Source: a bacterium
GTDB lineage: Bacteria; Patescibacteriota; Microgenomatia; UBA1406; GWC2-37-13
Direction: 5' to 3'
DNA length: 64,000 bases
Assembly (NCBI GenBank): GCA_021789995.1
Contig: JAJYIQ010000002.1
Coordinates: forward strand, 1 to 64,000
Part shown: positions 1 through 64,000 of the stretch, in pieces
Position numbering within the stretch: position 1 is the stretch's first letter
Layout of the letters: the number at the start of each line of letters is the position of its first letter
The notes under the pieces: generated by a model
What the model saw: the letters and a program-made list of their open reading frames with translations, nothing else
Database searches by the model: none
Told to the model about the DNA's origin: nothing
Program-made: the position numbers and the translations under genes

Positions 1-166
1 GTTTGCCCGATTTGATCACCCGGGGAGTTTTGCCCAAAGCTTCCCTTTTTTTGTAGCCGGTAATCGTTTCAAAAGCCGGATTGACGTATTCGATACTGCC
101 ATGTTTATCGGTGATAATGACGGCATCGGCAGTCGTTTCCACTGCCCGGAAGAATGTATCATTCAT
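1..166 (-). CDS. PAS-domain sensor protein, N-terminal fragment (runs off the window)
   Basis: A minus-strand reading frame opens with ATG at 166-164 and runs off the left edge after 55 codons. The translation reads as the first half of a PAS domain: MNDTFFRAVETTADAVIITD, then a central segment with IEYVNPAFETITGY and a Lys/Arg-rich turn followed by ALGKTPRVIKSGK. The 'ITD..G.I.YVNPAF...TGY' pattern is the usual PAS core seen in histidine kinases and diguanylate cyclases. What output domain follows cannot be seen here. No SD sequence precedes the ATG. The frame is uninterrupted in the visible part. Confidence 0.8.
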   Translation of the reverse strand, partial: MNDTFFRAVETTADAVIITDKHGSIEYVNPAFETITGYKKREALGKTPRVIKSGK

Positions 167-210
167 AGTGATATTATACGCCCGAAAAGTTAAAAATTTT
201 GAATTTTGAC

Positions 211-240
211 TTGACATTATCTTCTGGAAGCCAGTAATAT
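211..240 (+). promoter_or_regulatory. Sigma70-like promoter of the YtxH-like gene
   Basis: A perfect TTGACA box lies at 211-216 and a TAATAT box at 235-240, 18 bp apart. The start codon of the following gene is at 266, so the predicted leader is about 20 bases. It lies between the divergent PAS gene and the YtxH-like gene. Confidence 0.6.
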
Positions 241-265
241 TTATGTATTAATAATTTTCTTACCT

Positions 266-682
266 ATGAGCGAAGATAAAAAATCAAAGTTTGGTCTGGG
301 GTTATTAATCGGGACAGTTATCGGCGGATTGACCGCCTTCTTTTTTTCCCCGACATCCGGGCCGGAAAACCGCGAAGAAGTGGCGAAAAAAATCAAGGAG
401 CTGGAAAATCTCCTTAAGGAAAAAGAGGTTGACAAGAAAGTAAAGGAAATCTTCGGTGAAGTGACCGACGAAGCCGTCAGAATTTACAACATGGCCAAAG
501 AATGGCTGATTGCCGATCTGGCCGAGTTAAAATTGACCGTTGCCGAGATCGACAAGGAAAAATACATGGAAGCGGTTGAGGATGTTATGAAGAAAGTGAA
601 GAAAGAGGTCAAAAAAGACGGCAAACAGCTGGAAAAATTGAAAAAGCAGTTGATGAAGGAATGGGAGAAGATGAAGAAATAA
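266..682 (+). CDS. YtxH-like membrane-anchored coiled-coil protein
   Basis: The 138-residue product has one N-terminal membrane segment (about residues 9-28, GLGLLIGTVIGGLTAFFFSP) followed by a long, highly charged Lys/Glu-rich helix to the C-terminus. A Gly-rich transmembrane helix followed by amphipathic helices is the layout of the YtxH family (PF12732), which is common in Patescibacteria and stress-associated in Bacillus. No enzymatic motif is visible. It follows a consensus promoter at 211-240 and appears monocistronic. Family assignment rests on architecture rather than specific residues. Confidence 0.7.
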   Translation: MSEDKKSKFGLGLLIGTVIGGLTAFFFSPTSGPENREEVAKKIKELENLLKEKEVDKKVKEIFGEVTDEAVRIYNMAKEWLIADLAELKLTVAEIDKEKYMEAVEDVMKKVKKEVKKDGKQLEKLKKQLMKEWEKMKK

Positions 683-686
683 TGCC

Positions 687-1141
687 TAAATAAGCAAATC
701 CGACAAATCAGACAAATAAATGACAAAATGATAGAATGAATTAATGAATAAATACCGGAATACTCCGCAAGATATTCATTTACGTATCCATAAATTCGTT
801 GTTTCTTGTTTTAAGAATGTAGTAAGGAAGATACCAAAAACGCCGGAAAATATTCCGGTAATTAGCCAGATAGCATCATCTCTAACTTCAATGGGAGCCA
901 ATGATCAAGAAGCCGATGCGGCAGTAACTCGAAAAGATTTCATTGCGAAAAGTTGTATTGTGAAGAAAGAAACTAAAGAAACGAATTTTTGGCTACGATT
1001 TATTCTGGACTCGGAAATATTATCAAGAAACAACGTGGAGCCATATATTTGGGAGTCGCAAGAGATTCTCTTAATCATGTCGAAGATTATTCTTAATACG
1101 CGAATTTAATTCATTAAACCATTTTCTAATTTGCTTATTTA
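687..1141. repeat. 13-bp perfect inverted repeat flanking the four-helix-bundle gene
   Basis: TAAATAAGCAAAT at 687-699 is repeated in inverse as ATTTGCTTATTTA at 1129-1141. The two arms bracket the gene at 744-1109 and no other gene. Further similar AT-rich words (TCAGACAAATAAAT) occur just inside the left arm and, inverted, just outside the right arm. S23-type proteins were first described inside intervening sequences of 23S rRNA that are bounded by complementary arms, so the arrangement may reflect a former mobile unit. Confidence 0.55.
744..1109 (+). CDS. Four-helix bundle protein (S23 / 23S rRNA intervening-sequence family)
   Basis: The 121-residue product matches the bacterial four-helix-bundle family (TIGR02436/PF05635). 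Recognisable pieces are IHKFVVSCFKNVVRKIPKTPENIPVISQ (shown as helix 1 and a turn), a Gly/Ala-rich second helix ending in a charged 'DQEADAA' stretch, the third helix with FIAKSCIVKKETKETNFWL, and a final helix. These proteins are small, basic and of unknown molecular role; CPR genomes often carry many scattered copies. The gene is AT-rich and enclosed by a 13-bp inverted repeat (687-1141). No SD site is seen before the ATG. Confidence 0.85.
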   Translation: MNKYRNTPQDIHLRIHKFVVSCFKNVVRKIPKTPENIPVISQIASSLTSMGANDQEADAAVTRKDFIAKSCIVKKETKETNFWLRFILDSEILSRNNVEPYIWESQEILLIMSKIILNTRI

Positions 1142-1179
1142 TTTGTAATATTTATTTATTTGTCTGATTTTGACATTTA

Positions 1180-3402
1180 TTACACTTTACGCCCGTATTT
1201 TTCTTTCGACAGCCGTATGATTTTTTCGGCGTTGTCGTTCTTCAATGCCGGTAGCGGCAGAGTCTTCGCCGGAAAGGGAGCCGAAGTCATGCCGTCGATG
1301 CAAAGTTTTTGAACGATTTCGAACTTTCCGAGCGACACAAGATCATTTTCCGTATAGATTTCGGCGAACTCTTTTGTCAGAATATAAGCATCGCGGGCGC
1401 CGACGACAAAGGAGATTAATGTTCCCACGTTACCAAAGATGGCATGGACCACGTCTTCGTCCAGTTGTTCAATATATTGGTTGGCCAAAGTCAGTGAAAG
1501 ACGGTATTTGCGCGCCTCGGATAAGATTTTTATAAATGACGAAGTGGCAAAATTCTGGAACTCGTCGACATAAAGAAAAAAATCCTTCCGTTCGCTTTCT
1601 TTTATAAACGACCGGTTCATGGCGGCCAGCTGGATCTGGGTGATGATCATCGCGCCCAAAAGCGAGGCATTATCTTCGCCGAGCTTGCCCTGCGATAAAT
1701 TAAGGATGAGGATTTTCCCTTCATTCATAATCTGCTCGAGGTCGACTGAGGATTTAGGCTTCCCAAGGATATTGCGGATCATTTTTGAGGTAATAAACTG
1801 GCCGACTTTATTCTGGATCGGGGAAATGGCTTCGGCCTTTAAGCGGTCGGGCATGCGGGCAAATTCCTTTTCCCAGAAATTTTTGAGAACGGGGTCCTGC
1901 AGATGAGCGACAGCTTTTTTGCGGTAATCGGCGTGGGAAAGAAGCGACAGGATGTCGATCAAGGTGGCATCCGGTGTTTCCAGCAGCGTTAAAATAACAT
2001 TCCTTAATATGTATTCCAGCCGCGGGCCCCAGCTGTCCTTATATAGCTTGTAAAAAATGGAAACAATGCCGGAGGAGACCAGATCTTTTTGCTGTTTATT
2101 CTTAATTTCCAGCACATTTAAGGAAAATGGCCGCTCGGTATCGAACGGTTCGAGATATACGACGTCATTCATGCGCCGTTTAGGGATAAAATCAAGAATC
2201 GTCTCCGACAAATCGCCGTGGGGGTCAATGATGCCGATGCCGCGGTCCTTGCGGATATCATCGATCGCCATGTTGGCAATCAGGGTGGACTTTCCGGCGC
2301 CGGTTTTTCCCATGATGTAGACGTGTTTGCGCCGGTCTTCGTCTTTTATTCCGTAAATCGTCTCCTTGTTTTTGAATTCGGTTTTGGCGAAGAAATTAAT
2401 ATTTCGCATGTAATTATCGTGCGAAATATTATCCTGAGCGACCGTTTTAGTTTTAGGAGTCGAAGGATCCCCGTAAGGTTGACCCAACGCGATAGGCAAA
2501 TTCTCCGGCGGTTCACCGGAGAGCGTTTTGCCCCAGGCGACGTTTTTTATCCCGGCCATAAGATAACCGGGCGGGTGCCAGATAGTGGCCAACTCCTGGG
2601 CGTTCAGGACCTGGTGGCGGCGTTCGAAATAATTGGTCGTTCGGTTTTTGATCCGCTTAAGAAGCAGGTCCCGGAAGAAAATCGGCCGGCGGAAGACAAA
2701 CTGGTTGCCTTCACCGAGGGAAAAACTACCGAATGTGCCGGCCAGGTTCTGGCGGTAGGCATCGATCGGCAACTGTTTCTGGTCGCAGCCCACAATCAGC
2801 CGGACCAGCGCTTTGCCGCCCTGAAAAGAGGCTTTTTTCATGATTAAAAGCTGCTGCGGATTGCGGATATAGCGGTCGCCGGCTTCATCATACACCTGTT
2901 TGTGCGCCGTGCCGACAGCCAAATCCTGCCAGGGAAAAGTCGCGGGGGTGACGATGACCTGGATAGCCATCTTAAGGTGCGGATCCTGCTTTGATAAAAA
3001 ACCGACCAGGGAAGAAAGGGGATCAACATCCTTGTAATCCATATAGGTTTTAATCGGCAGATAACAGTAGGAGCTTAAGACCACTTCACCGATTGACAGG
3101 CATTTTGATTTAAAAACAATTTCCATCGGGTCGGTCGTTTTTTTGACGACCGACAAAGGGAAAGAGGAGGTGATGACACTTTGGATAAGAGTTTCGTTTT
3201 CCGCGGGCGTCGTGACATAAAAATAAATCGTCTGATTAATCAAAAACAGTTCGAAGGCATAAGTTTTTGGCCGTAGATACCACCGTTTCCACCAGGGGAT
3301 ATAGGAATAGGGTAGGACCGAGGCAAAAATCTGCGTTGCCGCCTCAATCGGCGTCTCGTCATCTTTCGGATTTCTTATCTGAAGAAAGGAGAGATTGGCC
3401 AT
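1180..3402 (-). CDS. VirD4/TraG-type DNA-translocating ATPase (type IV coupling-protein-like)
   Basis: The 740-residue product has a roughly 350-residue N-terminal region without motifs, then a RecA-like motor of the TraD/TraG/VirD4 (DUF87-like) superfamily. Walker A (GKTGAGKST) is near residues 364-372, followed by GIGIIDPHGDL. Walker B appears as FFLYVDEFQNF near residue 610. The 'DPHGDL' and 'VDEFQNF' pair is characteristic of conjugative coupling proteins. No relaxase or other type IV secretion gene is nearby, as is usual for these ATPases in Patescibacteria. The start overlaps the 3' end of the upstream membrane-protein gene by 44 bases, so the two are probably cotranscribed. Its substrate is unknown. 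Confidence 0.85.
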   Translation of the reverse strand: MANLSFLQIRNPKDDETPIEAATQIFASVLPYSYIPWWKRWYLRPKTYAFELFLINQTIYFYVTTPAENETLIQSVITSSFPLSVVKKTTDPMEIVFKSKCLSIGEVVLSSYCYLPIKTYMDYKDVDPLSSLVGFLSKQDPHLKMAIQVIVTPATFPWQDLAVGTAHKQVYDEAGDRYIRNPQQLLIMKKASFQGGKALVRLIVGCDQKQLPIDAYRQNLAGTFGSFSLGEGNQFVFRRPIFFRDLLLKRIKNRTTNYFERRHQVLNAQELATIWHPPGYLMAGIKNVAWGKTLSGEPPENLPIALGQPYGDPSTPKTKTVAQDNISHDNYMRNINFFAKTEFKNKETIYGIKDEDRRKHVYIMGKTGAGKSTLIANMAIDDIRKDRGIGIIDPHGDLSETILDFIPKRRMNDVVYLEPFDTERPFSLNVLEIKNKQQKDLVSSGIVSIFYKLYKDSWGPRLEYILRNVILTLLETPDATLIDILSLLSHADYRKKAVAHLQDPVLKNFWEKEFARMPDRLKAEAISPIQNKVGQFITSKMIRNILGKPKSSVDLEQIMNEGKILILNLSQGKLGEDNASLLGAMIITQIQLAAMNRSFIKESERKDFFLYVDEFQNFATSSFIKILSEARKYRLSLTLANQYIEQLDEDVVHAIFGNVGTLISFVVGARDAYILTKEFAEIYTENDLVSLGKFEIVQKLCIDGMTSAPFPAKTLPLPALKNDNAEKIIRLSKEKYGRKV

Positions 3403-6208
3403 ATAAAACGATTATAACAGATATGAACCACAGACCAAAGCCGGCATATTCCAGATACTGCGGCCAATAAATAATTGTTATGTTGCTAGTGTTATTTCCA
3501 TTAAGTATCCAGCCGTTGGCCCAGTTGTCGACGAGGAAATGCGGCAGGATTTTTCCATTGGCAATGGCGATCCAGCCGGGATGGAATGATTGCCACAAAA
3601 TAATGTTCTGATTTTGTTTGGGAACATTTACTGTGTAGGTATAGTAATTTAGTTTATTCGCGGAAAAATCATTAAAAAAAGTCGCCGGTGCCGGTTTAAA
3701 ATCAGTTTTAATCAGCTCCAAATTTTTGACCGCTTCGTAGGGAAATAAATATACCGCCAATCCGGTCAGTTTGTTAATTGAAGTCAGATTATCATAGGAA
3801 TTGTTTTGAAAGACAATGCTGTAACCCAAGCCGTATGGCGATTTTGGCGGCAATATATAGTATTCCGTATTATTTTGCAGCCGGTCTTCAACATAGGATT
3901 GCAGGTTGGTATTGTCGGTGACATAAAAATACAGGCGGCGGCCCCGGATATTCTGGTTGGTGATTTTCAATAAATAACCGTATTTTTGCGGCAGATCAGG
4001 AAGGGAAAAACCGTAACAAACTGTCAGCCGGGCGCAGTGATCGACTCTGGCCGAATTAACATCGACTTTTTGTACCAATGTTTTCTTGATGCTGGCGTTT
4101 ACCCGATGGTCGGTATTTGCGAAACTAAAGTTATTAGTAAAAGTGACCAGGTGATTATTCCGGTAGACGGCTGCCTGATACGGGGGATCATAAGAGGACT
4201 GCAGAGTATATTGGGCGGTCGGCAAACTATTCTTGGCCGAGACGGTAAAATTATTTGGTGTTTCGGTAATTGACCACGATTGGCCGGTCAGCCGGGTTTG
4301 GGTGGTCAAATCCAAAAAAGGAAAATAACCAGACGGCGGATTAGGCAGGGCGACATAATTTTGATATTTATTAAATGCCGTATCGGAATCGGTCAATTTA
4401 ATTGCCGGTCCGATGTTGGGCATGGCCGAAGCGGCGGAAACGAAATTTTTCGTATATGCCGGTTGAGTGACATGATAAAGACCGATATTCGGCCATTTCT
4501 TCACCAATTGAACCATTTTGCTTTCGCCAAGTAATTTATTTAATTGATCATATTGCAGCCCCTTAATACTGCCGGTTACCGGCAAAAGCGAATAATCGAC
4601 CAGCAAATAATTAATCCGATATTTTTTTAGAACATTTTCGAATTGAGCCGCATTTTCCGATTCGATAGCCGTTTTCATCTCCCAATAATAACCTTCGCTT
4701 TTGTCGCTCCAGACATCAAATGTCCGCGAGACGATCGGTTGCTCGATGCCGTACCACAAAAAACCGGAGCCGTCGTACCCCCAGCGGGTGAAAAACCAGC
4801 CCCAAAAAGTGTAGTCGGGTAAAAGTGCGATCCGTTGATTTTTATCGACTGTCTGAAAATAGTTAATTAATTCCCGATAATCATTGGGGATTGTTACTTT
4901 CATTTCCGGTGAGAAAAAATAACCCTGGAAAGCCGGCCAGGCATAAATAATTATCAGAACAACAGCTATTATTGGTATTACTTTTCGACCGTTTGCCAAA
5001 AGTGAGATAATCGAGCTGATCCCGATCGCGAAAAAGTAGCCGGAAACCAGCGAGTAGGGAATAATAAACTTGGTAAACGGTGATCGGAAAATTTGGTTTA
5101 ATAAATTATTTTGATGCAGCAATTCATTAATGAATTGAAATGGAGGTGTGGCGGATAAGAGAGCCGTGGCACAGAGTAGATAGACCAGAACAAAGCCAGG
5201 ATGATATTTATTTTTTCGAAAACCGGCAAATATACCGGTTAAAATAATGCCGGCGAAAAGATAGGGAATTAAGCCAACGAATTGATTATTGAAATGATTT
5301 TTCCAGGGCAAAAAAAGCGGCTGGTTATTGCTGCCGGATAAATCATAATAAAAGCCTTCAAATTTAAAAAATGAAGCGACGTTTCCTTTTTCGAGGTTTT
5401 GGATGACGACGGTACCGGTCGATATTTGGTTTGATTTGGCGGTTTCCACGATTTTACCGCCGCCGGTTTTCAGGAAATAAATCTGGGGCAACAGCCAAAA
5501 GGAATTGATAAATATAATCGTTATGAAAAGAAGCGATAATTTTAAGACAGCCGTACGGGAATGGTTACGGGCCAAGGCCGGCAATGATAAACAAAGGAGG
5601 ATTAAGATATAGATAACAAAAAGCGTTTGAATATATGCCTGCGGCGTCGCCAAAAGATTGATAAGGAAGAAAAAAAGAAGATCGTTTCGTTTTTTCATTG
5701 TCCCATTGCTAACCAATTTTGAGAATATCCAGATTTCCCAGGGGAGAAATGCAAAAAAAACGGAAAATGCCTCAAAGGGGACGTAAAAGATTTGAATTGT
5801 ACCGAAATTAAGCATATAAAATAAAGCTCCCAAAAAATTCAACTTGTCTTCTTGATCATTGCGGACGAAACGAAGCAATCTGAGCATTCCCAAACCGCCG
5901 ACGAGAAGCATCAAGATATGGAAAAAATAGCGGATTGTATTTTGCGGCAGGACAAATGAAATAAGCCAAATAAAAATCGCTCTCACCAGATCGGCCGCAT
6001 GGCCCATGCCGCCAAGCAGGCCAAAACTTTGGTACTCTTGCCAAACGGCAAAAAAAGCGCGCTTGACCGCCAACCACGGATATAATTCGGTCTGGAGATT
6101 GTCCCAGCCGGAAAGATACGTCCCCGGTTTATAATTAGCTAAAAACAAAATGGCGGCAACAAGAATTAATGCCGATTGAAGAAAATGATTTTTTATAAAT
6201 TGTTTCAT
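3359..6208 (-). CDS. GT-C / YfhO-like multi-pass membrane protein
   Basis: The 949-residue product begins with a membrane helix (LILVAAILFLANYKPGTYLSGWD) and continues with about a dozen hydrophobic helices to roughly residue 430. A long extracytoplasmic domain of about 450 residues follows, and a final membrane helix lies near the C-terminus (GFGLWFISVIIVLYG). An Asp in the first external loop (SGWDNLQ) followed by many helices and a large soluble tail is the plan of GT-C glycosyltransferases and YfhO-like proteins, which use lipid-linked sugars. The gene lies between a GT2 glycosyltransferase and a TraG-like ATPase on the same strand, which supports a role in surface polysaccharide assembly. 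Donor and acceptor cannot be told. Confidence 0.7.
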   Translation of the reverse strand: MKQFIKNHFLQSALILVAAILFLANYKPGTYLSGWDNLQTELYPWLAVKRAFFAVWQEYQSFGLLGGMGHAADLVRAIFIWLISFVLPQNTIRYFFHILMLLVGGLGMLRLLRFVRNDQEDKLNFLGALFYMLNFGTIQIFYVPFEAFSVFFAFLPWEIWIFSKLVSNGTMKKRNDLLFFFLINLLATPQAYIQTLFVIYILILLCLSLPALARNHSRTAVLKLSLLFITIIFINSFWLLPQIYFLKTGGGKIVETAKSNQISTGTVVIQNLEKGNVASFFKFEGFYYDLSGSNNQPLFLPWKNHFNNQFVGLIPYLFAGIILTGIFAGFRKNKYHPGFVLVYLLCATALLSATPPFQFINELLHQNNLLNQIFRSPFTKFIIPYSLVSGYFFAIGISSIISLLANGRKVIPIIAVVLIIIYAWPAFQGYFFSPEMKVTIPNDYRELINYFQTVDKNQRIALLPDYTFWGWFFTRWGYDGSGFLWYGIEQPIVSRTFDVWSDKSEGYYWEMKTAIESENAAQFENVLKKYRINYLLVDYSLLPVTGSIKGLQYDQLNKLLGESKMVQLVKKWPNIGLYHVTQPAYTKNFVSAASAMPNIGPAIKLTDSDTAFNKYQNYVALPNPPSGYFPFLDLTTQTRLTGQSWSITETPNNFTVSAKNSLPTAQYTLQSSYDPPYQAAVYRNNHLVTFTNNFSFANTDHRVNASIKKTLVQKVDVNSARVDHCARLTVCYGFSLPDLPQKYGYLLKITNQNIRGRRLYFYVTDNTNLQSYVEDRLQNNTEYYILPPKSPYGLGYSIVFQNNSYDNLTSINKLTGLAVYLFPYEAVKNLELIKTDFKPAPATFFNDFSANKLNYYTYTVNVPKQNQNIILWQSFHPGWIAIANGKILPHFLVDNWANGWILNGNNTSNITIIYWPQYLEYAGFGLWFISVIIVLYGQSLLSSDKKSER

Positions 6209-6217
6209 ATTTTTACA

Positions 6218-7102
6218 TTACCTGATTCCGCCGGCCGGCCTAAGTCCGATGCGGGAATATTTCATCGAGTAGAGCATTTTTCTTGATTTTTCGTACAACC
6301 AAAAGACGGTTTTTTGGGGTAATACGGAAACGGCAATAAGCTGAATGAAAGTAACAAGCAAACCGGTTACCGAGGGCCGGTAGCCATATTGAAGGATTGC
6401 TTTAATCCTTGATAGTAAGGTAAAGAAAAAAGTGCTTTTGATGTTTTTTAACGACGTATTATTTTCATGAAGCCGGTACAGTAATACTATTTCTTTCAAA
6501 TTTTCGACTTTGCCAAACTGGAACAATTTAAAAAGCAATTCAATTTCTTCTGCCGTATTCAGGCCATCATGATAATATTCGAAATCTTTTGGCAGCCTGG
6601 TTTTGGCGATCATTAAAGTCGGCTGCTGGACCGGAACAAACTTAAATATATAAGAGTAAATATCCTTGTTTTTTATTGGGAATCTTTTTTCGCCGATAAG
6701 TTCGCCTTCCTTATTGATTATTGAGCATTGGCCGCCGACAGCGACTGTTTTTGGATTATGCAGCAAATATTTCACTTGGAGTTCCAGCCGTTTGGGCAAG
6801 GATACATCGTCGGCGTCCATCCGAGCAATAAATTTCCCCCTGGTTTTAGCAATGGCAAATTTAACCGTTTCCGAGACTCCGGCACTTTTTTTTAGGCGAT
6901 AAGTCCTTATTCTTTTATCTTTTGCCGCCAGCTTCCCTAATATTATCCAAGAATCGTCGGTAGAGCGGTCATCCACAATGATAAATTCGAAATTTTTATA
7001 GGTTTGCTGTAATATGCTATTGACTGATTCCACGAGAAAATCGCCGGCATTATAGACCGGCATGACGACGGAAACCAACGGTTGTTTATTATCTTTTTTC
7101 AT
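6218..7102 (-). CDS. Family 2 glycosyltransferase
   Basis: From the ATG at 7102 the product has 294 residues. It opens with VSVVMPVYNAGDFLVESVNS, the standard GT2 start, and continues with FIIVDDRSTDDSW (nucleotide binding) and FIARMDADDVSLPKRLE (the DXD metal-binding motif). The C-terminal part, after about residue 220, contains a hydrophobic stretch (VTGLLVTFIQLIAVSVLP) that may associate with the membrane. The in-frame ATG at 7138 is less likely, because GTTAGGA precedes the 7102 ATG at SD distance. It probably forms an operon with the GT-C-like gene downstream and acts in cell-surface glycan synthesis. Confidence 0.88.
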   Translation of the reverse strand: MKKDNKQPLVSVVMPVYNAGDFLVESVNSILQQTYKNFEFIIVDDRSTDDSWIILGKLAAKDKRIRTYRLKKSAGVSETVKFAIAKTRGKFIARMDADDVSLPKRLELQVKYLLHNPKTVAVGGQCSIINKEGELIGEKRFPIKNKDIYSYIFKFVPVQQPTLMIAKTRLPKDFEYYHDGLNTAEEIELLFKLFQFGKVENLKEIVLLYRLHENNTSLKNIKSTFFFTLLSRIKAILQYGYRPSVTGLLVTFIQLIAVSVLPQKTVFWLYEKSRKMLYSMKYSRIGLRPAGGIR

Positions 7103-7164
7103 AATTCCTAACCTCTGTCGCGAAATTTTTCGCCACATAGGGTAGGAAAAGAGACTTGCGGTGG

Positions 7165-7400
7165 CTTATTAAACGCTTGAAAGCGTTCAGGCGATTTGTT
7201 TCTGCGTGAAGCAGGAACAAATTCGGCTGATGATTGCGCACACAAACGATTTGATTCGTTTGCTCTCTTTCCCAGGGTTCAGGGATCCTGTGATGACTAA
7301 TGTCAACACAATCGACCGGGTGGTCGAATTGATAACCGAGGGAAACTCGGGTTGCGTTTCTCACTGCAACTTAAGACTAGGAAATGCTGCCTAAGTCTTA
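7165..7400. other. Array of about nine consecutive short hairpins (left array)
   Basis: No convincing gene lies between 7103 and 7425. Instead the DNA is a near-continuous chain of inverted repeats: AACGCT-TGAA-AGCGTT (7172-7187); a 14-15 bp imperfect stem at 7192-7225; CAAACGA/TCGTTTG (7243-7262); CAGG/CCTG (7280-7290); TGAC/GTCA (7294-7305); TCGACC/GGTCGA (7312-7327); AACCGAG/CTCGGGTT (7334-7353); GTTGC/GCAAC (7351-7370, competing with the previous stem); and a 9-10 bp stem at 7372-7400. Loops are mostly 3-10 bases. Reading frames across it match nothing I recognise. It follows the stop codon of the proline-rich gene on the minus strand. Confidence 0.6.
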
Positions 7401-7425
7401 TCTCTGTCGTACTTTGACGCGCTGC

Positions 7426-8061
7426 CTACTTGCAGGACCACCCAGAAAGCGGGTGAAGATGAGCGTGGGCCCACCCATACTGAATCGCCTGTGAAAGGCG
7501 GAAACAGTATTCCTGTTGGCTCCATTCAGTCGTAACGACCGAATAGAAACCGTCTGTCACCGTGATGGTGGCAGTAGTAGGTCCAGCGATAGCGCCGTAA
7601 GCCCCTCCGGATTCACCATTAACGGTGTATCCGCCATATACGAGCACAGTGCCCGCAAGAACTGGAATATTCCAATTCTGCGTTTTTTCGGCATCTGATC
7701 CGGTGTGTCCAGTCTCTTGGTACGAGCTGGGGTGTGGTACGTAGGGCTGTGGGGGCAGTCCATACGATGGGGTAGTGGCGGGGGCGGGGCCAGCGGCGGG
7801 TGTCGGCTGTGGGGCCGGTGGCGGAACATACGGTGGTACAGACGTCGGGGCAGGCGCGGTTGGCGCAACAGGCGGCACGTACGGTGTGGGCGTAGGAACG
7901 AGTGCCTTTGCACCATTCTGCCAATTCGCGGCAACTGCCTGTATGATGTCCCAACCCGGAACCAAGATAAAGTTCCAGAGGAACCAGGCCACTGCCAGAA
8001 TAACGACGACCACAATCAGGACGCGCAAAACCGAACCGATTACGTAACCTAATGTACGCAT
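7426..8061 (-). CDS. Single-pass membrane protein with proline-rich linker, unknown function
   Basis: I do not recognise the 211-residue product. It has one N-terminal membrane helix (about residues 8-33, IGSVLRVLIVVVVILAVAWF) and a Pro/Thr/Ala-rich linker (about 55-115). A globular C-terminal domain of about 85 residues contains three Trp, two Cys and a His pair (HAHLHP). The layout suggests a surface-displayed domain on a flexible stalk. A good SD (AAGGAG) sits just before the ATG, which is unusual here. GC content and codon choice (frequent CTG, GTG, CGC) differ from neighbours. It follows the small gene at 8092-8280 on the same strand, and both lie between two hairpin arrays. Foreign origin is my inference. 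Confidence 0.7.
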   Translation of the reverse strand: MRTLGYVIGSVLRVLIVVVVILAVAWFLWNFILVPGWDIIQAVAANWQNGAKALVPTPTPYVPPVAPTAPAPTSVPPYVPPPAPQPTPAAGPAPATTPSYGLPPQPYVPHPSSYQETGHTGSDAEKTQNWNIPVLAGTVLVYGGYTVNGESGGAYGAIAGPTTATITVTDGFYSVVTTEWSQQEYCFRLSQAIQYGWAHAHLHPLSGWSCK

Positions 8062-8091
8062 TTCTTACTCCTTTATCCGATTTTCCGAACT

Positions 8092-8280
8092 CTAGTGACC
8101 GAACAAACCGTCGGTAAAGCCTCCAACGAGGTCCTTCACATCCTTCTCGATCGGTGATGGTCGCGTGGTGCGCTTCGTCGGCGTCTTGGGCGTGCTGGGG
8201 CGCTTTTTGGGCGTCCTTTTTTTGAGCTGCTCGCGCAACTCTTTGTTCTCTCGCTCGAGCTGAGCCTTCGTCTTAGCCAT
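8092..8280 (-). CDS. Small basic protein with N-terminal coiled coil, unknown function
   Basis: The 62-residue product starts with a short heptad-like helix (AQLERENKELREQL), has a Lys/Thr/Pro-rich basic middle, and ends with an acidic/Gly-rich tail (DLVGGFTDGLFGH). I know no family for it. The ATG is preceded at ideal distance by TAGGAGG, one of the strongest SD sites in the window. That site overlaps the stop of a possible 13-residue leader frame (8331-8290). Its stop lies 30 bases before the start of the proline-rich membrane protein gene, so the two form a two-gene unit. Nucleic-acid or envelope association are both conceivable for the basic segment; neither is shown. Confidence 0.6.
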   Translation of the reverse strand: MAKTKAQLERENKELREQLKKRTPKKRPSTPKTPTKRTTRPSPIEKDVKDLVGGFTDGLFGH

Positions 8281-8289
8281 TTTGGCCTC

Positions 8290-8331
8290 CTACAGTAAAA
8301 AGCATTTCAGCTTTTCGTTTTTTACGAACAC
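8290..8331 (-). CDS. Possible 13-residue leader peptide, coupled to the downstream small gene
   Basis: On the minus strand a very strong SD (AAAGGAGGTGA, 8351-8341) precedes a GTG at 8331, or an ATT three bases earlier. The frame reads V-F-V-K-N-E-K-L-K-C-F-L-L and stops at TAG (8292-8290). This TAG is the first part of the TAGGAGG that serves the gene at 8280. That geometry would give translational coupling. The SD-to-GTG spacing (12 bases) is long and no protein evidence exists, so an empty SD or antisense element remains possible. Confidence 0.35.
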   Translation of the reverse strand: MFVKNEKLKCFLL

Positions 8332-8340
8332 AATAAAATC

Positions 8341-8351
8341 TCACCTCCTTT
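8341..8351 (-). promoter_or_regulatory. Extended Shine-Dalgarno sequence (or, on the other strand, an anti-SD mimic)
   Basis: The minus strand carries AAAGGAGGTGA, fully complementary to the 3' end of bacterial 16S rRNA. On the plus strand the same bases read TCACCTCCTTT, a copy of the anti-SD tail. Most genes in this window lack SD sites, so its strength is notable. It lies between the right-hand hairpin array and the two-gene cassette, which supports minus-strand transcription through the array. Confidence 0.55.
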
Positions 8352-8361
8352 CAAAAATTGA

Positions 8362-8886
8362 TACTGCTCTCTAATCCCGATTCAATCGGAACTAGGGTGC
8401 AGTACCAATCCGTCTCTACTCAAAATAATCCCATTGTTGGAATTATTTCTTTCAGACAGAAAGGTGATGAGTCCCTGTTAGCTTTTTAAGCTAATATCCT
8501 TCCAAAAATTTCAGTTTCCGAAAAGCTTATTTTCGGTTTCCTTTATTTTTGTCAGGGTAAACCCAATTGTTAAGGTGCTCCCACTTCGCCCTGCGGACTA
8601 CGCGGGACAGGCCTTCGACTTTGACAGGCCCGGACAATTGGTTTTCTAACCATGCAAACGATTAAATACCAATCGTCACATTATTTGCTTCCTACCCTAC
8701 GATGGAAGCAAATTCCATTTTCGGGTAAAAAGCCCCTTCGACTTATCCCGATAAATCGGGAATCGCTCAGGGTAAACTTAGGTTATTAAGCCTAAGGAAT
8801 GATCTCGAATAATTCGCGATCAATCTTTAGACTAAATTCCGGTTGAAAAATAGCAAGTCGCTTGCTAAAATATTTGTACTAATCAC
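8362..8886. other. Array of about thirteen consecutive hairpins (right array), candidate structured RNA
   Basis: The 8352-8950 stretch holds no convincing gene. It holds serial inverted repeats: 21-bp arms around C8383 (8362-8404, 17 Watson-Crick pairs); 8423-8448 (10 of 11 pairs); 8449-8463; TTAGCTT/AAGCTAA (8478-8494); CCGAAAA/TTTTCGG (8518-8536); an outer stem CCAATTGT/ACAATTGG (8563-8641) enclosing 8590-8606; 8658-8676; ATTTGCTTCC/GGAAGCAAAT (8683-8713); TCCCGAT/ATCGGGA (8746-8761); 8777-8796; 8801-8821; and TAGCAAG/CTTGCTA (8851-8867). G-U versus A-C exceptions do not clearly favour one strand. It may be a long 5' leader of the minus-strand genes or an independent plus-strand RNA that ends at the terminator 8887-8925. 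Confidence 0.6.
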
Positions 8887-8925
8887 TCCTGCAACAGTCG
8901 CAAGACTCTTTGCAGGATTTTTTTT
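8887..8925 (+). terminator. Intrinsic terminator with GCAA-capped inner stem
   Basis: Arms TCCTGCAA (8887-8894) and TTGCAGGA (8910-8917) are perfectly complementary. Inside them AGTC-GCAA-GACT forms a second small stem with a GNRA tetraloop, and eight T residues follow (8918-8925). It points along the plus strand, where no gene lies immediately upstream, so it would end a transcript crossing the hairpin array. Confidence 0.65.
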
Positions 8926-8950
8926 GTCATATTTTTGCTAAACTTGATAT

Positions 8951-9487
8951 ATGGCAAAAAAACGGTGTATCGTGCTTATTGATGGCAGCAACTTCTATTT
9001 CAAGATGAAGGAGCTTGGTCTCCATCGTCTTTTGCATTTTGATTTCTCGGCTTTTATTAAATCCATTGCCAAAAAACAAAAAGTGATTTCTGCCACCTAC
9101 TATATTGGTAAAGTGCGGACTGACGGTACTGACAAAGTTCAACAGTTGTTTGATAACCAGCGCAAACTCTTCGCCCATTTACGTAAACATAAAATCAAAT
9201 ATTCGCTCGGATATTTATTAAAATCATCCGGCCGATTTCATGAAAAAGGCGTTGATATCAATATCGCCGTCGATATCCTGGTCGCCGCTTACGAAAATCT
9301 CTGTGATCATATTATTCTTATTTCTTCAGATACCGATCTTCTGCCGGCAATTCAAAAAGCCAGGCAAAAAGGTAAAACAGTCGAGTACATCGGTTTTTCC
9401 CATCAGCCAAGTTATGCAATGGTGACCAATTGCACCGAGTCTTTCCTTCTCAAAAAAGAACTGCTCGAACCGTTCATTTGTCCCTGA
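8951..9487 (+). CDS. NYN-domain (LabA/DUF88-like) putative ribonuclease
   Basis: The 178-residue product is a stand-alone NYN domain, a PIN-like nuclease fold. Visible signatures are IVLIDGSNFYFKMKE near the N-terminus (first acidic ligand, Asp11), the mid segment EKGVDINIAVDILVAAYE (second Asp cluster), and ILISSDTDLLPAIQKARQKG (third, the SDTD motif). Together these give the acidic metal-binding pocket expected of an active enzyme. Length is normal for LabA-like proteins. RNA substrate and regulation are unknown. No SD is visible, and the ATG directly follows AT-rich DNA after the terminator at 8887-8925. It is not obviously linked to neighbouring genes. Confidence 0.88.
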   Translation: MAKKRCIVLIDGSNFYFKMKELGLHRLLHFDFSAFIKSIAKKQKVISATYYIGKVRTDGTDKVQQLFDNQRKLFAHLRKHKIKYSLGYLLKSSGRFHEKGVDINIAVDILVAAYENLCDHIILISSDTDLLPAIQKARQKGKTVEYIGFSHQPSYAMVTNCTESFLLKKELLEPFICP

Positions 9488-9519
9488 TTGTCAAAGAACT
9501 TTGGGGTATTAGCCCAAGA

Positions 9520-9567
9520 AATGGGGGACAATCTGCTGTCCGCCGGTTGGCGGAATTGCCCCCCAAT
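9520..9567. repeat. Large G/C-rich hairpin downstream of the NYN gene
   Basis: AATGGGGGACAAT (9520-9532) pairs with ATTGCCCCCCAATT (9554-9567). The interior contains TCCGCC-GGTT-GGCGGA (9539-9554). No T-run follows, so this is not a standard terminator. The inner TCCGCC/GGCGGA arms recur at 10084-10099, and a related CCCGCC/GGCGGG stem occurs in the terminator at 49720, which suggests a dispersed palindrome. Confidence 0.5.
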
Positions 9568-9634
9568 TCCTAAGCTTTACCTTATAGTCTTTTCCGATTG
9601 AAATCGATTTTTATTGGTGTTAATCTTTTGACAT

Positions 9635-9853
9635 ATGTTGACTAATTCGGATATCAAAAAATTAAAAGATGTGTTTGCAACTAAAGCGGATTTAAAACAG
9701 TTAGCAACGAAAAAAGTTCTTGAAAAGATGGAGAACAGATTGCAAAAAAGCATTAATCGTCTAACTGATGTCGTCGATGAGAAGTTGACAGAGCATGACA
9801 ACCGCTTGGAAAGAATCGAAAAGCACCTCAATTTATCTCCGATATCAAATTAA
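9635..9853 (+). CDS. Small coiled-coil protein, unknown function
   Basis: The 72-residue product is almost entirely helical and charged. It begins MLTNSDIKKLKDVFATKADL and continues with heptads rich in Leu/Ile and Lys/Glu. The 'D..KL..VFATK.DL' start followed by a coiled coil is a pattern I associate with short, very common Patescibacteria proteins of unknown role. A Thr-Lys-Ala-Asp-Leu unit (ATKADL) and its near repeat (ATKKVL) are visible. No enzymatic residues or signal peptide are present, and no SD precedes the ATG. Confidence 0.7.
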   Translation: MLTNSDIKKLKDVFATKADLKQLATKKVLEKMENRLQKSINRLTDVVDEKLTEHDNRLERIEKHLNLSPISN

Positions 9854-10083
9854 GACCCTACCGTCTACAAAACCCATTTTTCTGCTGATTTTGTCTAGAG
9901 TAGGCTCTCAATAATATCAGCAGTTATTATTAAATCCTATAGTTAATACTAAACAAGTAGTAAAAATAATATAGTACCCTTTATATATTGGTAATCCGAA
10001 CTATCCACATAGATTACACAATATCCTCTTTACAGTTACTATATTTTTTTGTTTCTTATAATGCGACCCGGTTGTCAAGGTAC

Positions 10084-10099
10084 TCCGCCAGCTGGCGGA
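10084..10099. repeat. Perfect 16-bp palindrome next to the DUF11 gene stop codon
   Basis: TCCGCCAGCTGGCGGA is a perfect palindrome abutting the stop codon of the minus-strand DUF11 gene (10100). A near copy with GGTT in the centre is at 9539-9554. It may act as a 3'-end hairpin, though no T-run follows on the minus strand. Confidence 0.5.
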
Positions 10100-10792
10100 T
10101 TAACTTTTTTTCTTCAGGTATATGCCGGTAGTTAAGGCAATTATATTGGCGCCCAGAACCAGGAAGTCAAATTCCGGTCCGGTCGAAGGGACGGTGGTCA
10201 CTCCGATAGTCGGGGTCGGAGTAGCGGTCGGGGTAGGTGTGACCGCCGGCGCACCAATTTCAATACAAAACTGGGAAGTGCTTTGATCGATGGCGGTATT
10301 ATCCGCCGAAGCTTGCGCCGTGTTTGTCTTGCAAAAGACGCCCTGTTCGCTGGGCAGTGTCGCCTGGTTAGCGACCTGCATTTGGAGGTAATAGATATTT
10401 TGTGCACCCGAAACCATGTCACCGATATTGAAAGTAATTATCCGGTTGGTTGTATCAAAAGAGCCCGGACCGGAGACCGGCGTCAGAAAATCAGGGACGA
10501 AATCCGTAAAAACAACGTTATGCAAAGTAACAGTAGAAGTGTTTTGGATTGTCACCTTGAAAAAAATATACTCGCTGGCTATGAACCGGGGATCGGTCGG
10601 CGACAGATTGTTGACATAATTGCCCTGGGTGGGATCGGTCAGATCCGCATTGGGCATGGCGACCATTTTGGTAACCATAATCGTTTGGCTGGGAGTAGGT
10701 GCACCATACTGTCCGTATTGGGCCATGACTTTAGAAGAAAGAATAAAGAAGAGAGAATAGAACAATACAATACTGGCCAAAAATTTTTTCAT
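10100..10792 (-). CDS. Secreted DUF11-domain surface protein with C-terminal anchor
   Basis: The 230-residue product has a signal peptide (MKKFLASIVLFYSLFFILSS, cleavage probably after VMA). The central domain is of DUF11 type (about residues 60-150, with VTIQNTSTVTLHNVVFTDFVPDF), followed by a Thr/Pro repeat linker (TPTPTATPTPT). It ends with VPSTGPE, a hydrophobic helix and a KKKS tail. This tail resembles a sortase-type sorting signal, and the 'VPSTGPE' form is common in Microgenomates. DUF11 domains are Ig-like and typical of cell-surface adhesins. No sortase gene is seen in the window. The 245 bases upstream of its stop (9854-10099) hold no gene I can support. Confidence 0.78.
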   Translation of the reverse strand: MKKFLASIVLFYSLFFILSSKVMAQYGQYGAPTPSQTIMVTKMVAMPNADLTDPTQGNYVNNLSPTDPRFIASEYIFFKVTIQNTSTVTLHNVVFTDFVPDFLTPVSGPGSFDTTNRIITFNIGDMVSGAQNIYYLQMQVANQATLPSEQGVFCKTNTAQASADNTAIDQSTSQFCIEIGAPAVTPTPTATPTPTIGVTTVPSTGPEFDFLVLGANIIALTTGIYLKKKS

Positions 10793-10929
10793 ACAGCTCG
10801 TATTATACTACAGGTTGATGTAAAAATCAACTATAGGATTAATTATTAAAATTATGTTAATTTAAAGACAATCATATGTGAATTAAGTGAAGCGAATGTA
10901 AGAGGAGCGTAATAATCTGATACGATAGT

Positions 10930-10987
10930 ATTAGCATATTCGCATCATTGGCATCATTGGCATGCATTCGTAGATTCGTATCATATA
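10930..10987 (+). repeat. Dispersed promoter-proximal repeat, copy 1
   Basis: This stretch reads ATTAGCATATTCGCATCATT, then two GGCAT-type iterations, then ATTCGTAGATTCGTATCATA. The same assembly, one iteration shorter, occurs at 56392-56439 just before carB. In both places the repeat ends within 10 bases of a start codon. In this copy the 3' end forms the TATAAT box of the SpoU methyltransferase gene. Confidence 0.7.
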
Positions 10988-10989
10988 AT
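10984..10989 (+). promoter_or_regulatory. TATAAT -10 box, leaderless configuration
   Basis: TATAAT lies at 10984-10989 and the ATG of the next gene at 10996, leaving only six bases. Transcription would be expected to start on or next to the ATG. This supports choosing 10996 over the in-frame upstream start at 10948. No good -35 box is seen 17 bp upstream. Confidence 0.55.
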
Positions 10990-10995
10990 ATAGCT

Positions 10996-11517
10996 ATGAA
11001 ATTAAATGCCAGGGAGCTGCGGACGGTGGACGAAAATGAGGCTAAAGTGAGGCTAAAGTCATTGAAGCGTCAGCCGATCTATTTTATCCTCGAGAATATA
11101 TATGATACGTATAATATCGGCGGTTTGTTTCGCCTGGCTGACGCCTTGGCCATCGAAAAGATGTATTTATGCGGGGAGACGGAAATTCCGCCCAACAACC
11201 GGATAAAGAAGGCGTCGATCGGGACGTATAAGTTTGTGCCGTGGGAATATAAGAAGACGGCCAAAGAGGCAATGGCTGAATTGTTAAATTGTAATATTGT
11301 TGCCGTTGAGCAATCGCCCGAAGCTATCTCTTATACCCAAGCGGAATACAAAAAACCATTAGCCCTGATATTTGGCAATGAGACTTACGGCGTGCTGCCG
11401 GAAACGCTCAAGCTGGCTGACAAGATTGTCGAGATTCCGATGTGGGGGATAAACCGCTCACTCAACGTCATAGTCTCGGCCGCAATCGTCTCCTATTTCG
11501 TCGTAAATAAGCTATAA
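10996..11517 (+). CDS. TrmH/SpoU-family RNA 2'-O-methyltransferase
   Basis: The 173-residue product is a short SPOUT methyltransferase. Motif 1 appears as ILENIYDTYNIGGLFRLADAL (the Asn and Arg that bind RNA), motif 2 as LALIFGNETYGVLPETLKLAD, and motif 3 as IPMWGINRSLNVIVSAAIVSYF. These fold into the knotted SAM-binding site and fit the SpoU family (TrmH, RlmB, TrmL), which methylates ribose 2'-OH groups of tRNA or rRNA. There is no N-terminal RNA-binding extension, so it is closest in size to TrmL-like enzymes. The target nucleotide cannot be predicted. It lies just before tRNA-Thr. Confidence 0.88.
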   Translation: MKLNARELRTVDENEAKVRLKSLKRQPIYFILENIYDTYNIGGLFRLADALAIEKMYLCGETEIPPNNRIKKASIGTYKFVPWEYKKTAKEAMAELLNCNIVAVEQSPEAISYTQAEYKKPLALIFGNETYGVLPETLKLADKIVEIPMWGINRSLNVIVSAAIVSYFVVNKL

Positions 11518-11529
11518 TAATTAAGTTTT

Positions 11530-11604
11530 GCCCGAATAGTTTAGTGGTAAAACAAACCCTTGGTAAGGGTTAGACTGTGAGTTCGATTCTCACTTCGGGC
11601 TCCA
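11530..11604 (+). tRNA. tRNA-Thr (GGT)
   Basis: Acceptor arms GCCCGAA (11530-11536) and TTCGGGC (11594-11600) pair fully. The D arm is GTTT/AAAC, the anticodon stem is AACCC/GGGTT with loop TTGGTAA (anticodon GGT), and the T arm is GTGAG-TTCGATT-CTCAC. The discriminator base is T and CCA is encoded (11602-11604). Confidence 0.95.
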
Positions 11605-11610
11605 ATATTC

Positions 11611-13473
11611 ATGAGAAAGCGAAGTTCGTTAGCCATATTCTTCATTAAAGCTAAGCTTCAAGCCGTATTCTCCCGCTTGGTCGATTATTCTAAAGTAATT
11701 ACTTTATTAAATATTGATCACCGGAAAACCAATCGTTTTAAATCGTATATTATTGTGCCGGTAATGACGGTATTTATCGTAGGTTTATTGAAGTATGGTT
11801 TGGAATTGTTGGTTCATCAACAAAGGTCGTTTACTTATATCTGGGCGATAATTTTCAGCGCCTGGTATGGTGGTTTGTGGGGAGGGATTGTCGCCACTTT
11901 TTCCGCCGCTTTTTTATTTGACATCTTCGATTTTTTCTTCCTCAAACCGTATTATACCCTTGTGCAACGGTCATTGATCCAATCGTTGGAAACGGTCATT
12001 TTCCTGATCATTGGTATTTCAATCAGCCTGTTTATAGAAGTGATGTATTCGGCCATCCGGAGCGAGAGGAAATCAACCAAACTGATTCAGCATATCATGG
12101 AAAGCATTACCGACGCTTTTATTATTTTCGACAGGCAGTTCCGGGTAGCCTACATCAACTCGGCTGCCGGCAAAATTATCAGATACAAAAATAAGAACGA
12201 TAGCCAGTTAATCGGCAAAACGGCCAGCGAGATCTTTTCGCCGGAAATGGCCAATTATATTTACCGTCGGGGCAGAGAAGTACTTAAAAACAAAAAACAT
12301 TTTGAAGAAGAATTTTTCTGTACCCGGACCAGGCGCTGGTTGGATATTGATTTTTATCCGGCCACCAGTGGATTAACGGTTTATATTTGTGATATAAACG
12401 AACAGAAACGGAATGAGGAAAGATTAAAAAAGATTGAATTTCAGTTCAAGCGGTTGATCGATTCCAATATCATTGGTGTAGCCATAGAGGAGATTAGCGG
12501 AAAGATCGTCGACGCCAATGATGTTTTTCTGAAAATCATCGGTTACCGCCGGGAGGAATTGCTGAAACTGAATTGGAAAAAATTAACGAGTCCGGTTTAC
12601 CGCCAAAACGATGCGGAATCGATGAAAACCCTTTTTGAAAAAGGGGAAATATTTCCTTATGAAAAAGAATATATCCGGAAAGACGGCCGGAAAATTCCGG
12701 TCCTGAAAGGCGGGGCCTCCCTGGAGAAAAATCCGCCAACGGCAGTCGTTTTTATTATCGATATTTCCGAACAAAAAAAACTGGAGCAGCGGAAAGATGA
12801 ATTTATTTCCATGGCGTCCCACGAATTGAAAACACCGTTGACGAGCGTTAAGGCCTTTAGTCAACTGCTGCAGCGGCATGCAGGGGATATTAAGGATAGG
12901 AAAGCGATGGATTACCTTTCCCGGATGGACAACCAGCTTGACCGCTTGACCAAGCTGATAGTCGACCTTTTGGACGTCACCAAAATCCAGGAAGGAAAAT
13001 TGCTTTTTAGCAAAGAAACATTTGATTTCGACAAACTGGTGGAGGAAATTATCGGTGATATCCGGATAGTCAGTCCAAATCATAAAATCATCAGAACCGG
13101 CGCCAGCCGCATGAACGTCTCTGCCGACAAATTCCGCATCAGTCAGTTGATTACCAATTTATTGAATAACGCCATAAAGTATTCCCACGCCGGGGGTAAA
13201 ATCAGAGTGGTATTGTCGGCTAATAATCATAATGTCATATTATCGGTCGAGGACAAGGGGATCGGTATCAGCAAGGATAACCAGACGGAAATTTTTAACA
13301 AATTTTACCGGGTGGACAGCCCTAGTAACCGTAGCTATCCGGGGTTGGGTTTGGGCCTGTATATTTCTTCAGAAATAATCCGCCGCCATCATGGTAAGAT
13401 ATGGGTAAACAGCCAGGAAGGCAAAGGAGCGATTTTTTCTATCAGTTTACCTGCCACCACCAGGCATGAATAA
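11611..13473 (+). CDS. Membrane histidine kinase with KdpD-like transmembrane region and two PAS domains
   Basis: The 620-residue product has four membrane helices between about residues 48 and 150 (DUF4118/KdpD-like layout). Two PAS domains follow (about 160-270 and 280-395, each with a 'FR.AYINSAAGKI'- or 'DANDVFLKIIGY'-type core). Next are a HisKA domain with His404 in MASHELKTPLTS and a C-terminal HATPase (LLNNAIKYSHAGG, VEDKGIGISKDNQ, GLGLGLYIS). All kinase motifs (H, N, G1, F, G2) appear intact. It follows tRNA-Thr by six bases and overlaps the response-regulator gene by eight bases, so the two form a two-component pair. The signal is not evident; the PAS pair suggests a cytoplasmic ligand or redox cue. 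Confidence 0.93.
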   Translation: MRKRSSLAIFFIKAKLQAVFSRLVDYSKVITLLNIDHRKTNRFKSYIIVPVMTVFIVGLLKYGLELLVHQQRSFTYIWAIIFSAWYGGLWGGIVATFSAAFLFDIFDFFFLKPYYTLVQRSLIQSLETVIFLIIGISISLFIEVMYSAIRSERKSTKLIQHIMESITDAFIIFDRQFRVAYINSAAGKIIRYKNKNDSQLIGKTASEIFSPEMANYIYRRGREVLKNKKHFEEEFFCTRTRRWLDIDFYPATSGLTVYICDINEQKRNEERLKKIEFQFKRLIDSNIIGVAIEEISGKIVDANDVFLKIIGYRREELLKLNWKKLTSPVYRQNDAESMKTLFEKGEIFPYEKEYIRKDGRKIPVLKGGASLEKNPPTAVVFIIDISEQKKLEQRKDEFISMASHELKTPLTSVKAFSQLLQRHAGDIKDRKAMDYLSRMDNQLDRLTKLIVDLLDVTKIQEGKLLFSKETFDFDKLVEEIIGDIRIVSPNHKIIRTGASRMNVSADKFRISQLITNLLNNAIKYSHAGGKIRVVLSANNHNVILSVEDKGIGISKDNQTEIFNKFYRVDSPSNRSYPGLGLGLYISSEIIRRHHGKIWVNSQEGKGAIFSISLPATTRHE

Positions 13474-13822
13474 AACAATATGGATCGTTGATGACGATAA
13501 TGCCATTTTGGAAGTGACCCAAATCGTTTTAGAAGAGGAAGGGTATAAAGTGGTGACAATCATGTCGGAAGAAGGGCTTGAGAAAATGCTTAAAACGAGC
13601 CGCCCCGATTTACTCCTGCTGGATATTCTTCTATCGGGCAGCGACGGCCGGGAAATCGCCAGGAAATTAAAAAAAAATAAGAAAACATCCGGTATCCCAA
13701 TCGTAATGATGTCGGCCGATATCCGGATACTGGAAAAATGCCGTCAGACTATTGTCGACGACTGTATCCGCAAGCCGTTTGATATCTACGATTTGGTTGG
13801 GAAGATAAAAAACCTTACATGA
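13466..13822 (+). CDS. Single-domain response regulator (CheY-like receiver)
   Basis: The 118-residue product is one REC domain with no output domain. Acidic residues sit in IWIVDDDNA (Asp9-Asp11), the phospho-acceptor is Asp53 in LLLLDILLSG, the conserved Ser/Thr is in VMMSADIRI, and the Lys is in CIRKPFDIY. Its start overlaps the end of the histidine kinase gene by eight bases, so it is the probable partner. Without a DNA-binding domain it must act by protein contact or in a phosphorelay. About 70 bases without features separate it from the next gene. Confidence 0.92.
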   Translation: MNKTIWIVDDDNAILEVTQIVLEEEGYKVVTIMSEEGLEKMLKTSRPDLLLLDILLSGSDGREIARKLKKNKKTSGIPIVMMSADIRILEKCRQTIVDDCIRKPFDIYDLVGKIKNLT

Positions 13823-13895
13823 TTCTGACAGCATTTTAATTGCTCTATTACTCCGTTTAAAGATTAAATTCAGTTTTGTCAGTTAAATTTTAGTC

Positions 13896-14744
13896 ATGAA
13901 AAATATACTTTTGTTGTTAGCTACTCTGGCGTTGATTGTAGTTATGAATCCGGTGCGTGCGTCCGCCAGTCCGGCGCAGCCGGCGCAAACCGTTCCGGCC
14001 GTTCCGGTTTCCCCGGGTAATACCGGTAACGCTGTTAATACCAGCGTGTCCCGTAACTGGTCCGGATACGCGGCGACTAACGGAACATTTACCGGGGTAA
14101 GCGGCACCTGGACAGTCCCGACATTTAATAATGCAATTAATTATGGTAATTACGGAGCTGATACGACCTGGGTCGGCATCGGCGGAGTCACCAATAAAGA
14201 CCTTATTCAGGCCGGCACCGAAGCAATGGTCGACGGAAACGGACAAATGACATACAATACTTTTTTTGAGGAATTACCCAATTTTTCCCAGCCGTTACCT
14301 GTTTCTATTAATGGGGGAGATAAAGTCACCGTCAGTATTAACAAGCAGAGTGGCAATCAGTGGATAGTTACTTTTAAAAATAATACTACCGGCCAGAATT
14401 ACCAAACGACCGTGACCTATAATTCGTCTTTATCATCGGCCGAATGGATTGAAGAGGCACCCAGCACTTTAAGAAGAATCATGCCTCTGGATAATTTTGG
14501 CAGTATCAATTTTACCGATGCCACGGCTGTTAAAAACGGCCAAACAATGGCCGTCGGTCAGATCGGGGCGCAACCGGTAACGATGGCCGACAGTTACCAA
14601 AATGTACTGGCGGTGCCTTCAACATTAAGCAATAACGGTTCCAGTTTTACCATCATGCACGAAAGCAGCCAACAGACTTTTTCTCCGGGAAGAGGACAAT
14701 CTCCATCATTCATTTTAATTTATCGATTCCACGATCTATACTAA
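13896..14744 (+). CDS. Secreted G1-family glutamic endopeptidase (eqolisin-like)
   Basis: The 282-residue product has a signal peptide (LLLLATLALIVVMNPVRASA) and a Pro/Ala-rich pro-region, then a domain that matches peptidase family G1. NWSGYAA.....TGVSGTWTVP opens it, WVGIGG follows, LIQAGTEA carries the candidate catalytic Gln, and AEWIEEAPS carries the candidate catalytic Glu. The beta-sandwich G1 fold and this Gln/Glu dyad are known from fungal acid proteases, with scattered bacterial homologues. It acts outside the cell and would be most active at low pH if typical. Upstream TTGTCA and TAAATT words suggest its own promoter. It is followed after six bases by a membrane-anchored secreted protein. 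Confidence 0.82.
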   Translation: MKNILLLLATLALIVVMNPVRASASPAQPAQTVPAVPVSPGNTGNAVNTSVSRNWSGYAATNGTFTGVSGTWTVPTFNNAINYGNYGADTTWVGIGGVTNKDLIQAGTEAMVDGNGQMTYNTFFEELPNFSQPLPVSINGGDKVTVSINKQSGNQWIVTFKNNTTGQNYQTTVTYNSSLSSAEWIEEAPSTLRRIMPLDNFGSINFTDATAVKNGQTMAVGQIGAQPVTMADSYQNVLAVPSTLSNNGSSFTIMHESSQQTFSPGRGQSPSFILIYRFHDLY

Positions 14745-14750
14745 ATATAG

Positions 14751-15404
14751 ATGCGAACTGAATTTATTTTACTTATCATCATCGGTGCTTTTTTCAGTGC
14801 GCTGATCTTTTTTTTGATTATCCTTTACCGGCCGGCATTGCCGACTTTAGCCAACCAACCGCCGGTCAAAAAAGGGGAAGCAGCCGTGTCTGATCCGAAT
14901 TCCATTACTGAATTACGAAATAAAGTGGATTGGTTGGATGGGCAGGTAAGTACTATCGAAGCGAAGGTGAATGCACCAACTCCAACACCATTACCGTTAC
15001 CGACTATGGTCACCGGGAAAACAATTATTGCTGTTGCCAATACCAGCGGCACATCATTTACGACGACGGTGACGACCTATACACCGATGGGGATGTATGT
15101 CAATATTAATTGTCCGAAAAATTGTTTGCTATGGATCAATTTTTACACTTCATCAAAAAACACCGGTAACGCGGTGGCGCAATCGGGCAACATGAATTCT
15201 TACGACGTTTTTTTGGACAGTGTTGACCAGTCAATTTTTACCCAGGCGAGTTATCCGGTGCCGGCGACATCCATTCCTGTATCACTCAACGCCGCCATTG
15301 CTGCCACCGCCGGTTTTCACACCATTGATATTAGAACAAAGACTTCCGGCGGCACGCTGGAATCCGATTCATCTACATTGCAGGTGATGGCGATTGAGAA
15401 ATGA
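14751..15404 (+). CDS. Membrane-anchored extracellular protein, unknown function
   Basis: I do not recognise this 217-residue product. It has one N-terminal membrane helix (FILLIIIGAFFSALIFFLII), a short coiled coil (about residues 50-72, ITELRNKVDWLDGQVSTIEA) and a TPTPLPLP linker. A beta-rich C-terminal domain of about 125 residues has two close Cys (NCPKNC). A trimeric stalk with a jelly-roll-like head would fit this composition, but that is inference. It starts six bases after the G1 peptidase gene and is probably cotranscribed with it. Confidence 0.65.
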   Translation: MRTEFILLIIIGAFFSALIFFLIILYRPALPTLANQPPVKKGEAAVSDPNSITELRNKVDWLDGQVSTIEAKVNAPTPTPLPLPTMVTGKTIIAVANTSGTSFTTTVTTYTPMGMYVNINCPKNCLLWINFYTSSKNTGNAVAQSGNMNSYDVFLDSVDQSIFTQASYPVPATSIPVSLNAAIAATAGFHTIDIRTKTSGGTLESDSSTLQVMAIEK

Positions 15405-15450
15405 AAACATTGTTATAACAACCGACGGTCGTGGGCTGATTTGGCAATTA

Positions 15451-15479
15451 TTGAATTCTTATGTTGATTATTGTACAAT
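15451..15479 (+). promoter_or_regulatory. Sigma70-like promoter just before a leaderless start
   Basis: TTGAAT (15451-15456) and TACAAT (15474-15479) are exactly 17 bp apart, and the ATG of the small gene follows at 15487 after seven bases. This spacing predicts a transcript starting at about the ATG and supports the shorter start for that gene. Confidence 0.6.
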
Positions 15480-15486
15480 TTTCCGA

Positions 15487-15714
15487 ATGTCAGAATATAA
15501 AAGGATAATTTTAGGCAGAGTTGGGAATCCTAATAGTCAATTAAAACGCGGTTTGGTTGCTGCGGGAGCAGGGTATGGTATAGCAGCCATAACTTCGCCT
15601 GAAGTCGGTTTGGTCGCCGTTACCATCGGAACGATCGCTCTCTTGGCATATGCAGTAATGGCCGCCTTCAATCCGCCCGGACCGCAAACGATGCAATCGT
15701 CTCTTAAAATCTGA
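15487..15714 (+). CDS. Small membrane protein, unknown function
   Basis: From the ATG at 15487 the product has 75 residues: a short basic N-terminus (MSEYKRIILGRVGNPNSQLK) and one or two hydrophobic helices rich in Gly, Ala and Ile (about residues 21-60). A Pro-rich polar tail follows. No family is recognised. An in-frame start at 15394 would add 31 residues with a hydrophilic sequence, but the consensus-spaced promoter at 15451-15479 lies inside that extension, so I prefer the short form. The following 15715-15911 interval (about 200 bases) holds only an unsupported 42-codon frame. Confidence 0.5.
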   Translation: MSEYKRIILGRVGNPNSQLKRGLVAAGAGYGIAAITSPEVGLVAVTIGTIALLAYAVMAAFNPPGPQTMQSSLKI

Positions 15715-15911
15715 CAGTATGACAAATTCCTCACACTCGTGGAATAGTCGTTATCAGATGGCCAACTTTCCGTTTCCCATAGTAAAACCAGCGTATTGTT
15801 ACGGAGTAGAGGATCGTTGCAACGTGCTAAATAACCTGACAGGTTAATTGATTGTTATTGCTAAGATGGTCAACGGTCGCAGGGAAACCGGTAATCATGT
15901 AGAATAAGATT

Positions 15912-16553
15912 ATGCATTTTGAACGAACTGTTTTTGACGTCCCTGCCGATGTCATCAGTTATTTTATCAAACACAATATTTATCTGGCGCCTTTGCTTCT
16001 TTTCATCGAGGAAGCCGGCGTGCCCATCCCTCTTCCCGGCGATGTGGTTATTATCTATCTCGGTTATCAGGTATTGCGAGGAAGAATTCCATACGTGACG
16101 GCATTTTTAACCTGTTTTTTCAGCATTTTGGGCGGGGCATCGATTCTATATCTTTTAGCCTACCGCTATGGCCCGCTTTTAGTCAAAAAATTCGGCGGGG
16201 CGTTGCACTTAAATAAAAAAAGGCTGGTTTACGTCGAAAAAAAGTTCGATCATTACGGCTTTTGGCTGATTGTCGTCGGCCGGTATATTCCCGGTTTGCG
16301 GATACTGATTACCGCTTTCTCCGGTTTGTCAGAAGTAGGCTATCCGGTTTTTGCCGTCAGCGTCGCCATATCGAGCGCCATCTGGATTTGGGCAACTATG
16401 CTTATCGGGGAAAAGATGGGTCGACAAGCCGAAAAACTGCTACGGGTCCACCGATCCTATTACGTTTTCTTTTTGATTTTAGCCGTGTTTGCCATATGGA
16501 TAATTCTCAGTTACCGCCGTCGCCGGTATCGACAGCGTCAGGAAACGATGTAA
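15912..16553 (+). CDS. DedA-family membrane protein
   Basis: The 213-residue product shows DedA/SNARE-associated family (PF09335) features: an amphipathic N-terminus, FIEEAGVPIPLPGDVVIIYLGY (the conserved 'E..G.P.P.P.e' re-entrant loop), LGGASILYLLAYRYGP, and the basic FDHYGFWLIVVGRYIPGLR motif with Arg residues essential in E. coli DedA proteins. Several membrane helices follow and the tail is strongly basic (SYRRRRYRQRQ). Family members act as undecaprenyl-phosphate or phospholipid flippases. The downstream small membrane protein gene starts inside its 3' end. Confidence 0.9.
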   Translation: MHFERTVFDVPADVISYFIKHNIYLAPLLLFIEEAGVPIPLPGDVVIIYLGYQVLRGRIPYVTAFLTCFFSILGGASILYLLAYRYGPLLVKKFGGALHLNKKRLVYVEKKFDHYGFWLIVVGRYIPGLRILITAFSGLSEVGYPVFAVSVAISSAIWIWATMLIGEKMGRQAEKLLRVHRSYYVFFLILAVFAIWIILSYRRRRYRQRQETM

Positions 16554-16912
16554 ATAAGGACAAGATTATCAATAAGTACGCTTTCCGGGTCCTATTGGAA
16601 ATCGACGAGAAAGAGCGGACATTTCAAGCTCGGCAGGGATATATGATGGCCTATATTTGGAGTGTGTTGTTGCCGCCTTTAGGCATATATTATTTCATCA
16701 AATATTTATTTTTCGCTAACGGTACCCGTGATGATTTCCGGGCCGGCGTGATTTCATTAGTGTTGACGATTGTCTCGTTGCTTGCTAGTCTCTGGATAGT
16801 CGGTTTATTCTTTAAACAGGCAACTTCGGCTATTCCGTCGCCGGACAACAATATCTTCAAGGAACTGATTACTCCGACCAATCAGAAAACCATAAAGGAT
16901 TTATACCAGTAG
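16496..16912 (+). CDS. Small two-helix membrane protein, unknown function
   Basis: The 138-residue product (from ATG at 16496) has a polar N-terminal region of about 50 residues and a first hydrophobic helix (MMAYIWSVLLPPLGIYYFIKYLFF). A second helix (GVISLVLTIVSLLASLWIVGLFF) and a short cytosolic tail follow. 'LLPPLGIYYFIKY' recurs in small CPR membrane proteins I cannot name. The start lies 58 bases inside the DedA gene in another frame; upstream in-frame starts would lie deeper in that gene and give an Arg-rich implausible N-terminus. Translation is probably coupled to DedA. Confidence 0.6.
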   Translation: MDNSQLPPSPVSTASGNDVNKDKIINKYAFRVLLEIDEKERTFQARQGYMMAYIWSVLLPPLGIYYFIKYLFFANGTRDDFRAGVISLVLTIVSLLASLWIVGLFFKQATSAIPSPDNNIFKELITPTNQKTIKDLYQ

Positions 16913-16913
16913 T

Positions 16914-17255
16914 TTATAAAGCAGGAATATCTTGCGTATCAATCACGCCGTTACCATTCATATCCAGGTCGGATGTATAGAGGGGGTTGTCGCCGTCATG
17001 GGTTTTGCCGACGACCTGGTTCCAGCAGGGGTCGCTTTTTTTGCAGCCAAGATGGGCTTTGACCAGGGCGACGTCTTCATAAGTGGGCTTACCGTCGCGC
17101 AAAAAATCGCCGGGAACGGTTTTAACCAAACCGGTTGATGCGGTATTGGAAACGGCCGGAGCGGTTGATTGCTGGGCAGGGGAGAACTTAAGAAAAACAA
17201 AAACACCGATAGCGATTACGGCTATCAAACCGATAACGCCAAAAATTATTTTCAT
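16914..17255 (-). CDS. Membrane-anchored dockerin-like calcium-binding protein
   Basis: The 113-residue product has an N-terminal membrane helix (IFGVIGLIAVIAIGVFVFL), a Ser/Thr/Ala-rich linker, and a C-terminal segment with one clear EF-hand-like loop: SDLDMNGNGVIDTQDIPAL. The D-x-N-x-D/N-G-x-I-D-x-x-D spacing is that of type I dockerin repeats. An earlier segment (PGDFLRDGKPTYEDVALVKAHLG) looks like the first, degenerate repeat. Dockerins bind cohesins, but no cohesin is visible in the window, so the partner is unknown. It converges with the plus-strand gene ending at 16912. Confidence 0.72.
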   Translation of the reverse strand: MKIIFGVIGLIAVIAIGVFVFLKFSPAQQSTAPAVSNTASTGLVKTVPGDFLRDGKPTYEDVALVKAHLGCKKSDPCWNQVVGKTHDGDNPLYTSDLDMNGNGVIDTQDIPAL

Positions 17256-17288
17256 AAATACAGGATACCAGAATCTTTATATTTATTT

Positions 17289-17364
17289 TGGGGTGATCGA
17301 CGGGATTTGAACCCGCAACATTCGCCTCCACAGGGCGACGCTCTACCGTTGAGCTACGATCACC
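17289..17364 (-). tRNA. tRNA-His (GTG)
   Basis: On the minus strand the acceptor GTGATCG pairs with CGATCAC. An extra 5' G opposite C73 (the G-1 feature specific to tRNA-His) is encoded, as is CCA. The D arm is GCTC/GAGC, the anticodon stem TCGCC/GGCGA encloses CTGTGGA (anticodon GTG), and the T loop is TTCAAAT. Confidence 0.95.
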
Positions 17365-17474
17365 ATTAGTATATTATTATATCATTACAGCCATAGTTTT
17401 CAGTTATCAAACTGTTTATAAATTGATCATTGAAAATTCAATGAAAACTGAAAACTGAAAATTAATGACTAATT

Positions 17475-17873
17475 ATGCCGCTAAAACCGCTGGAAAAAGA
17501 TAATAATCGGGACAATCGAGGATTAGGATTGAAAATCGGTTTTCTGATAATTCTCCTTATCACCGGTATACTTTTAACTAAGCTGGTGCCGAAAGCAGCC
17601 GGCAATAAAGAAAAAAATGTCAATGTTTTGGGGGCGGAGCAAGATAATAAAATTAATAAACCGCCTGTGACCGAGGAAGCAACCAGGTTTATTCAGAATA
17701 CAGCGGATAATTTGATCAATAATGCCGTTGACAGTGTTACTTCATTTGCCTCCCAGTCGGCAGCCGCCGTCACCGACACCGTTTTTACCAGTACCGTTAT
17801 CAATATCGTTAAACAAATCGATAAATTGCCCGACAAACAACAGTCAGAAATTAAACAGGCGATCTGTCATTGA
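17475..17873 (+). CDS. Single-pass membrane protein, unknown function
   Basis: The 132-residue product has a charged N-terminus (about 18 residues), one membrane helix (LKIGFLIILLITGILLTKLV), and an extracytoplasmic region with a helical stretch rich in Asn, Thr, Ser and Ala (about 70-115). A short motif DKLPDKQQSEIKQAICH closes it. I have no family name; similar short proteins occur in CPR genomes. No enzyme motif is present. The preceding 100 bases contain tandem GAAAACTGAAAAT-like words but nothing I can call. Confidence 0.6.
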   Translation: MPLKPLEKDNNRDNRGLGLKIGFLIILLITGILLTKLVPKAAGNKEKNVNVLGAEQDNKINKPPVTEEATRFIQNTADNLINNAVDSVTSFASQSAAAVTDTVFTSTVINIVKQIDKLPDKQQSEIKQAICH

Positions 17874-17912
17874 TTTTCCTAACTGCTTTTGCTATTCTTT
17901 ATTCACTCAAAT

Positions 17913-18566
17913 ATGGATATTAAATATTTTGGTCACGCCGCCTTCTACATCAAAACGAATAATACGCGGATCATCATGGACCCGTTCGACCCGTATATCG
18001 GCCTGAAATTTCCGAAAACAGAAGCCGATATCGTCACTATTTCCCATCACCATAAAGATCATAATAATGCGGCAGCCGTTACCGGCAACCCGCTCGTTCT
18101 CGACATGCCCGGCGAATTTGAAAAAGGCGGCGTGCGGATTACCGGGTACTTAAGCTACCATGATAAGGAAAAAGGAGCACAAAGAGGAGAAAATATTCTT
18201 TACAAACTGGAAACGGAAGAGGGAATTACCGTCCTTCACTGCGGCGATTTGGGGGTCGAGCCGGAGGAAAGTTTTTTGGAAAGTATCGATGATATTGACA
18301 TTCTGTTTGTTCCGGTCGGCGGTTTTTATACGATCGATGCGGCAGAGGCGGAAACGCTTGTCAAAAAAATTGAGCCGTCGATTGTCGTTCCCATGCATTA
18401 CGGCTCACCGAAACTGAAACCAGACTTGGCCGGCAGATTAGCGCCGGTTTCCGATTTCCTGAAAAAATTCGGCGCGGAAAATGTAAAACCAATTCCTAAA
18501 CTTACTATCAAAAAAGAAGAATTGGAGCAGGAAATGAAAGTGGTACCGATGGAGATAAGCAGTTAA
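17913..18566 (+). CDS. MBL-fold metal-dependent hydrolase (UlaG/UPF0173-like)
   Basis: From the ATG at 17913 the product has 217 residues and begins MDIKYFGHAAFYIKT, as in UlaG/UPF0173 proteins. The metal-binding motif is ISHHHKDHNN (a variant of HxHxDH), followed by VLHCGDLG and VPMHYGSPK, which supply the remaining His/Asp ligands. This is the short, cap-less MBL form. The substrate is unknown; family members include lactonases and phosphodiesterases. The upstream in-frame start at 17889 would add eight poorly conserved residues. It is followed by dnaB after 35 bases, with its own -10 box in between. Confidence 0.85.
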   Translation: MDIKYFGHAAFYIKTNNTRIIMDPFDPYIGLKFPKTEADIVTISHHHKDHNNAAAVTGNPLVLDMPGEFEKGGVRITGYLSYHDKEKGAQRGENILYKLETEEGITVLHCGDLGVEPEESFLESIDDIDILFVPVGGFYTIDAAEAETLVKKIEPSIVVPMHYGSPKLKPDLAGRLAPVSDFLKKFGAENVKPIPKLTIKKEELEQEMKVVPMEISS

Positions 18567-18584
18567 TAGCTAAAAGTGCAATGT

Positions 18585-18590
18585 TATAAT
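18585..18590 (+). promoter_or_regulatory. TATAAT -10 box upstream of dnaB
   Basis: TATAAT at 18585-18590 is followed by the dnaB ATG at 18602, eleven bases later, so the predicted leader is at most a few bases. The -35 region is not conserved. No SD is present. Confidence 0.5.
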
Positions 18591-18601
18591 TCAAAGATCT
18601 T

Positions 18602-19933
18602 ATGTCGAATGCTTCTGATGCTCTCAAAGTCCCTCCTCACGATGCGGAAGCGGAACGATCTGTCCTGGGCGCGATTCTGATTGACTCCGGCGCCGTCAAT
18701 CTGGTGGCCGAATTTTTGAAAGCGGAACATTTTTATCTGCCCGAAAACCGGATCGCATATTCGGCGATGCTCACCCTTTTCGAAAAGCAGCAGCCGATAG
18801 ACGTCGTTACTTTACAGGACGAGCTGAAGCATAGTGACAGCCTGAAAAAAATCGGCGGCAAAAGTTACCTGGCCGACCTCATAAACACCGTCCCGACGTC
18901 CGCCTACATTGAACATTACGGCCTGATCGTTAAAGGTCATTACGTCAAAAGGAAGCTGATCGAAATGAGCAGCCGGATGGTGGAGCGGGCTTTTGATGAA
19001 AAAGGTGATGTTAAAAAACTTCTTGATGAGGCGGAAACGGAAATATTTTCCCTGTCGCAGCAGCACCTGCACCGCGATTTTATCGAATTAAAAGAAGTCC
19101 TGGCGGAAAGTTTCGAGCGGCTGGAAGAATTCGTCAAAAAAGGCAACCACCTGCGTGGGGTGCCGACGGGTTTTGCCGACCTCGATAACAGACTGGCCGG
19201 TATGCAGGATTCAAATCTCGTTGTTCTGGCGGCCAGGCCGGGCATCGGTAAAACGACGCTGGCTTTAAATATGGCGCTTAACGCCGCCGTCAATAAAATC
19301 CCGGTCGGTTTTTTTTCATTGGAGATGAGCAAGGAAGAGCTGGTTGACCGGTTATTGGTCGGCCGGGCCGATATTGACGCCTGGCGGCTAAAGACCGGCC
19401 GACTGGCTGAAGAAGATTACAAACGGTTGACCGAGGCGATGGGCGAACTGTCCGAAGCGCCGATTTTTATCGATGACACGCCGGGAGCGAGCATCCTCGA
19501 AATGCGCACCAAAGCCCGCAAACTAAAAATTGAAAAAGATGTCAAACTGATTATTGTTGATTATTTGCAGCTTGCCAATGGTGGCCGCTACTTCGAATCG
19601 CGTGTTAACGAAGTATCATTTGTTTCCCAGGGGCTGAAAAATCTGGCTCGCGAACTACGAATACCCGTATTGGCTCTTTCCCAGCTATCGCGGGCAGTCG
19701 AACAGCGGGGGACAAAGAAACCCCAACTGGCGGACCTCCGGGAATCGGGGGCGATCGAGCAGGACGCCGATGTCGTCATGTTTTTATATTACGAAGACGA
19801 TAGCGAGGACCTGCTTGATACCAGCAAACGGCTGATCAAACTTTATATCGCTAAACACCGCAATGGCCCGACAGGCGAAATCGATCTTATGTTCAGAGGA
19901 GACAGGGTTAAATTCTACAGTGTGGAAAAATAA
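18602..19933 (+). CDS. dnaB: Replicative DNA helicase DnaB
   Basis: The 443-residue product has the N-terminal DnaB domain (PPHDAEAERSVLGAILID, residues 11-28), a linker, and the RecA-like helicase core. Walker A is ARPGIGKTTLALNMA at about residue 211, Walker B is IIVDYLQLA at about 318, and later motifs include LALSQLSRAVEQR and LRESGAIEQDADVVMFLYR-like DnaB motif 4 (here ending YYE). Length is typical and no intein is present. It unwinds DNA at the replication fork as a hexamer. It is preceded by a TATAAT box and converges with the transglycosylase gene, only four bases away. Confidence 0.97.
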   Translation: MSNASDALKVPPHDAEAERSVLGAILIDSGAVNLVAEFLKAEHFYLPENRIAYSAMLTLFEKQQPIDVVTLQDELKHSDSLKKIGGKSYLADLINTVPTSAYIEHYGLIVKGHYVKRKLIEMSSRMVERAFDEKGDVKKLLDEAETEIFSLSQQHLHRDFIELKEVLAESFERLEEFVKKGNHLRGVPTGFADLDNRLAGMQDSNLVVLAARPGIGKTTLALNMALNAAVNKIPVGFFSLEMSKEELVDRLLVGRADIDAWRLKTGRLAEEDYKRLTEAMGELSEAPIFIDDTPGASILEMRTKARKLKIEKDVKLIIVDYLQLANGGRYFESRVNEVSFVSQGLKNLARELRIPVLALSQLSRAVEQRGTKKPQLADLRESGAIEQDADVVMFLYYEDDSEDLLDTSKRLIKLYIAKHRNGPTGEIDLMFRGDRVKFYSVEK

Positions 19934-19937
19934 ATCC

Positions 19938-21629
19938 TCAAGCGGAGATTTTTTCTTTACCGGGAAAGCCCTGCTCCGGCGGCAGCAGTTCGCGGGCATA
20001 GCGCATGATGGCGCCATTAACTGTTCCGGTATTTGGGTCAACCCGACCGCGCCAGGCATAAGCAAAATGAAATTGGCCATCGCTCCCGGCAAAACCAAGG
20101 ACATTATTTTGATCAACCGTTTGTCCGACTTGCAAATTCTTTGCCATTTGGCCAAGGTTGGAATAGATCACCCGCAACGGCCCGATTTTATATAAAGGAT
20201 CGGTTAGCGATGTATCTATTTCCACGATGACGGTATCGCCGGCGGTATAAACGATTTTCCCGGCGGTTGACGGATAGATCGCCGTTCCTTCAGTGACGGT
20301 AAAATCCAATCCGTGATCACTTGATTTATTAACGGCAATAAATTTGTCGACCGGCGAACGGGGTAATAAATGCCAATAGAGCATACCCATTATTCCCTGT
20401 CCCTGCCGGCAAAAATCAATCAGTGCCCGGGCGCCGGTGCCGTTTTCGATTGCCTGATAAAGCTCTATAATATTATCGGCGTATTTGACGGTGGCGATTG
20501 AGGTGTAATTTCTTGACGGCCCGGCATTGTACGATTTGAGGGCCGCTTTCCAGGCTTTAATTTCCGCATAATGCCAGTTATTAATCCGCCGTTTCCAGGA
20601 GGTGTCGGTTTCGTTATTATGCCTTTCCGGCCGGGGATTCCTTTGTCCGCGATATTGGTCCAATATTTTTGCCGATAAATCAATGTTGGTGGCGGCGTCG
20701 GTCAAATCCCATTCGTTTCCCCAGAATTGGGGCATAATCTGGCCCAGGCCGATTGCTTCCACTCCGCTTATGATGCTTGGATGAAAACCGGATTCGAAGA
20801 GAAGGAGTGATCGTATCAGATTGGCGGGGACATGATATTTGGCTTCCGCCGCTTCAATCAGTGGCGAATACAGATCGAAGAACAAACCGGCCGGATCGCC
20901 GTTATTGATTTTTTCAATAGCTTTATTATTCATTTCCCACCCGAATTTACCCAGTTCTTGGCGATTTTTCACCCAGTGCTGGACTTGTTGCTTGTATGAT
21001 TCTTCGTATTGAGGTTTGCTTGGTTTAAAACTATTATTTTGCTGAATCGTTTCGACCTCTTTTTTTGGGGAATTGTTGGCCGAAGCTTCACCGGAGCCGG
21101 ATTGTCCTTGGGAGTTTGCTGACGGCATTGATATTACCTCTTCAAGGTTCTTTTTTAAATCCGTGAGTGCTTTATCGGTTATTCCAAGGAATCTAGCGCC
21201 GGAAGCGACGGTGGCGGCTCCCACGACTATATGAGCGGCTTTATTTGTAAATTCCCGCCTGGTCATTCCCTTTGGCGATTCTTTCGGCAGCGGTTGCACC
21301 ATTTTTTCAGTCACCGGTTCCGCCTTTCTCACCGGGCGGGGATGAACCGGTTTATTAGTATCGGCCCAAACAAGGATGCCGCGACGATAAATCTGGTTTT
21401 TTCTGGGCAGCGGCAATCCGTGCTGGTCAGGCCGGAGGTGTTTGGGCAGGGGAGTGTGCCCGCCGGGTAAAATGATCAAATCTTCATTTATTCCACCGGG
21501 ACCTTTATATCTAACAATATGTGGTTCCGTAAGTGCGACCTTTTCGTTTCCGCCGGTTTGATTTACCGGTCGCGGCTTTACCGGTTTGACCGGCCGTACT
21601 CTAACAGCTGCTTCAAAATTTTCTGGCAT
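19938..21629 (-). CDS. Lytic transglycosylase (SLT) fused to an M23-like domain, internal Tat-type signal
   Basis: The 563-residue product has a Pro/Lys/Arg-rich N-terminal 120 residues, then MTRREFTNKAAHIVVGAATV (122-141), which resembles a twin-arginine signal. An SLT lysozyme-like domain follows (about 265-400: IRSLLLFESGFHPSIISG with the catalytic Glu, EAIGLGQIMPQFW, LKSYNAGPS). The C-terminal LytM/M23-like domain (about 435-550) retains HGLDFTVTEGTAIYP, but its second His motif reads HFAYAW, so zinc binding may be impaired. It probably cuts peptidoglycan glycan strands. An alternative start at Met122 (21266) would give a classical Tat substrate. Its promoter region adjoins the divergent copper operon. 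Confidence 0.85.
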   Translation of the reverse strand: MPENFEAAVRVRPVKPVKPRPVNQTGGNEKVALTEPHIVRYKGPGGINEDLIILPGGHTPLPKHLRPDQHGLPLPRKNQIYRRGILVWADTNKPVHPRPVRKAEPVTEKMVQPLPKESPKGMTRREFTNKAAHIVVGAATVASGARFLGITDKALTDLKKNLEEVISMPSANSQGQSGSGEASANNSPKKEVETIQQNNSFKPSKPQYEESYKQQVQHWVKNRQELGKFGWEMNNKAIEKINNGDPAGLFFDLYSPLIEAAEAKYHVPANLIRSLLLFESGFHPSIISGVEAIGLGQIMPQFWGNEWDLTDAATNIDLSAKILDQYRGQRNPRPERHNNETDTSWKRRINNWHYAEIKAWKAALKSYNAGPSRNYTSIATVKYADNIIELYQAIENGTGARALIDFCRQGQGIMGMLYWHLLPRSPVDKFIAVNKSSDHGLDFTVTEGTAIYPSTAGKIVYTAGDTVIVEIDTSLTDPLYKIGPLRVIYSNLGQMAKNLQVGQTVDQNNVLGFAGSDGQFHFAYAWRGRVDPNTGTVNGAIMRYARELLPPEQGFPGKEKISA

Positions 21630-21657
21630 TTTATAACAGTATACAAAAAAGTTGTAC

Positions 21658-21686
21658 TTGACAAAAACATTTTACTTATATATCCT
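21658..21686 (+). promoter_or_regulatory. Promoter of the copper operon
   Basis: A perfect TTGACA (21658-21663) and TATCCT (21681-21686) are 17 bp apart. The predicted start site is near 21693, 24 bases before the csoR ATG at 21717. The -10 box overlaps the left arm of an inverted repeat (21682-21703), as expected for repressor-controlled initiation. Confidence 0.65.
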
Positions 21687-21703
21687 ATGGTGGAGGATAG
21701 GAT
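21682..21703. promoter_or_regulatory. Candidate CsoR operator (7-8-7 inverted repeat)
   Basis: ATCCTAT-GGTGGAGG-ATAGGAT is a perfect 7-bp inverted repeat with an 8-bp G-rich centre. It covers the -10 box and transcription start of the operon whose first gene encodes a CsoR-type repressor. CsoR/RcnR operators are G-tract dyads of this kind. Assignment to CsoR is inference from position. Confidence 0.6.
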
Positions 21704-21716
21704 AATATATTGGAAT

Positions 21717-21980
21717 ATGATTCAGTCATATAAACAAAACCTTTTGCATCGTTTGAAGATCGCTCACGGACATCTGAAAAAAGTGATCAAGATGGTTGAG
21801 GCGGAAGATTATTGTTTGGATATTACCCAGCAAACTCAGGCGATCGAGAGTTCCTTACGGAAAGTCGATGAATTGCTTCTCGAACACCACCTTAAAACCT
21901 GCGTCAAAGAAGCGATCGTTACCGATAAAAACGTCGACGAGAAGGTAAAGGAAGTAATCAAAGTTTTCAAAAGAAAATGA
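21717..21980 (+). CDS. csoR: CsoR/FrmR-family metal-sensing repressor
   Basis: The 87-residue product begins MIQSYKQNLLHRLKIAHGHL and matches the DUF156 (CsoR/RcnR/FrmR) family: an all-helical tetramer that binds DNA in the apo form and releases it on Cu(I) binding. Candidate ligands are Cys in EAEDYCLDI, His in LLEHHLKTC (paired His62-like) and the following Cys, which gives the C-H-C set of true copper sensors. An upstream in-frame ATG (21687) lies within the operator and on the -10 box, so 21717 is preferred. It is the first gene of a copper operon; the next gene starts one base after its stop. Confidence 0.88.
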   Translation: MIQSYKQNLLHRLKIAHGHLKKVIKMVEAEDYCLDITQQTQAIESSLRKVDELLLEHHLKTCVKEAIVTDKNVDEKVKEVIKVFKRK

Positions 21981-21981
21981 T

Positions 21982-22491
21982 ATGTCGTCAAAAGCATTGA
22001 TCATCGGCGGCGTGATTTTTATTATTGTCTTGATGACCGGCGCTTATTTTTTGATAGGCGGGAATGGCGGTTCTTCCGAATCATCCGTAAAGATTCTTTC
22101 TTATACAACCAACGATATAGCGCGTCCCAAAGCGAAAATCAGATCGACAGCGGCTGATCTCGGAAAGATGAAAGTCAGCGACGAAAAGGACGCTTCGTTT
22201 ACGATTACTAATGCTGGCCAAAAACCGTTGCAGCTATATGATATCACCTCAAGCTGTATGTGCACTTTCGGCCAAATAATTCTTGACGGCAAAGCGAGCG
22301 AGGAATTCGGTATGCACGGCACGAGCAATTATGCTGCTGAAATCGCTCCGGGTCAACAGGCGATACTCAAAGTTATCTACCGGCCATACCTGATGCCGGT
22401 TTACGGCTCGGTTGAACGGGAAGTATATATGGCGACCAATGACCCGCAAAATACAAAACTGGTATTTAAAGTTAATGCTTACGTCCAGTAA
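21982..22491 (+). CDS. Membrane-anchored DUF1573 protein
   Basis: The 169-residue product has an N-terminal membrane helix (ALIIGGVIFIIVLMTGAYFL) and a DUF1573 immunoglobulin-like domain (about residues 60-168). Family marks are the 'FTITNAGQKPLQLYDITSSC' strand, a Cys-Met-Cys motif (SSCMCTF), and APGQQAILKVIYRP near the end. DUF1573 proteins sit outside the membrane and often neighbour copper or redox genes; the CMC motif could bind Cu(I). It lies between csoR and the CcdA-like gene, overlapping the latter by one base. Confidence 0.85.
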   Translation: MSSKALIIGGVIFIIVLMTGAYFLIGGNGGSSESSVKILSYTTNDIARPKAKIRSTAADLGKMKVSDEKDASFTITNAGQKPLQLYDITSSCMCTFGQIILDGKASEEFGMHGTSNYAAEIAPGQQAILKVIYRPYLMPVYGSVEREVYMATNDPQNTKLVFKVNAYVQ

Positions 22492-23309
22492 TGTCGACTA
22501 ATTTTCTATTTGGCATTTCCCTGACCGCATCATTTATGGCCGGCGTGCTGGCCCTTTTCGCTCCCTGTTGTATTACTTTTTTATTTCCGTCGTACCTAGG
22601 TACGGTTTTCAAAGAGAATAAAAAGATTATCCTGTATACGATCATCTTCGCCCTAGGATTGTCGTCGATTCTTATCCCGGTCGCTTTGGGCTTCCGGGTG
22701 TTGGTCTTTTTTTTCGATACCTACCATCGCCAGGTATATTACGTCGGTGGTTTGTTCCTGATTTTTATGGGGATTATGACAATCCGTCCGTTTATCCACT
22801 TTCCGCAGTTATTCCATACAAAGCCTCAATTAGAAAAAAAAATCAATGCCGGTTCGGTTTTCGGACTGGGTGTTCTATCTGGCTTGACATCGTCCTGTTG
22901 TGCGCCGGTCCTTTTCGCCGCCGTGACCCTGACCACACTGGCGCCGACGCTTTTTCAGGCAGTCATCGTTGCCGCCGCCTATATTTTGGGAATAGTTTTT
23001 CCATTATTTCTTTTATCTTTGGGTTATGCCAAAATGACAACGATTATTTCCGGCAAAAGACGGCAAAACATCTATACGATATTTAAATATCTCGGCGCCG
23101 GCATTTTTATTTTGTCCGGAATAGTGATTATAATTCTGGCGGCGATGAATAAATTACAGATGGGGCAGATGGATGGCTACAGCATGGCATTAAGATTGAC
23201 GGTTTTTAATATCGCCAAACATTTCCAGAATCCGGTCATTGACATAACCACATTTTTACTGATCGTTTTTATTTTCGCGTATCTTATCAGAAAAAATTAT
23301 AAATTATAA
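22491..23309 (+). CDS. CcdA/DsbD-like thiol-transport membrane protein
   Basis: The 272-residue product has six to seven membrane helices. Cys pairs occur at two positions typical of CcdA: FAPCCITFLFPSYLG in the first helix and TSSCCAPVLFAAVT in the fourth, each with a nearby Pro. CcdA/DsbD proteins move reducing equivalents from cytoplasmic thioredoxin to extracytoplasmic thiols. In both motifs the Cys are adjacent (CC), which is unusual compared with single Cys in CcdA, and might reflect metal rather than electron transfer. It overlaps the DUF1573 gene by one base and is within the CsoR-controlled operon. Confidence 0.82.
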   Translation: MSTNFLFGISLTASFMAGVLALFAPCCITFLFPSYLGTVFKENKKIILYTIIFALGLSSILIPVALGFRVLVFFFDTYHRQVYYVGGLFLIFMGIMTIRPFIHFPQLFHTKPQLEKKINAGSVFGLGVLSGLTSSCCAPVLFAAVTLTTLAPTLFQAVIVAAAYILGIVFPLFLLSLGYAKMTTIISGKRRQNIYTIFKYLGAGIFILSGIVIIILAAMNKLQMGQMDGYSMALRLTVFNIAKHFQNPVIDITTFLLIVFIFAYLIRKNYKL

Positions 23310-23315
23310 AAAAAC

Positions 23316-24242
23316 ATGAAAGTTTTTTCCATCGCCTTATTGGTGACTGTGCTTTTGGTCATTGTCTATTTGATTCCGCGGCTTCCTTACAATGTTAAAT
23401 CATTATTTACCGCCAGCAATATTTCCCAAAAAACAACCGTCGTCACCAAAGCTTCGTCTGCCGATCAAAAAGTTTTTGACGAAATCAATCCGGAGAAAGG
23501 CTATAAAATCAACGCTTCTTATGGTAACTTGGGTCCGCGAATGATTACGGACGGTGTCATTAACCTCGACAAATTTAAAAGCACATATCGGCAGAATAAC
23601 CAGCCTTTGACTGCAGATGAGTTGAATATCCTGACAAAAGGATCGGACAATCAAATTACTTTCACCAGAGACGATTCATATTTTCTTCTGAACTTTTTCT
23701 GGGCAGTGGGATTGGCGAACAAATCACCGATTTTGACCAATGGTGATATTGTTAAGTATGGCCAAGGCCAGCTGGGCAATTTTGCCTCGACCGGCGGTTG
23801 GACTTTGGCCCAAGGCAACCCGATGGATCATTATGCGAAAAGTAATTTAATTCAATTGACGGTTGACCAGGAAAATTTGGTGCAAAAAGTGGCGTCCAAT
23901 ATTTACCGTCCCTGCTGCAACAATTCCACCGCCTTTCCCGATTGTAACCATGGTATGGCGCTTTTGGGAGTGTTACAGCTTATGGCCGGAAACGGGGCAA
24001 CGGAAAACCAGATGTATGATGCTGCTAAATATATTAACGCCTACTGGTTCCCGTCGAATTATTATGATCTGGCTTTATATTTCCAGCATAAGGAGGGGAA
24101 GTCGTTTGCCGAGGTACCGGCACAAGTCATTTTAAGCAAAGACTATTCTTCGGCTTCGGGGTGGCAGAACGCAAAACAGTGGTTGACGGACAAAGGGATT
24201 GAGGAAAAACCGCCGACCGGCGGGGGTGGTTGCGGAGTATAA
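23316..24242 (+). CDS. Secreted Cys/His-motif protein of the copper operon, unknown function
   Basis: The 308-residue product has an N-terminal membrane helix (SIALLVTVLLVIVYLIPRL) and an extracytoplasmic domain I cannot assign to a named family. Notable segments are NFASTGGWTL, IYRPCCNNSTAFPDCNHGMA (a Cys-Cys...Cys-x-His cluster suited to metal or disulfide chemistry), and a Gly-rich C-terminus ending GGGGCGV. The helical stretch after CNHG (LLGVLQLMAGNGATENQM) looks like a small helical bundle. I recall similar proteins beside CcdA-like genes in other CPR genomes. Six bases separate it from the CcdA-like gene. Copper binding is likely by context only. Confidence 0.7.
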   Translation: MKVFSIALLVTVLLVIVYLIPRLPYNVKSLFTASNISQKTTVVTKASSADQKVFDEINPEKGYKINASYGNLGPRMITDGVINLDKFKSTYRQNNQPLTADELNILTKGSDNQITFTRDDSYFLLNFFWAVGLANKSPILTNGDIVKYGQGQLGNFASTGGWTLAQGNPMDHYAKSNLIQLTVDQENLVQKVASNIYRPCCNNSTAFPDCNHGMALLGVLQLMAGNGATENQMYDAAKYINAYWFPSNYYDLALYFQHKEGKSFAEVPAQVILSKDYSSASGWQNAKQWLTDKGIEEKPPTGGGGCGV

Positions 24243-24268
24243 TATCCATTACCAGTTAATAAAAACCA

Positions 24269-24589
24269 GTGAAAAAAAACTTTTTCTTCATAATCGCGGC
24301 GATTTTTTCCCCTCCGTTTTTATTGAAAGTTAACGCTCAAATGATGGGGAGGTCGGATGAAACGGTGGGAAGTGCGATCTGGGATAAACTGCAAAATAAT
24401 CACACAACCTGCCGGAATTTGACCAATAGCGACTTTAACAAGTTAGGTGATTTTTTCATGGATAATATGATGGACGCCAATCATGATTATATGGAACAGC
24501 AAGGGGACACCCAAATGCATATCGCCATGGGAAAAAAGTATGGCCGTTATTTACCGACTTTGTCTGGTTGCTTGTTATTGTTTTCTTGA
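24269..24589 (+). CDS. Secreted Met/His-rich protein; C-terminal membrane anchor in the -1 frame (to 24633)
   Basis: Starting at GTG 24269, the frame encodes a signal peptide (FFFIIAAIFSPPFLLKVNA) and a Met/His-rich helical domain (MMGRSDETV..., NNHTTC, FFMDNMMDANHDYMEQQ, MHIAMGKK), then ends after 106 residues with an unconvincing tail. From AAG at 24536-24538 a -1 shift continues as VWPLFTDFVWLLVIVFLIMG, a clear membrane helix, and ends KGIDCK at TGA 24631-24633. That TGA overlaps the CopB ATG (ATGA). The 121-residue shifted product therefore fits the operon better. The site A-AAA-AAG is the dnaX slippery heptamer. A lost A in the run, or a sequencing error, would look the same. Confidence 0.7.
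   Translation: MKKNFFFIIAAIFSPPFLLKVNAQMMGRSDETVGSAIWDKLQNNHTTCRNLTNSDFNKLGDFFMDNMMDANHDYMEQQGDTQMHIAMGKKYGRYLPTLSGCLLLFS
24532..24538 (+). promoter_or_regulatory. Candidate -1 frameshift slippery heptamer A AAA AAG
   Basis: In the zero frame the codons are GGA-AAA-AAG, so the heptamer is in the correct register for -1 slippage. It is identical to the E. coli dnaX site. I see no strong stem-loop directly downstream and only a distant SD-like AAGGGGA about 25 bases upstream, so stimulatory elements are not evident. Confidence 0.45.
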
Positions 24590-24629
24590 TAATGGGAATT
24601 ATTTATTTTTGGAAAGGGATTGATTGTAA

Positions 24630-26774
24630 ATGATGAAAAAATATACCGGTGATTATTATACCTGCCCGATGCATCCGGAAATAAAATCGGATAAACCGGG
24701 GAAGTGCCCGAAATGCGGTGGAATGGATTTAGTCAAGAAAAGCGATATTGATTCCGGTCATGGTCAGCACGATCATGCTGCGATGATGGCCAGTCCGGAA
24801 GCGGCCGCCGATTTCCTCAGACGATTTTTTATCGTTACCGTTTTGTTGGTACCGCTGGCAATTTTTTCCACCCCCGCCGTGAAATATCTTGGCATACCGA
24901 ATTTTCCTTTCCGTGACTATCTGGAGTTTGGTATCGCCACGGTTATTTTCTATTTTGGTTTGGTGTTTTTCCAGCATGCCAAGATGGAAATTGAGATGAA
25001 GCAGTATGGCATGATGACGCTGGTTTCGATGGGGGTTGGTGCCGGTTACTTGTTTTCCGCTGCCTCGACTTTTATCCCGGCGATTCATGTGGAATTCTAT
25101 CTGGAAATTTCTACCCTGATTTGGGTGCTGCTGTTTGGACACTTTTTGGAAGCCAAATCATCAACCGCCGCCGGAGATGCACTGGCTGAAGTCGCCAAAC
25201 TGTTACCGAAAGAAGCGCATCTGAAGACTAAAAATGATGTTAAAGAAGTAGAGATAACCTCGCTGAAAAAAAACGACGTTGTCATCGTTAAGCCGGGTGA
25301 GAAAGTGCCGGCAGACGGTGTGATCGTCAAAGGCAGCAGTAGTTTTAATGAAGCCCATATTACCGGCGAATCCAAACCGGTCGAAAAATCTACCGGAGCA
25401 GACGTTATTGCCGGGGCAATTAGCCTTGACGGATCGGTAGAAGTAAGACTGATGCGGGTGGGGGCATCATCGACGATCGGTCAAATCCAAAACCTGATTG
25501 CATCAGCCAGGAAGACCAAACCGTCAGCCCAGAAACTGGCCGACCGGGCAGCTAAATGGCTGACTTTTTCCGCCCTGTCCGTTTCCCTAATTGCCTTGTT
25601 TTTTTGGTCGCTTATTGCCGGTCAACCCTTTGTCTTTGCGGCGACTCTGGCGATTACCGTATTGGTCATCGCTTGTCCCCATGCTTTAGGATTGGCGATT
25701 CCGACCGTCTCTACCATTGCGACCAGGTTGGCGGTCAAGAACGGTATTTTTATCAAAGATATGGCGAAAATTGAAGTCGTCAAAGACGCGGATTACGTCG
25801 TTTTTGACAAGACGGGAACGCTGACCAAGGGTGAATTCGGCGTGACGGACATAAGGATAATTCAAAATTCAAAAATTAAAAGCCAAAAGGAATTATTGCA
25901 GTTGGCCGCCGGCGTCGAGGCCCATTCTTCGCACGTCATCGGTATGGCGATACTTAAACACCTAAAGGAGCAGAATATGAGAGCTCTGGAGGCGACGGAA
26001 GTAAAAAACCTGGCCGGTCGGGGAATGCAGGCAACCGTGAATCGGGAAACATACCTGGTTGGCAACCGGCGGCTGATGCAAGAGAAAAAGCGGTGGACGG
26101 AAACGGCCGGCGATATTCTGGATTCCTTATCGGCGGCAGGCAAGACCACGGTATTTGTGGCGGATAAGAACCGGATTTTGGGTGTCATCGCTTTAAGCGA
26201 TACAATCAAACCGGAATCGCGCCGGGCGGTTGACGAACTGCATAAACTGGGTATCAGAGTCGCTATGCTTACCGGCGATACAAAAGCCGCCGCCATGCCT
26301 GTTGCCAAAGAACTCAATATCGATACTATATTTGCCGAGGTGTTGCCAGAAGATAAATACAAATATGTAAAAGAATTGCAAAATCAGGGAAATGTCGTTG
26401 TAATGGCCGGTGACGGAGTCAATGATGCGCCGGCCCTCACTCAAGCCAATGTCGGGGTGGCAATCGGCGCCGGTACCGACGTCGCTGTTGACGCCGGCGA
26501 CATTGTCCTGACGCAAAGCAATCCGCAGCATATTGTCCGACTGATTGTCTTGTCTCGCAAAGTTTACCGGAAAATGCTGGAAAACTTGTTCTGGGCCGCC
26601 GGATATAATATCTTGGCGATTCCGGCCGCTGCCGGTTTATTCATCCCATTAGGTTTTCGTCTGACTCCGGCCGTTGGGGCGTTTATAATGAGTTTGTCGT
26701 CGGTCATTGTTGTGATTAATGCTATGAGTTTGAGGAACGCCAAATTAGCAGTTGGATCAACTTATAAGCTATGA
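24630..26774 (+). CDS. copB: CopB-type (P1B-3) copper-transporting ATPase
   Basis: The 714-residue product has an N-terminal heavy-metal-binding finger (YYTCPMHPEIKSDKPGKCPK, residues 9-28, then CGGMDL) and a His-rich segment (SGHGQHDHAAMM). The P-type ATPase core follows: membrane motif CPH (VIACPHALGLAIP), phosphorylation site DKTGTLTKG, the actuator ITGESKPVEK, HSSHVIG (nucleotide-domain HP-like region), and GDGVNDAPAL. The CPH motif and His-rich N-terminus define the CopB group, which exports Cu(II), Cu(I) or Ag(I) from the cytoplasm. Its start overlaps the -1 frame end of the previous gene by four bases, and its stop overlaps the YHS gene by four bases. Confidence 0.95.
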   Translation: MMKKYTGDYYTCPMHPEIKSDKPGKCPKCGGMDLVKKSDIDSGHGQHDHAAMMASPEAAADFLRRFFIVTVLLVPLAIFSTPAVKYLGIPNFPFRDYLEFGIATVIFYFGLVFFQHAKMEIEMKQYGMMTLVSMGVGAGYLFSAASTFIPAIHVEFYLEISTLIWVLLFGHFLEAKSSTAAGDALAEVAKLLPKEAHLKTKNDVKEVEITSLKKNDVVIVKPGEKVPADGVIVKGSSSFNEAHITGESKPVEKSTGADVIAGAISLDGSVEVRLMRVGASSTIGQIQNLIASARKTKPSAQKLADRAAKWLTFSALSVSLIALFFWSLIAGQPFVFAATLAITVLVIACPHALGLAIPTVSTIATRLAVKNGIFIKDMAKIEVVKDADYVVFDKTGTLTKGEFGVTDIRIIQNSKIKSQKELLQLAAGVEAHSSHVIGMAILKHLKEQNMRALEATEVKNLAGRGMQATVNRETYLVGNRRLMQEKKRWTETAGDILDSLSAAGKTTVFVADKNRILGVIALSDTIKPESRRAVDELHKLGIRVAMLTGDTKAAAMPVAKELNIDTIFAEVLPEDKYKYVKELQNQGNVVVMAGDGVNDAPALTQANVGVAIGAGTDVAVDAGDIVLTQSNPQHIVRLIVLSRKVYRKMLENLFWAAGYNILAIPAAAGLFIPLGFRLTPAVGAFIMSLSSVIVVINAMSLRNAKLAVGSTYKL

Positions 26775-26950
26775 TTAATTTTCTGAAAAAACTTTTTTCC
26801 CAGGAAGGCAAAGCCAAAGATCTGGTGTGCGGAATGATGGTTGAGATTAAAACTGCCAAGGAGAAAAGCAATTATCGGGGTCGGCCGTATTATTTCTGTT
26901 CTGCGTCATGCAAGCAGCAATTTATTGCCGATCCGGGATCTTTCCTTTAA
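26771..26950 (+). CDS. Small YHS-domain metal-binding protein
   Basis: A 59-residue frame begins at the ATGA overlap with the CopB stop. After a short basic N-terminus (MINFLKKLFSQEG) it shows a complete YHS/TRASH motif: KDLVCGMMVEIKTA, then YRGRPYYFCSASCKQQF and DPGSFL. The Cys of VCGM and the C-x3-C of FCSASC are the metal ligands. YHS proteins are common partners of CopB-type ATPases and act as metallochaperones or sensors. It is the last gene of the copper operon and converges with the GH130-like genes. Confidence 0.85.
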   Translation: MINFLKKLFSQEGKAKDLVCGMMVEIKTAKEKSNYRGRPYYFCSASCKQQFIADPGSFL

Positions 26951-26969
26951 TCCAAAAGTTTGAAAAAAG

Positions 26970-28907
26970 TCATGCTGCCAGGTATTTTTTGACGGTGCTT
27001 TTTTGAAGGTAATCGAGCAGTTTCGCAAGGGAAATGGTGGCGCCGCAGACGACTTTGTCCGCACCGCCGTAATACAGGTGGATGGTATCGCCGCGGACGA
27101 CATAACCACAGGGAAAAACGACATTGTCGACCAAACCATGTTTTTCGAAATACGTTTCCGGCTCCAGTATCGGATACGGTGTCCAGCCGATGACCTTGGT
27201 CACGTCTTTCAAATCCAATAGCAGTGCTCCCACCCGGTAATGGCCGTCGATAAGGCTTATGCCGTGATAAAAGACGATCCAGCCGGCCGGCGTTTTTAGC
27301 GGCGGCGTGTTGATGCCGATTTTTTTTTCGTCCCACGTCCGGTTGTGCGGGGTAATGATACTTTGCGTTTTCAAAAAACCGTGGGCGAAATCGAGATTGT
27401 CGACGTAATCAATTGAGATATTCGGCTCGATCCGGTGAAAAATAACATATTTACCGTTAACTTTTTCCGGAAAAAGCATGCCGTCCTTATCCATGACATT
27501 TTCCGGCGAAATTACTTTCGGAAACGTCCATGCTGACCAATTTCTCTGGATAAAATCCTTGACGGCGATCGATGACAGGGCTAGGCGGGAGAGATTGCCG
27601 TCATATGCTGTGTAAAACATATAAAGCGTATCGTCAATCCGGGTGATACGCGGATCTTCGGTGCCGCCGGGTTTGTCGCCGCTAACCGGTTTTTCAAAGG
27701 TAGAGCGCAGCGGATAAACCGGTTCGGTTAGCCGCTCGTCGATTAATAATCCATCGTTGCTTATTGCCAGGCCAAACCGGGAAACGTTTTTATCGGACAT
27801 AGCCCGGTAGAGGAGAAAAACTTTGCCGTCGATATCGAGCGCACTTGGATTAAAAACCGCTTTTGCTTCCCACGAATGTTCGGACAAAGGTTCAAGCAGC
27901 GGATTGTGGGGGAATTTCTGGCATTTGAGCGTACCCGGTTGGTTGATTTCGAATGAACGCCGGAATTCGTCAAACGGCGCTTCGGCAACAGCACCGCTGG
28001 TATCGGCCGCGCCGTAAAAAATCTTGATAATATTATTTTCGACGATTGCCCCTTCGGGAAAAACGATATCGTTGACATTACCGGATTTTTCGTAATCCGC
28101 CTCCGGCAAAAGCAAGGGGTTTTCAATGCGGCCGCGAATGATTTGGGGATTATAAGTATCCAGAAGGACCGCTTCGACTCGGAATTGCTTTTTGACGCCG
28201 GTGGAAAAATAGTGTTTGATGTATGAATAAATAAATATCCAGCCGTCGGCGGTTTTTATCGGGGTGGCACCGACTTCCATGTTGTCGCTATTGACCCGCC
28301 TGAGGGGAATGAGATGGTGTTGTAGATTTTTATACCAGTCGTCCCAAAAGTCCATATTCCACAAGGTCTCCAGTTTGGTAAACCGGGCCAAGGCAATAAA
28401 CGAAGGCGGGTTATCGGTATTGACTGTCAATGCTACCGTGTACTGGCCGTTTATTTTTTCGGGAAACATCGTCATCGCTTTGGCGTTAAAAGGAGTGACG
28501 AGATGGCGGCCGGTGAATTTTTGCAAATCGGGAGAAACGGCGACGCCGACACGGATGCCGGTATAATTTGGCGGATAGCGGGACAGGGCGGTGTAAAAAA
28601 GCAGATACTTTCCGTCAATGAATGTAACCCGCGGATCTTCGCAGCCATATTTTTCCCAGACATCCTGCGGGATAACAAATGGCTGCCGGTGGCCGAAATG
28701 GACGCCGTCGGCGCTTTCGGCTTTGCCGATGATCGACAATCGCAATTTTTTGTCTTCGATCATTTGTTCAACACCCATTGCCCGATACAAAACGACATAC
28801 GTCTCTTTCTGTTTTATGACTGTCGGGTTGAAGGTGGCATAGTTTTCCCAAGGATGATTTGGATCGGGCTTCAGAATCGGATTGTCTGCGAATCTGGTTA
28901 AAATCAT
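26970..28907 (-). CDS. Double GH130-like five-bladed beta-propeller protein A
   Basis: The 645-residue product consists of two consecutive GH130-type propeller domains. Domain 1 (about 1-320) has NPILKPDPNHPWENYATFNP, VVLYRAMG and YGCEDPRVTFIDGKYLLFYT. Domain 2 (about 330-640) has HNPLLEPLSEHSWEAKAVFN, FLLYRAMS and GTEDPRITRIDDTLYMFYTA. The EDPR Asp corresponds to the general acid of GH130 beta-mannoside phosphorylases and hydrolases. Known GH130 enzymes have one domain of about 330-390 residues, so the duplication is unusual. The substrate is probably a beta-mannoside or related glycan. Its start overlaps the end of the second double-domain gene by four bases. Confidence 0.82.
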   Translation of the reverse strand: MILTRFADNPILKPDPNHPWENYATFNPTVIKQKETYVVLYRAMGVEQMIEDKKLRLSIIGKAESADGVHFGHRQPFVIPQDVWEKYGCEDPRVTFIDGKYLLFYTALSRYPPNYTGIRVGVAVSPDLQKFTGRHLVTPFNAKAMTMFPEKINGQYTVALTVNTDNPPSFIALARFTKLETLWNMDFWDDWYKNLQHHLIPLRRVNSDNMEVGATPIKTADGWIFIYSYIKHYFSTGVKKQFRVEAVLLDTYNPQIIRGRIENPLLLPEADYEKSGNVNDIVFPEGAIVENNIIKIFYGAADTSGAVAEAPFDEFRRSFEINQPGTLKCQKFPHNPLLEPLSEHSWEAKAVFNPSALDIDGKVFLLYRAMSDKNVSRFGLAISNDGLLIDERLTEPVYPLRSTFEKPVSGDKPGGTEDPRITRIDDTLYMFYTAYDGNLSRLALSSIAVKDFIQRNWSAWTFPKVISPENVMDKDGMLFPEKVNGKYVIFHRIEPNISIDYVDNLDFAHGFLKTQSIITPHNRTWDEKKIGINTPPLKTPAGWIVFYHGISLIDGHYRVGALLLDLKDVTKVIGWTPYPILEPETYFEKHGLVDNVVFPCGYVVRGDTIHLYYGGADKVVCGATISLAKLLDYLQKSTVKKYLAA

Positions 28908-30601
28908 CCGTAATCGATTTCCCTAACTTGTACCGGCTGCAGCTTGGGAGATTTATCGGCGGTTAAATCACGAATGAACTGATTAAGGTCGGCCTGAGCG
29001 ACACAGACGGTCGAGTCGGCGGCGCCATAATAGACAAGAAGGTTGTTTTTGACGATGACCGCGCCGCAAGGATAGACGACTCCCGGCTTGAAACCGGTCA
29101 TTTCATATTCTTCGACGGGGCTTAATATCGGCTCATCTGTTCGGTGGAGGACATGCGCCGGATTTTTCAAATCGAGAAGCATGACACCAATATGGTATTT
29201 GTTCGTGTCCCGATCATCAACGCCGTAATAAATAAGCAGCCAGCCAGCCTTTGTTTTTAAAGGTGGCGCGCCGACGCCGATTTTGCGGCTGTCCCATTTT
29301 TTCGGTCGTACCCTGATCCGGTATTGACCTTTGAGCCAATTTTTGTCGTCAAAATTTAGATCGTCGACATAGTCGATAAGGATATCGGGGAAAATCCGGT
29401 GGAAAAAAACATACTGGTTGTTTACTTTTTCCGGCAGCAGGCAGCCGCTTTTGTCGATCACTCCGGGCGGCGATACCAACACCGGTTTTGCCCAGTTCCA
29501 CCGCTCGTGCAAAAAATCGTCAAGATCAATCGATGTCATGGCCAGCCGCAAATTCGTCCAGCCATCGAATGCGACATAAATCATATATAGCCGGCCGTCG
29601 AGGATAGTGATCCGCGGGTCTTCACAGCCGCCGTAGCCGCCGGCCGACATGAGTGCCGGGTTGACGGTACCGGTTTTATTAATTTCAAAAACAGCGGTTG
29701 GTCCGTATATCGGGTAATCCAACCGCCGGTCGATTGACACGCCGTCAATACTCGCGGCATAGCCGACGGTGGAAATGTAATCGAATCCCTGGGCACGGTA
29801 AAGGATATGGACTTTGCCGCCGACATAGGCGGCTGCCGGATTAAGGGTGGTAAACGCTTCCCAGTGATTTTCTTCGCGGGGGGAAAGAAGAGGATTATTG
29901 GCATGTTTTTTCAATTTCAGCGGCCGAATTTTAATTCGACGCGGGTCATAAGTAAAACCGGCGAGTGATACGGAATAGATTGTCTCATTATCCACTGACC
30001 AATACATCATGATTGTTTCTTTTACTTTGATTGCGCCGAGCGGAGTGAGTAGGCGATTTGGCCACTGGTTACGACTGTCCCAGACCGGCTCGTCCATTTT
30101 CCAGACAAGGGTATTAGGATGCCGTTTGTCGAATTCGGCCATGAATGCTCGGTAGTAAGCATTACCGTTTTCGACCTGTTTTTCGAAATAAAGAAGCACA
30201 ATGCCGTGCGGAAAGTTAAAAGCGCCACCGGCCGCCGTCGGGAAAGGTGAGGCGATCAGGGCTTTTTTATCGTCCGGCGCCAGAAAAATTCGTCTTTCTC
30301 CCCTGTAGATGACCGGTTTTCCTTTGACTTTTAAATCGGGAACAGTCGTTTCCGACAGTTGCTTCCGGTCGAAATTCGCCCAGGCTGGCCGAGTTTCCAT
30401 GACCGAAAAATCGACGCCGTCCAAACTCATGGCGATCAGCCAATTTTTCGGCCGGCGCTTGTCGGAAAATATCAGATAGTATCTACCTTTTTCTTCGACG
30501 ATTTTCAACGGCTGGAAAAGAGACGGGTTAACCTTGTTATTGATAAACCGTTTCAAGCGGACACGAATTTGGTTAATTGCTTCCATAACATAATCATTCA
30601 A
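28904..30601 (-). CDS. Double GH130-like beta-propeller protein B, first domain degenerate
   Basis: The 565-residue product has a C-terminal GH130-like domain (about 235-555) with HANNPLLSPREENHWEAFTT, HILYRAQGF, GGCEDPRITILDGRLYMIYV and a closing YYGAADSTVCVA. The N-terminal 230 residues keep propeller-like strands (YYLIFSDKRRPKNWLIAMS, YRGERRIFLAPDD) but lack the EDPR motif, so this half is probably non-catalytic. Met6 (30586) is an alternative start. It is the first gene of a two-gene unit with protein A. Context does not reveal the glycan; a GT2 and a GT-C gene lie 20 kb away. Confidence 0.78.
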   Translation of the reverse strand: MNDYVMEAINQIRVRLKRFINNKVNPSLFQPLKIVEEKGRYYLIFSDKRRPKNWLIAMSLDGVDFSVMETRPAWANFDRKQLSETTVPDLKVKGKPVIYRGERRIFLAPDDKKALIASPFPTAAGGAFNFPHGIVLLYFEKQVENGNAYYRAFMAEFDKRHPNTLVWKMDEPVWDSRNQWPNRLLTPLGAIKVKETIMMYWSVDNETIYSVSLAGFTYDPRRIKIRPLKLKKHANNPLLSPREENHWEAFTTLNPAAAYVGGKVHILYRAQGFDYISTVGYAASIDGVSIDRRLDYPIYGPTAVFEINKTGTVNPALMSAGGYGGCEDPRITILDGRLYMIYVAFDGWTNLRLAMTSIDLDDFLHERWNWAKPVLVSPPGVIDKSGCLLPEKVNNQYVFFHRIFPDILIDYVDDLNFDDKNWLKGQYRIRVRPKKWDSRKIGVGAPPLKTKAGWLLIYYGVDDRDTNKYHIGVMLLDLKNPAHVLHRTDEPILSPVEEYEMTGFKPGVVYPCGAVIVKNNLLVYYGAADSTVCVAQADLNQFIRDLTADKSPKLQPVQVREIDYG

Positions 30602-30681
30602 ATAGTGCGCAAAAAAAGTACTAATTTTAAAGTAATACTTTTTCGGAAGAATTACAAGGAAAAATTAATATGGGACACGGT

Positions 30682-30687
30682 ATAATG
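30682..30687 (+). promoter_or_regulatory. TATAAT -10 box of the UbiB/ABC1 kinase gene (leaderless)
   Basis: TATAAT ends only about four to five bases before the ATG at 30692. Transcription cannot start far upstream of the start codon, and there is no SD. Boundaries may be off by one base. Confidence 0.5.
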
Positions 30688-30691
30688 AATT

Positions 30692-32281
30692 ATGTCCATT
30701 TTTTCGCTGGGTGACACGATCGGTGATCTTAAACGCTTTCGTGATATCGTGACCATCATTTCTGAAAACGGGTTTGCGTATGTGATCGACAAAACCGAAC
30801 TGAAATGGGCAGTGCCGTTTCAATACCGCGTCAGAGCTTTTTTCAAAGCCCATTTGGGAATGGTCGACACCAGCCGTCAGGATACACTGCCGGTCCGGCT
30901 GCGGAAACTTTTTATCCGGCTCGGACCGACATTTGTCAAATTAGGGCAGGTATTGTCTGTCCGCTCCGATTTGCTCCCGCCGGAATTTACCGCGGAGCTA
31001 TCCAAATTAACCGATGAAGTACCACCTTTTTCCTATCAGGAAGCCAAAAAAATCATCGAAGCGGAGTTTAAACAACCGGTAAATAAATTATTTAAACAAT
31101 TTGATGAAAAGCCGCTTGCGGCCGCTTCACTTGCCCAAGTCCATAAAGCCGTTTTAAATAGCGGCGAAAAAGTGGCAATTAAAGTTCAGCGGCCCGGGAT
31201 AAGATCGGTCGTCGAAAAAGACATTCACATCATGTTTTATCTGGCAAAAATTATTGAAGAACGGGTGCCGGAATTCCGGGTTTACCGGCCGGTAGCTATT
31301 GTCCGGGAGTTTGCCGATTCGATCATGCGGGAATTGGATTTCACCGCCGAAGCGGCCCACGCCAAACGGTTTGAGCGGATGTTTGCCGGCGATCCGACAG
31401 TAAAAGTTGCCCATATGTTTTCCGATTATTCCACTAAAAATGTATTAACAATGGAATTAATCCGCGGGGTCAAAGTGGACGATGTGACTAAATTAACAGA
31501 AAAAGGCATTGATCCTAAAATTCTCGCCGTAAACGGCGCAAACGCGTTTTTGTGCCAGGTGTTTCTTGAAGGTTTTTTTCACGCCGACCCTCACCCGGGT
31601 AATTATTTTGCCATGCCCAATAACATTTTTGCTTTTATCGATTATGGTATGGTCGGCCGGTTAAGTACCTACGACCGGCGCGAATTAGCATCGCTTTTTA
31701 TCAGTTTTGTCAATCACGATTCGGAATCGGTAATCGAACACATCAAGCACTTGGTGGAAATTCCGGTGTCGGCCAATATTGAGGCTTTCGAACACGACGT
31801 GGATGATATTTTGGACCAGTGGTACGACGCCAAACTGCGTGAGATCAGCCTGGCGGAAGCATTTTTCAAGATAATCGACAGCGGCCGGAAAAACCGGATA
31901 TATTTTCCGGCAAAATTCGTTTTTTTGGGTAAAACACTGTTTACAATCGAAGCGATGGGGCAGCGGCTCGATCCCGATTTTGACTTTTCGAAGCAGTTGG
32001 AGCCGTTTATCAAAAAAATTCTCCAGGCCGAATTAAATCCGCTGAGAATTAAAACGCAAATCGAAGACAAAGCGCTCGATTACGTTTCCTATCTGGAAAC
32101 GCTGCCGCAGATGACAATCCGACTTTTGGAAAAAATCGACAGCGGCGAAATCGGCGTCAAGATAAATTCCGAGGAAATGAGAGAAATCGAAATCAAAATG
32201 AACAATGACAATTATAAACAGTTGGTTATCTTCGGCCTGATTTTTCTACTAATTTTTCTTCTCTGGGTCTTAAAAAGATAA
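30692..32281 (+). CDS. UbiB/ABC1/ADCK-family atypical kinase
   Basis: The 529-residue product carries the family hallmarks: the N-terminal KxGQ motif in PTFVKLGQVLSVRSDLLP (about residues 80-97), the Ala-rich nucleotide loop AAASLAQVHKA, the Lys of VAIKVQRPG, the catalytic HADPHPGN (GFFHADPHPGNYF), and the metal-binding DYG in FIDYGMVGRL. One C-terminal membrane helix (LVIFGLIFLLIFLLWVLKR) anchors it. UbiB proteins bind and extract isoprenoid lipids; as no ubiquinone genes are seen, the lipid substrate is unclear here. Two short minus-strand frames lie between it and the next plus-strand gene. Confidence 0.93.
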   Translation: MSIFSLGDTIGDLKRFRDIVTIISENGFAYVIDKTELKWAVPFQYRVRAFFKAHLGMVDTSRQDTLPVRLRKLFIRLGPTFVKLGQVLSVRSDLLPPEFTAELSKLTDEVPPFSYQEAKKIIEAEFKQPVNKLFKQFDEKPLAAASLAQVHKAVLNSGEKVAIKVQRPGIRSVVEKDIHIMFYLAKIIEERVPEFRVYRPVAIVREFADSIMRELDFTAEAAHAKRFERMFAGDPTVKVAHMFSDYSTKNVLTMELIRGVKVDDVTKLTEKGIDPKILAVNGANAFLCQVFLEGFFHADPHPGNYFAMPNNIFAFIDYGMVGRLSTYDRRELASLFISFVNHDSESVIEHIKHLVEIPVSANIEAFEHDVDDILDQWYDAKLREISLAEAFFKIIDSGRKNRIYFPAKFVFLGKTLFTIEAMGQRLDPDFDFSKQLEPFIKKILQAELNPLRIKTQIEDKALDYVSYLETLPQMTIRLLEKIDSGEIGVKINSEEMREIEIKMNNDNYKQLVIFGLIFLLIFLLWVLKR

Positions 32282-32289
32282 ATGTCGGA

Positions 32290-32412
32290 TCAAAACAGGT
32301 CTTCGAAATCGGAAGAGTTTTTTTCCTTATCGGTGGTCCGTTTATCAGGACAGATAATAAAGTAGCCTATAACTACAGCAACTACCAGAATCAATAGAAT
32401 AAGATAGAGCAT
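32290..32412 (-). CDS. 40-residue membrane peptide, unknown function
   Basis: The minus-strand frame from ATG 32412 to TGA 32290 encodes one hydrophobic helix (MLYLILLILVVAVVIGYFII) followed by CPDKRTTDKEKNSSDFEDLF, a charged tail. This clean division between a membrane helix and a polar cytosolic-type tail is unlikely by chance in noncoding DNA. No SD is visible. It follows a 22-codon hydrophobic frame on the same strand, separated by six bases. Confidence 0.5.
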   Translation of the reverse strand: MLYLILLILVVAVVIGYFIICPDKRTTDKEKNSSDFEDLF

Positions 32413-32418
32413 AGCCGT

Positions 32419-32487
32419 TTATATATAATAAAATACCAAAAGAGAAGCGGCGATAAAAATAATTTGAAATATTTCGGCGGTATCCAT
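32419..32487 (-). CDS. 22-residue hydrophobic peptide (possible KdpF-like micropeptide)
   Basis: ATG at 32487 opens MDTAEIFQIIFIAASLLVFY and ends YI-stop at 32419. It would be a single short membrane helix preceded by an acidic N-terminus. It resembles KdpF-type micropeptides only in size and hydrophobicity. The frame precedes the 40-residue peptide and faces the divergent promoter at 32541-32569. It could be chance. Confidence 0.3.
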   Translation of the reverse strand: MDTAEIFQIIFIAASLLVFYYI

Positions 32488-32540
32488 AATTTTATGACCA
32501 TATTTTAAATCAACCTATAATTTTCTACTTGACAAAATAT

Positions 32541-32569
32541 CTGACGGAAAATTGTCATTGTGATATAAT
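32541..32569 (+). promoter_or_regulatory. Promoter of the accessory ATPase-wHTH gene (leaderless)
   Basis: CTGACG (32541-32546) and a perfect TATAAT (32564-32569) are 17 bp apart. The ATG at 32577 follows after seven bases, which decides the start and predicts a leaderless mRNA. A TTG-initiated extension from 32529 would span the promoter and is rejected. Confidence 0.6.
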
Positions 32570-32576
32570 AGGCGCA

Positions 32577-33725
32577 ATGAAATTTAAATACTTTGTTCCA
32601 TCAATCTATCGTGATTTTGTGCGAAAATGCCGGCAAATTCTCCACAGTGACGAAGTCGGAATTTTCCTTTTTTTTCCGAAAACCGACAGAATCCGGCGGG
32701 CAGACCAATTTATACAGGATTACCGGGGAAAAGATAAGATCATCCAGGTGGATTTTGTTACCGATGAAGTGGATAATGTTGACGATATTATCTTTATTTT
32801 AAAAAAGAAATTAGGCAGAGCGTTAGAGAGAGATAATGTAGGAATTTTTGTCACTAATGCCGATTTACCGATCCGGCAAAAAAATTATCAGGTAATCGAT
32901 GAATTTGTCAAAATTCAGGAAGAAAATCCCAATCTTCATTTTATATTGTTGATGGAAATTGATATTACCAACCCTGAAATTGCGCATTATTTTACCAGAA
33001 CATCAGTGTTTACCAATATTAATTATTATCCTTTATACGAAACAAAGGACTCACTGGATTTCATTAATTATTTAGCAAAAAAATGGAATATTAATATCCG
33101 GAAAAATGTCAAAAAAACAATTGTTAATAATTGCGGAGGGCATTTTTGGTTATTGAAATATGTCGTCAGATCATTGCGCGACAACCCAAAGCTGGCTTTA
33201 AGAAATATTTTTAATTCAACGCAGATGCAATTTCGATTGGAGCAAATAAACAATTTATTACTTGACAGTGAAAAATCTGCATTAAAAAAGGTAATTGAAG
33301 GAGAAGCTATTAAAGCCGAAAACGAAAAACATGGTTATGCATACTTAAAAGAATTGAATCTTCTCGAAAATGACAAGCTTAACATACCAATTTTGACGGA
33401 ATATATGCGTAAGAGTTTACCGGATCTAAACCTTGTTGTGACCGATAGGCATGTTTTTCTTAATAACGTCATAGTGGATGCCCAGTTTTCAAAAATGGAG
33501 AAGCGGGTTTTCAAATCTCTTTATAATTCAAGGAATCAAATTGTTAGTCGTGATCAGGTGGCGAAGGCAATCTGGCCGAGAGAAACCGAAGAAAAATATT
33601 CCGATTGGGCAATGGATAGATTAATAGCCCGGCTACGCAAAAAATTAATTGGATTGGGGATATCAAAAGAACGAATAAAAACCTTCCGCAAAAAAGGTTA
33701 TATGTTGACAAGCCAATTATTATGA
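32577..33725 (+). CDS. Degenerate STAND-like ATPase domain with C-terminal OmpR-type winged helix
   Basis: The 382-residue product has two parts. Residues 1-270 look like an AAA/STAND ATPase that has lost its P-loop: the expected Walker A site reads LFFPKTDRIRRADQFI, a Walker-B-like strand is NLHFILLMEID, and CGGHFWLLKYVVRSL matches the 'GGhP.ll' lid of such ATPases. Residues 290-382 form an OmpR/PhoB-type winged helix (VVDAQFSKMEKRVFKSLYNS, IVSRDQVAKAIWP, MDRLIARLRKKL, IKTFRKKGYML). It therefore probably binds DNA and senses something through a non-hydrolysing module. It overlaps the 669-aa gene by four bases (ATGA). AT-rich composition suggests acquisition. Confidence 0.7.
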   Translation: MKFKYFVPSIYRDFVRKCRQILHSDEVGIFLFFPKTDRIRRADQFIQDYRGKDKIIQVDFVTDEVDNVDDIIFILKKKLGRALERDNVGIFVTNADLPIRQKNYQVIDEFVKIQEENPNLHFILLMEIDITNPEIAHYFTRTSVFTNINYYPLYETKDSLDFINYLAKKWNINIRKNVKKTIVNNCGGHFWLLKYVVRSLRDNPKLALRNIFNSTQMQFRLEQINNLLLDSEKSALKKVIEGEAIKAENEKHGYAYLKELNLLENDKLNIPILTEYMRKSLPDLNLVVTDRHVFLNNVIVDAQFSKMEKRVFKSLYNSRNQIVSRDQVAKAIWPRETEEKYSDWAMDRLIARLRKKLIGLGISKERIKTFRKKGYMLTSQLL

Positions 33726-35731
33726 CAGAAATTCAATTACCGGATAAACATGAAGTTCAACATACACCTGAAAGTTGGCAGCGGGTACCTTTGGAGATTT
33801 TATATCCGCATTTGGAAAGAGAGCTTGGTGAAAAATTAGAGTTTTTTGCTGCCAACGTTATTCAAGCCTCCGAGGAATACTGTGGAATTGTGGGTGATAT
33901 TACCGGGAGTGCCGCCCGAATGATCGCCAAACCAATCAAGAGAGTCGATCAGGTTCATCAGGAATTAAAGGCAGCCTGTAGCGGTAGTCAGTTTGATCAT
34001 GACAGAAAAGCAAGGATACTTAGAAACGGACCCGACGTCGATACAAAAATCAGGCCCAGCGATAATCCTGATGTTCTTTATGAAGCCTTACCCGGTTCTT
34101 CTCTCGAGGAGAGTTTCGAATATTTTCTGTTCTCATTGGCGGAGAAATACGCTAAAGAAACCGTCGAAGCAGGTGATGAAAGTCAAATAAAAATGCAGGT
34201 GGATGAAGCAAGTAAAAGAGAGGAGATTTATTGGCCGATAGGAAATAACCGATATATGAAAATTACCAAAGGTGAAGTAATAACTAATCCTGGTCGAAGA
34301 TATTCAACAATTGAAATTGAAGAAAATATCGGGTCAACGGAGACTACCCTGGCAGAATTTCACATGGGTTATGACCCTCACAATGTACAGGAAGACAGTC
34401 GGGATAAAAGATCGGGGACTACTGTTTGTGAGAAAATGAAAATGAAGATCAGAGTCAGAGGGAAAGACGGTAAGTTATGGCTTGATTCGGAGGATATTAA
34501 TGATGCGAAAGCACGTATCGAAGAACCGGACTCGGGAAGCGATTCTCCAATCGATATCAACGATCCGGCTGGTTGGTTGGAAAGATCATTACGAGAGCTT
34601 AGAGCGTGGAGTTTTTCGGGTGCAAATGACGTCGCCTCCCTCGAAGAATTATTATTAAATGCTGCTTTGCCTGATAGATGGGTACATAAAAAAATGATAC
34701 AGGAAATTATTAGTAGAAATATCCCGCAATTAGTTGCTGACCTTAAGGCTAATCCACGGGAAGAAGCGCTTATTAGTGATGAATATATTGTGAGTAATGC
34801 TTCCGACTACTGGTGGTTTTGGATGTCGATGGCAAATACCGGTTTCCTGAATACGCTTCCTTTTTTTAAAGGCAGAATTGACGTTGATTTTTATCATGAT
34901 ATGTTAACAAGAGTGGCGGTAAATACTTCACTGGTCACGGATCCGAGCAGCCGTCACAACCGAATTCAGACACCACCGTATATGAGAACAATGAAATGGA
35001 TAATTAATGAAAGACAAAAAAACCTTCAGGAATGGCAGCAGAGTGAAGACGATCAGCATGGAACATCTAATCTGATGCTATCTTTTCGGGCATTACAAGA
35101 CGGAACACACCCGGCAGGATTATTGGTCAACGATGATGTGCTAGATTATATGATGCATACAGTTTTCAGTTATCTTCAAGAAAATAAAGGACAAAACTTT
35201 ATCCGATCCCGGATAAAAACTTTAGGACAGAAAGAATTTCCTAACTATCATGCATTTTTTAACGATATTACTTTACAGATATTGGAAAATCTTTCTGATG
35301 CGAAAGATCAGAAGGATTTCCTCCGTGCTTTTTCAGTACTGGAAGATAATATCAGAAAAAAACAAGCAACCTTTAATATCGATACGCTTAAATTAAACGA
35401 AGAACAACTCGACAGATTATTTAATTCCGGTTTGATCACCTGGACCGGCGGGCATAGGGCAATCTTTACTTCTTCACGGATCGTATCATCCATTTGGGAA
35501 ATGAAAGATACCGGTAATAGTTTAACCGCATATACTTCGGATTTATTAAAACAAAGGATAGAAACATCACATATTTCACTGGACAAAGATTCGGTTCAAG
35601 CCTTCGGTATTAAATTGATGGATTATTTATTACATAAACGTGGTTATCCATCGGCAGCCGCAATAATATATCACGAGCCTTCCGATGCTTTAATAGACTC
35701 TTTCATTGAAGCGGAAATAAAATCCGTTTAA
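33722..35731 (+). CDS. 669-residue protein, possible nucleotidyltransferase head, otherwise unknown
   Basis: I do not recognise this soluble, helix-rich product. Residues about 85-115 contain SGSQFDHDRKARILRNGPDV followed by DTKIRP, which has the GS-x(15)-D-x-D arrangement of nucleotidyltransferase heads. Near 285-305 the segment NDPAGWLERSLRELRAWSF recalls the R-x-x-R helix after the head in poly(A)/CCA-adding enzymes. Both matches are weak. The C-terminal half (about 310-669) is helical with Trp/Tyr-rich patches (SDYWWFWMSMANTG) and no motif. It is translationally coupled to the ATPase-wHTH regulator. No membrane helix or signal is seen. Codon use is AT-rich like its partner and unlike the flanks. 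Confidence 0.55.
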   Translation: MTEIQLPDKHEVQHTPESWQRVPLEILYPHLERELGEKLEFFAANVIQASEEYCGIVGDITGSAARMIAKPIKRVDQVHQELKAACSGSQFDHDRKARILRNGPDVDTKIRPSDNPDVLYEALPGSSLEESFEYFLFSLAEKYAKETVEAGDESQIKMQVDEASKREEIYWPIGNNRYMKITKGEVITNPGRRYSTIEIEENIGSTETTLAEFHMGYDPHNVQEDSRDKRSGTTVCEKMKMKIRVRGKDGKLWLDSEDINDAKARIEEPDSGSDSPIDINDPAGWLERSLRELRAWSFSGANDVASLEELLLNAALPDRWVHKKMIQEIISRNIPQLVADLKANPREEALISDEYIVSNASDYWWFWMSMANTGFLNTLPFFKGRIDVDFYHDMLTRVAVNTSLVTDPSSRHNRIQTPPYMRTMKWIINERQKNLQEWQQSEDDQHGTSNLMLSFRALQDGTHPAGLLVNDDVLDYMMHTVFSYLQENKGQNFIRSRIKTLGQKEFPNYHAFFNDITLQILENLSDAKDQKDFLRAFSVLEDNIRKKQATFNIDTLKLNEEQLDRLFNSGLITWTGGHRAIFTSSRIVSSIWEMKDTGNSLTAYTSDLLKQRIETSHISLDKDSVQAFGIKLMDYLLHKRGYPSAAAIIYHEPSDALIDSFIEAEIKSV

Positions 35732-35750
35732 TCTGCAGGTTAATTCAATC

Positions 35751-35779
35751 TTGCCTCTACAAAATATTTCTTTTATAAT
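35751..35779 (+). promoter_or_regulatory. Promoter of the HMA-cupredoxin gene
   Basis: TTGCCT (35751-35756) and a perfect TATAAT (35774-35779) are separated by 17 bp. The ATG lies at 35795, giving a leader of about eight bases without an SD. No CsoR-type dyad as at 21682 is visible here. Confidence 0.65.
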
Positions 35780-35794
35780 TAAAAATCATCAACT

Positions 35795-37105
35795 ATGGTT
35801 AAAATAAAAAAATGTACCCTCTATGTTAAGGGGATGCACTGCCCATCCTGCGAAATTTTAATTAGCGACAAATTTAAGGAGGAAGGGAATGTTCGTGAAG
35901 TCTGCCCGAACTTCAACAATCAGAAAGTCGAGGTAAAATATACCGGTTATCTCGATAAGGACCGGCTGAACCAAAAAATCCGGTCTTTCGGTTACCAGAT
36001 CGTCGACGATAGGAAACTGGCCGAGGTAAAAGAACCGCTAACCAAAAGATTAATGGATGCCGGAGCGATTGCATTAATCCTTTTTATTCTATATTTTTTC
36101 GGCCAGGAATTTAATATTATTCCCAATATCAACGTGACCGGTAGTTTGAGTTTGCTGACGGTTTTTATTTTAGGTTTGGTGGCATCAACGTCAACATGTA
36201 TGGCAACGTCAGGAGCACTGTTTTTGTTAACTGTCGGAAAAATGAAGCGGATGGCGCCGGCCATCTCGTTTATTGCCGGCCGGATAATTTCCTACGGGTT
36301 TTTCGGTTTCCTGGCCGGTTTGATCGGGAAGGTTGTCGTCAGCGATTTCAAATTCGGCACCGGTTTATCCTTGCTGGTGTCTTTATTCATGATTCTTTTG
36401 GGATTGGATATGGCAAAAATCATTTCCATCTCGTCCATTATCCCGACCGGCTTGAATAAAAAAATCTTCGAAGGGTTGGAACAACGATTGATTAAAAGTC
36501 CGCAAAAAACCGCCTTTTTACTGGGAGCAATTACTTATTTTCTGCCATGCGGATTTACCCAGACGGTTCAGGTATATGCTTTAGGTCTGGCCAATCCCAT
36601 TCAAAGCATGCTTATTATGATCGTTTTTGTTTTGGGTACCGTCCCGATGCTATTGGCTATCGGCAAATTAAGCTCGCTGACGAAATCGCCTTATTATCCG
36701 TATTTCATGAAAGCGATGGGAGTGCTTGTCCTGATTATTGGTCTTTATACCGCCACCAATTTTCTTTCCCTTTACGGGATAAATATCAATCTGCTTCCGC
36801 AAGCGGCGGTATCGTCAGGGACAGTCGCCGGCGTCAGGGACGGTTTTCAGACGGTGAATATGGATGTTATTTCTTCCGGCTACAGTCCAAATGTTTTCAC
36901 CGTCAAAAAAGGCGTACCGGTCAAATGGATAATAAACGGCAAGAATATTTTCGGCTGCCAGGGATATCTGGTGGCGCCTGCACTCGGCATCCAGAAAGCG
37001 ATTGCCGAAGGGGAAAATATCATCGAGTTTACGCCGGATAAAACGGGAACCATCAATTTTTCCTGCGGAATGGGGATGTATCGCGGCCACTTTAACGTAA
37101 CTTAA
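35795..37105 (+). CDS. HMA - DsbD-like membrane domain - cupredoxin fusion, copper trafficking
   Basis: The 436-residue product combines three modules. An N-terminal HMA domain (residues 1-75) has YVKGMHCPSC, a variant GMxCxxC Cu(I) site. Six membrane helices of the DsbD/UreH-like (sulfite exporter-like) type follow (about 88-335), with Cys in STSTCMATSGALF and YFLPCGFTQTVQ. A C-terminal extracytoplasmic cupredoxin-like domain (about 345-436) has GYSPNVFTVKKGVPVKWIIN, NIFGCQGYL and FSCGMGMYRGHF, which supply Cys, Met and His copper ligands. It likely moves Cu between cytoplasm and exterior. It stands apart from the CsoR operon 9 kb away. The last 14 bases overlap the convergent PAP2 gene. Confidence 0.88.
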   Translation: MVKIKKCTLYVKGMHCPSCEILISDKFKEEGNVREVCPNFNNQKVEVKYTGYLDKDRLNQKIRSFGYQIVDDRKLAEVKEPLTKRLMDAGAIALILFILYFFGQEFNIIPNINVTGSLSLLTVFILGLVASTSTCMATSGALFLLTVGKMKRMAPAISFIAGRIISYGFFGFLAGLIGKVVVSDFKFGTGLSLLVSLFMILLGLDMAKIISISSIIPTGLNKKIFEGLEQRLIKSPQKTAFLLGAITYFLPCGFTQTVQVYALGLANPIQSMLIMIVFVLGTVPMLLAIGKLSSLTKSPYYPYFMKAMGVLVLIIGLYTATNFLSLYGININLLPQAAVSSGTVAGVRDGFQTVNMDVISSGYSPNVFTVKKGVPVKWIINGKNIFGCQGYLVAPALGIQKAIAEGENIIEFTPDKTGTINFSCGMGMYRGHFNVT

Positions 37106-37616
37106 GGTTAAGCTTCAATGTTAGCTTGCTCACTAAATAGCCGATCAAAAAACCGCCAAGGACGTCGAGGACAAAATGACACTGCAGATATATCCGGGAA
37201 AAGGAAATGAAGATGGCGACGATATAATAAAACCACTTTCGTTTTTTATCAAAACCGGCCAGGATGGTGCTGACGGCAAAAGCAATTGAAGTATGGCCCG
37301 ACGGAAAGGAGAAATCGCTGTCGCACTTTTTCAGGGAGGAAACGGTGATGACCGGCCGCGGCCGGCGGATGGTGTTTTTAAGGCCAAGAACAATAACGCT
37401 GGTGACAACCAGACTGATCAATAGATAGATAATGAATCTCTTGTCGATTTTTTCCTCGAAAAAAATAAGCAGGGCAACAATGACTATCCATATCGGCAGT
37501 GAACTGGCCTGAAGGGAAAAGAAACGGAAAAAAAGATTGGTGGCGGGATTATGGGGGATTAATGTGCTGATAAATAAAGACAGCCGAGCATCGAATTGCA
37601 GTAATGAATTCAACAT
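37092..37616 (-). CDS. PAP2-superfamily phosphatase
   Basis: The 174-residue product has five membrane helices and the three PAP2 signature motifs: KNTIRRPRPVI (KxxxxxxRP), FPSGHTS (PSGH), and SRIYLQCHFVLDVLGG (SRx5Hx3D). All catalytic residues (Lys, Arg, His, His, Asp) are present. Likely substrates are undecaprenyl diphosphate or phosphatidic acid. Its start codon overlaps the last base of the upstream methyltransferase gene, so the two are coupled. Confidence 0.92.
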   Translation of the reverse strand: MLNSLLQFDARLSLFISTLIPHNPATNLFFRFFSLQASSLPIWIVIVALLIFFEEKIDKRFIIYLLISLVVTSVIVLGLKNTIRRPRPVITVSSLKKCDSDFSFPSGHTSIAFAVSTILAGFDKKRKWFYYIVAIFISFSRIYLQCHFVLDVLGGFLIGYLVSKLTLKLNLKLR

Positions 37617-38170
37617 TAATTTACATTATAACAAAAAACATCATGTTTCAAACCTTTAATAATTCTTTCGGTCTTTTTCAAACTTTTTACCGGGTACATA
37701 TAAGATATGACAGCAAAATTTTTAATTTTTAATTCTAAATTTTTAATCACCCGTTCAAGATACCAGGGAGAGATGTATAGATAAAAAGTATAAAATATGG
37801 AATTTGGAGTATGGAGTTTGTCAAATTTAATTCGAAAAATGTCGTCGCGAACGATACGGATATTTTTCCTGTTTCGATGAAATAGCCGCCTAATATACAT
37901 TATTAATATCAGCACCGGGTTGATGTCGACGGCGATAAACCCAACATTAAGTTTTTGTTTAAACGCTTTTTCCGCAGCGGCAAAAATAACTGCTCCATCA
38001 CCAGCCCCCAGGTCAATGACGGTCTGGTTGTTTCTTAATTCCAAAGCGTTGACAATCAGTTTCATATCCCGGTTATTTGACGGAAAATAGGGGATCGGGG
38101 AAAAGCGGGGAAAGGCAAAAAGAACGATAATGATGAAAACGATGACCAGCAATATGAAAAACAGGAGCAT
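37616..38170 (-). CDS. Membrane-anchored SAM-dependent methyltransferase
   Basis: The 184-residue product has an N-terminal hydrophobic helix (MLLFFILLVIVFIIIVLFAF) and a class I methyltransferase core: TVIDLGAGDGAVIFAAAEKA (motif I), VGFIAVDINPVLIL (motif II acidic residue), and IVRDDIFRIKFDKL. The C-terminal strand region is present but short. A helix-anchored minimal methyltransferase of this type is frequent in CPR; the substrate is unknown. It lies four bases after the large Cys-rich surface-protein gene and is followed by PAP2. Confidence 0.85.
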   Translation of the reverse strand: MLLFFILLVIVFIIIVLFAFPRFSPIPYFPSNNRDMKLIVNALELRNNQTVIDLGAGDGAVIFAAAEKAFKQKLNVGFIAVDINPVLILIMYIRRLFHRNRKNIRIVRDDIFRIKFDKLHTPNSIFYTFYLYISPWYLERVIKNLELKIKNFAVISYMYPVKSLKKTERIIKGLKHDVFCYNVN

Positions 38171-38173
38171 GAA

Positions 38174-40594
38174 TCATTGTAACTCCTGGTAATCGTATTT
38201 GGCAACAGATAAATAAGGCAGCAGGTCCAGATACATCGGGGGAGAGGCAACGACAAAAACCGACGGTTCGCTATTGGTATCGGTTCTCGCCCTGACAGTC
38301 GGATCAACGGCAGTCATGGAAATCAGGTTGCCCTTGATCTTAAGGGGAGTGCTGCTGCTGCCAAGATCCACGTTTTGGCCAACAAAAATGCCGCCGGCTT
38401 TGGCGGTTGAGGGGTCAAAAGACAACGTACCGGTTGACAAAATAGCGATTGATTTAACCGGCGTGTCATTGGCGCCGGTCAGATTGAAAGAGGCAGTGTC
38501 GATGGCGACATTGCCATCAACGATCAAAACGAAATTGGCCGCGGGATTGCCGGTAACTGTCAGTGTGCCTGACGGCTTGTAATAATAAAGGCCGTCAGTA
38601 GTAATTTCGCTTAAGTTGGCAGAAAGGCCCGGTCCATTAGGGGGAGTCAGGTCATTGTAGGATTTCCGGGACTTGATATAGCTTAGGAAGCCGGTGGGCG
38701 TCATTTTGATTGCTGGCGAATAATCGGCCGACCAGTTATCGGCCGAATATTTGGTGCCGGGATTAGATCCCAGGTTAAGAAGCGGTGCCACCGCTTCGCC
38801 CTGGTTAACAATCAGATAAGGATTGGCAGTATCATCGCCGCTTCCGTCAAAAAGGTTAACCGTTTGGGGGATGATATTGTTCCGGCCGGAAGTACGGTTG
38901 TTGAAGCCGGTATTTCCCAATTTAAACCACGAGCCGCTGGTTTTAAAGTAAATATTGCGGGAATAGGAAAGCGTCCCACCGGGAGTAACATTGACGCCGG
39001 TAACGGTTGGATTAGTATTGGTACCGCTGCAACTGGTATTGCCACTGGCGTCTACTCGCCAGCCGGTGGAATAACCGTTGTAGGCGAAATTGCTCAATTG
39101 AAAGGTTTCATTGGTGACGTTGGAATAGGTATAGCTTCCGGTATTAAAAGTGATGGTGCAATTGTAACTGTTGCCTGCCGGATAGGTACAATTGGTGATG
39201 ACGGGATTGGTTTCCGTGGGAACGGTAATTGTTGGTCGGTAGCTACTATTTGGCGTAAAAGCGCCAAGGCAGGCGGGTGTGCTTACCCCGGTATCTTCCT
39301 GGTAATTACCGGAGATGGTAACCGTCGATAACGGCCGGACAGTGACGGTTGTCGATACCGGGGTGCTATTGCCGCCGGCACCGCTACAGTTGCAGGTATA
39401 GGTCTTAGTGGCAGTGAGAGCACCGGTACTATGGGAGCCGCTTGTCCCGGTCCAGTTGGGAGAAGAAATGGTACAGCTTGTCGCATTGGTGGAAGACCAG
39501 GAAATAGTTGCGGCACTGGCGTAATTGACGCTTGTTGGCGAGGCGGAGATTGTACAGGTGGGGATGGGGGGAGGCGGGTCGACTATCACCTGGACGTAAT
39601 CGTTGGATTGGGGATTGGAGCAAACGTCAAAGCCGGAACTTGGCCAAGACGTGACAAAAGGATTACCACTGCACTGGGCGGAATTGGAATCAAAAAAATT
39701 GGCGGTCACATAATAATTACCAACAGCTGTCGGCGTCCAGGAACGGGTGGGATGGCAGGCGGAGCCGGTACAGGTGATATCAGCCGGACAACCGCCGCTG
39801 GCGCTACAATCGGTTGACGAATTGTTGGCATTGACTCGGTACCAATGTTGGGAAGTGGAATCAGAATACAAAAGCTCGGTAGAGCTTAGATCCGGCTCGT
39901 AATCGCTGCCGTTCAATGTAAAAATAATGCTTTGGCCCAGATAGATATGCAAGGGTGGGTTAGCGTTAATGTTGTAAGAAAGTATTCCTTGGGGCGGGGT
40001 GTTGCAGGCGCGGGTATTGGTGACGCCGCATAGATTCACCTGGCTTTGGGTACCGTTTTCGCATTGAGTCCAGTTGCCCCAGATACTCTGACCAGGAGCG
40101 CAACTAGCAGTGGGCCACTGTTGTGAATTACTATCCCAATAACTACACGTGCCACCGCACAAATTACTACAATAACCGGCTGCGGGATTAAACCAGTCAG
40201 GCGGTTCACTCCAGCAACCATCGCAGGTCGGATGGGATGCCAGATCGCAACAAGTGGAAATCCATTGTCCGCCGGAATTGATGCAGTCACTATGATCGGT
40301 GCAGCTTGGACAACTGCCGCCTTCGCAATGACCGGCGAGACAAGCAGTCCAGGTGTTGCCGCAGGAGCCGGGAGGACCAGCACATGTGCCGCCGGCCGGA
40401 GTACTGCCATAGGGATTGGAGGGGGCAACTGGATTAATTGGTCCTGTGTTCGGTGAGCTACAACATGCCAGGGAATATGAGGAATCGCAGGGACAGGCGG
40501 CGTTGACTTTAGTCGGCTTCAGTTTCCAGACAACAATAGAAAAAATTAGGGTAAAAAATAAATAAAATAGTTTTCTAAACGGGATCCTTCGCAT
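38174..40594 (-). CDS. Large Cys-rich secreted surface protein
   Basis: The 806-residue product begins with a signal peptide (LFYLFFTLIFSIVVWKLKP...VNA). The N-terminal third is Cys-rich (about 30 Cys in residues 33-200, such as ACPCDSSYSLACC, CAGPPGSCGNTWTAC, GGSCPSCTDHSDC). Ig/PKD-like segments follow (CTISASPTSVNYASAATISW), and a C-terminal beta-helix-like domain of about 250 residues contains LIVDGNVAIDT. The end, MYLDLLPYLSVAKYDYQELQ, closely matches the C-terminus of the partial gene at 63593. It is the second gene of the duplicated unit that starts with the lipoprotein gene at 41763. Adhesion or pilus-associated roles are plausible but unproven. Confidence 0.75.
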   Translation of the reverse strand: MRRIPFRKLFYLFFTLIFSIVVWKLKPTKVNAACPCDSSYSLACCSSPNTGPINPVAPSNPYGSTPAGGTCAGPPGSCGNTWTACLAGHCEGGSCPSCTDHSDCINSGGQWISTCCDLASHPTCDGCWSEPPDWFNPAAGYCSNLCGGTCSYWDSNSQQWPTASCAPGQSIWGNWTQCENGTQSQVNLCGVTNTRACNTPPQGILSYNINANPPLHIYLGQSIIFTLNGSDYEPDLSSTELLYSDSTSQHWYRVNANNSSTDCSASGGCPADITCTGSACHPTRSWTPTAVGNYYVTANFFDSNSAQCSGNPFVTSWPSSGFDVCSNPQSNDYVQVIVDPPPPIPTCTISASPTSVNYASAATISWSSTNATSCTISSPNWTGTSGSHSTGALTATKTYTCNCSGAGGNSTPVSTTVTVRPLSTVTISGNYQEDTGVSTPACLGAFTPNSSYRPTITVPTETNPVITNCTYPAGNSYNCTITFNTGSYTYSNVTNETFQLSNFAYNGYSTGWRVDASGNTSCSGTNTNPTVTGVNVTPGGTLSYSRNIYFKTSGSWFKLGNTGFNNRTSGRNNIIPQTVNLFDGSGDDTANPYLIVNQGEAVAPLLNLGSNPGTKYSADNWSADYSPAIKMTPTGFLSYIKSRKSYNDLTPPNGPGLSANLSEITTDGLYYYKPSGTLTVTGNPAANFVLIVDGNVAIDTASFNLTGANDTPVKSIAILSTGTLSFDPSTAKAGGIFVGQNVDLGSSSTPLKIKGNLISMTAVDPTVRARTDTNSEPSVFVVASPPMYLDLLPYLSVAKYDYQELQ
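40275..40420. repeat. Duplicated block 1, copy in the intact surface-protein gene
   Basis: About 146 bases encoding the Cys-rich segment from NPYGSTPAGGTCAGPPGSCG to CTDHSDCIN are nearly identical to 41858-42003 in the truncated copy. Confidence 0.75.
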
Positions 40595-40656
40595 TTATGA
40601 CAATTATGAAGAAAATAATTAAAAAAAGCAATAAGGATAATAAATATTAAATGCAG

Positions 40657-41763
40657 TTATTGTACAATTTTATCTTTTAGAGCGAAACTGATTAATTCGT
40701 CAACGGTTCCCCCCGGCCAGGCAAGATTCGGATGCTGATTAATCATGAAAGCCAAAAATGCGAAGGAAAGATCTTCTCCAATGTATGATTGACCAATGGT
40801 TGATGGTGTTGATTTTCGCATACTAGCTCTAGCATGGACAATATCCACAACCTTGTCATTTATATGGTTAGCAATCGCCTCTTTTACCAGAGAAGAAATC
40901 AGATGAATATTAGCGGTTTTGGTATTTTGAAATTCGTAAACACCTAAGTGAATTCCATCATTTTGCCAGTATGTTACGTTGGATTTAGAATTTGGGGAAG
41001 GGCCAATATAAAAAATGCTTCCAAAAAGATCAGCTCGTGTGTGTAAATTGGCGGCTGCTATCATATCATCATACGTTATTCCATAGCGACTATATTGCGC
41101 ATCAAATTCTTGGCGTATATCGCGACCAGTCCTCAATTTAATGAAATTGTTGATTTGGTTGGCTGTCGCCCCTATCGGAGCATTAACCACCGCCTGTTCA
41201 ATGGCATCATGGATAATCTGTCTTCTGCCGGCATCAAGGTCAGCCGGGACAACGGCATTGGGGCCGGAAGTCAACTGGTCAGCAATCGTTTTGGCCTCTT
41301 TCCGGATTTCTTCCGGAGACTTAGTCGGAGCAACCGGGGCTTCATTAGTGGCAGTAGGAACGACCGATTTAGTCACGGTGACAGTTGGGTTAACCGTTTC
41401 CGTGACAGTTGCTGACGGAACGGCAAAGGGTGTTCCCGAGAGAGGTAATGGAGTGCCAACCGTCGGAGTAATAACCGGGACAGTGGTGGTAATCGTTTCC
41501 GTTGCTTTTGATGGGGGGAGAGGAGATACTTCCACGGTTATGGCAGGAGAGGCAGGAATAATTGATGGGGCATGAGCCGGAGTCATTGGGATGATGGCGG
41601 TTGCCGTATCGGTCGCTATCGGGGTTACCCCTTCCGGTAGTTTGGCTAAAGCCGGATTATTACTGCAGGCGGATAAAACACCGATAGTTAACGGGGTTAA
41701 GGCAAGAGCAGCCTTAGGCAGGGGGATTCCTTTTAGTCTCTCCGGATTAATACCTGTAGGCAT
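40657..41763 (-). CDS. Lipoprotein with Thr/Pro stalk and variable C-terminal domain, copy B
   Basis: The 368-residue product has a lipobox (LTIGVLSAC, Cys33), a Thr/Pro/Val-rich stalk (about 40-150) and a charged helix (SPEEIRKEAKTIADQLTSGP..., DAGRRQIIHDAIEQA). Its C-terminal domain (about 190-368) is unlike that of copy A (42235-43350) except for scattered matches (YIGP, VKEA). The first 190 residues of the two are nearly identical. The start is fixed by a consensus promoter eight bases upstream (41772-41800). It is followed by the Cys-rich surface-protein gene. The function is unknown; a surface-displayed variable head is my inference. Confidence 0.72.
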   Translation of the reverse strand: MPTGINPERLKGIPLPKAALALTPLTIGVLSACSNNPALAKLPEGVTPIATDTATAIIPMTPAHAPSIIPASPAITVEVSPLPPSKATETITTTVPVITPTVGTPLPLSGTPFAVPSATVTETVNPTVTVTKSVVPTATNEAPVAPTKSPEEIRKEAKTIADQLTSGPNAVVPADLDAGRRQIIHDAIEQAVVNAPIGATANQINNFIKLRTGRDIRQEFDAQYSRYGITYDDMIAAANLHTRADLFGSIFYIGPSPNSKSNVTYWQNDGIHLGVYEFQNTKTANIHLISSLVKEAIANHINDKVVDIVHARASMRKSTPSTIGQSYIGEDLSFAFLAFMINQHPNLAWPGGTVDELISFALKDKIVQ

Positions 41764-41813
41764 ATGAGAATATTATAGGATAGGGAAACAGGGATGTCAA
41801 GGGAAAACAGTCA
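41193..41813. repeat. Duplicated block 2, copy B (promoter plus lipoprotein N-terminus)
   Basis: This block is nearly identical to 42786-43398, apart from point differences and a 9-base indel. It covers the promoter, the lipoprotein signal, the stalk and the charged helix, and stops abruptly where the C-terminal domains diverge. Confidence 0.8.
41772..41800 (-). promoter_or_regulatory. Consensus sigma70 promoter of lipoprotein copy B
   Basis: Read on the minus strand: TTGACA (41800-41795), a 17-bp spacer, and TATAAT (41777-41772), both perfect. The ATG (41763) follows after eight bases, so the mRNA is expected to start at or next to the start codon. Confidence 0.8.
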
Positions 41814-41847
41814 ATGGTTTATTCCAACAACCATCGGCGGAAATCTA

Positions 41848-42153
41848 CTATCTGCCTGAATTGATGCAGTCACTATGATCGGTGCAGCTTGGACAACTGC
41901 CGCCTTCGCAATGACCGGCGAGACAAGCAGTCCAGGTGTTGCCGCAGGAGCCGGGAGGACCAGCACATGTGCCGCCGGCCGGAGTACTGCCATAGGGATT
42001 GGAGGGAGGAACAGGAGTGGGATAGGTAATACTACCACTAGAACAGCAACTTAAGGAAAAGGAATTATCACACGGGCAAGCAGCTTTAACTTTTTGTGTC
42101 AAAAGCAGCATGCCTAATAAACAAGCAAAGATGACAAATAAAAGTTTCTGCAC
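41848..42153 (-). pseudogene. Truncated duplicate of the Cys-rich surface-protein gene
   Basis: The frame gives 101 residues: a signal peptide (LLFVIFACLLGMLLLTQKVKA) and the Cys-rich start, with NPYGSTPAGGTCAGPPGSCG through SCTDHSDCIN identical to the 806-residue protein. It stops just after (NSGR-stop), where about 30 bases present in the intact copy are missing and the sequence then degrades (41815-41857). The region past the stop still resembles the intact gene for a few words (CCAACAACCATCG). A small secreted product is possible, but a decayed duplicate is more likely. Confidence 0.7.
41858..42003. repeat. Duplicated block 1, truncated copy
   Basis: Nearly identical partner of 40275-40420. 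The same order (lipoprotein gene, then surface-protein start) in both places shows that a unit of about 1.6 kb was duplicated in tandem. Confidence 0.75.
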
Positions 42154-42234
42154 TAATTTTATTATGAAGAATATTGCGGGAAATTACAAGAGAAAGATTG
42201 TTTAACAATTCATGGTCATTTGTTGTTGACGGTT

Positions 42235-43350
42235 TTATCGGAACAGCTCGGTAGAATAAATAACGGCGGTTTTTAAATACCCATCGAGTTCTGGTGAATG
42301 GCCAAATTTCTGTATAAGGTTGTAAATCGTAAGCGCTCCTACTGCAACAGGTATCCTATCTTCAATAACGGCTTTTTGTTGAAGAGTTGGGGCTTTCTTA
42401 TGTTGATTTACTCGATCGGCCGTAGTCTGCTCAACCCAGTCATGTATCATGTTTGACATTGCCTCTTTAACTATGGCGAAGGAAAGATAATGCATATCGC
42501 CGTTGAAAAACCTTTTTGGTATATAAATCCCAGTGCCGTCAGATCTAATAGCGTCTTCTTTTCCATCTAGAGGGGGACCAATATATGATGTTGAGGTAAA
42601 AAGATCAGAGGGGGTTTCAATCTCAATATTTGACATTAGATCATCAAAAGTAAATCCACGGTCTTGGAATTTATTGTTAAAATCTGTTCTCAAATCTACT
42701 TCCTCTCCTAAATTATCCCTTGTGTAATTTGTGATAAAATTATTAACCTTTTTGGCATTTACCCCATATGGCGCATAGATTCCTGCCTGTTCAATGGCAT
42801 CATGGATAATCTGTCTTCTGCCGGCATCAAGGTCAGCCGGGACAACGGCATTGGGGCCGGAAGTCAACTGGTCAGCAATCGTTTTGGCCTCTTTCCGGAT
42901 TTCTTCCGGTGACCGGGTAGGAGTGGCAGTGGCTTCTTTAGTGGCAGTAGGAACGACTGTTTTAGTCACGGTGACAGTTGGGTTATTAGTCTCTGTTGCT
43001 GACGGAACGGCAAAGGGTGTTCCCGAGAGAGGTAATGGAGTGCCAACCGTCGGAGTAATAACCGGGACAGTGGCGGTAATCGTTTCCGTTGCTTTTGATG
43101 GGGGGAGAGGAGATACTTCCACGGTTATGGTAGGAGAGGCAGGAATAATTGATGGGGCATGAGCCGGAGTCATCGGGATAATGGCGGTTGCCGTATCGGT
43201 CGCTATCGGGGTTACCCCTTCCGGTGGTTTGGCCATTGCCGGATTATTACTGCAGGCGGATAAAACACCGATAGTTAACGGGGTTAAGGCAAGAGCAGCC
43301 TTAGACAGGGGGATTCCTTTTTGTCTTTCCGGATTAATACCTGTAGGCAT
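42235..43350 (-). CDS. Lipoprotein with Thr/Pro stalk and variable C-terminal domain, copy A
   Basis: The 371-residue product shares residues 1 to about 190 with copy B: lipobox LTIGVLSAC, stalk with PTVTVTKTVVPTAT, and DAGRRQIIHDAIEQA. From there on it has its own C-terminal domain (about 195-371, with NNFITNYTRDNLGEEVDLRT, YIGPPLDGKED and IVKEAMSNMIHDWVEQ). The only shared C-terminal words are YIGP and a VKEA-x-x-N-x-I helix, so the two domains may be distant relatives. A consensus promoter precedes it by eight bases. The downstream partner surface gene is truncated here. Confidence 0.72.
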   Translation of the reverse strand: MPTGINPERQKGIPLSKAALALTPLTIGVLSACSNNPAMAKPPEGVTPIATDTATAIIPMTPAHAPSIIPASPTITVEVSPLPPSKATETITATVPVITPTVGTPLPLSGTPFAVPSATETNNPTVTVTKTVVPTATKEATATPTRSPEEIRKEAKTIADQLTSGPNAVVPADLDAGRRQIIHDAIEQAGIYAPYGVNAKKVNNFITNYTRDNLGEEVDLRTDFNNKFQDRGFTFDDLMSNIEIETPSDLFTSTSYIGPPLDGKEDAIRSDGTGIYIPKRFFNGDMHYLSFAIVKEAMSNMIHDWVEQTTADRVNQHKKAPTLQQKAVIEDRIPVAVGALTIYNLIQKFGHSPELDGYLKTAVIYSTELFR

Positions 43351-43398
43351 ATGAGAATATTATAGGATAGGGAGATGATGGTGTCAAGGGAAAACAGT
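42786..43398. repeat. Duplicated block 2, copy A (promoter plus lipoprotein N-terminus)
   Basis: Nearly identical to 41193-41813. Identity begins two bases before the stop of the upstream gene at 43400 and ends at the CCTGTTCAATGG word, where C-terminal domains diverge. Confidence 0.8.
43359..43387 (-). promoter_or_regulatory. Consensus sigma70 promoter of lipoprotein copy A
   Basis: On the minus strand, TTGACA (43387-43382), a 17-bp spacer and TATAAT (43364-43359) are followed eight bases later by the ATG at 43350. It is the duplicate of the promoter at 41772-41800 with a partly different spacer (ending CTCCCTATCC). Confidence 0.8.
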
Positions 43399-43399
43399 G

Positions 43400-44068
43400 T
43401 TATTGCTTATTTCGTCTGGTCGCCAGGGCTTCACCGATCAAATTTCCCTGGTTATCCTTTTTAAGGCCGTAAGTCGTCCGGCCGTATTTGTTGGTAGTAT
43501 TGTCCACCTGGGGGAGAATGATAATCGCATCTCCCGGTTGGATGGTTTTGTCGAAGAGCGACGGATTGGTCAGCGGATTGCCGTCCAGCAAATGGTGTTC
43601 TGCCGAATTGATTAGAATAATTCCCGGTTTATCCAAAAATTCCATCCCGAATTTGGTGGCAGCGGTAATCCGGATCGGGTCAAGGGCTTTATTGCTAACC
43701 AAAGGATTGGTCAGGAAGACGTAATAATCGTTTGTTCCGGCAATATTTTCCCGCTTGGCATACAGGCCGACGATATAAGGCATTTGGAGAATCTCCTGGT
43801 GCAGGCCGGCGCCGTTTAGGGTGTCTTTATTGTCCGAGGAATAAATTATCGTCCGGCCAAGACTGTCGTTTTTATTTCTGTATAATGTCACGAGTTTGGC
43901 GATAATTGTCGGAACCACCATTGCGGGTTTTGCCGTCGACAAAACCGGTAGTGAAGAAGTAGTTGGGGAAGGAGCCGGTTTCCGGCTGACTAAAAAAGTA
44001 TAATATCCGCCTTCTAATGCAACTACCAGTATTAGAAGAACGAATATACCAAGAAGAATTTTTTGCAT
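43400..44068 (-). CDS. Membrane-anchored extracytoplasmic protein, unknown function
   Basis: The 222-residue product has an N-terminal membrane helix (ILLGIFVLLILVVALEGGYY), a Pro/Ser/Thr linker, and a beta-rich domain (about 60-222). Its size and layout resemble a sortase, but the TLxTC motif and catalytic Cys are absent; there is no Cys at all in the domain, so I do not call it one. PGIILINSAEHHLLDGNPLT and GDAIIILPQVDN are the most distinctive segments. It lies upstream of the lipoprotein copies on the same strand and may belong to the same surface locus. Confidence 0.6.
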   Translation of the reverse strand: MQKILLGIFVLLILVVALEGGYYTFLVSRKPAPSPTTSSLPVLSTAKPAMVVPTIIAKLVTLYRNKNDSLGRTIIYSSDNKDTLNGAGLHQEILQMPYIVGLYAKRENIAGTNDYYVFLTNPLVSNKALDPIRITAATKFGMEFLDKPGIILINSAEHHLLDGNPLTNPSLFDKTIQPGDAIIILPQVDNTTNKYGRTTYGLKKDNQGNLIGEALATRRNKQ

Positions 44069-44126
44069 TTTATATAATTATGAAGAAATTTTTTGGGAAT
44101 TACAAGAGGTAGTAGCAAAAATTCTT

Positions 44127-44155
44127 TTGACAAATTCCGTCGGGTTTGATAAAAA
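44127..44155 (+). promoter_or_regulatory. Promoter of the purine gene block
   Basis: A perfect TTGACA (44127-44132) is followed after 17 bp by TAAAAA (44150-44155). The GTG start codon of purB is at 44165, nine bases downstream, so the mRNA is probably leaderless or nearly so. No SD, riboswitch or PurR-type box is visible. Confidence 0.55.
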
Positions 44156-44164
44156 TATAGACTG

Positions 44165-45508
44165 GTGGACATATTAGAAGCAATTACTCCCATCGACGGA
44201 AGAAATTATCAAAAGCTCACTTCCTTAGTACCATACTTTTCCGAATCGGCTTTAAACAAATACCGCGTCATCATCGAATTAAAATACCTCGAACAACTGG
44301 CCCGTTGCGGTGTCGTGCCGTCACTGACCAAAAAAGAGCTTGATGCAATTAAACATTTAATCAAATCATTTGGCCGGAAAGACCATCAGGAAATCAAAAA
44401 AATTGAAGACAAAATCAATCATGATGTAAAGGCGGTGGAATATTATTTGCGCGCCAAATTTAAGAAGAACGGATTGGAACGGTTGTTACCTTATATCCAT
44501 ATCGGTTTGACATCGGAAGACGTCAATAATTTATCTTATTCACTGATCCTTGCGGAATTCAAGGAAAACATTTTGGAAAAATCGCTGGACGGACTGTTGA
44601 AACAGATAAAAGAACTGGCGGTCAGTAATAAAAATGTGGCGATGCTCGGCCGGACGCATGGCCAGCCGGCCGTTCCAACGACTGTGGGCAAAGAAATGGC
44701 CAATTATTATCACCGGTTAAAAAAACAACAGTCAAAAATCAATTCCTACCGCTTCGAAGGGAAATGCAACGGCGCCGTCGGCAGTTTCAACGCGATGCAG
44801 TTTGTTTATCCGCAAATTGATTGGATCAAATTCAGCCAAGATTTTGTTTCTTCACTTGGCTTGGTAGCGAATTTGTACGTCACCCAAATTTTGTTTTATG
44901 ATAACTGGCTGGAATTTTTTCAGATCATTAATTTGGTCAATGGAATTTTGCTGGACTTTAGTATTAATATTTGGCAATATATTATGCTGGAAGTTTTTGT
45001 CCAGAAAAAAGCGAAAGATGAAGTCGGTAGTTCGACGATGCCGCAAAAAATAAATCCGATTACTTTTGAACATGCCGAAGGAAGCTTGCAGCTGGCCAAC
45101 AGTTATTTCGACCTTTTCCAGCGCAAACTGATTGTGTCCCGGCTGCAGCGGGATTTATCCGATTCGACGGTCCGGCGGACATTCGGCAACGCATTTGCTT
45201 ATACTATTTTGGGCTGGCAAAGTATCGGCCGGGGAATGTCGAAAATTTCCGTTAACAAAGAGCATGTCCGGGAAGAATTAAATAATCACTGGGAAATATT
45301 GGCGGAGGCGATTCAGATATATTTGCGGTCGAAAAAAGACGACAAGGCGTACGAAAAATTGAAAACATTGACCCAGGGCAAAAAGATTACCAAAAAAGTT
45401 TACGGTGAAATCATAAAAGCGTTAGGGTTGGACAAAGAAAAAAAGTTTAGCAACTTGACGCCGGAGAAGTATGTGGGGTTGGCGGTAGAATTAGTCAAAA
45501 AGTTATAA
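44165..45508 (+). CDS. purB: Adenylosuccinate lyase
   Basis: The 447-residue product matches the fumarase/aspartase superfamily and the E. coli-type PurB: LEAITPIDGRNYQKLTSLVP at the start, HIGLTSEDVNNLSYSL (catalytic His loop), RTHGQPAVPTTVGKEMA, and the signature SSTMPQKINPITFEHAEG with the flexible catalytic Ser. It converts adenylosuccinate to AMP and SAICAR to AICAR, releasing fumarate. It starts with GTG, fixed by the promoter at 44127-44155. It heads a purine block and is followed 67 bases later by purA. Confidence 0.95.
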   Translation: MDILEAITPIDGRNYQKLTSLVPYFSESALNKYRVIIELKYLEQLARCGVVPSLTKKELDAIKHLIKSFGRKDHQEIKKIEDKINHDVKAVEYYLRAKFKKNGLERLLPYIHIGLTSEDVNNLSYSLILAEFKENILEKSLDGLLKQIKELAVSNKNVAMLGRTHGQPAVPTTVGKEMANYYHRLKKQQSKINSYRFEGKCNGAVGSFNAMQFVYPQIDWIKFSQDFVSSLGLVANLYVTQILFYDNWLEFFQIINLVNGILLDFSINIWQYIMLEVFVQKKAKDEVGSSTMPQKINPITFEHAEGSLQLANSYFDLFQRKLIVSRLQRDLSDSTVRRTFGNAFAYTILGWQSIGRGMSKISVNKEHVREELNNHWEILAEAIQIYLRSKKDDKAYEKLKTLTQGKKITKKVYGEIIKALGLDKEKKFSNLTPEKYVGLAVELVKKL

Positions 45509-45530
45509 AAAGCTTGATACCGTTCCTTAA

Positions 45531-46844
<1,314 letters not shown>

Positions 46845-46853
46845 AATTTCAAA

Positions 46854-48176
46854 TTGAAAATTAAATTTCCACTTATCATCGTTGGTTCCCAGTGGGGCGA
46901 TGAAGGCAAGGGAAAAGTCGTTGATTTATTGGCAAAACAGGCGACTCATGTCGTCCGCTATAACGGCGGCAATAATGCCGGCCATACCGTCGTTGTCAAC
47001 AGCGAAAAATTTCCGTTATCACTTTTGCCATCGGGTGTCCTGCACCAAAAAAAATTGCTGCTTGCCCAGGGAGTGGTCATCGACCCGGCAGTTCTTATCA
47101 GGGAAATCGAATTCTTCAAAAAAAGAGGTGTACGTGTTGACTTGGTGATTGACCCGCGCGTCAATATTGTCATGCCGTATCACAAGGCGCTCGACGCGGC
47201 GACCGAAGCCTGGAAAGGGAAAAAGGCGACCGGGAGTCTGCACTTGGGGATAGGATATTGCTATGAAGATAAAAACAACCGCTCCGGCGTCCGTTTCGAA
47301 GACCTGATTGACCCGAAAGCGTTAAAGGAAAAACTGGAAACTTTTATCCCTCTGAAAAAAAGACAGATCGAGGGGGTTTTCGGACAGAAAACAAACTTGG
47401 ATATTAAAGAAATTTATCGGGATTATGTTGATTATGGCCGGAAGTTGAAAAGATATCTCGGCGATGTTTCCGCCATTGTCCAGAAAGCGTTAAAAAATCA
47501 CCAGCCCCACTTCGCCGCGTCAAACGCGGCTACTTTAGGGGCGAAAAGGACTAACGTTCTTTTTGAAGGTGCGCACGGGACATTCCTCGACGGAATATTC
47601 GGTACTTATCCGTATACGACCGCCGTTTATACCATCGCCGGCGGCGTGTTTCCTTATGTCGGTATTGCACCGCAAAAAATTTACAGCATGGGAATCGTAA
47701 AAGCGTATACTACCCGCGTCGGCAACGGCCCGTTTCCGACGGAACTTTTCGACAACACCGGCGAAAAAATCCGGGCGGCCGGGGGCGAATTCGGTACCGT
47801 TTCCAAACGGCCCAGACGCTGCGGCTGGCTGGACCTGTCGATGCTTCGGACAGCGATCCGTCTGTCGGGATTCGACTATCTGTCGATTACCAAACTGGAT
47901 GTTTTATCAGGACTGCCAAAATTAAAAGTCGCCGTGTATTATAATGTGGATGGCAAAAAAATCCGGGAAATTCCGGCCATCATGAATTCGTTTGCCCGCT
48001 GCCGGCCGGTTTATAAAGAATTCAAAGGTTGGACGGAAGATATTTCCCGGGTAAGGAAATTTTCCGATTTGCCGAAAGAAGCAAAGGCATATTTGAAATT
48101 TATTGAAAAAGAGTTAAAAGTTCCAATTAAAATTATTTCCGTTGGTGCGGAGAGGGAAGCAAACGTACTATTATAA
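46854..48176 (+). CDS. Divergent adenylosuccinate synthetase paralog
   Basis: The 440-residue product starts with TTG and keeps much of Pur[16 protein letters not shown] (Asp16), [11 protein letters not shown] (His44), LFEGAHGTFLDG, TTRVGNGPFPTELF, RPRRCGWLDL and SITKLDVLSGLPKL. But key IMP-site loops differ. Where PurA has [13 protein letters not shown] this copy has GSLHLGIGYCYEDK, losing the Thr/Arg. TTTGRPRR reads TVSKRPRR. It has about 18 extra residues, with a middle insertion near the SAGS-like segment before LFEGAHG. It may use another nucleotide or amino acid, or form mixed subunits with PurA. The phage PurZ group is another divergent branch, though its Asp-to-Ser change is not seen here. 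Confidence 0.8.
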   Translation: MKIKFPLIIVGSQWGDEGKGKVVDLLAKQATHVVRYNGGNNAGHTVVVNSEKFPLSLLPSGVLHQKKLLLAQGVVIDPAVLIREIEFFKKRGVRVDLVIDPRVNIVMPYHKALDAATEAWKGKKATGSLHLGIGYCYEDKNNRSGVRFEDLIDPKALKEKLETFIPLKKRQIEGVFGQKTNLDIKEIYRDYVDYGRKLKRYLGDVSAIVQKALKNHQPHFAASNAATLGAKRTNVLFEGAHGTFLDGIFGTYPYTTAVYTIAGGVFPYVGIAPQKIYSMGIVKAYTTRVGNGPFPTELFDNTGEKIRAAGGEFGTVSKRPRRCGWLDLSMLRTAIRLSGFDYLSITKLDVLSGLPKLKVAVYYNVDGKKIREIPAIMNSFARCRPVYKEFKGWTEDISRVRKFSDLPKEAKAYLKFIEKELKVPIKIISVGAEREANVLL

Positions 48177-48182
48177 AAATCT

Positions 48183-49616
48183 ATGAAACTAACCGAAGGT
48201 TACACTTACGACGACGTATTACTGATTCCCCAGAAATCCTTTATCGATCACCGGTCGGATGTATCGACCAAGACCAAACTAACACGTCACATCGAATTAA
48301 ATGTTCCTTTTGTTTCGGCCAACATGGATACCGTTACCGAAGGGGAAATGGCGATTGCTTTGGCGCGGGAAGGCGGCATCGGTATCATCCACCGTTTTAT
48401 GACAGTTGATGAACAGGTCACGGAAGTTAATAAAGTAAAAAGAAATGTCGGCTATATCCTGGGTAATCCGTATACAGTCCGTGCCGATATGACCTTAAGC
48501 AAAGTTTGGACCAAAGCGAAAGCGCATAAAATCGATGGCTTTGTCGTCGTCGACGAAAAAAACCGCGTTGTTGGCATTTTAAGCAAACGGGATTTTGCTT
48601 TCGAAACGGATTTGAAAACGAAAGTTGCCAAATTAATGACACCTTTCAAAAAATTGATTGTCGGCAAACCGGGGACGACATTTTCCGAAGCGAAAAACGT
48701 TTTTCACAAATACAAAATCGAAAAATTGCCGCTTATTGATAAAGATAAAAAGCTGGTCGGTTTGATTACCGCCCGTTCGGTCACTAATTACGAAAAATAT
48801 CCCTATTCGACTAAGGATAAATACGGCCGTTACCGCGTCGGCGCGGCGGTCGGCGTCGTCAACGATTATATGGAGCGGGCGGAGGCGCTTGTTAAAGCCG
48901 ATGTCGATGTCCTGGTTGTTGATGTTGCTCACGGCCATAATGAAGTGGCGTTGAAAGCGCTGTCCCAGATAAGAAAAAAATTCAAAGACATCGATTTGAT
49001 CGGCGGCAATGTGGCAACTCCGGAAGGAGCGGAAGATATTATTAAGCGGGGAGCGGATGCCGTTAAAGTCGGCATCGGGCCCGGGGGATTATGCACGACG
49101 CGGATTGTTGCCGGCGTCGGCGTACCGCAGTTTACCGCCGTATCCGAGTGCGCCGAAATCGGCCGGAAATACAACGTGCCGATTATCGCCGATGGCGGTA
49201 CCAATTACCCGGGCGATATCACCAAGGCGCTGGCGGCCGGTGGGTCGACTTGTATGTTGGCCGGCTGGTTTGCCGGAACCGACGAAAGTCCGGGTGGCGT
49301 CATCATGAGAAAGGGCATGAAATTCAAAGTCCACCGCGGCTCCGCCTCTTTCTTAGCCACGGCGGACCGGAAAATCAAACTGGAAAACCATAGCGAAAAA
49401 CAATTGAATACGATTGTTCCCGAAGGCGTCGAAGCACTGGTTCCTTATAAAGGCCATGTAGCCGATGTTATTTATCAGCTGTTGGGTGCTTTGCGATCGG
49501 GAATGAGTTATTGCAATGCTAAATCGATTCCCGAACTGTGGAAAAACGCCCGGTTTGTCAAAATCACCGATGCCGGTTTTCGCGAAAGCCGGTCGCATAA
49601 TGTAGAGGAATTGTAA
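48183..49616 (+). CDS. guaB: IMP dehydrogenase
   Basis: The 477-residue product is a complete IMPDH: N-terminal [12 protein letters not shown], two CBS motifs (about 95-205, such as [20 protein letters not shown] and [19 protein letters not shown]), [18 protein letters not shown] with the catalytic Cys loop, [33 protein letters not shown] (flap), and a final [11 protein letters not shown]. It oxidises IMP to XMP with NAD. It follows the purA paralog by six bases. A terminator-like hairpin (49720-49742) lies downstream. The next enzyme of the pathway, GMP synthase, survives only as a scar at 50481. Confidence 0.97.
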
Positions 49617-49687
49617 AATAGATTCATATCGATATATTTTGATCGCTTGATATTTTCTTCCGATTTGGGAAAATAATATATGGGTGT

Positions 49688-49747
49688 CCAACAAAAGATT
49701 GAACACTTTAAAAAATTACCCCGCCATTTGGCGGGTTTTTTTGTTGG
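49688..49747 (+). terminator. Terminator/attenuator-like structure after guaB
   Basis: CCCGCC-ATTT-GGCGGG (49720-49735) followed by seven T residues is a good intrinsic terminator. CCAACAAAA (49688-49696) is perfectly complementary to TTTTGTTGG (49739-49747), which includes part of the T tract, so an extended fold can enclose the whole element. It could end guaB transcripts or attenuate the downstream PRTase gene, whose ATG is at 49770. Confidence 0.55.
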
Positions 49748-49769
49748 GTAAGAATTGATCAATAAATAA

Positions 49770-50471
49770 ATGGTAAAAGAAAATATTTTCCAAACAATAG
49801 AGAGATTAAGACAGGGAGATCCAAAGCAGATCGTATTAAATAAACTTTATACACAGGCGAAAGTGACTAATGAAAATCAAGGATGGATAGATTGGCAGCA
49901 ATTAAATCATCGGTCAGAAAGAGAGTTGCTATTGGCCGGGGCAGTGGCGATCAATGATAACTTTTTATCAAAAATGGATTCCTCACAGCAGCCTTCAGTA
50001 ATCATGAGTATCCCGGCTTCCGGAACCCATGTCGGAAGCTATATAAATTGTGTTTCCGGTATAGATCATTCAATCTCAAAAAAAGGTGATGACGTCGAAG
50101 GACATATGGATGGTGCGGCATTTATTGATAATAACGGAGAATTGGTTATTCCTCATGTGCCGTCGTATGATGGAAAATATTATGCACACCGTTTTAGAGC
50201 AGTTGATCCGGACAAAGATAAAGTTGTCGGTTTGGCGGAATCTTTTATCGCCACCGGGAAAACGTTGGAAACGTATTACACTGCCTTACAACCGTTAGGG
50301 ATACAACCGGTTGTGATGTCAATCGTAGCTATGGATTTACCATACTTAAGAAATCCGCAGGTTGGTTATCAGCGATTGAAAGATATTATGCCGATATATT
50401 CCGTGTTACATGTAACCAGTTTAAGAGGCGGCCAAATACAAGCGACCGTGAATGGGAATGGTCATTTATAA
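49770..50471 (+). CDS. Phosphoribosyltransferase-like protein, degenerate PRPP motif
   Basis: The 233-residue product has a type I PRTase-like core. The PRPP-binding strand reads KVVGLAESFIATGKTLETYY in place of the usual VDDVxxTGxT; the first acidic pair is replaced by Ala-Glu, so activity is uncertain. MSIPASGTHVGSYINCVSG fits the earlier strand and pyrophosphate loop. No hood domain identifies the base. Position between guaB and purF suggests a purine-related role or regulator (as PurR of Bacillus is a PRTase-like protein), but no DNA-binding domain is visible. The guaA remnant begins nine bases downstream. Confidence 0.65.
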   Translation: MVKENIFQTIERLRQGDPKQIVLNKLYTQAKVTNENQGWIDWQQLNHRSERELLLAGAVAINDNFLSKMDSSQQPSVIMSIPASGTHVGSYINCVSGIDHSISKKGDDVEGHMDGAAFIDNNGELVIPHVPSYDGKYYAHRFRAVDPDKDKVVGLAESFIATGKTLETYYTALQPLGIQPVVMSIVAMDLPYLRNPQVGYQRLKDIMPIYSVLHVTSLRGGQIQATVNGNGHL

Positions 50472-50480
50472 ACAACAACA

Positions 50481-50543
50481 ATGATTATTATTGTCGATTT
50501 CGGATCGCAAACATTGCCACCAACGACAATGGAACGGGAATAA
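50481..50543 (+). pseudogene. guaA: guaA (GMP synthase) deletion scar: first and last residues only
   Basis: A 20-codon frame reads MIIIVDFGSQT then LPPTTMERE-stop. The first part matches the universal N-terminus of GuaA amidotransferase (IIIVDFGSQ). The end matches the universal C-terminus of GMP synthase (KPPATIEWE-stop) with substitutions. About 490-500 codons between them are missing, in frame. The stop is two bases before purF, so the operon spacing is preserved. I know no other protein with this combination of ends. Chance is not excluded, given the short length. Confidence 0.65.
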
Positions 50544-50545
50544 TT

Positions 50546-52021
50546 ATGGATAAACTTAAAGAGGAATGCGGAGTTTTCGGCATTTATTGTCCGGGCGAAG
50601 ACGTGGCACGGATTAGTTTTTTCGGGCTTTACAGCCTGCAGCACCGTGGTCAGGAAGGGGCGGGAATCACCGTGTCCGACGGCAAAAAATTAAAGACAGT
50701 CAAAGGACTGGGATTGGTATCGTCGGTTTTTGACGAGGAAAAAATTGCTTCGCTAAAAGGCCATATCGCCATCGGTCATACCCGCTATTCGACGACCGGC
50801 GGCAATACCGCCAGCAACGTCCAGCCAATTGTTTTCAATTTACAAGCCGGAGAAGTGGCGATTGTCCATAATGGCAATATCGTTAACGCGGCCGAATTGG
50901 CCCAATCGTTGCCGGGTACCAGCTGGCAGTCGTCGACCGATACCGAAGTGATCGGCCGGGTAATTAATAATACACCGGGAAAAAACTGGGGTGAAAAAAT
51001 TACAAATGCCATCCCGCAGCTAAAAGGGGCATTTAGCATGGTGTTACTTACCCGCCAACAATTATTCGCTTTCCGCGACCCGTATGGTATTCGGCCGTTG
51101 ACTCTTGGTAAATTAAACGGCGGTTATGTCGTCGCTTCGGAAACTTGTGCTTTGGATACGGTTGGTGCCACTTATATCCGCGATATCAAACCCGGAGAAG
51201 TAATTTCCATCGGCCGCAATGGTTTGCAGGGGGAAGGCCAGATCAAATCGGCCAAAAAATCGTTTTGTTTATTTGAATATGTTTATCTCGGCCGGCCGGA
51301 CAGTATTTTCAATAAAGAATTGGTTCATCAGGTAAGGCAGCGGTCAGGCGAAATTCTGGCATATGAAGCGCCAGTTAACGCCGATATGGTGGTGGCCATT
51401 CCCGATTCCGGCACATCGGCAGCGATCGGTTATTCCAAAGCATCGAGCATTCCCTTTGGCGAAATCCTCATCAAAAACCGCTATATCGGCCGGACATTTA
51501 TCCAGCCGGAACAGCGGATACGGGAAATGGGAGTAAAGATTAAATTCAATCCGCTCAAAAAAATCGTCAAAGGCAAACGGATCGTCATTGTTGACGACTC
51601 GGTCGTCCGGGGGACGACAATTAAAAAAATTATCCAGGTGCTGCGAAACTGCGGGGCCAAAAAAATCCATATACGCGTTTGCTCTCCGCCCATTAAATAT
51701 TCCTGTTATTTCGGCGTCGATACTCCCAAACGGCAAAACCTGATTGCTTCGAAAAAAGAAGTCACCGAAATTAAAAAGTTTATTGGCGCCGACTCGCTGG
51801 AGTATTTAAGCCTGCCCGGATTGGTCCGGGCGACTAGGCAGAAAAAAAACGATTTGTGCACCGGCTGCTTTACCGGCCAATACCCGTTGATAATTGACAA
51901 TAAATTCACGAAAAATATTTTAGAACTGAAAAAAATCGCTGTCTCATTGGTCATACCTGAAGGAAAAATATCTCCGAAAAAAACGGTTACCGGTCGACGG
52001 TCCGGGGTTAAAAATTTTTAA
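50546..52021 (+). CDS. purF: Amidophosphoribosyltransferase
   Basis: The 491-residue product has the Ntn-type glutaminase domain with Cys8 as nucleophile after a short propeptide (MDKLKEECGVFGIYCPGEDV), LYSLQHRGQEGAGITV, GHTRYSTTGGNTASNVQPIV and VHNGNIVNA. A PRTase domain follows with MVVAIPDSGTSAAIGYSKAS and the PRPP site IVIVDDSVVRGTTIKKI. Cys residues in the C-terminal part (RVCSPPIKYSCYFGVD, LCTGCFTGQYP) match those that bind a [4Fe-4S] cluster in Bacillus-type PurF. It makes 5-phosphoribosylamine from PRPP and Gln, the first committed purine step. Other early genes (purD, N, L, Q, S) are absent from the window. Confidence 0.96.
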   Translation: MDKLKEECGVFGIYCPGEDVARISFFGLYSLQHRGQEGAGITVSDGKKLKTVKGLGLVSSVFDEEKIASLKGHIAIGHTRYSTTGGNTASNVQPIVFNLQAGEVAIVHNGNIVNAAELAQSLPGTSWQSSTDTEVIGRVINNTPGKNWGEKITNAIPQLKGAFSMVLLTRQQLFAFRDPYGIRPLTLGKLNGGYVVASETCALDTVGATYIRDIKPGEVISIGRNGLQGEGQIKSAKKSFCLFEYVYLGRPDSIFNKELVHQVRQRSGEILAYEAPVNADMVVAIPDSGTSAAIGYSKASSIPFGEILIKNRYIGRTFIQPEQRIREMGVKIKFNPLKKIVKGKRIVIVDDSVVRGTTIKKIIQVLRNCGAKKIHIRVCSPPIKYSCYFGVDTPKRQNLIASKKEVTEIKKFIGADSLEYLSLPGLVRATRQKKNDLCTGCFTGQYPLIIDNKFTKNILELKKIAVSLVIPEGKISPKKTVTGRRSGVKNF

Positions 52022-52042
52022 AAAATCGATAGTATACTTGTT

Positions 52043-52843
52043 ATGAGAATGCCTTATTTCAAGCGCAAATATGCGCCGGGGCCGCCGCACCAACTGGGAA
52101 AATACAACCTGTTATCATACAAAGAATCATTGCTGGCTATACAAATGGCTCTTCATGACGGCCGGATTTCATATGGTTTGCATGATCTGATGCGCGGTTT
52201 GCTCGCTCAGGGGTCGGTTGCCAATTTTCCGGCCGGGGAGGGGATCAATTATACATACCTTATTAAAAATACGCTTGATTCCAATACGGTTAAAAATTCC
52301 CTGATCGAACTCGGCAACCAGATTCCGGAAAAAGCGGACCTGATTTTCGGCATCCAGAATTCCGGAATTGTTCTCGCCAATGTTATCGGTTTTCATACGC
52401 GAAAACGGGTGGAAACGATTTTCAAAACAACGAAAGCCAATTACAAACATGATCCGGTTTTCGGCGTCGTCATTGATTCTTATACTCAAGGGGTAAAAAA
52501 TGTCTTATCGCTTGATCCGGTTTTATTCCAACGTTGGAAGCCGGCAAGCAGCCGCCGGGCGGTGCGGATCGCTTTTGTCGACGATATTTGCGATACCGGG
52601 ACACTGCTTTGCGCCGTTTCCGAATTGATGGAAAATATTTCCCGGCATCTTCATATCAATCTAAAAATCGTGAAGATGTTGACTCTTTTCGAAAAGACGC
52701 ATACCAATTCACGGATGCGGCTGAAAAAAGAAATCGGGATGAACCTTGTCAGTGTCGTCAAAATAGAAGATATGGGGCAAGATCCGCATTCATGGATAAA
52801 AATCAAAGGTATTGATAAAGCATTATCTTTTGCCCGTTTATGA
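52043..52843 (+). CDS. Type I phosphoribosyltransferase-like protein with intact PRPP motif
   Basis: The 266-residue product has a clear PRPP motif, VRIAFVDDICDTGTLLCAVS (about residues 178-197), and a pyrophosphate-loop-like DLIFGIQNSGIVLANVIGFH. The N-terminal 90 residues (with ISYGLHDLMRGLLAQG) are not typical of any PRTase I know. The base specificity is not recognisable. It sits between purF and the purP remnant; its stop overlaps the remnant's ATG by four bases. A role in purine salvage or nucleotide-dependent regulation is possible. Confidence 0.7.
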   Translation: MRMPYFKRKYAPGPPHQLGKYNLLSYKESLLAIQMALHDGRISYGLHDLMRGLLAQGSVANFPAGEGINYTYLIKNTLDSNTVKNSLIELGNQIPEKADLIFGIQNSGIVLANVIGFHTRKRVETIFKTTKANYKHDPVFGVVIDSYTQGVKNVLSLDPVLFQRWKPASSRRAVRIAFVDDICDTGTLLCAVSELMENISRHLHINLKIVKMLTLFEKTHTNSRMRLKKEIGMNLVSVVKIEDMGQDPHSWIKIKGIDKALSFARL

Positions 52844-52962
52844 AAAAATACACTATTGCCACTTTGGGTAGCCATAGCGCTTTACAAATATTAAAAGGCG
52901 CAGCCGATGAAGGTTTTCGGACAAATGTTCTTAAAAGTTTTACGACTTCATCACGATCGTAG
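52840..52962 (+). pseudogene. purP: purP (formate-dependent IMP-pathway ligase) remnant, N-terminus only
   Basis: The frame begins MKKYTIATLGSHSALQILKG and continues AADEGFRTNVL before an unrelated tail and TAG. The 'IATLGSHSAL.IL.GA.DEGF' block is the conserved start of PurP, the ATP-grasp enzyme that formylates AICAR in archaea and some other lineages. The remaining 300 or more residues are absent; purM starts 10 bases later. The ATGA overlap with the upstream PRTase gene shows that the original operon junction is intact. The break falls near codon 31. Confidence 0.75.
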
Positions 52963-52972
52963 TCCAGTCGTT

Positions 52973-54079
52973 ATGAGAAAAAAAAAGATCACTTACGAAC
53001 AGGTAGGGGATAATTATGAAACAAAGGATCCGGTAAAAAAATTATTCCAGTCGGCGGCGAAAACAACGGCCGTTAATTTGAAAAAAAACGGATACGCCGA
53101 AATGGCCAATTCCCGGGGTGAGTCGGCATATGTTTGGAAACAGGGAAATGTATATATGGCTTCCGTCATTGAAGGATTGGGCACAAAAAATCTGATCGCC
53201 GATGCCACCAGAAAAATTACCGGCAAGACGTATTACGATATTATCGGTCATGATACGGTAGCGACGATTATTAACGATTTGTCGACGGTCGGGGCCCAAC
53301 CACTGGTTATCCATGCCTATTGGGCGATTGAGGATAACGACTGGCTTTATGACCGTCGGCGGATGACCGATTTAATTAACGGTTGGAAAGGTGCCTGCGA
53401 CCTGGCCGGTGTATCATGGGGCGGAGGAGAAACAGCGACAATGAAACAGGTGATGTGCCCCGGCACGGCCGAACTGGCCGGATCGGCAATCGGAATAATT
53501 TACAATAAAAACAGATTCCTCAATGACCGGAATTTAAAATCGGGAGACCGGATTATTTTACTCAAAAGCAACGGCGTCAACGCCAACGGTATTTCATTGA
53601 CCCGGGCTATCGCCAAAAAATTGCCAAAAGGGTACGGTACCAAATTAGCCGACGGCCGGATATACGGCGAAGCCCTTTTGACCAAAACTAATATTTATGC
53701 CAAATTAATACAACAGTTACTAAATAACAATATAAATATACATTATATTAGTAATATTACCGGGCATGGTTTAAGGAAAATCATGCGGGCGAAACAAAAT
53801 TTCCGTTATGTCATCGAAAAAATCCTTGATCCGCCGGAAATTTTTTTGTTTATCCAAAAACACGCCGGTCTTAATGATGAAGAAATGTACGGTACATACA
53901 ACATGGGAATGGATTATGCAATTTTTCTGCCTGAAAAAGACATAAAAAAAATGCAGACGATTGTGAAACAAAACGGGTTTCAAAGTATTGACGCAGGGTA
54001 TGTGGAGAAAGGAAATCGTCAGGTCATTATTCAGCCAAAAAATCTTACGTTTAAAGGAGAGGCTTTAGATCTTCGTTAA
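52973..54079 (+). CDS. purM: PurM-like protein (phosphoribosylaminoimidazole synthetase family)
   Basis: From ATG 52973 the 368-residue product shows the PurM/PurL fold: ITYEQVGDNYETKDPVKKLF at the start, VIEGLGTKNLIAD (ATP site, cf. 'DGVGTK'), DIIGHDTVATIINDLSTVGA, CDLAGVSWGGGETATM, ELAGSAIGIIYN, and late GHGLRKIMRAKQNFRYVIEK. It would convert FGAM to AIR. Differences from standard PurM (GLGTK, ISNITGHGLRK instead of ITHITGGG) suggest a diverged branch, so substrate identity is probable rather than sure. Upstream in-frame ATGs lie within the purP remnant. Confidence 0.82.
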   Translation: MRKKKITYEQVGDNYETKDPVKKLFQSAAKTTAVNLKKNGYAEMANSRGESAYVWKQGNVYMASVIEGLGTKNLIADATRKITGKTYYDIIGHDTVATIINDLSTVGAQPLVIHAYWAIEDNDWLYDRRRMTDLINGWKGACDLAGVSWGGGETATMKQVMCPGTAELAGSAIGIIYNKNRFLNDRNLKSGDRIILLKSNGVNANGISLTRAIAKKLPKGYGTKLADGRIYGEALLTKTNIYAKLIQQLLNNNINIHYISNITGHGLRKIMRAKQNFRYVIEKILDPPEIFLFIQKHAGLNDEEMYGTYNMGMDYAIFLPEKDIKKMQTIVKQNGFQSIDAGYVEKGNRQVIIQPKNLTFKGEALDLR

Positions 54080-54081
54080 TG

Positions 54082-54164
54082 TGGGTGAGGAGGGAGTCGA
54101 ACCCTCACGGCCGTGAGGCCATTAGTTTTTGAGACTAACCTGTATGCCATTCCAGCACTCACCC
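54082..54164 (-). tRNA. tRNA-Leu (CAA)
   Basis: On the minus strand the acceptor GGGTGAG pairs with CTCACCC. The anticodon stem TTAGT/ACTAA encloses CTCAAAA (anticodon CAA). A long variable arm is present, as expected for class II tRNAs, and the T arm is GAGGG-TTCGACT-CCCTC. CCA is not encoded. It lies three bases after the purM stop, on the opposite strand. Confidence 0.94.
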
Positions 54165-54213
54165 AAACTTAACAGAAATTATATCAAAAACCAATCTGAT
54201 ATTGTTTTATATA

Positions 54214-54242
54214 TTGACAATAAATAATTTTTTATTTAGTAT
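54214..54242 (+). promoter_or_regulatory. Promoter of the pyrimidine operon
   Basis: A perfect TTGACA (54214-54219), a 17-bp spacer and TAGTAT (54237-54242) precede pyrB. The predicted transcript starts near 54249 and has a leader of about 90 bases, much longer than for most genes here, which suggests control within the leader. Confidence 0.65.
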
Positions 54243-54284
54243 TTTTAGCTAGGATGAAAATTAAGAAGTTTAAAAATTTAAATT

Positions 54285-54314
54285 AAAAATGGGGCAATGA
54301 CCCCATTTTTTTTT
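54285..54314 (+). terminator. Intrinsic terminator in the pyrB leader (candidate attenuator)
   Basis: AAAAATGGGG-CAATGA-CCCCATTTTT with nine T residues (54285-54314) lies between the promoter (54214-54242) and the pyrB ATG (54341). It would stop transcripts before pyrB unless bypassed. A short frame in the leader (MKIKKFKNLN-stop, ATG at 54254) ends just before the hairpin and could couple ribosome position to termination. No PyrR-binding consensus is recognised. Confidence 0.6.
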
Positions 54315-54340
54315 GTCCAATTATCAATTTTTAGACATAT

Positions 54341-55279
54341 ATGAAAAAAAATATTCTGAAAGGTAATGATCTGATTTCCATCGACCAGTTGGATAAAAAT
54401 ATTATCCTGTCCATTTTCAAAACGGCTGATAAAATCAAAAAAATCAAGCCTAAAAAGGCACTGAACATTTTAAAAGGGAAAGTGGTAGCGTTATTATTTT
54501 TTGAACCGTCGACACGGACTTTTTCCTCCCATTGCGTTGCCGTAAAAAGACTGGGCGGACAGACCATCGAACATCAAAATCCAATGCAGACATCATCGGT
54601 GGTTAAGGGGGAAACGATTGAGGATATGATAAAAATTATGGAGCAGTATAGTGATGCAATTGTCATCCGTCATCCGGTCGCCGGGACGGCGCAAATATGC
54701 GCCAAAACCGCCGGAATTCCCATCGTTAATGCCGGTGACGGTATCGGGGAACATCCGACTCAAGCCCTTTTGGATATGTATACCATTTACGAAAAGTTTA
54801 AAACACTGGATGGCATAAAAGGATTAATGGTTGGTGATTTGTTAAATGGCCGGACTATTCATTCACTGCTTAAAGGGTTATCGTTTTTTAAGAACAGCAT
54901 AATTTATCTTCTGTCACCCAAAGTTCTCCGATTATCCAAAAAAGAGTTAGACGAATTCTGCCGACGGGGAATTAAGTTAATTGAGATTAATAATCTCAAC
55001 GACATTCCGCCGGATCTGCATTTTTGGTATTGGACTCGGGTGCAAAAGGAAAGATTTTCCGATAAAAACGAATACGAAAAATTAAAACTAAGCTTTATCC
55101 TTAGCAAGGATTTGGTCGACAGGAAAGCCGGTAAAAAAACGCTACTGATGCATCCGCTGCCGCGTGTCGGTGAAATTAAAACGGAAGTGGACAATGATCC
55201 GCGGGCGGTATACCTGACGACACAGGCGAAAAACGGAATGTATGTGAGAATGGCGTTGTTAAAGATGATACTGGAATAA
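54341..55279 (+). CDS. pyrB: Aspartate carbamoyltransferase catalytic chain
   Basis: The 312-residue product has the carbamoyl-phosphate signature FFEPSTRTFSSHCVAVKRLG (about residues 49-68), the HPVAGTAQICAK region (cf. HP..G), NAGDGIGEHPTQALLDMYTI, and the aspartate-side HPLPRVGEIKTEVDNDPRAVY near the end. The catalytic Arg, His, Gln and Lys positions are recognisable. No pyrI gene is adjacent. It condenses carbamoyl phosphate with Asp. It is the first gene of the pyr operon, behind a candidate attenuator. Confidence 0.95.
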   Translation: MKKNILKGNDLISIDQLDKNIILSIFKTADKIKKIKPKKALNILKGKVVALLFFEPSTRTFSSHCVAVKRLGGQTIEHQNPMQTSSVVKGETIEDMIKIMEQYSDAIVIRHPVAGTAQICAKTAGIPIVNAGDGIGEHPTQALLDMYTIYEKFKTLDGIKGLMVGDLLNGRTIHSLLKGLSFFKNSIIYLLSPKVLRLSKKELDEFCRRGIKLIEINNLNDIPPDLHFWYWTRVQKERFSDKNEYEKLKLSFILSKDLVDRKAGKKTLLMHPLPRVGEIKTEVDNDPRAVYLTTQAKNGMYVRMALLKMILE

Positions 55280-55282
55280 ATT

Positions 55283-55312
55283 CAAATCACAGTAATAAAC
55301 TGTTTTGTGATT
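55283..55312 (+). other. Small hairpin between pyrB and carA
   Basis: AAATCACA and TGTGATTT form a perfect 8-bp stem with a 14-base loop, ending five bases before the carA ATG (55317). No T-run follows. It may affect RNA stability or carA translation, or be incidental. Confidence 0.35.
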
Positions 55313-55316
55313 TATT

Positions 55317-56357
55317 ATGCAAGGTAAACTAATCTTAAAAGACGGCAGTAAATTTACGGGCGAATCGTTCGGATATGAACGTTCAACAGCCGGCGAAGTC
55401 GTTTTTTCCACCGGCATGGTCGGCTATCCCGAATCCCTGACCGATCCGTCATATATTGGCCAGATACTGATCCTTACCTATCCGCTTATCGGCAACTACG
55501 GCGTTCCCGATAAAAAATATTGGGAATCAGCCGGCCTAAAAATACTTGGCTTGATTGTTTCCAGTTATATCGATACGCCGTCACACCACAATAGTCAAGG
55601 GAAATTGGCTGCCTGGTTGAAAAAAGAGAAAGTTCCCGCTCTGGAAATTAAAGATACCCGTTATTTGGTACAGAAAATCCGGGAACAGGGGGCGATGCTT
55701 GGAAAAATAGTTTTTGGTAAAGACATTTCTTTTTACGATCCCAACAAAGAAAATCTATTATTGAAATCATCACCGGAAAAAATCAAATATGAAGGCGTCG
55801 GTAAAAAAACAGTCCTCATCGTCGATTGCGGCGGAAAAAGAAACATTACACGAAATTTTCTGCAAAAGAATGTAAAAGTAATTACCGTCCCCTGGGATTA
55901 CGACCCGTTTATCCATCCGCCGGCTGGCGGAAAATTTGATGCTTTGGTAATTTCCAATGGTCCGGGCGATCCAAAGTTTGCCGGTGAAACAATTAAGATC
56001 GCTAAAAAATCGCTTGCCAATAAAATTCCTACTTTCGGCGTTTGTCTCGGCCATCAGATTCTGGCCTTGGCCGCGGGCGGTGATACCTACAAGCTGAAAT
56101 TCGGCCATCGGGGGCAAAACCAGCCGTGCGTTTTGGCCGACAGTCCGCGATGTTATTTGACGACCCAAAATCATGGCTTTGCCGTTGGTGAAATACCGCC
56201 GGGATTCCAAACATGGTTTGCCAATGCCAATGACGGTACCAACGAAGGAATAATTCATACGAAATATCCGTTTATGTCCGTTCAGTTCCATCCGGAAGTG
56301 ACGCCGGGGCCGATGGATACGGAATGGGTGTTTGACTATTTTTTGGAAAGAATATGA
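55317..56357 (+). CDS. carA: Carbamoyl-phosphate synthase small chain
   Basis: The 346-residue product has the CarA N-terminal domain (LILKDGSKFTGESFGYERST, VFSTGMVGYPESLTDPSYIG) and a class I glutaminase. The nucleophile is Cys in PTFGVCLGHQILALAAG, and catalytic His/Glu are in SVQFHPEVTPGPMDT; LTTQNHGFAV is also present. It delivers ammonia from Gln to CarB. carB follows after a repeat-containing gap of about 85 bases. Confidence 0.96.
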   Translation: MQGKLILKDGSKFTGESFGYERSTAGEVVFSTGMVGYPESLTDPSYIGQILILTYPLIGNYGVPDKKYWESAGLKILGLIVSSYIDTPSHHNSQGKLAAWLKKEKVPALEIKDTRYLVQKIREQGAMLGKIVFGKDISFYDPNKENLLLKSSPEKIKYEGVGKKTVLIVDCGGKRNITRNFLQKNVKVITVPWDYDPFIHPPAGGKFDALVISNGPGDPKFAGETIKIAKKSLANKIPTFGVCLGHQILALAAGGDTYKLKFGHRGQNQPCVLADSPRCYLTTQNHGFAVGEIPPGFQTWFANANDGTNEGIIHTKYPFMSVQFHPEVTPGPMDTEWVFDYFLERI

Positions 56358-56391
56358 TATGAATGATGCTAATACTCATCACGAAGGCAGA

Positions 56392-56439
56392 ATTAGCATA
56401 TTCGCATTATTAGCATCTATTCGTAGATTCGTATCATAT
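56392..56439 (+). repeat. Dispersed promoter-proximal repeat, copy 2
   Basis: ATTAGCATATTCGCATTATT, then AGCATCTATTCGTAGATTCG and TATCATAT, closely matches 10930-10987 apart from a shorter middle. It ends three bases before the carB ATG at 56442. Confidence 0.7.
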
Positions 56440-56441
56440 TT

Positions 56442-59400
56442 ATGAGAAAATTTATGAGAAAAGTATTAATTCTCGGTTCCGGGGCATTGAAAATCGGCGA
56501 GGCCGGTGAGTTTGATTATTCCGGTTCGCAAGCGATCAAAGCTTTTAAGGAGGAGGGGATCAAGACCGTGCTTGTCAATCCCAACATCGCTACTTTCCAG
56601 ACATCGGAATTTTTAGCCGACGAAATTTATTTCCTGCCGGTAAATCCGGACTTTGTCGAAAAAGTGATTGCCAAGGAAAAACCGGACGCCATCTCCATTT
56701 CCTTCGGCGGCCAGACGGCCTTAAATTGCGGTATGGAGCTGTATAGAAGAGGAATATTAAAAAAATACGGCATCCGGGTACTGGGAACGCCGATTGAATC
56801 GGTGATCTTATCGGAGGACCGGCAGGCGTTTGCCGACCATCTGAAAAAAATCGGGATTCCGGTACCCATAAGCCGGGCGACAACATCATTAAAAGAATCA
56901 TTAACCATTGCCAAAGAGATCGGCTATCCGGTGATGGTCCGGGCCGGATACGCCCTTGGCGGCCAGAAGTCGGGGATTGCCCGTAACGAAAAGGAACTGG
57001 AGAGAATCGCGGCCGATGCATTATCTTTTTCCCGGCAGGTCCTGATCGAAAAATATCTCCATCATTATAAAGAGATCGAGTACGAAATCGTCCGGGATGC
57101 GGCGGATAATTGCGTGGCAATCTGCAACATGGAAAATATGGATCCGTTAGGCATCCATACCGGGGAGTCGATTGTTGTTGCTCCCAGCCAGACTTTGACC
57201 AATTACGAATATCACAGTTTAAGAAAAGTGGCAATTGATATTGTCCGCAGTTTGAAAGTGGTTGGCGAATGCAATGTCCAGTTTGCCCTTAATCCCCGAC
57301 AATCCGAATATTATGTCATTGAAATGAATGCCCGGCTGTCCCGGTCATCCGCCCTGGCTTCCAAAGCCACCGGTTATCCGTTGGCATATGTTGCCGCCAA
57401 ACTGGCTTTTGGCCGAAATCTGATGAATATTAAAAACCAGGTGACGAAGGTGACTCAATCTTTTTTTGAGCCGGCCCTCGATTATCTGGTTGTCAAAATT
57501 CCCCGTTGGGATCTGGAAAAATTCCAGGGTGTCGAGGAAAAAATCGGCAGCAGTATGAAATCGGTCGGTGAGGTGATGGCGATCGGGCGGACTTTTGAGG
57601 AAGCGATCCAGAAAGCCGTCCGGATGCTGGACATCGGCGTACAGGGAGTAACAGACAATAGCATGTTGGCAGGGGCAGGAGGTGACCTGTCCGTCCATTA
57701 CATTAAAACGCCGACACCAAAACGGCTGTTTGCCATTGCCGAAGGTTTAAAAAAGGGGATGAGCGTCAAAAAAATATATAACGTTACCGGTATCGACCCT
57801 TGGTATTTATACCGGCTGAAAAATATTGTCAATGCGGAAAAATCAATTGTACGGGCGAATTTAAATTCATCCCTACTGTTACGTCTTAAACAATTGGGAT
57901 TTTCCGACAAACGGATCGGCGAGTTAACCGGTAATCCGGAATTCATAATTCGTAATTTAAGAATTAAAAATAAAATCGTTCCTTCAATTTTTCAAATCGA
58001 TACTCTGGCGGGCGAAGTGCCGGCAAAAACCAACTATTTATATACGACATATAACGGTAATCATCATGATGTCAAACCACTGGGAAAAAGGGCTGTAATT
58101 GTTTTGGGTTCGGGGACGTACCGCATCGGCAGTTCGGTCGAATTCGACTGGTCCTGCGTCAATTCCGCCATTAGTTTAAGAAAATACCGGCGGTTATCAA
58201 TCATCATCAATTGTAACCCGGAAACCGTTTCCACCGATTATGACATTTCCGACCGTTTATATTTTGAAGAATTAAGTCTGGAGAAAGTACTCGATATTTA
58301 TGAATTCGAAAATCCGGAAGGCGTCATCGTTGCGGTCGGCGGACAGACGCCGAATAATCTGGCTCTGCCACTCGACCGGCAAAATGTCAATATTTTAGGG
58401 ACAACAACCATCGATATTGACCGGGCCGAGGACCGCAATAAATTCTCCCGGCTGCTTGACAGTCTGCAAATTCCCCAGCCGTCATGGAAGGCGTTTACCA
58501 ATATCAAGGAAGCAGGGCAGTTTGCTGCCGCGGTTGGTTACCCGGTGCTTATCCGGCCGTCATATGTTCTTTCCGGCCGGGCGATGACTGTTTGTTACAA
58601 CCGGGAGGAATTAAAGCGCTACATCAATGCCGCCGTTGTCATTAATAAAAACCATCCGGTGACTATTTCCAAATTTATCGCCGAAGCCAAAGAAATCGAA
58701 TTTGACGCGGTCGCCCAAAAAGGCGATATAAAAGTTTATGCCATTTCCGAGCATATCGAACACGCCGGTGTCCATTCCGGCGACGCTTCCATTGTTTACC
58801 CGCCGCAAAAGGTCTATATTCTGACAGAAAAAAGGATTATCAAAATTGCCGAAAAACTGGCGGAAGCATTGCATATTACCGGGCCGTTCAATATCCAATT
58901 CTTAGCCAAGGAAAATGATGTTTATGTCATCGAAATCAATTTGCGCGCTTCCCGAACACTGCCTTTTATTTCCAAAGCGACCGGTGTCAATTTTGCCCAG
59001 CTTTTCATCGATTGTCTGTATCGGCCGGTTAAGGCAATCAATCTGGAATATCCCGATTATTCTTTGGTAAAAGTGCCGCAATTTTCTTTTGCACGGTTAA
59101 ACGGTGCCGATCCGATCATGCGGGTGGAAATGGCTTCGACCGGCGAGGTAGCCTGCCTCGGAAATTATTTTGAAGGGGCATTTTTAAAAGCGATTTATGC
59201 CACCGGAATAAAAATCAATAAAAAAAGCGCACTGTTGTCAATTGGCGGCATTGTCAATAAGAAAAAATTCCTCGAATCGGCCCGGCTTCTCACCCTTATG
59301 AATTATCAATTATATGCGACCGGCAGAACCTGTCAGTTTTTGCGCGAAAACGGAATTGATGCCTGTTTTGTTTACAAAGAATACGAAAAGAAAAACCCGA

Positions 59401-59648
59401 CCGTCACCAAGCTTATTAGCGACAAAATTGTTTCGCTGGTTATTAATTTAAGCGAAATTGAAGAGGGTGAGGGAAGAAGTTTTACCAAACAACTGACCGA
59501 TGGTTATGCTATCCGCCGGGCGGCCACCGACAATAATATTCCGCTTTTTACCGATCTGAACAAAGCAGTTTTTTTCATCCATGCCCTAAACGAGTACCAG
59601 ATTAAAGAATTAAAAGTTCGCTCATGGAAAGAATATCTCAATGATTAG
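56442..59648 (+). CDS. carB: Carbamoyl-phosphate synthase large chain
   Basis: The 1068-residue product is a full-length CarB. It contains two homologous ATP-grasp halves (first about 1-400, with RKVLILGSGALKIGEAGEFD and AGYALGGQKSGIARNEKEL; second about 545-930, with VIVLGSGTYRIGSSVEFDW and SYVLSGRAMTVCYN). An oligomerisation segment and a C-terminal MGS-like allosteric domain (about 935-1068) complete it. ENMDPLGIHTGESIVVAPSQ carries the carboxyphosphate-site residues. Met5 (56454) is an equally good start. It makes carbamoyl phosphate. Its last eight bases overlap pyrC. Confidence 0.97.
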   Translation: MRKFMRKVLILGSGALKIGEAGEFDYSGSQAIKAFKEEGIKTVLVNPNIATFQTSEFLADEIYFLPVNPDFVEKVIAKEKPDAISISFGGQTALNCGMELYRRGILKKYGIRVLGTPIESVILSEDRQAFADHLKKIGIPVPISRATTSLKESLTIAKEIGYPVMVRAGYALGGQKSGIARNEKELERIAADALSFSRQVLIEKYLHHYKEIEYEIVRDAADNCVAICNMENMDPLGIHTGESIVVAPSQTLTNYEYHSLRKVAIDIVRSLKVVGECNVQFALNPRQSEYYVIEMNARLSRSSALASKATGYPLAYVAAKLAFGRNLMNIKNQVTKVTQSFFEPALDYLVVKIPRWDLEKFQGVEEKIGSSMKSVGEVMAIGRTFEEAIQKAVRMLDIGVQGVTDNSMLAGAGGDLSVHYIKTPTPKRLFAIAEGLKKGMSVKKIYNVTGIDPWYLYRLKNIVNAEKSIVRANLNSSLLLRLKQLGFSDKRIGELTGNPEFIIRNLRIKNKIVPSIFQIDTLAGEVPAKTNYLYTTYNGNHHDVKPLGKRAVIVLGSGTYRIGSSVEFDWSCVNSAISLRKYRRLSIIINCNPETVSTDYDISDRLYFEELSLEKVLDIYEFENPEGVIVAVGGQTPNNLALPLDRQNVNILGTTTIDIDRAEDRNKFSRLLDSLQIPQPSWKAFTNIKEAGQFAAAVGYPVLIRPSYVLSGRAMTVCYNREELKRYINAAVVINKNHPVTISKFIAEAKEIEFDAVAQKGDIKVYAISEHIEHAGVHSGDASIVYPPQKVYILTEKRIIKIAEKLAEALHITGPFNIQFLAKENDVYVIEINLRASRTLPFISKATGVNFAQLFIDCLYRPVKAINLEYPDYSLVKVPQFSFARLNGADPIMRVEMASTGEVACLGNYFEGAFLKAIYATGIKINKKSALLSIGGIVNKKKFLESARLLTLMNYQLYATGRTCQFLRENGIDACFVYKEYEKKNPTVTKLISDKIVSLVINLSEIEEGEGRSFTKQLTDGYAIRRAATDNNIPLFTDLNKAVFFIHALNEYQIKELKVRSWKEYLND

Positions 59649-60651
59649 ATTACCCGGGCTAATCGATCCCCATGTCCATTTGCGCGATCCGGGACAGACA
59701 CAGAAAGAAGATTTTTTAACGGGGACGACGGCAGCTATATTCGGCGGTTTTACGACCGTTCTTGATATGCCAAATAATAAAATACCGGTGACGACCGCCA
59801 GTCGGTTAAACAAGAAAATTAAAATCGCCAGGAAAAAAATCTTTTGCGACGTCGGTTTCTATTTTGGCTCGCTTGGAGATAATTTGGATCAATTTCCGCT
59901 AATTTACGATAGAGTGCACGGTTTGAAACTGTATTTGAATCAAACAACCGGCGATTATCTGATCAGGGACAAAGAGCTGCTGGCGATTTACGAGCATTGG
60001 CAATCGGATAAGCCGATTCTTATTCATGCCGAAGAATCAGTGCTTGAAAAAGTACTGACTGTCGTCAAAAAAAACGGAAAAAGGACCCACATCTGCCACG
60101 TCAGCAGCAAGAATGAATTACGGCAAATAATAAGCGCCAAAAAAAATAATTTGCCGGTGACATGCGGCGTTACACCACACCATTTATTTTTGACAGAAAA
60201 AGATAATCAGTTAATGAAACCAACGCTAAAAACTGCTCAAGACCAGAAATATTTATGGAAAAATATAAGCGCTATCGACATTGTCGAATCCGATCATGCA
60301 CCGCATACGGTTGAAGAAAAATCTTCAGCCAAGCCGCCTTTTGGCGTTCCCAATCTGGAAACAACTTTGCCATTATTATTAACCAGATTACCGATTAAAG
60401 AAATAATCCGTTTATGTTTTACCAACCCGGCACGAATATTTAAGATCGTTTTTGATACAAAAACATATATTGCAGTGGACGAAAAATTTACTTATACTTT
60501 AGAGAACCGAAATTTAAAAACCAAATGCGGTTGGAGTCCGTTTGCCGGCCGGCGGTTGCGAGGCAGGATTATAAAAGTTGTCGTCCGTGGAATAACAGTG
60601 ATGGAGAACTGCCGTCTGCAAATCACCCCCGGTTCCGGCAAAATTATATGA
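59641..60651 (+). CDS. pyrC: Dihydroorotase
   Basis: The 336-residue product is an amidohydrolase of the class I dihydroorotase type, on the short side (often about 420 residues). The metal motif is GLIDPHVHLRDPGQTQKEDF (HxH), HAEESVL supplies a His, ICHVSSKNEL another, and ESDHAPHTVEEKSS the catalytic Asp. The bridging carbamylated Lys position may correspond to GLKLYLNQT. It closes carbamoyl aspartate to dihydroorotate. The start overlaps carB by eight bases, and the stop overlaps pyrD by four (ATGA). Confidence 0.93.
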   Translation: MIRLPGLIDPHVHLRDPGQTQKEDFLTGTTAAIFGGFTTVLDMPNNKIPVTTASRLNKKIKIARKKIFCDVGFYFGSLGDNLDQFPLIYDRVHGLKLYLNQTTGDYLIRDKELLAIYEHWQSDKPILIHAEESVLEKVLTVVKKNGKRTHICHVSSKNELRQIISAKKNNLPVTCGVTPHHLFLTEKDNQLMKPTLKTAQDQKYLWKNISAIDIVESDHAPHTVEEKSSAKPPFGVPNLETTLPLLLTRLPIKEIIRLCFTNPARIFKIVFDTKTYIAVDEKFTYTLENRNLKTKCGWSPFAGRRLRGRIIKVVVRGITVMENCRLQITPGSGKII

Positions 60652-61565
60652 GTATTAACCTGAAAACTTCTTTTTGCGGCGTCGAATTTTCCACTCCTTT
60701 CGTTTCTGTTTCCGGTATTGTAGTTGATCTTCCTCAGAACATCAGGCTGGCGCAAATAAGAGGCGTCGGCGGCATTACGCCAAAATCAATCAGCATCCTT
60801 CCGCGGGAAGGTAACCCGATTCCGCGAATCGCCAGTTTCGGCATCGGCTTTCTCAATTCCGTCGGGTTGCGCAACTCCGGAGTCGATAAAGGAGTAGAAG
60901 ATTTAATTGCCCTGAAAAAAACCACGAAAAAACCAATAATTGCTTCGATTGTCGGTTTCCAACTGAAAGAACTGCCGTATCTGGCCAAACGGGTGGCGTC
61001 GGCCAAACCGGCATTTATCGAGTTAAATTTATCCTGCCCGAACGTGGATGATGAAGTCGGCCGGCCATTTGCCACCGATCCGTTACTCGCCGCAATCATC
61101 GTCCATGAGGTAAAAAAGGTAGTCAAGGATATTCCGATTATCGCAAAATTGACTCCCAATACTCTTGATTTGAAGAAAGTCGCCTATGAGGTTGAAGAAG
61201 CCGGTGCCGACGCCATTTCCGCCATCAACGCCGCCGGGCCGGGAATGCTTATTGACCATAAAAGACGAAAACCTGTCCTCGGTAACCGGGTTGGTGGTAT
61301 GTCCGGCGCGGCCATTTTTCCTCTGGCGTTAAGGTGTGTCAACGATATTGCCAAAACTGTCAAAATTCCGATTATCGGTCTCGGGGGAGTCAGTAATGGA
61401 AAAGATGCTTTGGAAATGATTATGGCCGGAGCAACTCTGGTCGGGGTCGGATCGGTCATTTTTCAAAAAGGACAAAAAATTTTTGACGAAATTGACTGTG
61501 AGATGAAGGATATCTGCCGGGCCGAAAGGATCCGGTCGTTAAAAAAAATTAGGGGAATAATTTAA
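60648..61565 (+). CDS. pyrD: Dihydroorotate dehydrogenase (class 1B-like)
   Basis: From the ATGA overlap the product has 305 residues. Characteristic parts are TSFCGVEFSTPFVSVSGIVV, GGITPKSISILPREGNPIPR, FIELNLSCPNVDDEVGRPFA (Cys as catalytic base, as in class 1), IIAKLTPNTLD, INAAGPGMLIDHKRRKPVLG, GGMSGAAIFPLALRCV and IIGLGGVSNGKDALEMIMAG (FMN phosphate). Class 1 with Cys; the 1B form would need a PyrK subunit, which is not in the window. It oxidises dihydroorotate to orotate. Confidence 0.94.
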   Translation: MSINLKTSFCGVEFSTPFVSVSGIVVDLPQNIRLAQIRGVGGITPKSISILPREGNPIPRIASFGIGFLNSVGLRNSGVDKGVEDLIALKKTTKKPIIASIVGFQLKELPYLAKRVASAKPAFIELNLSCPNVDDEVGRPFATDPLLAAIIVHEVKKVVKDIPIIAKLTPNTLDLKKVAYEVEEAGADAISAINAAGPGMLIDHKRRKPVLGNRVGGMSGAAIFPLALRCVNDIAKTVKIPIIGLGGVSNGKDALEMIMAGATLVGVGSVIFQKGQKIFDEIDCEMKDICRAERIRSLKKIRGII

Positions 61566-61566
61566 T

Positions 61567-62094
61567 ATGCCTTACAACCAGATTCTTAAGGAAATTAAAA
61601 AAGTGACCAATAAAATTTCCGAAAAGGATGCGAGAACATTTGTTGAAGAAGTGAGAGAGGCCGGAAGAATTTTTGTCGTCGGTGTCGGCCGGTCGGGATT
61701 AGTAGCTAAAAATTTGGCGATGCGCCTGGTCCGGTTGGAAAAAGAAACTTATGTCGTTCACGAAACCGTCAATCCAAAAATGCGAGAAGGGGATTTGCTG
61801 ATCGCTATTTCCGGCTCGGGTGAGACGACGGACATTCTCGATACGGTGAAGATTTCCCGAATGATGGGCGCCCGTATTTTGACACTGACCGCGGTTAAAC
61901 ACTCGTCGATCATTAAAATTTCCCATAATACGATTATTATTCCGGCGGCAATCCCGGTCAGGCTGGGCGATCGTTATCACCTGCGTGAACTTATCGGCGT
62001 ACCCGAGCGGTCGGCAACGAAATCATTATTTGAACTGTGCGCGTTGATATTTCTCGAAGTCGGCGTCAGCCGGCTAAACGGTAACGGTAAATGA
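61567..62094 (+). CDS. hxlB: 6-phospho-3-hexuloisomerase-like SIS protein
   Basis: The 175-residue product is a single SIS domain closely following the PHI pattern: IFVVGVGRSGLVAKNLAMRL, TYVVHETVNPKMREGDLLIA, ISGSGETTDILDTVKISR, and a C-terminal RSATKSLFELCALIFLEVGV. PHI interconverts hexulose-6-phosphate and fructose-6-phosphate; with HPS it runs the ribulose monophosphate route, which in archaea can run in reverse to make ribulose-5-phosphate for PRPP. No HPS gene is in the window, though the next gene (pyrF) belongs to the same superfamily as HPS. It starts one base after pyrD. Confidence 0.85.
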   Translation: MPYNQILKEIKKVTNKISEKDARTFVEEVREAGRIFVVGVGRSGLVAKNLAMRLVRLEKETYVVHETVNPKMREGDLLIAISGSGETTDILDTVKISRMMGARILTLTAVKHSSIIKISHNTIIIPAAIPVRLGDRYHLRELIGVPERSATKSLFELCALIFLEVGVSRLNGNGK

Positions 62095-62156
62095 AAATCA
62101 AAATCGGCATTTTCGGTTTATCGTCAATAATATCCAATAACAGATATGAGATTTAA
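62091..62156 (+). CDS. 21-codon frame at an ATGA junction, possible gene remnant
   Basis: The ATG overlaps the hxlB stop in the ATGA form used elsewhere in this operon. The frame reads MKIKIGIFGLSSIISNNRYE-I-stop, running into the pyrF start (62146). MKIKIGIFGL resembles the beginning of a Rossmann-type protein. Given the guaA and purP remnants in the same region, this might be a third scar, but I cannot name the parent gene. Confidence 0.3.
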   Translation: MKIKIGIFGLSSIISNNRYEI

Positions 62157-62946
62157 AGACAAATTCGACAATATCGTTAAAAAAAACAATTCTCTTCTGT
62201 GTATCGGTCTTGACCCGGAAATGGAAAAATTGCCCCGGTGTCTGACTGAATTAAAAAACTGCGTTTTTGATTTCAATAAGAATATTATCGATTTGACTCA
62301 TGATTTGGTATGCGCTTATAAGCCCAACATCGCTTTTTATGAAGCAATGGGATTGACCGGTTTGGAACAGCTGAAAAAAACCATCGATTATTTACACGAA
62401 AAATATCCGGAAATCCCGATCATCCTTGATGCCAAAAGAGGAGACATCGGTCATACGAGCGCCGCCTATGCCCGATATGTTTTCGATTACCTCAAAGCGG
62501 ATGCGGTGACCCTCCATCCCTATCTGGGAAAAGACGCTTTGCAGCCGTTTCTTGACCGGAAAGACAAGGGCTGTATTATTTTATGCCGGACATCCAATCC
62601 GGGAGCGGGCGAATTTCAGGATTTAAAATTCAGGAATGTACCGTTATACGAAATAATTGCCCGAAAAGTAGCCGCTAACTGGAACAAGAATAAAAACTGT
62701 CTGTTGGTCGTTGGTGCGACTTACCCGCAAGAATTGGCAAAAGTCCGCCGGATTGCCGGTGACATGACTTTTTTAGTGCCCGGGATTGGGGCGCAGGGTG
62801 GAGATATAAAAAAAACAGTGATAGCCGGTATGAATTCGAAAAAAGCCGGGATGATCATCAATTCATCACGGGCGATTATTTTTGCTGAAAATCCCCGCGA
62901 GGAAACAAGAAAATTGCGGGATCAAATTAATAATTTTAGAAAATAA
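62146..62946 (+). CDS. pyrF: Orotidine 5'-phosphate decarboxylase (type 2)
   Basis: The 266-residue product has the OMPDC catalytic tetrad in IILDAKRGDIGHTSAAYARY (Asp-x-Lys-x-x-Asp) and the Lys of VCAYKPNIAFYEAMG. Other marks are LLCIGLDPEMEKLP at the start, DAVTLHPYLGKDALQPF, ILCRTSNPGAGEFQDL and FLVPGIGAQGGDIKKTV. The longer length and 'RTSNPG' mark the type 2 (mycobacterial-like) subgroup. It converts OMP to UMP. It is followed one base later by pyrE. Confidence 0.95.
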   Translation: MRFKDKFDNIVKKNNSLLCIGLDPEMEKLPRCLTELKNCVFDFNKNIIDLTHDLVCAYKPNIAFYEAMGLTGLEQLKKTIDYLHEKYPEIPIILDAKRGDIGHTSAAYARYVFDYLKADAVTLHPYLGKDALQPFLDRKDKGCIILCRTSNPGAGEFQDLKFRNVPLYEIIARKVAANWNKNKNCLLVVGATYPQELAKVRRIAGDMTFLVPGIGAQGGDIKKTVIAGMNSKKAGMIINSSRAIIFAENPREETRKLRDQINNFRK

Positions 62947-62947
62947 T

Positions 62948-63592
62948 ATGAAAAAGAAAAAAGATCCGGTGATATCGATATTAAAAAAAACCAGCGCCAT
63001 TATTACCGATGATCACATCGTGGGAACATCCGGCCGTCACATGAGTGTATATATCAATCCCGACCAGTTATTGCCGCATACAAAGGAATTGTCAAAACTG
63101 GGCAAATTATTTGCCGAAAAGTTCAAGAACAGAAAAATCGATGTTGTTGTCGGGCCGGCAATCGGCGGTATTGTTATTTCGCAATGGACCGCGCATCATT
63201 TATCCCGGATTAAGAAAAAAAACATTCTTGGTTTGTTTACCGAAAAAGATACGGATAAAAACCAAATATTCGAACGCGGCTTCGATAAATTAGTGAAAGA
63301 CAAAAATGTCCTGGTGGTCGAGGATATAACGACGACCGGCGGGTCTGTAAAAAAAGCGGCCGACAGCGTTAGAAAAGCCGGCGGTAATGTCGTCGCCGTC
63401 AGCGTCATTGTCAACCGTGACCCGAAAAAAGTCAATTCGCAAACGGTCGGTTATGATTTTTTACCGTTGACTGTTGTTGAAGCCTCATCTTATACGGAAT
63501 CGGATTGTCCGATGTGTCAAGAGAATAAACCGGTCAATCCGGATATCGGCCACGGCCGGGAATTTTTAGCGGCAAAAAAAAGGAAAAGGTAA
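62948..63592 (+). CDS. pyrE: Orotate phosphoribosyltransferase
   Basis: From ATG 62948 the product has 214 residues. The orotate PRTase pattern is clear: VGTSGRHMSVYINPDQLLPH, DVVVGPAIGGIVISQWTAHH, the mobile-loop FTEKDTDKNQIFERGFDKLV, and the PRPP motif VLVVEDITTTGGSVKKAADS. It joins orotate with PRPP to give OMP, completing the UMP set. The in-frame upstream start (62882) lies within pyrF and is rejected. A C-x-x-C near the C-terminus (SDCPMCQENKP) is an uncommon addition that may bind a metal. It converges directly with the next gene, whose stop is adjacent. Confidence 0.95.
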   Translation: MKKKKDPVISILKKTSAIITDDHIVGTSGRHMSVYINPDQLLPHTKELSKLGKLFAEKFKNRKIDVVVGPAIGGIVISQWTAHHLSRIKKKNILGLFTEKDTDKNQIFERGFDKLVKDKNVLVVEDITTTGGSVKKAADSVRKAGGNVVAVSVIVNRDPKKVNSQTVGYDFLPLTVVEASSYTESDCPMCQENKPVNPDIGHGREFLAAKKRKR

Positions 63593-64000
63593 TCATTGTA
63601 ACTCCTTGTAATCATATTTGGCAATAGATAAATAAGGGAGTAAATTCAGATAAAGATTAGGTTGAAAATAAATAAAGACCGACGGCCTGGAAGTATCGCT
63701 CCATTGGCGGGAGTTGGTCAAGCTTGTTTGGGCGATTAGATTACCATTGATCTTTAACCCCTGGTTGTTGGTACTGCCGGTATTAACCGTATCGGCAATA
63801 AAGAGACCGGTGGCATCCTGCAAGGGGACAGTATCGTCAAAGTCAATCTCGTGAGCGATAATGGCGACACTGCCGGTTGGGGCAAAATGGCCGCTGGAAT
63901 TACTGATAGTAATAACCGTTGATAACCCATCGGCGATTAAAACCACATTATGGCTGCCAAACTCCGTCCCGTCAATTGTTTTGTTACCCCCCGTCCAGAC
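63593..64000 (-). CDS. Surface protein, C-terminal fragment (starts beyond the window)
   Basis: An open minus-strand frame of 136 codons enters from the right edge and ends at 63593. It carries a beta-strand-rich region (NVVLIADGLSTVITISNSSG, LKINGNLIAQTS) and ends PNLYLNLLPYLSIAKYDYKE-LQ, almost the same as the end of the 806-residue protein (38174-40594). The DNA of the last 48 bases, including the stop, is also similar between the two. It is therefore a paralogous secreted CPR surface protein. The N-terminus is not visible. Confidence 0.75.
   Translation of the reverse strand, partial: VWTGGNKTIDGTEFGSHNVVLIADGLSTVITISNSSGHFAPTGSVAIIAHEIDFDDTVPLQDATGLFIADTVNTGSTNNQGLKINGNLIAQTSLTNSRQWSDTSRPSVFIYFQPNLYLNLLPYLSIAKYDYKELQ

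Follow-up and report, generated by a model that had tools for sequence, protein, structure and literature searches.

On one contig of a Microgenomates bacterium (JAJYIQ010000002.1, assembly GCA_021789995.1), two dense arrays of hairpins lie on either side of a pair of small minus-strand genes, which raises the question of what such arrays are for. The original prediction offered three answers, namely a long structured RNA, a structured leader and trailer of the minus-strand genes, or a folded single-stranded DNA substrate. Here the locus is followed through the whole stretch of DNA analysed (the window, 64,000 nt) and through the genomes of relatives. To our knowledge, almost nothing is known of gene regulation in the Candidate Phyla Radiation (CPR).

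Folding strength and gene context

Both hairpin-dense stretches proved to be real, and neither contains a convincing gene. Compared with dinucleotide-shuffled sequence, the large array (8355–8930) folds at −215.2 kcal/mol on the minus strand (z −11.1) and at −184.1 kcal/mol on the plus strand (z −8.4). The small array (7160–7410) reaches z −5.2 on the plus and −5.8 on the minus strand, with 0 of 200 shuffles equally good; the objection that shuffled sequences might fold as well was thus checked, and no shuffle matched either array. The long imperfect stem that had been singled out corresponds to a hairpin at about 8356–8410, here named helix H2. The expectation that RNase P, tmRNA, SRP and 6S RNA would not fit was borne out by the Rfam covariance models, none of which matched at the gathering score. 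At this threshold the window yielded three tRNAs only, the relaxed threshold added nothing convincing for the leader described below, and the families including OLE, GOLLD and ROOL, the riboswitches and the group I and II introns gave no leader match at the gathering score. A group II intron was considered separately and rejected, as there is no reverse-transcriptase ORF and the ORFs of the unit encode 62 and 211 aa without a Pfam match.

The gene order on the minus strand is a DUF11 protein gene (10792–10100), the structured region, a 62-aa gene, a 211-aa gene, a structured spacer and a family-2 glycosyltransferase gene (GT2, 7138–6218), with a SpoU gene running divergently (10948–11517). Gene 1 (8092–8280, minus strand) encodes a basic, coiled-coil protein behind the Shine–Dalgarno (SD) sequence GGAGG; gene 2 (7426–8061, minus strand; SD GGAG) encodes a protein with an N-terminal transmembrane (TM) helix and a proline-rich linker, whose C-terminal half is 46–51% identical to the syntenic proteins of two relatives, G046 and G032. 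The operon products are small, membrane-bound or secreted, and their sequences diverge fast. The supposed two-gene cassette is an operon downstream of the large array, and each of its genes has an SD of its own. Searches of the cassette proteins against phages, plasmids and viral contigs returned no relatives, hence there is no sign of a virus or plasmid.

The small array (7172–7400) belongs to the structured spacer between gene 2 and GT2 (7139–7425; z −6.0 and −6.4 on the two strands), and the corresponding spacers of four relatives are structured as well (z −2.6 to −8.0). Since no alignable homologue of the small array was found and no strand preference was seen, we claim no function for it.

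Anatomy of the leader in the window

On the minus strand, a structured 5′ leader precedes the genes at 8280–8092 and 8061–7426, and the large array makes up its 3′ half. This half (8335–8870) folds with z −11.1, and its homologues were recognised in 11 genomes of the family by synteny and a covariance model. The stretch originally delimited is real, and the RNA extends further, probably to a promoter-like site near 9940 on the minus strand. At this site, UUAACUAUAGG (9936–9946) is the probable start of the leader according to comparison between genomes; the sequence is weak in the window itself, and in other members it reads TATACTATAGGG.

All elements that follow are on the minus strand. A boxA-type element, AGUACCUUGACAACCGGG (10067–10084), lies just past the DUF11 gene and is the same in the sister genome G045. 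Within the leader, a second boxA-type element, AGUUCUUUGACAAUCAGGG (9482–9500), adjoins a hairpin at 9518–9499. Further leader hairpins (8821–8801, 8795–8778 and 8772–8734, together within 8734–8821) are known from the fold and are not individually alignable to relatives. The helix AACCAAUUGU/ACAAUUGGGUU (8560–8643), recognised from sequence and fold, encloses GC-rich repeat-like hairpins and overlaps the boxA-type element AGCACCUUAACAAUUGGG (8562–8579), the positional homologue of the relatives' GCACUUUnACAAAAUGGG, so that masking of this boxA is possible in the fold. A domain closed by helix P8 (CCCUG/CAGGG; 8473–8557), supported by an arm-swap test, holds hairpins at 8536–8518 and 8494–8478. 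Downstream of it, an anti-SD strand, UCAUCACCUUUC (8459–8470), forms the 5′ arm of a long-range helix, H0, by pairing with 8352–8341 (−16.4 kcal/mol); H0 spans helix H1 (AAAUAAUUCC..GGGAUUAUUU, 8423–8448) and the long apical hairpin H2 (8356–8410), whose loop houses inserted genes in relatives. The 3′ arm of H0 is the extended SD-like sequence GAAAGGAGGUGA (8341–8352), which is complementary to the 16S 3′ end of relatives, UCACCUCCUUUC. The window retains boxA, P8, H0, H1, H2 and SD, and its other arms are its own.

Some palindromes within the leader hairpins are repeat-like, namely those at 8579–8615 (CUUCGCCCUGCGGACUACGCGGGAC) and 8734–8772 (CCCUUCGAC..CGCUCAGGG), and are scattered in other family genomes; for 8579–8615, a DNA search recovered such scattered sites.

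Homologous leaders in related genomes

A DNA search of the family recovered fragments of the array in G011 (88% identity) and G034 (82%), where the genes stand in the same order around a homologous leader, besides NYN-linked matches elsewhere. A covariance model of the 3′ core (R1), built from four genomes, found the leader in seven more of 83 genomes (G030, G020, G038, G069, G029, G006 and G052; E 1e-18 to 4e-5); in every one whose contig extends far enough, SpoU, DUF11 and/or GT2 stand beside it. The homologous leaders, whose ends were defined by hand in a mixed set of incomplete MAGs, measure about 400–900 nt and keep the order SpoU/DUF11, leader, small TM or secreted proteins, GT2 within one Roizmanbacteria family. 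An assembly chimera was considered and rejected, as the same arrangement occurs in independent assemblies.

In a search of contigs of 85,000 species the exact core motif occurred in only six records (four Roizmanbacteria, one Microgenomates group bacterium and one Patescibacteria group bacterium), and it was not found in viral contigs. A second model (R2), run over 373 genomes of the class, recovered seven family genomes and two weak others, G312 and G136, with E-values expected by chance over that number of genomes; on visual inspection, both have the promoter, boxA, hairpin and SD in common with the leaders. These two, from other families of the class (L125 and L126), were noted among short versions of the leader together with L127 (G069) and L148 (G047); the order in the short versions is promoter, hairpin, boxA, H2-like hairpin, SD and a secreted or TM protein.

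A typical member begins with a promoter, TTGA(A/C)N-TATACTATAGGG, and a hairpin whose AAGGGACGAAAC strand can alternatively pair with a later GUUUCGUCCC; in many members a terminator-like hairpin, CCCAAG..CUUGGGUUUUUU, follows about 100 nt after the start. The middle part consists of a hairpin (GGCGGGGACUAG..CUAGUCCCCGCC), P5, which includes the GCAC of boxA, the boxA itself (GCACUUUnACAAAAUGGGU), P6, and P7, often with a GAAA loop. The 3′ end is formed by P8 (CAGGUU/AACCUG), the anti-SD CCUCCUUUC, H1, the conserved and unpaired AAGUAGGGAAAGAUUGG, H2 and the extended SD AGAAAGGAGGUGA. In several members the extended SD lies 60–150 nt from the first long gene, where it may belong to a tiny ORF, or have a structural role and not be the SD of the operon.

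Two related observations concern the operons themselves. A second GAAAGGAGGUGAUG motif occurs 60–150 nt before later operon genes (L031, 9468–9637, minus strand; also L029, L056, L067 and L092), with structured sequence between the motif and the real SD and start. In some members the first motif is directly followed by a tiny hydrophobic ORF, of which MLGPIIAVVFVIVLIALFK in G034 is an example.

Covariation and strand

A global MAFFT/RNAalifold alignment of seven leaders was too gappy to score, and the helices were therefore tested singly. In a sequence-only alignment of ten core sequences, with some inserts trimmed from loops, the 29 pairs of H1 and H2 are paired in 92.8% of cells and 16 of them have changed on both sides; outer H2 and P7 arms, which MAFFT misplaced, were excluded from the counts. 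The covariation score is 0.520 compared to 0.211 for shuffled controls (0 of 500 as high) and 0.05–0.17 for slid controls, numbers that are not probabilities since the shuffling takes no account of phylogeny. Taken separately, H1 shows changes on both sides in 8 of 10 pairs (96% of cells paired) and H2 in 8 of 19 inner pairs (91%). The stems of H1 and H2 are thus compensatory, contrary to what would have spoken against a functional fold.

Arms taken from the same genome also pair better than arms swapped between genomes: P = 0.0002 for H1, H2, P5, P7 and P8 (the last over 10 genomes) and P = 0.0044 for P6; as the arms were picked by eye, the comparison leans somewhat towards own pairing. The H2 arms, for example, give −19.2 kcal/mol with their own partners versus −11.1 kcal/mol when swapped. 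The anti-SD/SD pairing of H0 is possible in 15 of 15 homologues; with so little variation on the SD side, its swap test gives P 0.066.

As to the strand, the folding energy is lower on the operon-sense than on the antisense strand in 16 of 16 leaders, and H1 and H2 of the window contain minus-strand G–U pairs that would be A–C on the plus strand. Synteny, covariation and this strand preference together support, for the large array, both the reading as a long structured RNA and the reading as a structured leader of the minus-strand genes.

boxA elements and antitermination factors

The conserved leader motif GCACUUUnACAAA resembles boxA. In seven of nine family genomes examined, boxA-like elements (TGCACTTTGAAAA, TGCTCTTTGAAAA, CGCTCTTTGAAAA and similar) precede 16S by 57–107 nt, and GCACTTTGAAAATTAGGG stands between tRNA-Ala and 23S in G052. 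In 87 kb downstream of DUF11 (45 loci) a boxA pattern gave 25 sense matches in 21 loci and none antisense, with one match in the rest of the window (58 kb of background); the leaders had been seen when the pattern was chosen, and the fair part of this result is the contrast between sense and antisense. An 18-mer version gave 48 matches in 72 genomes versus 15 for the reversed control.

A matrix made from the rRNA boxA elements only peaks at the leader motif in most leaders, with per-leader P mostly 0.003–0.09 and about 0.2–0.6 in several, including the window. The copy at 8579–8562 is a weak match to this family matrix (P 0.47), and four leaders besides the window score at chance; the copy at 9500–9482 is a better boxA match. 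NusB is present in 12 of 12 genomes and full-length Rho in 10 of 12, its absence from G000 and G034 being possibly due to assembly gaps; full-length Rho was not found in the window's own assembly. A literature search combining CPR and antitermination returned only unrelated mentions.

Inserted genes

The leader of the window contains, in its 5′ half, two genes inserted antisense, an NYN-domain gene (8951–9487, plus strand; PF01936, E 6e-24) and a coiled-coil ORF (9635–9853, plus strand) with a relative inside the G006 leader. From comparison with G006, G045 and G046 we infer that these insertions split one ancestral leader. The terminator with a GCAA loop (8887–8925) was originally taken to cap the array but is part of the NYN gene unit: together with a promoter (8843–8871) it lies outside the leader (8843–8925, plus strand), and NYN genes at unrelated loci carry the same promoter, CCUGCAA..GNRA..UUGCAGG and U8 directly 5′ of the gene. 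Such a conserved promoter followed by a strong terminator hairpin before the start codon was seen in the window (8843–8951, plus strand) and at L035, L036, L039, L014 and L015, with GCAA, GAAA or GUAA as the GNRA loop and a covarying inner stem; the pair is a possible attenuator of an RNase gene.

In relatives, the H2 apical loop holds a 23S_rRNA_IVP-type gene (G052; PF05635, E 9e-31), degenerate copies of such a gene recognised by inspection (G011 and G032) or an NYN gene (G065; PF01936, E 1.5e-17), and coiled-coil ORFs occupy the leader 5′ half in G006, G002 and G016. Outside rRNA, the H2 loop (L061, L032, L034 and L074) is a hotspot at which 23S_rRNA_IVP and NYN genes insert. By analogy with rRNA, such loop insertions would match the expectation for a structured RNA with neutral loops; 23S_rRNA_IVP genes have been described in rRNA insertions of CPR bacteria (PMC11270868). 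It was also observed that an extra boxA-type element (9482–9500, minus strand, in the window; leader 5′ halves of L060, L090 and L093) adjoins genes inserted antisense, which are the NYN gene in the window and coiled-coil ORFs in G006 and G002, as though protection were needed for transcription across the insert.

Discussion

A long untranslated structured leader poses a termination risk for the RNA polymerase and needs assistance in folding; bacteria are known to meet these demands with boxA. In our opinion the large array is, on balance, likely to be part of a long structured 5′ leader of an operon for small membrane-anchored or secreted proteins, aided by boxA and ending in a switchable SD. 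The leader probably controls these genes via a boxA signal otherwise used in rRNA transcription, and we infer that it combines boxA antitermination through the untranslated part with control of ribosome access. RNA polymerase would start near 9940 and produce a leader that is untranslated and heavily folded; the boxA elements, to judge from those of rRNA, would recruit NusB–S10, so that the polymerase could pass the hairpin-rich RNA without Rho-dependent or hairpin termination and the RNA could fold properly. In the 3′ domain the anti-SD would pair with the extended SD over two covarying hairpins, making ribosome access switchable, and an alternative short pairing, CUUUC-N5-GAAAG, might free the SD. 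There may be up to three points at which a signal, if one is sensed, could act: boxA, through masking by P5 (in the window, by AACCAAUUGU), the terminator-like hairpin near the start, and the anti-SD/SD helix together with the hairpin that competes with it.

The structure may instead be an independent large non-coding RNA, an RNP or catalytic RNA that is processed from the operon or read through into it, the operon being merely its neighbour. The size of about 400–900 nt, the multi-domain architecture, the own promoter, the tolerance of inserted genes in apical loops and the boxA, both as in rRNA, and the terminator-like hairpin about 100 nt past the start in many members would all suit such an RNA. 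The leader, however, always lies 5′ of secreted-protein operons, ends in SD and anti-SD sequences with no terminator before gene 1, evolves fast outside the core and has no Rfam match, and we consider an independent RNA unlikely. It appears still less probable that hairpin-dense UTRs merely stabilise the mRNA ends and that the single stems are not regulatory: structured spacers also found 3′ of gene 2 and variable arms between the conserved helices would fit this, but boxA, the unpaired AAGUAGGGAAAGAUUGG, covarying long-range helices and their fixed order exceed the needs of stabilising hairpins.

If the intergenic region were neutral, repeats and mobile palindromes such as REP-like hairpins or IVS elements could have gathered there, which would account for the frequent inserted ORFs and for hairpins that are repeat-like and scattered in other genomes (8579–8615 in the window). 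Yet the core shows covariation and keeps its synteny across many genera, and a neutral region would not retain boxA on one strand; this explanation, which we rate as very improbable, is contradicted for the core by the covariation and the boxA strand bias and may hold for some arms. A folded single-stranded DNA substrate, such as an attC-like recombination site or a replication origin, recalls the dense inverted repeats flanking a two-gene unit but is barely credible given G–U pairs conserved on a single strand, the RNA-sense orientation of boxA and SD, no evident attC-type boxes, nothing mobile framing the region and a chromosomal position fixed over the family, the last of which argues against an integron cassette.

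The leader proposed here resembles rRNA operon leaders with their NusB/NusE boxA in its promoter, hairpin, a boxA sequence as found before 16S and 23S in relatives, and a long untranslated folded RNA, and it shares with rRNA the IVS-type genes (23S_rRNA_IVP, PF05635) in hairpin loops; it differs in the protein genes downstream, the SD at its end and the fast-evolving arms. Translational riboswitches and ribosomal-protein leaders use anti-SD/SD pairing with a possible competing hairpin. The same pairing and possible competitor are found in our leader, which, unlike these, is much longer, matches no known aptamer and suggests no ligand. OLE, GOLLD and ROOL RNAs are thought to be RNPs or catalytic. 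They are similar in size and in their ornate multi-helix architecture (PMC12286853, PMC9723947), whereas the leader has no Rfam match, stands directly before an operon and carries an SD at its 3′ end. Non-ribosomal control by boxA is exemplified by E. coli suhB, with a boxA in the mRNA 5′ UTR, and such sites have been predicted in diverse species (PMC5725501); the suhB leader is short and the Nus factors repress, in contrast to the multi-domain Microgenomates leader of about 400–900 nt.

More speculatively, and with rather low probability, these leaders could be a new class of large Microgenomates RNA whose making resembles that of rRNA, with boxA, long-range folding during transcription and IVS-type loop insertions. 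Such an RNA would be both a particle and a switchable leader, and the operon behind it, which encodes secreted proteins and evolves rapidly, may face a host or prey cell. The covarying pairs, boxA and the SD switch offer testable targets for mutation. Here a conserved, covarying RNA absent from Rfam connects the signal for rRNA antitermination with genes whose products are secreted or lie at the cell surface; rRNA-type intervening elements can evidently settle in the loops of another structured RNA, and non-ribosomal control by boxA would be extended to the bacteria of the CPR.
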